Of a stretch of DNA of 24,089 bases, positions 1 to 24,089 are shown piece by piece. The translations under genes were made by a program, and so were the position numbers. Origin of the DNA: a virus. Position 1 is the stretch's first letter. The number at the start of each line of letters is the position of its first letter. The stretch covers positions 1 through 24,089 of the IMG/VR virus record IMGVR_UViG_3300022693_003915. The stretch is one strand, 5' to 3'. The notes below the pieces were generated by a model that ran no database searches, was not told where the DNA came from, and saw nothing but the letters and a program-made list of their open reading frames with translations.

Positions 1-1
1 C

Positions 2-187
2 GCTAATTATATTTATACCGGAATCTTATTGGATGCAAACGAAAACTTCGTCGAGATAAAAGACCCCGCGATTGTTTATGAAACCGGAGATTTTACAAAT
101 AAAGAGTATACTGACGAGCAAAAATTAAATATGGAGACTTATTTTATCCAAATGGGCTTCATTGAATCCTTTGGATTAAAGAAATGA
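2..187 (+). CDS. C-terminal end of an unknown protein (cut by left edge)
   Basis: An open frame enters from the left edge (codons from base 2) and stops at TGA 185-187, giving the last 61 residues of a protein. The composition looks like normal soluble protein, rich in acidic residues and Tyr, ending MGFIESFGLKK. I do not recognise the family. The next ATG (184) overlaps the stop as ATGA. Past the TGA the same frame stays open through a Gly-Gln-rich hexanucleotide repeat until 440-442, so a longer QG-rich version of this protein may once have existed. The frame is clear; the function is unknown. Confidence 0.6.
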   Translation, partial: ANYIYTGILLDANENFVEIKDPAIVYETGDFTNKEYTDEQKLNMETYFIQMGFIESFGLKK

Positions 188-193
188 AACCTT

Positions 194-409
194 CAAGGTC
201 AGGTTCAAGGTCAATGTCCTGGTCAAGGTCAGGATGCTGGTCAAGGTCAATGTCAGGGTCAAGGTCAGGGTCCTGGTCAATGTCAAGGTCAGGGTCAGGG
301 TCAAAGTCCTGGTCCTGGTCAATGTCAAGGTCAGGGTCAAGGTCAGGGTCAAAGTCCTGGTCCTGGTCAGAGTTATGGTCAAGGTCAGGGTCAAGGTCCT
401 GGTCAGGGA
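194..409. repeat. Hexanucleotide satellite, block 1
   Basis: A degenerate 6-base repeat of the form NGTCNN with a nearly invariant GTC. The variants are mainly GGTCAA, GGTCAG, GGTCCT, TGTCAA, TGTCAG and AGTCCT. All three forward frames are open in parts: Gly-Gln/Pro (xGT Cyz), Ser-Arg/Gly/Trp (TCy zxG) and Val-Lys/Arg (GTC yzx). The commonest change, A versus G at the last base, is synonymous only in the Gly-Gln frame. That frame is continuous with the upstream gene after its TGA. Confidence 0.85.
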
Positions 410-475
410 TCTAAATTACTGGAAAAATCAAGGGGGAAATGAAACAAACAAAATTACCTAAAAAAATAAAATCAA
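401..475 (+). repeat. Direct repeat flanking satellite block 1 (copy 1)
   Basis: About 75 bases running from GGTCAGGGATCTAAATTACT to the ATCAA at 471-475 recur nearly identically at 710-785. The copies differ by a few substitutions and single-base indels. Each copy ends a satellite block and contains a purine-rich SD-like run followed by an ATG. The whole satellite-plus-flank unit therefore looks duplicated with a period of about 309 bases. Confidence 0.85.
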
Positions 476-723
476 GGTCAATGTCCTGGGCAGGGTCAGG
501 GTCAGGGTTAAGGTCAGCGTCAATGTCCTGGTCAGGGTCAAAGTCCTGGTCAAGGTCAAGGCCAGGGTCAGGGTCCTGGTTCTGGTCAAGGTCAATGTCA
601 ATGAAAGGATGCTGGTCAAGGTTAGGGCGAAGGTCCTGGTCCTGGTCAATGTCAATGTCAGGGTCAGGTTCAAGGTCAGGGTCAGAGTCAGGGTCAATGT
701 CAGGGTCAAGGTCAGGGATCTAA
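439..723 (+). CDS. Doubtful Ser-dipeptide repeat ORF
   Basis: A 94-codon ORF starting MKQTKLPKKIKS behind a purine-rich run (AGGGGG, only two bases before the ATG), then continuing through satellite block 2 as alternating Ser plus Arg/Gly/Trp/Met/Lys. It stops at the duplicated GGGATCTAA junction, like the matching ORF from ATG 184 in block 1. This frame (TCy zxG) almost never produces a stop in such a repeat, so its openness is not evidence of coding. The basic leader and SD-like run are the only support. It may be a decayed or non-coding repeat. Confidence 0.25.
   Translation: MKQTKLPKKIKSRSMSWAGSGSGLRSASMSWSGSKSWSRSRPGSGSWFWSRSMSMKGCWSRLGRRSWSWSMSMSGSGSRSGSESGSMSGSRSGI
473..718. repeat. 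Hexanucleotide satellite, block 2
   Basis: A second array of the same NGTCNN hexamer, more diverged than block 1, for example with CGT, GGC and a TGAAAGGATGCT interruption. The Gly-Gln frame, open in block 1, is broken here by TAA, TGA and TAG. This suggests that block 2 is not read in that frame. Confidence 0.85.
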
Positions 724-785
724 ATTACTGAAAAAAATCAAGGGGAAAATGGAACAAACAAAATTACCTAAAAAAATAAAATCAA
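710..785 (+). repeat. Direct repeat flanking satellite block 2 (copy 2)
   Basis: Second copy of the 75-base flank seen at 401-475. It includes an SD-like AAGGGG and ATG 749, opening a 16-residue reading frame (MEQTKLPKKIKSKLSY, 749-799). The ATG reads the same MxQTKLPKKIKS leader as copy 1, but here it ends at once instead of running into a satellite. Confidence 0.8.
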
Positions 786-827
786 AACTCAGTTATTAGC
801 AATTCTTGATTATATCAAGGAGATGAA

Positions 828-1157
828 ATGAAAACTATAATAATAATTATTCTAATGGTACTTTTATCGAATCAAATTTATGCCATGAAACCTTTTTTTG
901 ATGAGAGTACAGATACAAATTCTCTTGCAAAATTTTCGGTTAGTGAAGGTGGCCATGAATCAAATCTTTTATTGAAAAAAGAAAATGGTTTTGTTGTGTT
1001 TATTATACAAAGCAGGAATAAACTAACTAATGATGTGCTTGATGAAGTAGAAATGAAAATTGACAGAAAAGGGGTCGAGATGATTAAAAAACTTTTTAAT
1101 ATGTTCAAAACTTATCAAAATAAATCAATGGTAAAAGTTCCTAGGAAGACTCAATGA
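828..1157 (+). CDS. Small secreted or periplasmic protein, unknown function
   Basis: 109 residues. ATG 828 is preceded by an ideal AAGGAG at 817-822. Residues 1-19 form a classic signal peptide: MK, a run of Ile/Leu/Met/Val, then SNQIYA. Cleavage is likely after YA, leaving about 90 residues with no further membrane segment. The mature part is charged and rich in Lys and Glu near the C-terminus. The stop overlaps the next start (ATGA, 1154-1157), so the two genes are likely translated together. I do not recognise a domain. Export plus a neighbouring tiny membrane protein could suggest an envelope function such as lysis or superinfection exclusion, but that is only inference. Confidence 0.7.
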   Translation: MKTIIIIILMVLLSNQIYAMKPFFDESTDTNSLAKFSVSEGGHESNLLLKKENGFVVFIIQSRNKLTNDVLDEVEMKIDRKGVEMIKKLFNMFKTYQNKSMVKVPRKTQ

Positions 1158-1291
1158 AAATAGTAATAATTGATCTTATCGCAAAAATCGTTCTTTATTC
1201 CATGCTATTTGGTGGACTTAAAATTCTTGAACTTGATAGATTTATAATCTCATTAACAAATTTGTTAAATGCAATTTCAAAAACACTATAG
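1154..1291 (+). CDS. 45-aa membrane peptide
   Basis: A short ORF overlapping the preceding stop by four bases (ATGA), with AGGAAG at 1143-1148 as the likely ribosome binding site. The 45 residues are mostly hydrophobic (Ile, Leu, Val, Phe) with one central Gly-Gly, consistent with one or two short membrane helices. It ends at TAG 1289-1291, nine bases before the next gene. Size and hydrophobicity fit a small phage membrane effector, but nothing specific for a holin or spanin is visible. Confidence 0.5.
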   Translation: MKIVIIDLIAKIVLYSMLFGGLKILELDRFIISLTNLLNAISKTL

Positions 1292-1300
1292 GTAAATAAT

Positions 1301-1819
1301 ATGAATTTCGAACAGCATAAAAATTATGGAGTTTCAGCCGCCCTTTGCGTATCGATTGGGTATTATATATATTATGCTTCCAAATATTTTTCTCAAACGG
1401 GGCAATATCTTGTGTCAGAAAAAGTATTTATTTATAGCCTTCTGATATTCTTTATAACAGTAGCCGGATCGCTTGCACCTGATCTAGATACCAAGAGTAC
1501 CACGACAAGATTTGTATCCATATTTATGGCAATATTGTGGGGACTCATTATATTTTCGAATTTGCTTCCTGCACATTATTCTTACTATGCCGGAGTTGCA
1601 AGTTTCTTATTATTTATGTGCCTTGGAACAAAACATAGGAGTTTCACCCATGCTCTTGGATGGCCAGCAATTGCATTATTACTTTCAGCTTATACCAAAG
1701 AATACATGCTTTTTGCATTCGGATGTGGGCTTATAGTTCATGCATACTGTGACGCAATAAATCCGTTTGAGCTACGAAATTGGTGGTTTAATCCATTTAA
1801 GAAGAGCTTTTGGATTTAA
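1301..1819 (+). CDS. YdjM/DUF457-like membrane metal-dependent hydrolase
   Basis: 172 residues with about four to five hydrophobic segments (roughly 11-28, 43-58, 72-90, 95-109, 119-130). Polar metal-ligand-like motifs of the YdjM/YbcI (DUF457) family are present: PDLD at 60-63, KHRSFTH at 111-117 and HAYCD at 147-151 followed by NPFE. Members of this family are predicted inner-membrane metal-dependent hydrolases and occur in phages and bacterial chromosomes; the substrate is unknown. The start has only a weak SD (TAGGT). The gene ends convergently, overlapping the minus-strand gene at 1816 by four bases. Family assignment is fairly secure from the motifs; the role is not. Confidence 0.75.
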   Translation: MNFEQHKNYGVSAALCVSIGYYIYYASKYFSQTGQYLVSEKVFIYSLLIFFITVAGSLAPDLDTKSTTTRFVSIFMAILWGLIIFSNLLPAHYSYYAGVASFLLFMCLGTKHRSFTHALGWPAIALLLSAYTKEYMLFAFGCGLIVHAYCDAINPFELRNWWFNPFKKSFWI

Positions 1820-2061
1820 CAAAATGCTTCAATATCGTCAGAAGTTATTAATTTTTCAGCATCAACACAAACATTATGATGAGATCTAAAAGTTTTTGAG
1901 TAAAATAGGTGGGGATCAATTATATTTCCAATGCGATTGACTTCAAATATGCATCCTTTTCTAAACTGGCGACCATCAGGCAATACTATATTTTGAAGTA
2001 GTTTATATTTTCCTGTTTCTTTAATCATTTTATTGTTACGTTGACTCTTTTCATTTTTCAC
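1816..2061 (-). CDS. Hypothetical protein
   Basis: 81 codons if read from GTG 2059-2061, which overlaps the end of the upstream gene. An in-frame ATG at 2028 (MIKETGKYKLLQN) would give 70 residues; neither has a clear SD. The core reads like a small beta-rich domain: a KYKLLQNIVLPDGRQFRKG segment followed by a VNRIG turn and a Cys-containing tail. It is the last gene of the minus-strand cluster and converges on the YdjM-like gene. Function not recognised. Confidence 0.55.
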   Translation of the reverse strand: MKNEKSQRNNKMIKETGKYKLLQNIVLPDGRQFRKGCIFEVNRIGNIIDPHLFYSKTFRSHHNVCVDAEKLITSDDIEAFC

Positions 2062-2470
2062 TTGTAGATGGGTTCATAAAACTTTTAACGATGGCCTCGT
2101 CAAGACACATCCCTCCATCATAAAAACTAGTTACAAAATAAATATCTTCATTGAGTGTGTGTATAGAACAATAAAAATTGTCGCCGTTAATGCCGCTAGG
2201 AATATCTTCATGCAAAATAAAAATTTTATAAAGTGAACCTTTTATAATATTATATTTACACTCATATCCATATTCATCACCTAGCTCTTTTAATAGATAA
2301 GGAATGTAAGACTCAGGCTCCACATTCTTCTTATAACCTTTTTCATCGGCCCATTTTGATTTGCATAATAAAGCTCCTTTTAAGATATTTTTTGCGTATT
2401 GTTCAAGTGTTTCATTTTTAGTTGGAGAGATCTTTTCCAATCTTCCATATACTAGATTTTGAATACTCAT
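2051..2470 (-). CDS. Hypothetical protein
   Basis: 139 residues from ATG 2470 (MSIQNLVYG). This start is preferred over the in-frame ATG at 2485 because GAGGAAAA sits just before it. The protein is acidic and soluble, with an N-terminal helical part that includes a KWADEKGY segment and a C-terminal beta-rich part that includes FYCSIHTLNEDIYFVTSFYD. The start overlaps the end of the upstream membrane protein by four bases (2467-2470), and its end overlaps the next gene by 11, so the three form one unit. No domain recognised. Confidence 0.6.
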   Translation of the reverse strand: MSIQNLVYGRLEKISPTKNETLEQYAKNILKGALLCKSKWADEKGYKKNVEPESYIPYLLKELGDEYGYECKYNIIKGSLYKIFILHEDIPSGINGDNFYCSIHTLNEDIYFVTSFYDGGMCLDEAIVKSFMNPSTSEK

Positions 2471-2700
2471 TTTTTCCTCTTGCACATTATAGGTTTTCCG
2501 TTATCATCAAGATTTATTGCAAGGAATCCCTTCGTTCCAAACGAAGCCCTGAAATATTCATGATTATTAAGGCATAAGATAGCAAAATCTGATTCTGTTT
2601 TTCCAAGGTTCCAACTCTTAGTGAAAATATAGACAGCAAAAGTAAAAACAAGTACAGTAAATAAAGCTATTAGAATATTGAATCGCATAGTAGTTCTCAT
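2467..2700 (-). CDS. Small single-span membrane protein
   Basis: 77 residues from ATG 2700, or 73 from ATG 2688, which has GAG nearby. Residues about 7-27 (FNILIALFTVLVFTFAVYIF) form one membrane helix or uncleaved signal anchor. About 50 polar residues follow and end in a basic CKRKK tail. It overlaps the following gene by four bases, suggesting translational coupling. Function unknown. Confidence 0.55.
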   Translation of the reverse strand: MRTTMRFNILIALFTVLVFTFAVYIFTKSWNLGKTESDFAILCLNNHEYFRASFGTKGFLAINLDDNGKPIMCKRKK

Positions 2701-2711
2701 TAAAGTTTAAA

Positions 2712-2903
2712 ATGCCGCATATAAAAAAGAAGGTCCCTGCCAGTAAAAAAATAGGAATAAAGATAAATTTAAAACCCTCTCTAAAACTTGCCCCGATTAC
2801 GTCTCCAGGACTTCTGAAAAAACAATCAATCAAAGCAAAATTCATTACCAAAAAACAAAAAGGATCTTTTAAATCTTCTGTCGGAATAATTAAGAAGAAG
2901 TAA
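2712..2903 (+). CDS. Small Lys-rich basic protein (copy A)
   Basis: 63 residues, 19 of them Lys, beginning MPHIKKK and ending IIKKK. It lies on the plus strand inside a minus-strand cluster, in a stretch with no credible minus gene. The sequence before its ATG (TCATTAAAGTTTAAAATGCC) resembles that before the second Lys-rich ORF at 2928 (TCATTATTAAGGTTAAAATG), which argues that both are real and related. High positive charge with Pro and Ser suggests nucleic-acid binding or an accessory packaged with DNA, but this is inference. The minus frames across it are hydrophobic only because AAA codons read as TTT. Confidence 0.45.
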   Translation: MPHIKKKVPASKKIGIKINLKPSLKLAPITSPGLLKKQSIKAKFITKKQKGSFKSSVGIIKKK

Positions 2904-2927
2904 ATTTTTCTCATTATTAAGGTTAAA

Positions 2928-3086
2928 ATGCCACAACATCCAGGAAAAGTACTTACAAAACCAACTCTTAAAAATTCGAAAACAAAAGCAAAAAAAATCA
3001 CAAGAGATAAAACCGCCAAAGGAAAGACGGGGGCTAAAAAAGCAATGACGACGGGGCACCTCTCCGGGAAAGCTAAGAAGAAATAA
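2928..3086 (+). CDS. Small Lys-rich basic protein (copy B)
   Basis: 52 residues, 16 of them Lys, beginning MPQHPGKVLTKPTLK and ending SGKAKKK. ATG 2928 is preceded by AAGG at 2919-2922. Its last 14 bases overlap convergently with the minus-strand gene ending at 3073. Composition (Lys, Ala, Thr, Gly) resembles histone-H1-like or protamine-like tails. It shares start context and size class with the ORF at 2712, as if one arose by duplication. No family assignment is possible by eye. Confidence 0.45.
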   Translation: MPQHPGKVLTKPTLKNSKTKAKKITRDKTAKGKTGAKKAMTTGHLSGKAKKK

Positions 3087-3315
3087 GCTTCTTGTAAATA
3101 ACTTTAAGATTCTCAGAGAGTTTCTTGTTTTCAAAATACATCTTAACAGAAGCATCAAAATAGGGCCGTACAATGTCTTTTTCAGACCAGTTAGCTATAG
3201 TTCTAAGAGGAACCCCGAACACTTTAAACATTGTTTCAAACTCAGGTGATGACCTGTAAAAATTAATTACACCAAACTCATCACGGCAGAAAGTTTTAAG
3301 TTGTTTCTTTGTCAT
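3073..3315 (-). CDS. Hypothetical protein, HTH-like
   Basis: 80 residues beginning MTKKQLKTFCRDEFG. The middle segment (VFGVPLRTIANWSEKDIVRP) has the look of a small helix-turn-helix in which a short loop precedes a recognition-like helix, so a DNA-binding role is possible. It starts five bases downstream of the RNA ligase stop and is probably co-transcribed with it. No strong SD is visible. Unrecognised otherwise. Confidence 0.55.
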   Translation of the reverse strand: MTKKQLKTFCRDEFGVINFYRSSPEFETMFKVFGVPLRTIANWSEKDIVRPYFDASVKMYFENKKLSENLKVIYKKLISS

Positions 3316-3320
3316 AAGTC

Positions 3321-4415
3321 TTAGGTCTTTAATTTATTAACAAGTTTTAATGCAGAGTCTAGTTTTTTGGAAGGCTGGATAATTTGAGCATCAAGAAAAG
3401 ATTGAAACCATGGCCTTACTTTGTTAGCCACTGATGATCCAATGTCTTTTGGAGTCAAATTGTTTTTCATGAGGGTATCTAATTCTTCTTTGATGATATC
3501 ATTAAAAACCCATCTGATGAAATCGCCCATTTTTTTAATTTCAGGTTCAATACCATTAGATGTAAATACTTGCTCTATACCTTGATTCAGCCTATTTTCA
3601 ACAACAGAGTAATCAATAAACTCTCTAATGCTTTGGATTTTTTCAATGTCGATTTCCGCAAGTTTTTTAACTTTTGATGTTGAATGTTTTTGGCCTTTGA
3701 CTTTGAAATAGTGAAATGAATCTTTATAAAATCCACGCCAAACTACACCTTCGCCTATTCCAGGTGATCCAAGTTCTTGTCCAACAGGGCATGATTTTTC
3801 AACGGATTCAGTGAATTCAGCTAGTTTATTTTGAGATTCTTGTGGGTAATTAAAATCAATATCGATATCAAAAGTTTTGAAATTTTCAATGTTATAAATG
3901 CCTACAGGTAAAGGATGAGTTAACGTAACTATTTCATGATCCAACGGATCTCCTTCGTTATTTTCATGGGTCACTTTCAATCCGAAAATAACAAACATTT
4001 TTGGAAGTTTAGATATAGCTACCCCTTTTTGTATTCCTTCCCCACACCATTCTCCATATATGGTTAGGATCTCACCATTTCCTATTGTATAGTATTCAGA
4101 TAAAGCTTCAAAGGTCTTTATAAAAAAGTCTTTTTTCTCTTTAACAAAAAGAGCAAACCCGACATTGTCCTTCTGGATTGTGCAGATACCCGTCCTTTTT
4201 TGCGCCTGTATTCCATTGGTTTCACTGTAAGAGACACCTGCATTGGTTCCATGTAATTTCACCGTCCCATGAAATCTGACAGTTGGCATGGTGACGTTTT
4301 TATCATAAATTACAGTTCCGTCTTCCTCTGTTTTTATATATTGAGCAGAATGAATTACATTTCTAACTACATTTCTGAATTGATCTATACTATGATATTT
4401 AATGAATTTTTTCAT
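3321..4415 (-). CDS. RNA ligase, nucleotidyltransferase family
   Basis: 364 residues. The adenylation motif KLHGTN lies at 53-58, so Lys53 is the predicted nucleophile that takes AMP from ATP. Downstream are EWCGEG (122-127, motif III-like), EGVVWRG (222-228, motif IV) and YFKVKG (236-241, motif V), in the order seen in RNA ligases of the Rnl2/PF09414 type. The C-terminal ~110 residues are helical and may bind RNA. Such ligases in phages seal RNA breaks, for example tRNAs cut by host defence nucleases, in the cytoplasm. A good SD (AAGGGGG) precedes ATG 4415. No polynucleotide kinase gene is visible here, so the end-healing partner, if any, lies elsewhere. Confidence 0.85.
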   Translation of the reverse strand: MKKFIKYHSIDQFRNVVRNVIHSAQYIKTEEDGTVIYDKNVTMPTVRFHGTVKLHGTNAGVSYSETNGIQAQKRTGICTIQKDNVGFALFVKEKKDFFIKTFEALSEYYTIGNGEILTIYGEWCGEGIQKGVAISKLPKMFVIFGLKVTHENNEGDPLDHEIVTLTHPLPVGIYNIENFKTFDIDIDFNYPQESQNKLAEFTESVEKSCPVGQELGSPGIGEGVVWRGFYKDSFHYFKVKGQKHSTSKVKKLAEIDIEKIQSIREFIDYSVVENRLNQGIEQVFTSNGIEPEIKKMGDFIRWVFNDIIKEELDTLMKNNLTPKDIGSSVANKVRPWFQSFLDAQIIQPSKKLDSALKLVNKLKT

Positions 4416-4433
4416 GTTTCCCCCTTATTTAAA

Positions 4434-4709
4434 TCAGTAAGAATTCGTGAATTTGATATGCTTAATCCCTTCTGGGAGTTTTGTAATATTTACTGTCCAT
4501 GATTGAACTACATCTTCAGTAAAATATTCAACACAGTCTCCGATATCAATCAAAACGCCATTTTCATGAGGCGGTGCATCGTTGAAAAATGCAAGTACCT
4601 TTTCCGGGACAGATATTTTAGATTTAAGACATAAGTTATAAATAGTAGCCATTCTTTTCCATTCTTCGTCAGGAGGGCGAAACCCCTCGACAAAAGTATT
4701 CATCCCCAT
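4434..4709 (-). CDS. Hypothetical phage protein
   Basis: 91 residues from ATG 4709 (MGMNTFVEGFRPPDEEW). This start is chosen because TTAGGAGAAAAT immediately precedes it; an earlier in-frame ATG at 4742 has no SD. The body has a short Trp-containing helix, a Cys, a segment KISVPEKVLAFFNDAPPHENG and a beta-rich acidic end. It is the first gene of the minus-strand operon and lies just downstream of a near-consensus promoter (4778-4806), upstream of the RNA ligase. Function not recognised. Confidence 0.65.
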   Translation of the reverse strand: MGMNTFVEGFRPPDEEWKRMATIYNLCLKSKISVPEKVLAFFNDAPPHENGVLIDIGDCVEYFTEDVVQSWTVNITKLPEGIKHIKFTNSY

Positions 4710-4746
4710 ATTTTCTCCTAAAAAATCAACTATATATCCCAATAAT

Positions 4747-4766
4747 ATCCCTTTAGAATTAGGGAT
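4747..4766. promoter_or_regulatory. Dyad in the divergent control region
   Basis: ATCCCT (4747-4752) and AGGGAT (4761-4766) are perfect inverted arms separated by eight bases. The dyad falls just downstream of the predicted minus-strand transcription start. It could be a repressor site or a 5' hairpin of the minus-strand mRNA. Confidence 0.35.
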
Positions 4767-4777
4767 CTAAAAACTAG

Positions 4778-4806
4778 AATATACAGAAAGTGGAACTCCC
4801 TGTCAA
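4778..4806 (-). promoter_or_regulatory. Sigma70-like promoter of the minus-strand operon
   Basis: Read on the minus strand: TTGACA (4806-4801), a 17-base spacer, then TATATT (4783-4778). The -35 is perfect and the -10 has one mismatch from TATAAT. Transcription would start near 4771, about 60 bases before the start of the first gene (ATG 4709), and lead into the RNA ligase operon. Confidence 0.65.
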
Positions 4807-4819
4807 ACAGAAAGTGGAA
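4783..4819. promoter_or_regulatory. Tandem 13-base direct repeat, candidate operator
   Basis: ACAGAAAGTGGAA occurs exactly at 4783-4795 and 4807-4819, 24 bases apart. The first copy lies in the -10/-35 spacer of the minus promoter and the second lies just upstream of its -35. This placement is typical of a binding site for a regulator of the divergent promoters. Confidence 0.5.
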
Positions 4820-4835
4820 AATAGTTCAAGAAAAT

Positions 4836-4864
4836 TTGACTTGACATGGAATGTATGATTTAAT
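4836..4864 (+). promoter_or_regulatory. Candidate promoter of the head operon
   Basis: TTGACT (4836-4841), a 17-base spacer, then TTTAAT (4859-4864), with AAGGA (4882-4886) and the portal ATG at 4888 downstream. TAATAC (4861-4866) with a 19-base spacer is an alternative -10. The match is moderate. Confidence 0.4.
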
Positions 4865-4887
4865 ACCCAAACTAAACATAGAAGGAT

Positions 4888-6597
4888 ATGCCGCAAGAAA
4901 ACAAAATAGCCAGCCTCCAATTGCAACTCGCAAAGGAAGGTGTACTTACATCAAGGCAAAAAACGCCGGATATTGTTATCCCTAAATCAAGATTTGATAG
5001 CTGGGCCAATGAAACAACGCAATTTGGTATTCAGCATGCTACTAATAATACCAAATTCTTTAAGCAGAATAAAAAACTTGAATTTGAACTAGTAGCACTT
5101 TATGAAGATGATTGGGCGACAAGAAAAGGGGTTGATATGCCCGCCGAAGATATGGTCAGGAAAGGCATTTCTTTTCTTCATAATGATGAAGACGAAAACG
5201 GCCTAGAAGTAATTGAGAATCTAGAAGATATTCTAGTAAATGAATGGCAGTGGGCGAAAATAGAAACTGAATCAATAAAATTTGAACGCTTATCTGGTGG
5301 TTGCGCTACATTTTTCAACTTTGGAGGGACAGAAGAGGATCAGCGAGATCCCATAGAACAAAGTCAAATTAGGGAAATCAGGTCTATAAGAAATTTCCCA
5401 AGTTGGAAAGCAATCCCTCTATCATGGTATAATGAATTCGGCCACCCAAAACAAGGTCATCCGGAACATTATCAACTTATTTTTATCGATCCCTCTAGTT
5501 CCAGAACCGTTATAGTTCACGAATCCAGATTGTTGATTAGGCAGGGTGATACTGTTAGCCCGAGCACTAAGGCATTTAACAGAGGGTGGAATGATTCCCC
5601 TATTCAGAGCGTATATAATGCACTCCGAGACTTCGGAGTAGCTTCAAGTGCAGTCAGTGGCATTATGCAAGATTTTAACTGGTTCAGTTTGGGGATCGCT
5701 GGATTAGCTGATATGGTTATGCATCAAGATGATGATTCAATTTTAGAACGGCTGTATCTTGCGAGGCAAAAACTTCATTCTGGAAATATTTCACTTTATG
5801 ATGCTGAGCATGAACAAATGGCACGTCATGGGACCCCTGTAACCGGGTTACCTGAGTTATGGGATCGCTCGGCGGATATTCTTTGCGCTGCATGGCATAT
5901 TCCGAGATCTTTGTATTTTTTCTCTGAATCTGGAGATTTAGGCGGTAATTCATCCGAGGCGGATAGATCAAACTATTATGATAGAATAAGTTCAAAACAA
6001 GAAATCGAATCAAGACCGTGGAAAAATAACTTCATACATTTTGTAAGCCTGATAAATGGAATTGATGATTCTAGTTTAAAATATATATTTAATCCGCTAA
6101 ATACAAAAACAGATAAAGAAAGATATGAAGAACAATTATTCGTTGCTGAAAAAGATGTTCTATATATCGACAGGCAAGTTATTTCACCACAAGAAGTTGC
6201 CGCTTCAAGATTTTCAAAATCAGAAATCGATTTAAATACCATGAATCTGGACATGGAAGAAAGAAAAGAACAAGAAGAATTAGAAACTTTTACACAGAAA
6301 AATGAAGACACGATAAAAGAACTCGAAATAGAGGCAATAAAAATCGAAAACAAAAATAAAACCAGCGAACTTGAAGAAAAGGAAAATAAAACCAGCGAAC
6401 TTGAAGAAAAGGAAAATCCAACAGAAAAAAAAGATGCGGCAATTCAAGTTATAGAAGTTAAACCAGTTGTAAATATTCCCATACCGGAAATAATTCTTCC
6501 TGAGCCAAAAAATAATGATGAATTACTTGACGCAATTAATGTATTAATTGAAGAAAATAATACACAATCTGAAGATATTATCTTAATATTTGAATAA
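4888..6597 (+). CDS. Phage portal protein, DUF1073-type
   Basis: 569 residues. The portal forms the dodecameric ring at the capsid vertex through which DNA enters and to which the neck attaches. The DUF1073 pattern is visible: an early ALYEDDWATRKGVDMPAEDM segment, a central WYNEFGHPKQGHPEHYQL region followed by the HESRLLI strand, and the signature FSESGDLGGNSSEADRSNYY near residues 345-365. The C-terminus is an acidic, Glu/Lys-rich coiled extension containing a perfect tandem repeat of NKTSELEEKE (6355-6414), then a Pro-rich segment. Start has AAGGA four bases upstream. It opens the head gene cluster, but the MuF partner is displaced about 6 kb downstream by fibre-like genes. Confidence 0.85.
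   Translation: MPQENKIASLQLQLAKEGVLTSRQKTPDIVIPKSRFDSWANETTQFGIQHATNNTKFFKQNKKLEFELVALYEDDWATRKGVDMPAEDMVRKGISFLHNDEDENGLEVIENLEDILVNEWQWAKIETESIKFERLSGGCATFFNFGGTEEDQRDPIEQSQIREIRSIRNFPSWKAIPLSWYNEFGHPKQGHPEHYQLIFIDPSSSRTVIVHESRLLIRQGDTVSPSTKAFNRGWNDSPIQSVYNALRDFGVASSAVSGIMQDFNWFSLGIAGLADMVMHQDDDSILERLYLARQKLHSGNISLYDAEHEQMARHGTPVTGLPELWDRSADILCAAWHIPRSLYFFSESGDLGGNSSEADRSNYYDRISSKQEIESRPWKNNFIHFVSLINGIDDSSLKYIFNPLNTKTDKERYEEQLFVAEKDVLYIDRQVISPQEVAASRFSKSEIDLNTMNLDMEERKEQEELETFTQKNEDTIKELEIEAIKIENKNKTSELEEKENKTSELEEKENPTEKKDAAIQVIEVKPVVNIPIPEIILPEPKNNDELLDAINVLIEENNTQSEDIILIFE
6355..6414 (+). repeat. Perfect 30-base tandem duplication in the portal tail
   Basis: Two identical 30-base units encode NKTSELEEKE twice (portal residues 490-509). 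Absence of any difference between the units suggests a recent slippage event in the acidic C-terminal extension. Confidence 0.85.
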
Positions 6598-6614
6598 GAA
6601 TTTAAATAATAACT

Positions 6615-7388
6615 ATGGCAAAAATAAAAAGAATAATAGTCCCCAAAGAATTTAAAGATAGAATAAAATCAGAAATTGAAATAGATTTAGACGATAAGTT
6701 TCTCGAAGAGCGTAAAGATATAAATGTGAGGCTAGATACTTGTGTTGAGTCTATCCTTGAAAAAACTAAATATTTGATTGCTTCCATTCCAAAATATGAT
6801 GGTGAAAAATTTGTTTTGGAATTATCAAATCAAATAAATCTTTTAGAACAAAATTTTAATAGCGGAATCGTTCTGAATGATGAGGCAAAAAAAGATCTTG
6901 TTAATACCTTTTTAAACAATATTGAAATTCCTTCAAACGGAAAACCAGGAAAGGAAGGAAAGGAAGGAAAGGCAGGAAAGGCAGGAAAGGCAGGAAAGGC
7001 AGGAAATGATTATATTCTAAAATATCAGGACAAACTCGATATTTCCGAATCAATAGAAAAAGTAATTTTTAGAAAAACTACTGAGTTAATCTCTGGAAAA
7101 ACTATTTCAGAAGAAAGGGTTTTAGCTATTATTTCTAATCTTGTCAAAGGATTAAAAGATGGAACCGTAAAAGTAAAGAATCGATTTGGCGGTGCTAATG
7201 GACCCGAGATTCTCAAGAAGATTAATGAGGCGTTAAATGGAACAGGCTTGCAAAATAATTTTTCATATTTTAATATAGAAGAAAATATAAATATCACAAT
7301 TCCTGCTAATCAGCAAATGACAGTACATGGAAATTTGACTATAGAAGGAAATCTTATATCTGAAGGAAATTTAATACTTGAATTGTAA
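6615..7388 (+). CDS. Collagen-like fibre protein
   Basis: 257 residues. The order is: a charged, helical N-terminus (1-105, possibly coiled-coil), eight Gly-X-Y triplets at 109-132 (nucleotides 6939-7010, mostly GKA/GKE), a second helical part, the motif NRFGGANGPEI (189-199), and a C-terminal beta-rich end with repeated EGNL. Collagen repeats in phages form trimeric triple helices in head or tail fibres. The NRxGGANGPEI motif recurs in the gene at 11187, suggesting a common anchor or assembly site. It follows the portal by 17 bases with no clear SD. A fibre or decoration role is likely; whether on head or tail is uncertain. Confidence 0.65.
   Translation: MAKIKRIIVPKEFKDRIKSEIEIDLDDKFLEERKDINVRLDTCVESILEKTKYLIASIPKYDGEKFVLELSNQINLLEQNFNSGIVLNDEAKKDLVNTFLNNIEIPSNGKPGKEGKEGKAGKAGKAGKAGNDYILKYQDKLDISESIEKVIFRKTTELISGKTISEERVLAIISNLVKGLKDGTVKVKNRFGGANGPEILKKINEALNGTGLQNNFSYFNIEENINITIPANQQMTVHGNLTIEGNLISEGNLILEL
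6939..7010 (+). repeat. Collagen-type 9-base repeat array
   Basis: Eight in-frame 9-base units (GGAAAGGCA and variants) encode eight Gly-Lys-Xaa-type triplets, the last being GND. The four GKA units are identical in sequence, a likely slippage hot spot that would vary fibre length. Confidence 0.85.
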
Positions 7389-7393
7389 GCAAC

Positions 7394-7423
7394 CCCTCCC
7401 TAAAGGAAGGAGCTTTTACCTGA
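7394..7423 (+). terminator. Weak hairpin between fibre genes
   Basis: CTCCCT and AAGGAG (one mismatch) can pair around a short AAAGG loop, followed by CTTTTA. The T-tract is too short for an efficient terminator; partial attenuation or mRNA stabilisation is possible. Confidence 0.2.
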
Positions 7424-7433
7424 GAAGCTAAAA

Positions 7434-8441
7434 ATGAGTTTTATAAGAATTTTAGAGCAGGAAGAACCTGAAACACCTCCTTCTGGTAGGGGCGTTTTAT
7501 ATATAGATGTGTCCGATAGCCATATCAAATTTAAAGATGCTACGGGTACAGTTTTTGACCTCAATGTTGGGTCAGATGGTGATTGGACAAGTCTTGTCAA
7601 CACACCCGGATCAATATCTCCGGGGTTAGTTGTTCAGGGGAATCCCGGTGGTACGGATTTAGAATTCGGGCAAGGACTTAATACTACAGATATCCCTACT
7701 TTTGAACAGATTATTATAGGCGTATCTGTCCCATTTTTAGACACCACAGGAACCTTAACTCTGCAAAATGTTGATAGTCTGGATGCAACAACAAATACTA
7801 CTATAGAAGACGCCATTAATACGCTAACCAATCTCTCTTCGGTTCAAGGCCAAACTATCAGTTTATCAGGGGGATTGACGGTTGAGGCCCAATCAATATT
7901 AAACCAAGATTTAACAACGGATGCGGATTCTACATTCAAAAGCCTTCTTTTGTCAGGAGTATCTAGTGAAATTTCATTATCTTTGGATTCGACAGTAGGA
8001 GCGTTTTTAGTTAACAGGCTAACTACCGCTCAAAGAGACGCACTTACAGGCACGGAAGGAATGCAGATATACAATAGTACTCTTTCTATTCCTGAATTTT
8101 ATAATGGGACAAATTGGAAACGAATGGGAGGGGCTTTTCCTGTCGTGGATTTTACAGGTACATCTAAGAATCTTGTTATTGCTGATAATGAAAAGTTTCA
8201 TGTTTTAAGTAATGTTGGAACGATTACTGTCACGATTCCGGATAATGCTGCTGAGCCTTTCCCTATTGGTGCTGAAATGGCATTTTTGCGGGGTGATTCG
8301 GGTACAGTGATATTTGCTATTCCCGGAAGTGACGATCTTGATTCCAGGGATTCATTGGTTACGATTAACGCCCAGCATTCTGCGGTCACTTTAAAGAAGA
8401 TTAATACCACTAAATGGGTGTTGATTGGAGACTTGGCATGA
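7434..8441 (+). CDS. Fibre/adhesin-like structural protein
   Basis: 335 residues, rich in Thr, Ser, Gly, Asp and Asn, with almost no Cys, and alternating beta-strand patterns. This is typical of phage fibre, spike or baseplate appendage proteins. The N-terminus (SFIRILEQEEPETPPSGRGVLYIDVSDSHIKFKD) resembles the short attachment domain found at the start of many fibre proteins. A middle part contains RLTTAQRDALTG...GMQIYNST, the motif seen in the neck of many tail fibres. The C-terminal 90 residues form a compact beta domain. It probably forms trimeric fibres acting outside the particle. The stop overlaps the next start (ATGA). No enzymatic motif seen. Confidence 0.6.
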   Translation: MSFIRILEQEEPETPPSGRGVLYIDVSDSHIKFKDATGTVFDLNVGSDGDWTSLVNTPGSISPGLVVQGNPGGTDLEFGQGLNTTDIPTFEQIIIGVSVPFLDTTGTLTLQNVDSLDATTNTTIEDAINTLTNLSSVQGQTISLSGGLTVEAQSILNQDLTTDADSTFKSLLLSGVSSEISLSLDSTVGAFLVNRLTTAQRDALTGTEGMQIYNSTLSIPEFYNGTNWKRMGGAFPVVDFTGTSKNLVIADNEKFHVLSNVGTITVTIPDNAAEPFPIGAEMAFLRGDSGTVIFAIPGSDDLDSRDSLVTINAQHSAVTLKKINTTKWVLIGDLA

Positions 8442-9157
8442 TTGGAATTACTGCATCGCAAGCCTTCGTGCCGAATAAGGGTTCAGGGTTGAGTTTTTGG
8501 TTGGATGGTTCAGATCTTGGCACGCTTACGGATTCTGCGGGTGACCTTTCCGCCTGGGATGACAAAAGCAAAAATAATATTGATTTCACACAAGGGACAG
8601 GCTTAAATCAGCCGCAGACCGGGGGGACTCCGATAAATGGAAAAAATGTAATTAATTTTAATGGGACTAGCCACTTTATGGTGGCTAGTTCCAATTCAAC
8701 CAATAAAATTATATTTTTTGTTCTTAGATTAGAGACCGGATTTCCTGATTTTTCTGGTGTGTTTAATCAAACTGGAAACGATTTAGAAAATATCAGGATA
8801 GATGCTGACAATGTACGTTTTAGGGCTTCGGGCAATGATGAAAATATTGCCGATTTTTCTTTTTCTGGTGGAGAAATACGCATTAATGGTACGGTTACAA
8901 CTGATCCCGTCGTAACCCTTAATACGCCTTTTATTCTTAGTGAGGTTTCTCCCTCTGGAAATACGTTTATTCCTCAGATTTCTCAAGATTTTAATGATAG
9001 GTTCTGGAAAGGTGATATTGCAGAAGCTTTTGCATATGATGTCGAGCCATCTTCAGATTTTATGATTCAAATATTAGATTATTCGAGAAACAAATGGGGT
9101 ATAAGCATTAATTTCCCTTTTACATTCAGTTCAGATTTTTCAGAGGATTTTAATTAA
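8438..9157 (+). CDS. Concanavalin-like (LamG-type) lectin domain protein
   Basis: 239 residues from ATG 8438, which overlaps the previous stop and has GGAG at 8427-8430; an in-frame upstream ATG (8414) lies inside the previous gene. The pattern SFWLDGSDLGTLTDSAGDLSAWDDKS, then INFNGTSHFM, then WKGDIAEAFAYD near the end is the familiar signature of concanavalin A-like/LamG jelly-roll domains in phage receptor-binding proteins. It likely binds host surface glycans. The C-terminus ends in a Phe-rich segment that could pack against a partner fibre subunit. Lectin fold fairly likely; ligand unknown. Confidence 0.6.
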   Translation: MIGITASQAFVPNKGSGLSFWLDGSDLGTLTDSAGDLSAWDDKSKNNIDFTQGTGLNQPQTGGTPINGKNVINFNGTSHFMVASSNSTNKIIFFVLRLETGFPDFSGVFNQTGNDLENIRIDADNVRFRASGNDENIADFSFSGGEIRINGTVTTDPVVTLNTPFILSEVSPSGNTFIPQISQDFNDRFWKGDIAEAFAYDVEPSSDFMIQILDYSRNKWGISINFPFTFSSDFSEDFN

Positions 9158-9194
9158 TGTTCATATTTAAATTTTATATTAAAGGCGAATAATT

Positions 9195-9608
9195 ATGCCA
9201 GATACGGAGAGAACCGAAGCGGAGCTTCTGACTATATTTGCTGATAGTCAACCACCTGGATCTATAAATCCACAAGATGTGCGTGATTTTGTAGTAAGTG
9301 CTAACTTGGGTTTTAAATATGCTTCAACAGCAACAAATCTTTTAACTTCAGGTCAAAATGTTATCGGTGTAACCGACACAACAGTAGCGAGGACAATTAC
9401 CATTTCCACTTCTGATATTATCAATACTGAGACGATTGGGGAAAACATTACTATTAAGGATGAAAGTGGTGGCGCCGGTACGTTTAATATCCTGATTGAT
9501 ACAGAAGGATCGGAAACTATTGACGGATTGACCGATATTTCTATTGAAGTAGATTTCGGTAATATTACTATTTATTCGAACGGAACGAACCTTTTCACAG
9601 TAGCATAG
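9195..9608 (+). CDS. Small fibre-associated beta protein
   Basis: 137 residues. The N-terminal ~45 residues (PDTERTEAELLTIFADSQPPGSINPQDVRDFV) look like a short helical anchor that is common at the start of phage fibre and spike proteins. The rest is a Thr/Ile-rich beta domain, with DESGGAGTFNILIDTEGSETIDG near residue 88, resembling the end domain of several fibre proteins. It is preceded by AAAGGCG and followed three bases later by the large fibre gene, so it may form a pair with it. Confidence 0.5.
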   Translation: MPDTERTEAELLTIFADSQPPGSINPQDVRDFVVSANLGFKYASTATNLLTSGQNVIGVTDTTVARTITISTSDIINTETIGENITIKDESGGAGTFNILIDTEGSETIDGLTDISIEVDFGNITIYSNGTNLFTVA

Positions 9609-9611
9609 ATT

Positions 9612-11084
9612 ATGAGCGCATTTACAAATTATACAAACCGGCTTCCACAAATTAAGTCTGAAAATGTAATTGACGTATTTTCTGAGGATGATTTTGGTAC
9701 CCCTGCTAGTGGTGTTGTAATATTAAATCCACTTAATACGTATCTTCTAAAAACCCAGATACCTCTAACTATTCAATTTGATATTACGGGAATGCCTACT
9801 TTTGGATTTCCGATTATAACATCAGAAATGCCAGCGCAAAATAATTTAGTTAATATAGGTTCTGGCGGTCCTCTTTTTATAACTAGCAATCCAGCATTAG
9901 GTGCTGCTATTGGTTTAATTAATTTAAACATCGTTAATGCAGGCAGCAGAATATTTGCAGATCTGGAAACAACGCTACCCTTTGGCGGGGCGTTAGATTT
10001 TAAAAACACTTTCTTTATAGGTTTTTCTCCGGGGACAACTTTTAAAGGCTTTCAACTTGGTTTCCGAGATTCTTGTGTCTGGCTTAATTCCGGGCGTATT
10101 AATTTGGTCGATACGGATATTGAATTCGATGGATCATTTATAACCAATACAGCAGACTCTAATGATGGTTTATTTGATATATCAACATCAGATGTTTCAT
10201 TAAAACCTGTATATGTATTTAATTTTTCGGGACTTTCTTCTCATCCTAATGAACCTGCTTTTTTTATTCATTCCAATCTTACATCAGGATCTTTGGTATT
10301 ATTTACAAGAATGTATAATACTCCATTTTCTCCAGGGACAGGAGGATTTTTTGGGACTAAAACTGGGCCCGTTACAGTAATAGCAAATGCTGGGGGTGGT
10401 AATATACTTGTAACAGCGAATGGTCATAATGGTGTTGATGGTGATATTATTACTCATACAACTTTTTCGGAATCAAACTATAACGGAGATTTCGTAATAG
10501 ATAATGTTATAGCTGGAACATCTTATGAAATAGTGGCAGTTTTTACGGCAACAGGAACAGGAATTTGGACGAATACAGGTCTAGATGAAACAGACTTGAG
10601 GGTTGGTTCGTTAGGTAATGCAAGAGCTAATCAAAAAGATAGTATGACTCTTGGTGAAGAAACCACAAACGGGGTTTTACAAGTTGATGGCTCAGGTGGA
10701 GTCAACGTACCTGTTGTTGACGTGACACCAACTGCAGGAGATTGGATTAAAGACCCTGCCACCGAGAGGATTCTAATTGACAGTACTACGGGAATTTTAA
10801 GATATAATGGATTGGTAGATATATCGGTTGACGTTCGTTACAAGGTTTCAGCCTCGACTACAACCGGGCCCGCTCAAACACTTGAATTTATTTTACATTT
10901 AAATGGGGTTGGACAGGCGAAAACAATAGTTAATATTAATACCTCGGGCACTTCTGAAGGGAGTTATATAGGTGGAATTTTTTCCTTATCGAGTGGTGAT
11001 GAAATTCAACTTTTTAAAAATAATTTAACAAATACGAATAATACAGAGGTTTCAGCTACAGTTTTATTATTATCAGTAAAATAA
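9612..11084 (+). CDS. Large fibre/spike-like protein
   Basis: 490 residues with low charge and many repeating short beta strands through residues 60-240, consistent with a parallel beta-helix spike. Around residues 255-325 is a module of the form VTANGHNGVDGDIITH, then SNYNGDFVIDNV, seen as a repeat unit in many phage structural proteins. The C-terminal ~120 residues (DWIKDPATERILIDSTTGILRYNG onwards) resemble a C1q/TNF-like or fibre-head jelly-roll that trimerises fibres. No depolymerase active site can be named. It closes the first set of fibre genes; a 102-base gap with an AT-rich hairpin follows. Confidence 0.55.
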   Translation: MSAFTNYTNRLPQIKSENVIDVFSEDDFGTPASGVVILNPLNTYLLKTQIPLTIQFDITGMPTFGFPIITSEMPAQNNLVNIGSGGPLFITSNPALGAAIGLINLNIVNAGSRIFADLETTLPFGGALDFKNTFFIGFSPGTTFKGFQLGFRDSCVWLNSGRINLVDTDIEFDGSFITNTADSNDGLFDISTSDVSLKPVYVFNFSGLSSHPNEPAFFIHSNLTSGSLVLFTRMYNTPFSPGTGGFFGTKTGPVTVIANAGGGNILVTANGHNGVDGDIITHTTFSESNYNGDFVIDNVIAGTSYEIVAVFTATGTGIWTNTGLDETDLRVGSLGNARANQKDSMTLGEETTNGVLQVDGSGGVNVPVVDVTPTAGDWIKDPATERILIDSTTGILRYNGLVDISVDVRYKVSASTTTGPAQTLEFILHLNGVGQAKTIVNINTSGTSEGSYIGGIFSLSSGDEIQLFKNNLTNTNNTEVSATVLLLSVK

Positions 11085-11121
11085 TAATTTTACGACTGGC
11101 TAGATAATGATGGTAGTTAAA

Positions 11122-11176
11122 AAGACAAAATTGTCTTATATTATATAACTTTTAAATTAAGAATTTAATTTTTTTT
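11122..11176 (+). terminator. Two AT-rich hairpins, one with a T-tract
   Basis: AAGACA/TGTCTT form an inverted repeat at 11122-11137. TTAAATT-AAG-AATTTAA (11152-11168) is a perfect dyad followed by eight T (11169-11176). The second has terminator shape but an all-AT stem, so only weak termination is likely. It lies directly before the SD of the next gene. Confidence 0.3.
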
Positions 11177-11186
11177 GGAGAAAAAA

Positions 11187-11606
11187 ATGGCAATACGACT
11201 TGATCAAGACCAGCTAGACCAAATCATAGCTGAAGTTCGAAGAGATGCAGATTTTGTCACGCAACATGATTTAACAAATGCATTGGGAGCATTGATGAGC
11301 ACCCTGAAATCAGGGAAACTTCATACTCCAAACCGTAGTGGTGGTGCAAATGGGCCTGAAATTGCGAGTAAGCTAAATAGTCAAACTCCTGTATTGGGAA
11401 CTGTCGGTTTGAATACAAACGCTCCAGTAAGCAGTACAGCAGGCCAGGTTGATCTTGGACAGAAAGACAGTTCAGTGGGGTCTACAGCGACTCTCGATTT
11501 GACGTTAGAAGAGGCCACAATCGCAATCGGAACTTTTACGCCTAGTCATAAATTAGCTATATATATCAACGGAATAGAATATCATTTGCAATTAGACGCT
11601 GTTTAA
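11187..11606 (+). CDS. Small fibre-associated protein with NRSGGANGPEI motif
   Basis: 139 residues from ATG 11187, chosen because GGAG (11177-11180) lies six bases before it; a TTG at 11175 would only extend into the SD. Residues 1-45 form an acidic/basic amphipathic helix (DQDQLDQIIAEVRRD). At 49-59 is NRSGGANGPEI, nearly the same as in the collagen-like protein (6615). The rest is a Thr/Ala-rich beta domain ending YINGIEYHLQLDAV. The shared motif plus preceding helix suggests a common assembly module, perhaps attachment to the capsid. Function unknown. Confidence 0.6.
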   Translation: MAIRLDQDQLDQIIAEVRRDADFVTQHDLTNALGALMSTLKSGKLHTPNRSGGANGPEIASKLNSQTPVLGTVGLNTNAPVSSTAGQVDLGQKDSSVGSTATLDLTLEEATIAIGTFTPSHKLAIYINGIEYHLQLDAV

Positions 11607-11656
11607 TGGCCAATAGAAAAAGCATTAAAGACACCTCTATTAAACCAAGGTAAACA

Positions 11657-12508
11657 ATGACAGTCAGGAATACATTAGATGAGGCATCCAGTGTTGTGGC
11701 AAGGGGTGAATTTACGACAGGCGATACGGTTACGATTTCCATTTATTTAAATAATAGTGCAACTGCTGAATCTTTAACTTCTAGTTCTGCCATAGAGCAT
11801 TCAACTAGCGGTGTCTTCTATTGGGAGTTCAGTAATTTAACAACTGCTCCAAGCGTATATTCTGATTACCTGTTTATTCTGACAAATGGCATAACTACCG
11901 TCATAGGAAACCAGGTCTTCGGAGGCTGGCCAAATACTGTAGATAGCAACACGGGGGCAAATGTAGTGACAATAACTGTTGAGGAAATTGACACGACTGC
12001 TATTTCAAGTGTTCAAGTTCAACTATATGACTCCACTCAAACAACTGTTTTAGACACGAAAGAGACAGATACCAGCGGCCAAGTTGTCTTTGCAGCCGAC
12101 GATGGAAATTACATCGTTATTCTTAGAAAGAATCAAACCACTTTCACAGTCCCTGAATCTTTAATAGTTTTAGGTACAACCTCACAAACTTATAATGGAA
12201 CCCCTCTCACAATTAGTAATGCTGTCGGAGCTGGAGAATGCAACGTGGTTCTATTCTCTTCAGCCCAAGATCCAAGTGCGTTTTTGACTAGCTTGCTGGG
12301 GACCGCCACTATAACCGACCTGCCTACATTGATATCTGAAGAATTTTTTCCCGGAACAAAAGTAACTGGAACATATTTTGCTTCTACGGGTGAGCTTAAT
12401 TGGATTCTGCCAAGAACCGCTGTAGTCCAATTTGTAGTTAATGACTTAGGAATCAGCGAAACAAAAACAATTCCTGATGTAGCCAGTATTAGCTATAGCG
12501 ATATTTAA
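11657..12508 (+). CDS. Ig-like/beta-sandwich appendage protein
   Basis: 283 residues, Thr/Ser-rich, built of two or three beta-sandwich units. The N-terminal ~95 residues show a GDTVTISIYLNNSATAESL strand pattern. Residues ~103-175 (TITVEEIDTTAISSVQVQLYDSTQ through a TDTSGQVVFAADDGNYIVIL segment) match the carboxypeptidase-regulatory/Ig-like repeat found in decoration and adhesin proteins. A C-terminal part ends in a strand-rich domain. It probably sits on the virion surface and binds carbohydrate or protein. A 15-codon frame (11606-11653) lies between it and the preceding gene. It ends the fibre island. Confidence 0.5.
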   Translation: MTVRNTLDEASSVVARGEFTTGDTVTISIYLNNSATAESLTSSSAIEHSTSGVFYWEFSNLTTAPSVYSDYLFILTNGITTVIGNQVFGGWPNTVDSNTGANVVTITVEEIDTTAISSVQVQLYDSTQTTVLDTKETDTSGQVVFAADDGNYIVILRKNQTTFTVPESLIVLGTTSQTYNGTPLTISNAVGAGECNVVLFSSAQDPSAFLTSLLGTATITDLPTLISEEFFPGTKVTGTYFASTGELNWILPRTAVVQFVVNDLGISETKTIPDVASISYSDI

Positions 12509-12657
12509 ATTGCCATAGGTATCGTATCCTGTTATTAAAGTATCAAGGAAGGTGCAGTCAGTGGTGACAAATCGGTTTTGAACGCCGTGGTCTCGAAAGA
12601 GAGCGTTTCTCACATTCTCAAAATATCCCCAATGTTAATCTTAACCTGGAAATAAAA
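12509..12657 (+). other. 149-base non-coding gap with tRNA-Ser-like stem-loops
   Basis: No ORF of note. Three small stem-loops are visible: GTCA-GTGG-TGAC (12557-12568); CGGT-TTTGAAC-GCCG (12573-12587), a seven-base loop like an anticodon arm reading UGA (serine) with U before and A after it; and TCTC-GAAA-GAGA (12591-12602), like the long variable arm of serine tRNA. No acceptor-stem closure and no T-arm consensus (TTCRANY) follows, so this is not a functional tRNA as it stands. It could be a tRNA relic or an unrelated structured leader. Confidence 0.25.
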
Positions 12658-12861
12658 ATGGTATCAATCAATTATAATACAGAAATTAAAGTGCATAGAC
12701 CTCTTTTTAAGGTTGTTTTGAACAAAATTTTAAGATTGTTTCAATTTTGGACTAAAAACAAATATATCATCATATCATATTTTGATACTACATATCAAAA
12801 CGGAAAAGTGATTAAAGACGTTTTAACCGGGTATGGGTTTGCGAAAGTGAAGCATGCCTAA
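12658..12861 (+). CDS. Small basic hypothetical protein
   Basis: 67 residues, basic (many Lys) with a hydrophobic-aromatic patch (RLFQFWTKNKYIIISYF). Its stop (12859-12861) overlaps the MuF start (ATG 12854) by eight bases, implying translational coupling to MuF. Only a distant GGA lies upstream of its ATG. No family recognised; it may be a small head-assembly accessory or a leader. Confidence 0.45.
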   Translation: MVSINYNTEIKVHRPLFKVVLNKILRLFQFWTKNKYIIISYFDTTYQNGKVIKDVLTGYGFAKVKHA

Positions 12862-14941
12862 AATTTCTGAACTTCATCAAAGTAAAATCAGAAAAATTGT
12901 TTCACGTAGAACAAAGACAAGACATTTTGTTGATTTAAAATTCCCCAATACGATAGTAAGGGATTATGGCAAAGAAATTATCAAAGAAGTAAACCTAATT
13001 GATAATCTCATCAAAGAAATTCTCTTTCCTCACCTGGAAAAAATAACTAATACAAAAGATGAAAGATTGGATCGTGATATTGATTTCAAGAAATTAGCTG
13101 GTGTTGCTTTGGTTGCTTTTTTGATAAGAAAAATTAAATCAAGGTTTTTTGGTGAACGTCTTGAAGAAGACCAAGAACCAAGCCAAAGATTATTCACAGA
13201 ATCAATCAGAAGAATTTCAAGCAAATTTCTAAATCAAGCAAACTCATTTGGAGAAAAAAAGTTTGTAAATGAGTTCGAGAGGCAAACCGGAACCAAGCCT
13301 CTTGATAGACATTTGGATGTTGAGGAATTCATTAAGGATGCTACCCGGAAAAACATCTCTCTGATTAAAACGATTCCTCAAAGATACTTTTCCCAGGTTC
13401 AAACACTCATTGAAGAAGCCGTAAATCGTGGACAACTCACAGTTGCATTACAAAGAGAACTTCTTCAGATCAAAGAAACCACAAAGAACAGTGCGAGGTT
13501 GATTTCCAGAGATCAAATAGGGAAACTCGTAGCTGTCACAAATGAGGCCAGACAGAGGAATCTTTCGGTTACTCATTATATTTGGCGAACTTCAGAAGAT
13601 GGGAGAGTTCGAAGTTTTTCTAATTCGAAGGGATTTAGTGATCATGCGCGACTTAACGGTACATTAATTTCTTGGAGCCGACCCCCACAGACCGTTTTTA
13701 AGGGAAAAAGAAGTGGAGAACACAATCATGCCGGGATGGATATTCAATGTTTCCCAAAAGGAACAATGATAAAAACAGAGAAAGGGGAAAAACCTATTGA
13801 AAAAATAAAAATAGGCAATATCGTCCATTCTCATTGGGGGCTACAAAAAGTTATTGAAACTCACGTTAATCATTACAAGGGCAAGTTAATTGGAATTAAA
13901 TTTTTGCATAAGACAATATGGCTCACTCCAGGTCATAAACTCTTTATTAATGGGAAGGGATGGGTCTCCCCCGAATGTCTCAAGATCGGTGATAAAACCG
14001 TAAAACTTGAGAAATTTTTCACGTGTAACTTTTTCCACAAAGAATCGGCTAGGAATATAAAACACCCTCATCCCCATCTTATCAGTCAAGAGCAAATGTC
14101 TATCGGGGTTGATTTTACTCATGGCCCCCTGAACTTCAATTACAGTGTTAAGTTCGTTAAGCATAAAATCGGCTTGATAATCAACGCCATCTTTCCGGTC
14201 AGGTTTTTCAAAAACCCATTGAGGGTCATATTTAACACAAAGAATATCAAGCCAAGCGGCACATATAATTTCAGATTCAGGTATAATTCCGCCTTTCCCA
14301 TATCCACATCGAGGACCAGAGGAGGCGGGGAGACAGTTTTTTCTTCTTTCAGGATTTTTGATCCATTGAGTTGCAACAGCTTCACTCCCGTATCTTATTT
14401 TAATTCCATAATGAATGAGAACCCTTTTTATCATTCTACTTGTCATCCTGGTAACTTTAGTAATATCACGATAGGACCAAAATTTATCAATATATTTTTC
14501 AATCAGCCATTTTTCAAGTGGCGTGCCTACGGTTTTTTCAGCCTTCAAAAGATGATTCATAAAAAATCCTTTGTTCGCACAATCTACAGAACAATAGACA
14601 CCACACTTATTTTTAAATTGGCTCTTAATTGCTTTGAATTCTTTAGAACATGTTTTGCAATTAACTTTATAAGATCTTTTCCCCATAGATTCTGTTCCAA
14701 AATTATTAATAATGTTTTTAAAAGACATCTGCATTATGAAGTTGTTGGACTAGAAAGTCAAGAGTTCGACGGATACGTTTATAATTTTGGAGTAGATAAA
14801 AGTATGAGTTATTTTGCTGAAGGAATTCTTGTAGAAAATTGCCGTTGCGGGGCGCAGGCTGTTTTTGATGATATTACAGGTATTGAACATCCAGATACAA
14901 AAGCGGCCAGGAAGAAGTCAATTTCGCTTGGGTTAATATAA
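12854..14941 (+). CDS. MuF-like head protein interrupted by an intein
   Basis: 695 codons. The extein is residues 1-298 plus 663-695, giving a 331-residue MuF-type protein after splicing. MuF proteins act with the portal at the head vertex and are needed for capsid morphogenesis or DNA ejection. The MuF domain is seen at ~200-298 (HYIWRTSEDGRVRSF, then HARLNGTLISWSRPP) and ends at the conserved CRCG motif (663-666). The intein (residues 299-662) begins with Cys299 and ends at Asn662 before Cys663. Start ATG 12854 overlaps the preceding gene; GTGAAG precedes it. An antisense ORF (13886-14734) lies wholly inside the intein. Family call is secure. Confidence 0.85.
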   Translation: MPKISELHQSKIRKIVSRRTKTRHFVDLKFPNTIVRDYGKEIIKEVNLIDNLIKEILFPHLEKITNTKDERLDRDIDFKKLAGVALVAFLIRKIKSRFFGERLEEDQEPSQRLFTESIRRISSKFLNQANSFGEKKFVNEFERQTGTKPLDRHLDVEEFIKDATRKNISLIKTIPQRYFSQVQTLIEEAVNRGQLTVALQRELLQIKETTKNSARLISRDQIGKLVAVTNEARQRNLSVTHYIWRTSEDGRVRSFSNSKGFSDHARLNGTLISWSRPPQTVFKGKRSGEHNHAGMDIQCFPKGTMIKTEKGEKPIEKIKIGNIVHSHWGLQKVIETHVNHYKGKLIGIKFLHKTIWLTPGHKLFINGKGWVSPECLKIGDKTVKLEKFFTCNFFHKESARNIKHPHPHLISQEQMSIGVDFTHGPLNFNYSVKFVKHKIGLIINAIFPVRFFKNPLRVIFNTKNIKPSGTYNFRFRYNSAFPISTSRTRGGGETVFSSFRIFDPLSCNSFTPVSYFNSIMNENPFYHSTCHPGNFSNITIGPKFINIFFNQPFFKWRAYGFFSLQKMIHKKSFVRTIYRTIDTTLIFKLALNCFEFFRTCFAINFIRSFPHRFCSKIINNVFKRHLHYEVVGLESQEFDGYVYNFGVDKSMSYFAEGILVENCRCGAQAVFDDITGIEHPDTKAARKKSISLGLI
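13886..14734 (-). CDS. Homing-endonuclease-like ORF antisense inside the intein
   Basis: 282 codons on the strand opposite the intein, in exact codon register with it. An N-terminal zinc finger has Cys26, Cys29, Cys48 and Cys52 (CKTCSKEF, then YCSVDC). An HTH-like segment follows at ~86-110 (WSYRDITKVTRMTSRMIKRV). A PD-(D/E)XK-type core is seen as YQADF (D189) then VIEVQG (E200, Q202); Gln in place of Lys occurs in some members such as I-Ssp6803I. Predicted role: a site-specific endonuclease cutting intein-free MuF genes to spread the intein. Start uncertain: ATG 14734, 14728 or 14686; the last has GGAACA upstream and follows the candidate promoter. Its stop TAA is opposite sense Leu codon TTA at 13886-13888. 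Confidence 0.72.
   Translation of the reverse strand: MQMSFKNIINNFGTESMGKRSYKVNCKTCSKEFKAIKSQFKNKCGVYCSVDCANKGFFMNHLLKAEKTVGTPLEKWLIEKYIDKFWSYRDITKVTRMTSRMIKRVLIHYGIKIRYGSEAVATQWIKNPERRKNCLPASSGPRCGYGKGGIIPESEIICAAWLDILCVKYDPQWVFEKPDRKDGVDYQADFMLNELNTVIEVQGAMSKINPDRHLLLTDKMGMRVFYIPSRFFVEKVTREKFLKFYGFITDLETFGGDPSLPINKEFMTWSEPYCLMQKFNSN
14733..14761 (-). promoter_or_regulatory. Candidate antisense promoter for the endonuclease ORF
   Basis: On the minus strand: TTGACT (14761-14756), a 17-base spacer, then CATAAT (14738-14733). Both boxes differ by one base from consensus and the spacing is optimal. Transcription would start near 14726, upstream of ATG 14686 and close to ATG 14728. It lies within coding sequence for intein block F. 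Confidence 0.5.
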
Positions 14942-15151
14942 GGATGTCCGTGTCATCAAGAAATAGAATGAATATTTCCCGCTTCATATATAGTTCTGGC
15001 ATATAGTATTTCGTATATACCTAATCGGACTTCTGAAATAAAACAAAAGCTGAGACTTTTCAGATCTTTCTTTTTTACACCTATCATGGCACCCCTATTC
15101 TAGGAGTTTAGAATAAAAATTATCAATATCTTATTTATAATGAAATGCCAA

Positions 15152-15222
15152 TATTTATTTTGCTTTATGCTCAATAATCATCTACATGGGCAATGATTAT
15201 TGAGCATAGAGCAAAATAAATA
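15152..15222. repeat. Large inverted repeat, 30-base arms
   Basis: Arms 15152-15181 and 15193-15222 are complementary at 29 of 30 positions; the only exception can form a G-U pair. They flank an 11-base loop. This would be a very stable hairpin in RNA. It has no T-tract. It abuts the promoter at 15224. It may be a bidirectional RNA-end-forming structure, a protein site or a relic of an inserted element. Confidence 0.85.
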
Positions 15223-15223
15223 C

Positions 15224-15251
15224 TTGACATTATTTTATGAATTGATTTAAT
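15224..15251 (+). promoter_or_regulatory. Promoter giving a possible leaderless mRNA
   Basis: TTGACA (15224-15229), a 16-base spacer, then TTTAAT (15246-15251); alternatively TTAATT with 17. The start point would fall at about 15258-15259, on or next to ATG 15259. There is no SD before that ATG, fitting leaderless translation. Confidence 0.45.
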
Positions 15252-15258
15252 TAATCTA

Positions 15259-15747
15259 ATGGACATTAGAACACTATTCCAGAATAATAAAAAAAGTTGC
15301 ACCGTTAAAAGTCCGTGGGTGATTGAAGAAATTGCTAATGGATTAAAGGCACGGAGTGTAAAATTTAGAAATGGAATTTACGTAAAGAAAAACAAAAAAA
15401 TACCTGTCCAATATTTTGAGAATGATCGCATCTTTGGCCGAGGTGTTTTTGTTGATGATGGTATTTTGAAAGTCATGAAAATGTTTGATGAATTGAAGAA
15501 TATAACCCCCTTAACAATTGGCTACATTTTCGGGGACAACATATATTTAAATTACAATAAGGGGATTTTGAAACGCAGCGATAAAACAGGTGAGGAGAAC
15601 TTTTATTCTGAAGGGACACTTCAGAATGAACACATGGCTCATTATCTAGAATTAAGCTGTATCACAGATCCCACATATGAGAGAAAAGATACAGATCGGG
15701 TTGCCTTACACGGTTATAATCCCGAACTCGAAACGATTACGGATTGA
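15259..15747 (+). CDS. Hypothetical protein upstream of the patatin-like gene
   Basis: 162 residues, basic and soluble, with no membrane segment. It contains SVKFRNGIYVKKNKKIPVQY near residue 34, a PLTIGYIFGDNIYLNYNKG stretch near 84, and AHYLELSCITDPTYERKD near 126. It has no SD; a promoter ends just before its ATG. Its last 71 bases overlap the next ORF, which lies in the +1 frame and itself lacks an SD. The two could be separate coupled genes or parts of a frameshifted product. Function not recognised. Confidence 0.55.
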   Translation: MDIRTLFQNNKKSCTVKSPWVIEEIANGLKARSVKFRNGIYVKKNKKIPVQYFENDRIFGRGVFVDDGILKVMKMFDELKNITPLTIGYIFGDNIYLNYNKGILKRSDKTGEENFYSEGTLQNEHMAHYLELSCITDPTYERKDTDRVALHGYNPELETITD

Positions 15748-16828
15748 AGGCGATTTTTCAGGGACAGAATTATCGACTGAAATCATAAATCAAACTGGAC
15801 TCACTCATCCTAAAATGAGCTTAACGAGTCAAGACAAATCGGCTGAGATCATTTTTCAGTATGACCATAAAGTAGGTGTTTCATATACAATGGTCACAAG
15901 TGAGAAATGTTTGGTCGTTAAATCATACGATAAGCCCCCCATAAAAAAATCAATATCAGGACTACAATATTTTCGAGGAAAAAATGAAGAGGGAAGGGAA
16001 AAGTTTTTTCCTGTTCTGAAATTTTCTAGTTGTATTTCATTTGATCAATCCTACTTCCTCCGAACAATCGGCCAATTAAATATTCAAGAGAAGTTAGGAA
16101 ACCAATTTTCTTTGTTTTCAGGTGCAGGTTTTGGGGTTATTCAAGCATTTGCGGGTGCTTTAGATATGGATATATCTGAAGTTATGAAATGGTTTGTTAA
16201 TGATCTTAGAAATTCAATCCATAAATCAATTCTTAAAAAAACTACACAACTATTTATTAGTTTCATGATTGATTTTGATGGTGAAAGGCTTAATCCGAAA
16301 CCAATCAAAAAAGTAATCCGAAAGTTTTTTTCAAAAAATAATAGAGACTTACTTGTAAGAGATTGCAAGGGGGATGTCTTTATTATCCTTCAAGACATAT
16401 CAGGAAGAACAGCTACAGTTACCAAGGGGATAACACCAAATTTCCCTATTTATGAAGTCATATCAGCCTCAATTTTTGACCCTGTTTTTTTCAAAACAAG
16501 GGCTGATCAAATCAAAGGATTTGGCGTGATGGGTGGTGATGTTGCTAAAAATAATAATTCGTTTATCCGAAAAAACAATCCGTCTTTAAGCATCATCTCA
16601 GTTGGATCACCTGTCAGACTATTCGATAAAGGAAAAGATCTTATAAGCAGATCAGATCTTTCTTTGAAAATATCAGATAGAAAACATGAGACCGATTTGG
16701 TGGTTAAAATTAAAGACCCATACAAACGACATCAATGTAAGCCAATTGATGAGTGTTTTCAATTTGCGACTGACCGGGAGTCAATGGAATTGGCTTTTTT
16801 ATCAGGGGATATAGATGCTCGATTATGA
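15677..16828 (+). CDS. Patatin-like protein with apparently lost active site
   Basis: 383 residues from ATG 15677 (no SD; true start uncertain; the next in-frame ATG is 15815). A patatin-like alpha/beta pattern is visible: FSLFSGAGFGVIQAFAGALD at 144-163 occupies the place of the nucleophile elbow, FDGERLNPKPIKKVIRKFF at 200-218 the lid region, then VFIILQDISG, then VISASIFDPVFF, then GVMGGDVAKNN at 283-293, then NPSLSIISVGSP. In active patatin phospholipases these are GxSxG and DGG. Here Ser is Gly151 and the catalytic Asp is Met285, so hydrolysis is not expected. It may bind lipid or act as a structural or decoy protein. It sits between MuF and the protease beside membrane-protein genes. 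Confidence 0.5.
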   Translation: MREKIQIGLPYTVIIPNSKRLRIEGDFSGTELSTEIINQTGLTHPKMSLTSQDKSAEIIFQYDHKVGVSYTMVTSEKCLVVKSYDKPPIKKSISGLQYFRGKNEEGREKFFPVLKFSSCISFDQSYFLRTIGQLNIQEKLGNQFSLFSGAGFGVIQAFAGALDMDISEVMKWFVNDLRNSIHKSILKKTTQLFISFMIDFDGERLNPKPIKKVIRKFFSKNNRDLLVRDCKGDVFIILQDISGRTATVTKGITPNFPIYEVISASIFDPVFFKTRADQIKGFGVMGGDVAKNNNSFIRKNNPSLSIISVGSPVRLFDKGKDLISRSDLSLKISDRKHETDLVVKIKDPYKRHQCKPIDECFQFATDRESMELAFLSGDIDARL

Positions 16829-17513
16829 TTCTAAGCAGGATGAAAAAAAATTGTTTAGCCCACTAACAGGATCATGGAGTGGTAATTCGTTTTTAACGAA
16901 AATATGTAATTGGGTAATGCGTATAATCCGTTATACGATTATGAGATATGTATTGTCAATAGCATTTGTTGCTTTACTTGCATTTTTCTTTGGATATAAA
17001 TCGGAAGATAAAAAAACTGCTGAAGATATGGCAAATCAAACTGTAAATGGTAACCTGTTTGGAACATTGGCTGTCTTTATCAAGGATAAAAAGCCCAAAA
17101 TAAAAATCACAAATGATCATCCATTCTATCATTTAAAAATCATTAAAGAATGGGAAGAAGAGACTAAGATTAAATTCACTGAAATTTACCAATACATCAC
17201 TATTAAAAATGAGGACGGGGGAAAAGAAGATCTACTTGTAATGAAGGATCGGGCCAAAAAAATTGGAGAGGAGGTCCCTAAAAAATTAGAACTTAGTACA
17301 ACTTTTAGTTTTAGTGATGACGCAAAGGACATTTGCAAAAAACATTTTGGCAAGGTCCCTACAAATTATCAAAGATCATTTTATAAAAAATGGCGCCATT
17401 GGAGAATTAATAAGATTAAAGATGAACTCACACAAGAAAATGATGATGGTGAAAAATACTTCCGGTGTGTAATTGATTCTCAAATAATTAAAGAGATGAT
17501 GCCTGATGAATAA
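16815..17513 (+). CDS. Membrane-anchored protein, unknown function
   Basis: 232 residues. ATG 16815 has AGGGGA at 16804-16809 and overlaps the end of the patatin-like gene by 14 bases. One membrane helix lies at about 42-60 (IMRYVLSIAFVALLAFFFGY), preceded by basic residues. This suggests a cytoplasmic N-terminus and an external or periplasmic C-terminal domain of about 170 residues. That domain is Lys/Glu-rich with no recognised fold. It overlaps the next gene by eight bases. Virion-associated or host-membrane location cannot be decided. Confidence 0.6.
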   Translation: MLDYDSKQDEKKLFSPLTGSWSGNSFLTKICNWVMRIIRYTIMRYVLSIAFVALLAFFFGYKSEDKKTAEDMANQTVNGNLFGTLAVFIKDKKPKIKITNDHPFYHLKIIKEWEEETKIKFTEIYQYITIKNEDGGKEDLLVMKDRAKKIGEEVPKKLELSTTFSFSDDAKDICKKHFGKVPTNYQRSFYKKWRHWRINKIKDELTQENDDGEKYFRCVIDSQIIKEMMPDE

Positions 17514-17976
17514 GGCTGATGAGTTCCTGGTATGGATCAATGTTTTTTTATCGTCAACAGCAGATAGGATCACCCCAAATATTATTTTATTGGTGACGAT
17601 GGCTAATGGTTTCGGATTCGGATTTTTGACAACAGGGTATCTTGGATCGGATTCGATGGGAGTGTTCAGTTTTTTATTTTGGTTTTTTATTTGGCAATTT
17701 GTTTTGACCTGTTTTTTGACAAGCAGGCATATTAATTTGGACACTGGATATCTTGTGAAATTTTTCTTGGTGGCGGTCATCGGTTATTATTTACAGTGGC
17801 AAATTTTTGGATACTATGTTGTGAGTTATGAGCCTTCGATGATGAGGTATATCCAACCTGCTTTTGATAGCCATTCAGGAAATTTTATCTTTATATTGTT
17901 TGTTATCATGGGGATCAATCACTGTTTTTCTGGTAATAAAACTAAAGCTGAAAACAGAATAGACATGACAGTATAA
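17506..17976 (+). CDS. Multi-pass membrane protein
   Basis: 156 residues with about four hydrophobic segments (24-45, 52-72, 84-103, 126-142), rich in Phe, Ile and Gly. ATG 17506 overlaps the preceding stop region; an AGAG lies upstream. The stop overlaps the next ATG (TAATG at 17974-17978). The second of three consecutive membrane-protein genes here. It could be holin-like, but holins are usually smaller and no lysin is adjacent. Confidence 0.6.
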   Translation: MNKADEFLVWINVFLSSTADRITPNIILLVTMANGFGFGFLTTGYLGSDSMGVFSFLFWFFIWQFVLTCFLTSRHINLDTGYLVKFFLVAVIGYYLQWQIFGYYVVSYEPSMMRYIQPAFDSHSGNFIFILFVIMGINHCFSGNKTKAENRIDMTV

Positions 17977-18278
17977 TGATTAAATTAGCGTTAATTATTT
18001 ATTATTTCAATATTTTAGCAGCAACGGGGATTGTTTATTTTTTGCTTGCGATCATATACCAAAGGTCAAAAAGAACAATTATAAATACAGCGGAAAGACC
18101 TTATAAACCAAACAATGAAATGGTAAAATTTGTTTTTAAGATAGCGCTTGTGGCGATACTTTTTTTTGTAGCTAGAGAATTCGGATTCGATAAATATGTA
18201 GAAATTGGATGGGATTGGGGGGTCCAATTTTTTACTTGGACGTTAGCTTTAATAGGGGGATGGTATCATGGCGAATAG
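17976..18278 (+). CDS. Small membrane protein
   Basis: 100 residues with about three hydrophobic segments (4-26, 49-65, 80-96) and a basic loop (YQRSKRTIINTAERPYKP). Its ATG overlaps the preceding stop, and its 3' end overlaps the start of the protease gene by 11 bases. All genes from 16815 to 18268 are thus coupled. Topology with three helices and 100 residues fits a holin-like or membrane accessory protein, but no family is certain. Confidence 0.55.
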   Translation: MIKLALIIYYFNILAATGIVYFLLAIIYQRSKRTIINTAERPYKPNNEMVKFVFKIALVAILFFVAREFGFDKYVEIGWDWGVQFFTWTLALIGGWYHGE

Positions 18279-19431
18279 ATTTGATATTTCCACAACTAAG
18301 AAATGGAGCTTTGACAAAAGAGGCAGACTTATAGTTGAAGCTACGCCGACAAGATCCGGGGTTTTTAAATATATAGATGAATTTGGTAAGACAGTAAGAG
18401 AACTCAGGCATCCAGACGAAGTATTCTCTCAAGAAACATTGGATTCCCTTAATATTATTCCATATACAACACAAGAGAATCACATTTCATTGATGACCCC
18501 TGAAAATATAAGGGAGAGAACATATGGCACTACAATGTCAGGAGCAAAAAGAGTTGATAATCATGCCGAGATAAAATTAAAAATAAATGATGGAAAAGAA
18601 ATAGAAGCTATCATGTCCGGGAAAAGTCTTGAACTTTCTAATGGATATACATGTGATGTGATTGCTGGACCCGGAACATTTGAAGGTGAGAAATATGACG
18701 CAAGACAGACCAATATTGTCTACGATCATGTAGCAAGAGTAGAAAAAGCACGAGGCGGAGAAAGTTGCCGCATTCGCCTTGATTCACAAAGTGCTATAAG
18801 TGGTATCGGCGCCGAGAGATTAGACTCTGGCAATCTCAAACAGTCAACAGGAGAAATAATGGCTGACCCAATTAAGGAAATTCTTGTAGAACGAGAATTT
18901 CAGAAACGAGAGTCTGGAGATGATTTTAGGCTCGATTCGTTTTCTATAACAATCGATAAATCTCAAAAAGGTGATATCGATAGATTAAAAAACCGTGATG
19001 AAGAAATGTTTTCAGAAATTCAACGACTGAATACGGAACTAACAAAAAAAACTGTAAAAATGGATTTTTTGGAGACGGAAAACAAAAAACTATCTGGAAC
19101 TGTTAAAGGTTCTATATCGAAAGAAAAATTCGAGCAGGAAATTGAAAAGAGGACGAACCTGCATAGTTTAGCTAAAAATCTTGGAATTAAAGATTATAAA
19201 GGTATTTCTATTTCTGATTTAAATAAAAAGACTATTGAGGCTTCAGGGGTTTTTACTGAGTTAAAAATGGATAACGCAGAATGGGTTAACTTTGCAATTG
19301 AGCATTTGCAGACAAAGCATGCTCGGAATGTTATGAAATCAAGAAAAAATCTGGAAAGTTCAGTTTCTTTCAAATTTGACAACTCTGAAGATGACCTTGC
19401 CGGGGAATCTGAACTAGAAATGGCATCATAA
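18268..19431 (+). CDS. DUF2213-type prohead protease fused to scaffold
   Basis: 387 residues. Residues 1-~185 match the DUF2213 pattern of phage prohead proteases: TPTRSGVFKYIDEFGKTVRE, then RHPDEVFSQETLDSL, then GKSLELSNGYTCDV, then YDARQTNIVYDHVARVEKA. From residue ~198 it is a charged, helical, coiled-coil-rich tail (DRLKNRDEEMFSEIQRLN) typical of scaffolding. The protease would cleave scaffold and capsid proteins during head maturation. An internal ATG 18859 with a strong SD suggests that the tail is also made alone. A strong AGGGGGA precedes ATG 18268. It is followed by decoration and capsid genes, as usual in this head-gene order. Confidence 0.75.
   Translation: MANRFDISTTKKWSFDKRGRLIVEATPTRSGVFKYIDEFGKTVRELRHPDEVFSQETLDSLNIIPYTTQENHISLMTPENIRERTYGTTMSGAKRVDNHAEIKLKINDGKEIEAIMSGKSLELSNGYTCDVIAGPGTFEGEKYDARQTNIVYDHVARVEKARGGESCRIRLDSQSAISGIGAERLDSGNLKQSTGEIMADPIKEILVEREFQKRESGDDFRLDSFSITIDKSQKGDIDRLKNRDEEMFSEIQRLNTELTKKTVKMDFLETENKKLSGTVKGSISKEKFEQEIEKRTNLHSLAKNLGIKDYKGISISDLNKKTIEASGVFTELKMDNAEWVNFAIEHLQTKHARNVMKSRKNLESSVSFKFDNSEDDLAGESELEMAS
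18859..19431 (+). CDS. Nested in-frame scaffold protein (internal start)
   Basis: ATG 18859 is codon 198 of the protease gene, in the same frame. AGGAG (18849-18853) lies five bases before it, better placed than most SDs in this window. The product would be 190 residues, the helical tail only. This mirrors lambda C/Nu3, where the scaffold is encoded within the protease gene. Independent initiation is predicted, not shown. Confidence 0.55.
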   Translation: MADPIKEILVEREFQKRESGDDFRLDSFSITIDKSQKGDIDRLKNRDEEMFSEIQRLNTELTKKTVKMDFLETENKKLSGTVKGSISKEKFEQEIEKRTNLHSLAKNLGIKDYKGISISDLNKKTIEASGVFTELKMDNAEWVNFAIEHLQTKHARNVMKSRKNLESSVSFKFDNSEDDLAGESELEMAS

Positions 19432-19441
19432 GGAGGAAAAA

Positions 19442-19960
19442 ATGGCATTTACACCACAAACGGTTGTTACTGACAGAGAAACCAAAATTCAAGGTCAGTT
19501 TAATCCTTTTGACCAGATTAGCACTGATACTAGAACTGCTGATGGGGCAACCTCAATTGAGGTTGGAATGGCTTTAATCAAGTCAACATCAGATAAAGAT
19601 GTTATCTTGCCAGCGGCTGCATTTACCGAGATTGAATTTCAAGGAATTGCGGGTCTTTCATTGCTTGATAAAGAAAAGTCATTAACGACAGGCGATAAAT
19701 CATATGTTGCAAATGACGTACTTACAATCGTATTGGATGGAAAAATTACTGTCCTTGTTACTGATACTGTGGCAAAGGATGGCGTTGTATATTTTGTTCA
19801 TACAACCGGAGGGGCTTCAACGATTCATACGTTTAGAAGCAATTTAGATACAGATAAAGCTTCTTCTATTCCAGCCGTATATCTTGCCTCTGGAGTGACA
19901 GGCGATCTTGTAGAAATTCGAGTGTCTCAAGGCGCAAGAATTGGAACAGCACTACCTTAA
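19442..19960 (+). CDS. Capsid decoration / structural cement-like protein
   Basis: 172 residues, small, Thr/Ala/Gly-rich and beta-rich. It lies between protease/scaffold and major capsid, where phages of this type carry a head-stabilisation or decoration protein. A perfect AAGGAGG precedes ATG 19442, predicting high expression. The C-terminal part (SSIPAVYLASGVTGDLVEIRVSQG) resembles that of DUF2190-like or related cement proteins. No catalytic motif. Function by position and composition only. Confidence 0.55.
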   Translation: MAFTPQTVVTDRETKIQGQFNPFDQISTDTRTADGATSIEVGMALIKSTSDKDVILPAAAFTEIEFQGIAGLSLLDKEKSLTTGDKSYVANDVLTIVLDGKITVLVTDTVAKDGVVYFVHTTGGASTIHTFRSNLDTDKASSIPAVYLASGVTGDLVEIRVSQGARIGTALP

Positions 19961-19973
19961 TGGAGAATAAAAT

Positions 19974-21137
19974 ATGAGTTTTTTAAACAGAACGATGCAC
20001 CAGGTTGAAACCAACCCGATTGCAATGTCATTGATCCACCCTGACTCTGATCCAGTCAAAATGACATATAGAATGGATAATCTCGAACAGTTTTTTAGAG
20101 AAGCTGAATGGGAAAAGAAAGGAATTATGAAACACCGCTATAAGGGAAAATTTAAGCGGAATCAGACAGACCACGAAATTCTGTCGAGAATGGATAGGCA
20201 AGGACGCTTTGATGCGGATGATGGGCTTGTATTCGCAAGACAATTGGAAGAGATTGATCCTAGGCGTTTTGAGGTTATCAAAAAACCTATTGATATTTGG
20301 AAGCGGATTCTTCCAATCAAAACATTTACGCCTGGAATTGATCGAATCACATATAGAGTTCGTGATTTCAAAGCACTCGCAGAGCTTAGTAGTACTGCAA
20401 ATATCACAGAAACAGCCCTGGCAGATGTGACAGCCGAAGAAGCAAGCAATAGGGTATATGCTTGGCATCTTGGGTATACTTATACAGCCCACGAATTAAG
20501 AAAAGCAGCGGTTGTAGGTCTGCAACTCCAAACTGATAAGATTCACTCAGTAGAAATTGGATATCGTGAAAGAATCCAAACAGTAATGTTTACTGGATCC
20601 ACTCAAGTTGGTTTAGAGGGTATCTTCAATCACACCGGGGTGACTAATACTCAGGTTTCTGAGGCAGGTATTGGAGGAGATAGATCATGGACTACCCCAA
20701 CGAATAAAACACCTACAGAAATTGTTGATGATATCACAGGTATGACAACTGAAATTTTTCAGGCTACTCGTGGAAGATATGGGTCGGCAAATATGGTAAT
20801 AGCCCTTCCTTTGGAACAATTTAAATACATTGGAAACAAACGCATGGAAGCGGGTACAGATACTACCATTGCTCAATTCATTATGCAGAATAATGATTTC
20901 AATGGGATTGCGAGATTTGAGCCTGTCTTTGAGCTTGCTGGAATTGGAACTGGTTTAACTGATCTTGCGGTAGCATATCCAATGGACAACGAAGTGTTGG
21001 AAGCGCAGGTCGCAGAGTCAATCATGTGGATGCCAATGGAAATCAAGGGCAGGGCATTTATTTTTTCCAGTGAAATGGAGTTCGGAGGCGTGGTTATTCG
21101 TTATCCTGTAGCCATGACACAAAGATACGGAGTCTAA
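19974..21137 (+). CDS. Major capsid protein, DUF2184-like
   Basis: 387 residues. Pattern features of the DUF2184 capsid family are visible: FEVIKKPIDIWKRILPIKTF, then FKALAELSSTANITETALAD, then YTAHELRKAAVVGLQLQTDK, then an EGIFNHTGV segment. The C-terminal end is VVIRYPVAMTQRYGV. The N-terminal ~80 residues are charged (KHRYKGKFKRNQTD) and could act as a delta domain removed by the protease. HK97-type capsid shells are built from such proteins. GGAG precedes the ATG. It follows the decoration gene by 13 bases and is followed after three bases by a small charged head gene. Confidence 0.8.
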   Translation: MSFLNRTMHQVETNPIAMSLIHPDSDPVKMTYRMDNLEQFFREAEWEKKGIMKHRYKGKFKRNQTDHEILSRMDRQGRFDADDGLVFARQLEEIDPRRFEVIKKPIDIWKRILPIKTFTPGIDRITYRVRDFKALAELSSTANITETALADVTAEEASNRVYAWHLGYTYTAHELRKAAVVGLQLQTDKIHSVEIGYRERIQTVMFTGSTQVGLEGIFNHTGVTNTQVSEAGIGGDRSWTTPTNKTPTEIVDDITGMTTEIFQATRGRYGSANMVIALPLEQFKYIGNKRMEAGTDTTIAQFIMQNNDFNGIARFEPVFELAGIGTGLTDLAVAYPMDNEVLEAQVAESIMWMPMEIKGRAFIFSSEMEFGGVVIRYPVAMTQRYGV

Positions 21138-21140
21138 AAA

Positions 21141-21524
21141 ATGAAAAAGATTCTATCAAAATCTAGAATGAGGGAGGTTATGCCACTTCCTCATGACAAG
21201 AGTAAAAAATCAAGAACCGCTGTCTTTGAACAAGATAAAGGAGACGGAGAAGATAAAGTAACTATACTTTCAAATTCAGACTTTAAATTCCTGAGAGATC
21301 AGGAAGATGGACCCTTTTCTTTTTTTCTTAATGAAGGAACTTTTGTTATCATTGATAATGAAGAAAAACCTAAAGAAAAAAGTCCACTGGAAAAGAAAAT
21401 AGAAAAGTTTTTGGATGAGAAGAAAAAGAAAGAGGATGCTGGTAAAAAGTTTCATCCTAAAGCCGAGGCCCAATTACAAAAACTATTATCTGAACTTGAG
21501 GAATCAAAAGACAGGCAAAAGTAA
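21141..21524 (+). CDS. Small charged protein after capsid
   Basis: 127 residues, very Lys/Glu-rich, with a C-terminal helix/coiled-coil (SPLEKKIEKFLDEKKKKED, then a QLQKLLSELEESKD segment). GGAG precedes the ATG. Its stop overlaps the next start (TAATG). Probably a head-completion or accessory protein by position; not recognised. Confidence 0.55.
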   Translation: MKKILSKSRMREVMPLPHDKSKKSRTAVFEQDKGDGEDKVTILSNSDFKFLRDQEDGPFSFFLNEGTFVIIDNEEKPKEKSPLEKKIEKFLDEKKKKEDAGKKFHPKAEAQLQKLLSELEESKDRQK

Positions 21525-21892
21525 TGGCATTCGAGATAACGTGGGAGGACATTAAAAACACAGCGATTGATATTGAAGATGAGTTGAATGAATTTAGTCT
21601 TCCACAACAGAGTCTAATCATTGCGGCTGCAACGTCTTGGGTTCCTGAGTCTAGATTTTTGACTGATACATTTGATGCAAGAAGGAACTACGGTGCCCAC
21701 CTTGCGACGATGTATTTAGGTCCAGCAGCAGGAGAAGGAACTTTAAGTAATGTCGGGATTGATTCTTTTTCAGCCAGTGTAACATTAGCAGTTAATAATC
21801 CCCCGGCAAGACAGCGGATATTGTCAACAGTGTATGGAGAACTTTATTTTCATTATGAAAAAAAACATTTTACCGGATTATTCGTAGGATGA
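21524..21892 (+). CDS. Head-tail connector, DUF4054-like
   Basis: 122 residues. The signature of DUF4054 connector proteins is visible: several short helices, the TFDARRNYGAHLATMYLG segment and the AAGEGTLSNVGIDSFSASV stretch. Such proteins form the ring beneath the portal and seal the filled head, like HK97 gp6. Start overlaps the previous stop, and the next gene starts within its last codon, so the neck genes are tightly coupled. Confidence 0.65.
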   Translation: MAFEITWEDIKNTAIDIEDELNEFSLPQQSLIIAAATSWVPESRFLTDTFDARRNYGAHLATMYLGPAAGEGTLSNVGIDSFSASVTLAVNNPPARQRILSTVYGELYFHYEKKHFTGLFVG

Positions 21893-22413
21893 AAGATCAA
21901 GAAGTTATCGATTTTGGTTTTGATGACTATATTAATGGATTAAAAGACAGTTCCGTTGACATAGGAATTTTAACGAGAGATGGCAATAAAAAAATTGAAG
22001 GTAATTTGACCTTAGCACAATCGGCTTTCAATTTGGAATTTGGTGCAATTGTAAAAATATCAAAAGAATATCGTAAAAGGGCTTTAAAGAAAGGGGTTGC
22101 TTTTGGAAGTCAGGAATCAATATCGATTCCATCTCGACCTTTTATGAGGCAAACCTTTGACGAGCAAGTTAATTCAATAGGTTTTTTTGTGGATGAGATA
22201 GAAACTAAAATCGTCGAACAAAAAATAGATAGGAAAACGGGTCTTGAGGCAATTGGAGATTTTCATAAATCAGAGATTCAAAGAAACATGAGGAAAAAGG
22301 GAAAGTTTGTTGCAAATTCGGCTAGGACTATTCAGATAAAAGGAAGCGACAACGAATTAATAGATACTGGAAGACTTGTAAATTCAATAGATATTGAAAC
22401 CAATGGCGTATAA
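21889..22413 (+). CDS. Neck / tail-completion protein (HK97 gp10-like)
   Basis: 174 residues. Contains IGILTRDG, a LEFGAI segment, IPSRPFMRQTF and a C-terminal LIDTGRLVNSID. This is the familiar pattern of HK97 gp10/virion morphogenesis proteins, which sit in the neck and join head and tail. ATG overlaps the preceding stop (ATGA) and its stop overlaps the next start. Family call is by these motifs; the role is inferred from order. Confidence 0.65.
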   Translation: MKDQEVIDFGFDDYINGLKDSSVDIGILTRDGNKKIEGNLTLAQSAFNLEFGAIVKISKEYRKRALKKGVAFGSQESISIPSRPFMRQTFDEQVNSIGFFVDEIETKIVEQKIDRKTGLEAIGDFHKSEIQRNMRKKGKFVANSARTIQIKGSDNELIDTGRLVNSIDIETNGV

Positions 22414-22765
22414 AGAAATAAAATTAATTATCAAGTCTGTAAAAAGGCGAATAAAAAATGACCCAAATAGGCCCTACAATATCAGGAAAAAAAACGGTGA
22501 CGCAGAGGTTACAAGATTTGGCAAACAAGAATTTGAATTTCGAACTATTAACGATATGCTCACACAATCTCTAAAAGAAGCAGATTTTTCAAGGTTGTCA
22601 GAAGGAGATAAAAGACGAACTTGGAGATTTGCCACGGTTATTCCGCCTGAATTTCTAAAATTAAATGACCAAGTTCAATACAAAGGGGATTGGTTTGAAG
22701 TGAAACGTGTTAATCCGGGACCGGGTGATGAGATAATTTATGCTCACATAGTTCAAGTAACATGA
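22403..22765 (+). CDS. Head-closure/neck protein
   Basis: 120 residues from ATG 22403; a TTG at 22394 is an upstream alternative. The N-terminal half is basic (SVKRRIKNDPNRPYNIRK). The C-terminal half is beta-rich, with IPPEFLKLNDQVQYKGDW then FEVKRVNPGPGDEIIYAH, fitting a small beta-barrel like that of the SPP1 gp16-type head-closure proteins. Its order between gp10-like and terminator-like genes fits that role. Confidence 0.5.
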   Translation: MAYKEIKLIIKSVKRRIKNDPNRPYNIRKKNGDAEVTRFGKQEFEFRTINDMLTQSLKEADFSRLSEGDKRRTWRFATVIPPEFLKLNDQVQYKGDWFEVKRVNPGPGDEIIYAHIVQVT

Positions 22766-23343
22766 CAACAACGATTACAGATTTAACCGATCTTGCAGAG
22801 ATTGAGGATTCTATCGCTTTATGGGTTGAGGCGGCAAGTACTTTACCTACGGTAGTGGGGCAAGCAAAAGCATATTGGGCTGGTTTTGATTTTGAACGAA
22901 AAAGACCTTATGCAACATTAGGAATCGTTTCACAAACAACACTCGGAAAGCCGTGGTCAGAGATAACGACAGTATCTATGGAGATGCAAACCATTTTATT
23001 TGCCCCTTTTGCATGGTCAGTTGATATCAATTTTTATACTGATTCATACAATGATGGGGATGACGATGATGGAACTGTTATCAGATTAACGGCAAGACAT
23101 TTTGCTCAGAGGCTACAAAACAGAGCTTTTTTAACAGAAAATAAAAATATACTTGATGCTGTAAACATTGCCTATGCCCAATTGGGCCAAACAGTTTCCG
23201 GTTCAGGTGCAGATGATGAGGACAAAAGAATACAAAAAGCTTCAGTAGAATTTAGATTCAATGGAATTATTCAAACGAAAATAATAGAAACTGATTTCTT
23301 TGACACTGTTACAACCCCGACTACGACACTATCAGGAGAATAA
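22762..23343 (+). CDS. Tail-terminator-like protein
   Basis: 193 residues. An N-terminal helix (LAEIEDSIALWVEAASTLP), then FERKRPYATLGIV, then VDINFYTDSYNDGDDDD, then RFNGIIQTKIIETDFFD. This resembles phage neck terminator proteins that cap the tail tube. The start overlaps the previous stop, and its stop directly abuts the tail sheath start. It just precedes the sheath, the normal position of the terminator in contractile phages. Confidence 0.6.
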   Translation: MTTTITDLTDLAEIEDSIALWVEAASTLPTVVGQAKAYWAGFDFERKRPYATLGIVSQTTLGKPWSEITTVSMEMQTILFAPFAWSVDINFYTDSYNDGDDDDGTVIRLTARHFAQRLQNRAFLTENKNILDAVNIAYAQLGQTVSGSGADDEDKRIQKASVEFRFNGIIQTKIIETDFFDTVTTPTTTLSGE

Positions 23344-24089
23344 ATGGCCGAATTAGACAATAGAGTTAATATCAATGTAACAATAGCTGATAGTACAGCA
23401 ACAAGAGAAGGATTTGGTATTATGGCCATTATTCATGAGCATAATAAGGGGAGCAGCCGAGTTTTGACCTATAATTCTCTAGAAGGGCTTGTGGCTGATT
23501 TCCCAATCAATACGCCTGTGGGAAGATTTGGAGATATATTTTTCAGCCAAGAATTTACGGCTGAAACCGTTAAAGTTATTGAAGTGCTTTCAGCCGAAAC
23601 ATATACTCAGGCATTGACAGCAGCAGCATTAATTGACAATGATTGGTATATGATCGGGTCACCTTCACATCTGAAAGCTAATCAATTGCAAACAGCCTCT
23701 TATGCACTTTCAAATGGTAAGCTGGCAATCAATGTTATTGATGATATAACCGCAATAGATGTAACTACGACAGATTTGGGTGCTCAATTACAAGCATTAA
23801 GCAATAACAGGGCAGCTACTTATTATTCTTCTCAGGCGGGTGAAGAATTTGCAGTCTCAAGCATTGCCGTTTCAGGAACCACGGCCACGGCTACACACAC
23901 AGCAACAACAATCGCCATAGAAGTAGGAGATAAAATTGGGGTTTGGAATTCTAGTTTAAATACAGATCTTAATTCTCAACGGACTGTGTCGGCAGTAAAT
24001 AGCACAACGGAATTTGAATTTACTGTACCATCAGGAATAAGCACAACAGAAGCAACAGACGCCGAACTGTGGGTTAGATTTAATCTTGT
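23344..24089 (+). CDS. Tail sheath protein, DUF3383-like (cut by right edge)
   Basis: 248 codons plus two bases are present; the gene runs off the right edge. The N-terminus (INVTIADSTATREGFGIMAI) and the later DNDWYMIGSPSHLKANQLQT segment match the DUF3383/contractile sheath pattern. The sheath surrounds the tail tube and contracts on infection, so this marks a myovirus-type tail. A GGAG sits before the ATG, which immediately follows the terminator stop. A beta module with VSGTTATATHTA begins near residue 179, possibly an inserted surface domain. Confidence 0.75.
   Translation, partial: MAELDNRVNINVTIADSTATREGFGIMAIIHEHNKGSSRVLTYNSLEGLVADFPINTPVGRFGDIFFSQEFTAETVKVIEVLSAETYTQALTAAALIDNDWYMIGSPSHLKANQLQTASYALSNGKLAINVIDDITAIDVTTTDLGAQLQALSNNRAATYYSSQAGEEFAVSSIAVSGTTATATHTATTIAIEVGDKIGVWNSSLNTDLNSQRTVSAVNSTTEFEFTVPSGISTTEATDAELWVRFNL

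Follow-up and report, generated by a model that had tools for sequence, protein, structure and literature searches.

We analysed a window of 24,089 nucleotides, the whole stretch of viral DNA under study (positions 1 to 24,089 of IMG/VR record IMGVR_UViG_3300022693_003915), which has a GC content of 36%. A single continuous plus-strand frame at 12854-14941, confirmed in the window, encodes a 695-residue MuF protein interrupted by an intein that extends from Cys299 to Asn662, with Cys663 as the first extein residue. Pfam places Phage_Mu_F at residues 181-299, Hint_2 at 299-333 and Intein_splicing at 331-662. On the complement of the intein, and in codon-on-codon register with it, lies a second ORF, predicted to encode a homing endonuclease. 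A preliminary description of the sequence had put the intein at 13748-14839, which held exactly, and had reported a 282-codon complementary ORF in phase with it, which also held (12854-14941 on the plus strand, 13886-14734 on the minus strand). The features of the locus are as follows.

12854..13747, plus: MuF (minor head protein) N-extein (Pfam Phage_Mu_F, E=2e-7; PHROG 324, head morphogenesis, E=1e-43)
13748..14839, plus: intein, Cys299-Asn662, before the MuF CRC motif (DIQ|CRC); Hint_2 and Intein_splicing matches, predicted Hint fold similar to the gp41-1 intein
13886..14734, minus: antisense gene for the putative homing endonuclease, 282 codons plus stop, codon-on-codon with the intein
13925..13936, plus: block B motif TPGH, its T and H invariant in 50 related inteins; antisense to the C-terminal tail of the nuclease
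13970..14287, minus: nuclease domain, predicted Vsr-like/EDxHD PD-(D/E)XK fold (model; Foldseek to I-Bth0305I, 3r3p_B)
14270-14272, 14168-14170 and 14135-14137, minus: predicted catalytic residues E155, D189 and E200, respectively, invariant across the family
14018..14560, plus: disordered sense linker, the complement of the nuclease gene (AlphaFold pLDDT <50, model residues 96-276)
14357..14521, minus: helix-turn-helix (HTH) and RxxSEA segment (hhalign to the family, residues 71-202, E=8e-4; pLDDT 85-95)
14576..14661, minus: Cys-rich, zinc-ribbon-like N-terminal part (CxxC...CxxxC), from sequence, with weak matches to PHROG 1271 and 559 (HNH endonuclease), E=0.002-0.003
14774..14791, plus: block F (YVYNFG), a sequence motif
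14837..14842, plus: block G, the terminal Asn of the intein and the +1 extein Cys; in 66 related MuF precursors N663 is nearly invariant and C664 invariant (A4 numbering)
14840..14941, plus: MuF C-extein (CRCGAQ...) and stop, from the ORF

The two proteins and their predicted folds

The sense protein carries the full set of features of a Hint splicing domain, namely blocks A, B, F and G with Cys1, the block B Thr and His, the terminal Asn and the +1 Cys, and across relatives Cys1, the two block B residues and the Asn|Cys junction are near-invariant. AlphaFold, run with 50 related sequences, modelled both Hint halves confidently, with the gp41-1 intein as the best PDB match of the predicted fold, and gave residues 96-276 a pLDDT below 50. 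Based on this disordered middle, we predict that the sense linker is simply the unstructured complement of the nuclease gene. The preliminary description had found no endonuclease motif on the sense strand, and a Pfam scan likewise returned no endonuclease family match in the middle of the window's sense protein; the intein thus has no recognisable sense-frame endonuclease domain. Nor is it a split intein, as the window does not contain two separate ORFs for the intein halves.

For the antisense protein, the preliminary description had proposed a zinc finger, an HTH and a PD-(D/E)XK-like core including D189 and E200. The HTH is predicted with high confidence, whereas the Cys4 N-terminus can be recognised in the sequence but is modelled with low confidence. 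D189 and E200 held and are joined by E155 as a third residue, all three being invariant in 52 family sequences that include the window, although residue-by-residue equivalence to the EDxHD motif of I-Bth0305I is not established. Much of residues 150-250 is modelled at a pLDDT above 90, and Foldseek matched the window model to 3r3p_B with probability 1.00 and a TM (target) of 0.72, but with an E-value of only 0.01, possibly reflecting poor modelling of the rest of the chain. The family profile found the catalytic domain of I-Bth0305I (3r3p) as its best solved structure (E=9e-7), followed by a Neisseria endonuclease-like protein, and the HTH and nuclease core of the window protein align with the family (E=8e-4). 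Pfam scans of family members gave many REase_MTES_1575 matches and some to DUF559 and Vsr, with HTH families dominating. The fold predicted by model and family profile is therefore refined to the Vsr-like/EDxHD branch of PD-(D/E)XK, closest to I-Bth0305I; the absence of any nuclease family match by profile search, which the preliminary description had named as refuting, did not occur.

The window nuclease differs from its relatives in its Cys-rich N-terminus, in a start located upstream of block F in the sense direction and in narrower borders: its stop lies 13 codons past block B on the N-terminal side, against a median of 35 in relatives. In all 76 measurable loci the nuclease stop is on the N-terminal side of block B, so that the overlap always includes block B.

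Two further observations concern the window around MuF. The gap after the gene holds a near-perfect 30-bp inverted repeat with one mismatch and an 11-nt loop (15152-15222; folding energy -40.4 kcal/mol, z = -10.4). Near the head genes, at 3321-4415 (minus) and 15677-16828 (plus), lie an RNA-ligase-domain protein and a weak patatin-like phospholipase match, the latter just under the Pfam cut-off.

Stop avoidance and selection across the family

Relatives were found through tblastn of the MuF protein against INPHARED, in which matches in several phages extended past the insertion point into an intein. In all five inteins that we examined (Aggregatibacter S1249, Edwardsiella MSW-3, two Klebsiella phages and a Helicobacter prophage) the complement held an ORF of roughly 300 codons in the same register, most with HTHs and all with YNxDF...(V/I)E. 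Searches with these five antisense proteins recovered 110 INPHARED records, 61 of them from Salmonella phages, and many IMG/VR contigs; a scan of the genome_contigs collection gave only three loci. In total, antisense-protein searches yielded about 150 loci, from phages infecting Salmonella, Klebsiella, Gordonia, Vibrio, Pseudomonas, Helicobacter, Aggregatibacter and uncultured hosts; where these carry annotation, it almost always names a head, minor capsid or hypothetical protein encoded on the opposite strand. Of the 66 sense ORFs that were scanned, Phage_Mu_F and Intein_splicing each matched 56 (E<0.001). The first intein residue was Cys in 69 of 69 measured inteins and the end was N|C[RK][CS] in 68, figures that describe the measured set only, as an initial Cys, together with this terminal motif or something close to it, was part of the search pattern. 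By eye, we saw no antisense nuclease motif in a contrast set of terminase, thymidylate synthase and helicase inteins.

For a complementary frame to stay open, the nuclease must avoid TTA, CTA and TCA. As the preliminary description had claimed, the window ORF has no TTA or CTA among 17 Leu codons and no TCA among 17 Ser codons, an absence with a probability of about 1.5e-7 given the usage of the 16 other window genes (143/340 and 112/356, respectively) and of about 1e-5 given that of the MuF exteins. The open antisense run in the intein is 287 codons, compared to a maximum of 155, and mostly below 90, for other window genes in codon-on-codon register. Across 109 non-redundant loci (<85% identical to one another, window included), all retrieved by antisense protein homology and not by openness of the frame, the complement of the matched nuclease lacked any stop in 107. 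Pooled over these 107 loci, TTA or CTA occurred in 0 of 1921 Leu codons and TCA in 0 of 1927 Ser codons, where about 743 forbidden codons were expected from each locus's own exteins; the loci share ancestry, and counts over them are not fully independent. Our results show an in-register antisense nuclease gene within an intein in the window and, as antisense ORFs in MuF inteins, at about 105 other non-redundant loci.

Two nuclease genes, in L009 (Acinetobacter phage IME285) and L092, are free-standing, being convergent with and directly behind intein-less MuF genes, and their complements contain 12 and 17 stops, respectively. The forbidden codons are thus used freely where the complement need not stay open. 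These genes (L009 455-1348, L092 2962-3801) could be intermediates or relics of the union of intein and nuclease. A third candidate for a free-standing gene, L104, was rejected, as its three complement stops come from a frameshift that breaks both frames at the same place. With the Gordonia query, the complement is open in L007 and L015.

Every embedded nuclease uses the codon-on-codon register. By reasoning from the genetic code, a complement stop shows up in this register as TTA, CTA or TCA in the nuclease, codons that all have synonyms, and no other antisense register allows all complement stops to be avoided synonymously. The other registers rule out certain pairs of adjacent residues; in one of them, for instance, Phe cannot precede a codon starting with A. 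Codon-on-codon register thus imposes no amino-acid restriction on the nuclease, hence its use in every embedded case.

Selection in close relatives acts on the antisense protein. Overlap-core substitutions counted in four close pairs numbered 62, 10 and 11 at sense positions 1, 2 and 3, compared to 123, 61 and 404 in the exteins (Fisher 1e-24), and the excess at sense position 1 corresponds to the wobble position of the nuclease. The pN/pS in the core of these pairs was 0.11 for the antisense and 1.89 for the sense frame, with exteins at 0.14 in sense; over 21 pairs the same contrast was 0.42 versus 0.79. Among 59 diverse nucleases, antisense columns were better conserved than their complements in 215 of 293, and columns without an antisense advantage were concentrated in the stretch opposite intein blocks A and B, where the C-terminal tail of the nuclease is encoded. 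Sense column scores in the overlap core were near zero. Over most of the overlap, sense amino acids are therefore not conserved and only the absence of stops is kept. The claim of the preliminary description that both proteins are maintained from the same bases held only at the edges of the overlap, at block B, on the block A side and, in most relatives, at block F; elsewhere the sense frame is merely open.

The preliminary description had suggested dN/dS for both frames, which we obtained as pN/pS in relatives and not for the window. No close relative of the window emerged from single-protein scans of viral_contigs with its nuclease, MuF and major capsid protein, nor one of its nuclease from INPHARED, so that selection on the window's own nuclease could not be measured. 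For the window, the case for selection rests on stop avoidance, intact catalytic residues and family membership.

Block F appears as HVYNLE in most relatives, where it doubles as the Shine-Dalgarno sequence and ATG of the nuclease. Of 54 loci with H[VA][YF][ND][LF] in block F, 51 encode the His by CAT (antisense ATG) and 3 by CAC (GTG), compared to 47% CAT in exteins, and 43 encode the Leu by CTC, compared to 20% in exteins; Asn is AAC in 37 of 44. This codon choice yields GAGGTT a few bases before the ATG. Binomial probabilities are 1.5e-13 for His and 1e-20 for Leu, without correction for shared ancestry. The window nuclease ATG has no Shine-Dalgarno sequence, and a crude scan finds one in just 5 of 20 other window genes. 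We did not find a convincing promoter for the antisense gene, as a scan at the nuclease start performed no better than shuffles.

Insertion sites and variant inteins

Intein-free alleles in close relatives reveal exact insertion at N|CRC (AAT|TGC) without duplication. KpTDp1, with the intein, reads ...CCAATAAAT|TGTTTC...AAT|TGCCGCTGT, and the empty allele of BUCT_49532 reads ...CCAATAAAT|TGCCGCTGT; Salmonella PK1 and ER17 show the same pattern. Removal of the in-frame insertion restores the host protein in the relatives with exact empty alleles (L156, L157). The junction of the window's own intein, DIQ|CRC, conforms to the MuF motif, but we found no empty homologue of it. Of 74 jedunavirus-type MuF matches, only 8 extend across the intein, and this sporadic presence with exact insertion is typical of homing, an inference from sequence alone.

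Several relatives depart from this layout. Escherichia phage KMB36 (L158, 2784-4754), along with PQ561395 and PQ141284, carries a MuF intein at a different site, STTC...NCRARDG, roughly 25 codons upstream of CRC; here too an antisense nuclease from this family is present, and the annotation reads only 'minor head protein with inserted intein'. In Mycobacterium phage Sejanus (L168, 1409-4594) an intein with an antisense nuclease occupies yet another position, with junctions KVWV|C...N|CTIDGKTRPSHW, in a gene annotated as a capsid maturation protease. Rhodococcus phage REQ3 (L169, 1364-3142) has a minor capsid intein with an antisense nuclease that apparently begins with Ala instead of Cys (HPN|AVLEGS ... 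SN|CGH) and is possibly a non-class-1 intein. In Vibrio phage 1.245.O (L165, 1-3277) the terminase gene ends just downstream of intein block B and is followed by an ORF of its own for a hint domain (2960-3277), an arrangement that looks like a split intein or a fractured terminase gene.

Existing annotation has touched both halves of the element separately. An intein was noticed in Salmonella UPWr_S phages (PMC8425127) and by the annotators of Escherichia phages Snoke and KMB36. In two records, hypothetical proteins are placed on or across the antisense ORF: that of Salmonella phage PK1 (L014, 2411-3220) annotates them over the MuF gene on the opposite strand, and LC507823 (vB_StyS-sam) looks like the PK1 annotation. 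Gene callers thus sometimes find the antisense nuclease. We found no annotator who had connected the intein with the antisense ORF, and no earlier report of an antisense nuclease inside an intein in the open-access literature searched.

A probable mobile intein with its nuclease on the opposite strand

The architecture, the stop avoidance, antisense selection in relatives, the catalytic residues and fold, and the exact empty sites are shown. From these we consider it very likely that a mobile intein occupies this phage MuF gene and that its homing endonuclease is encoded separately, by a gene nested within it on the opposite strand, with splicing, nuclease expression, the cut site, cleavage and homing all inferred. 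In the proposed cycle, MuF would be translated as a precursor whose two Hint halves fold together with the long disordered linker between them, and splicing of the intein would restore the CRC motif. Translation of the opposite strand would produce an EDxHD/Vsr-like nuclease that cuts intein-free MuF alleles at the N|CRC codons, and repair would copy intein and nuclease in together. As complement stops can be removed synonymously, any nuclease could in principle be written there with the precursor still open.

The alternative that survives best, although unlikely, is that the nuclease is a passenger or remnant that once supported homing and is now inactive or unexpressed, the intein persisting by splicing only. 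Decay is predicted by the homing cycle, and in L140 and L141 the nuclease has an internal stop (codon 177 of the match) with the sense precursor still open, a decayed nuclease in a retained intein that is an expected outcome of that cycle; the window ATG also lacks a Shine-Dalgarno sequence. Against this, relatives show strong purifying selection on the antisense frame, the window's catalytic residues are intact and start signals are conserved at most loci. It is very unlikely that the antisense protein is instead a DNA-binding regulator or defence factor: HTH families dominate its Pfam matches, but the nuclease active site is invariant, the closest solved structure is a homing endonuclease, and sporadic presence with exact insertion fits homing. 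Equally improbable is a fully dual-coding pair, with strong amino-acid selection on both proteins over the whole overlap. Sense blocks A/B and F/G do overlap the nuclease C-terminal tail and start, but in the core the pooled sense pN/pS of close pairs exceeds 1, sense columns score close to zero and the sense protein is modelled as disordered. Chance or codon bias, in which an ordinary large intein has an open complement by accident, is all but excluded, for although GC-rich genes have long codon-on-codon antisense runs anyway (as in Sejanus and Kewpiedoll outside the intein), the window is AT-rich with no comparable run in another gene, the relatives came from protein homology, the antisense proteins and not the sense middle are conserved, with invariant catalytic residues, and the close-pair substitution pattern refutes it.

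The mobile intein with an opposite-strand nuclease that we favour resembles several known systems without matching any. Large mobile inteins of the PI-SceI type likewise have a nuclease between blocks B and F of a Hint domain, precise insertion in a conserved motif and empty alleles, but their nuclease is part of the sense-frame polypeptide, whereas in MuF the opposite strand encodes it and the sense strand contributes no more than a linker. The EDxHD/Vsr-like homing endonuclease I-Bth0305I (reviewed in PMC3943268) shares the catalytic-domain fold and sequence profile and is also a phage nuclease with appended DNA-binding modules, but it belongs to a group I intron. 'Fractured genes', in which split inteins occur together with a separate nuclease gene, are reported to exist (Dassa et al. 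2009), and the gp41-1 intein, the closest predicted fold, is one that we take to be a member of this group. There too a nuclease gene separates the Hint halves, but the MuF precursor is one continuous ORF with the nuclease antisense within it. In phage ShiLan, an out-of-frame HNH insertion in a methylase gene (PMC11855218) places a homing-type nuclease in another frame of the insertion and leaves the host gene open, but on the same strand, without a splicing domain and with an HNH nuclease. I-DsqI, an antisense homing gene in a group I intron that was shown to be active (PMC9548176), is also antisense to its host gene; its intron is removed at the RNA level, and the complement therefore need not stay open. 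To our knowledge, no described intein carries its nuclease other than in the sense frame or as a separate gene.

On balance we favour, with some reserve, a bolder reading in which these elements form a distinct, widespread and so far unrecognised class of mobile intein in tailed phages, with splicing element and nuclease on opposite strands in a register unrestrictive for the nuclease, and block F serving both as the ribosome-binding site and as the start of the nuclease, which would thereby be expressed independently of the late head-gene transcript. As the window nuclease has a different N-terminus and borders, the antisense arrangement may possibly have arisen more than once.

The layout offers a design rule for entangling two genes, and the MuF intein gives a large, naturally occurring example of two-strand coding that can be tested and follows a simple rule, the avoidance of TTA, CTA and TCA. 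The sense motif FHGD...E.EV, conserved in relatives' precursors, is the reverse reading of the active site YN.D...VAVE, and alignments or profile libraries that include FHGD...EV therefore partly model the other strand. The layout also accounts for the carriage of a non-LAGLIDADG nuclease by an intein: because the complement is just a linker, the nuclease need not fit the intein fold. An intein common in phage head genes, and present in dozens of sequenced Salmonella phages, thus has its nuclease on the opposite strand.
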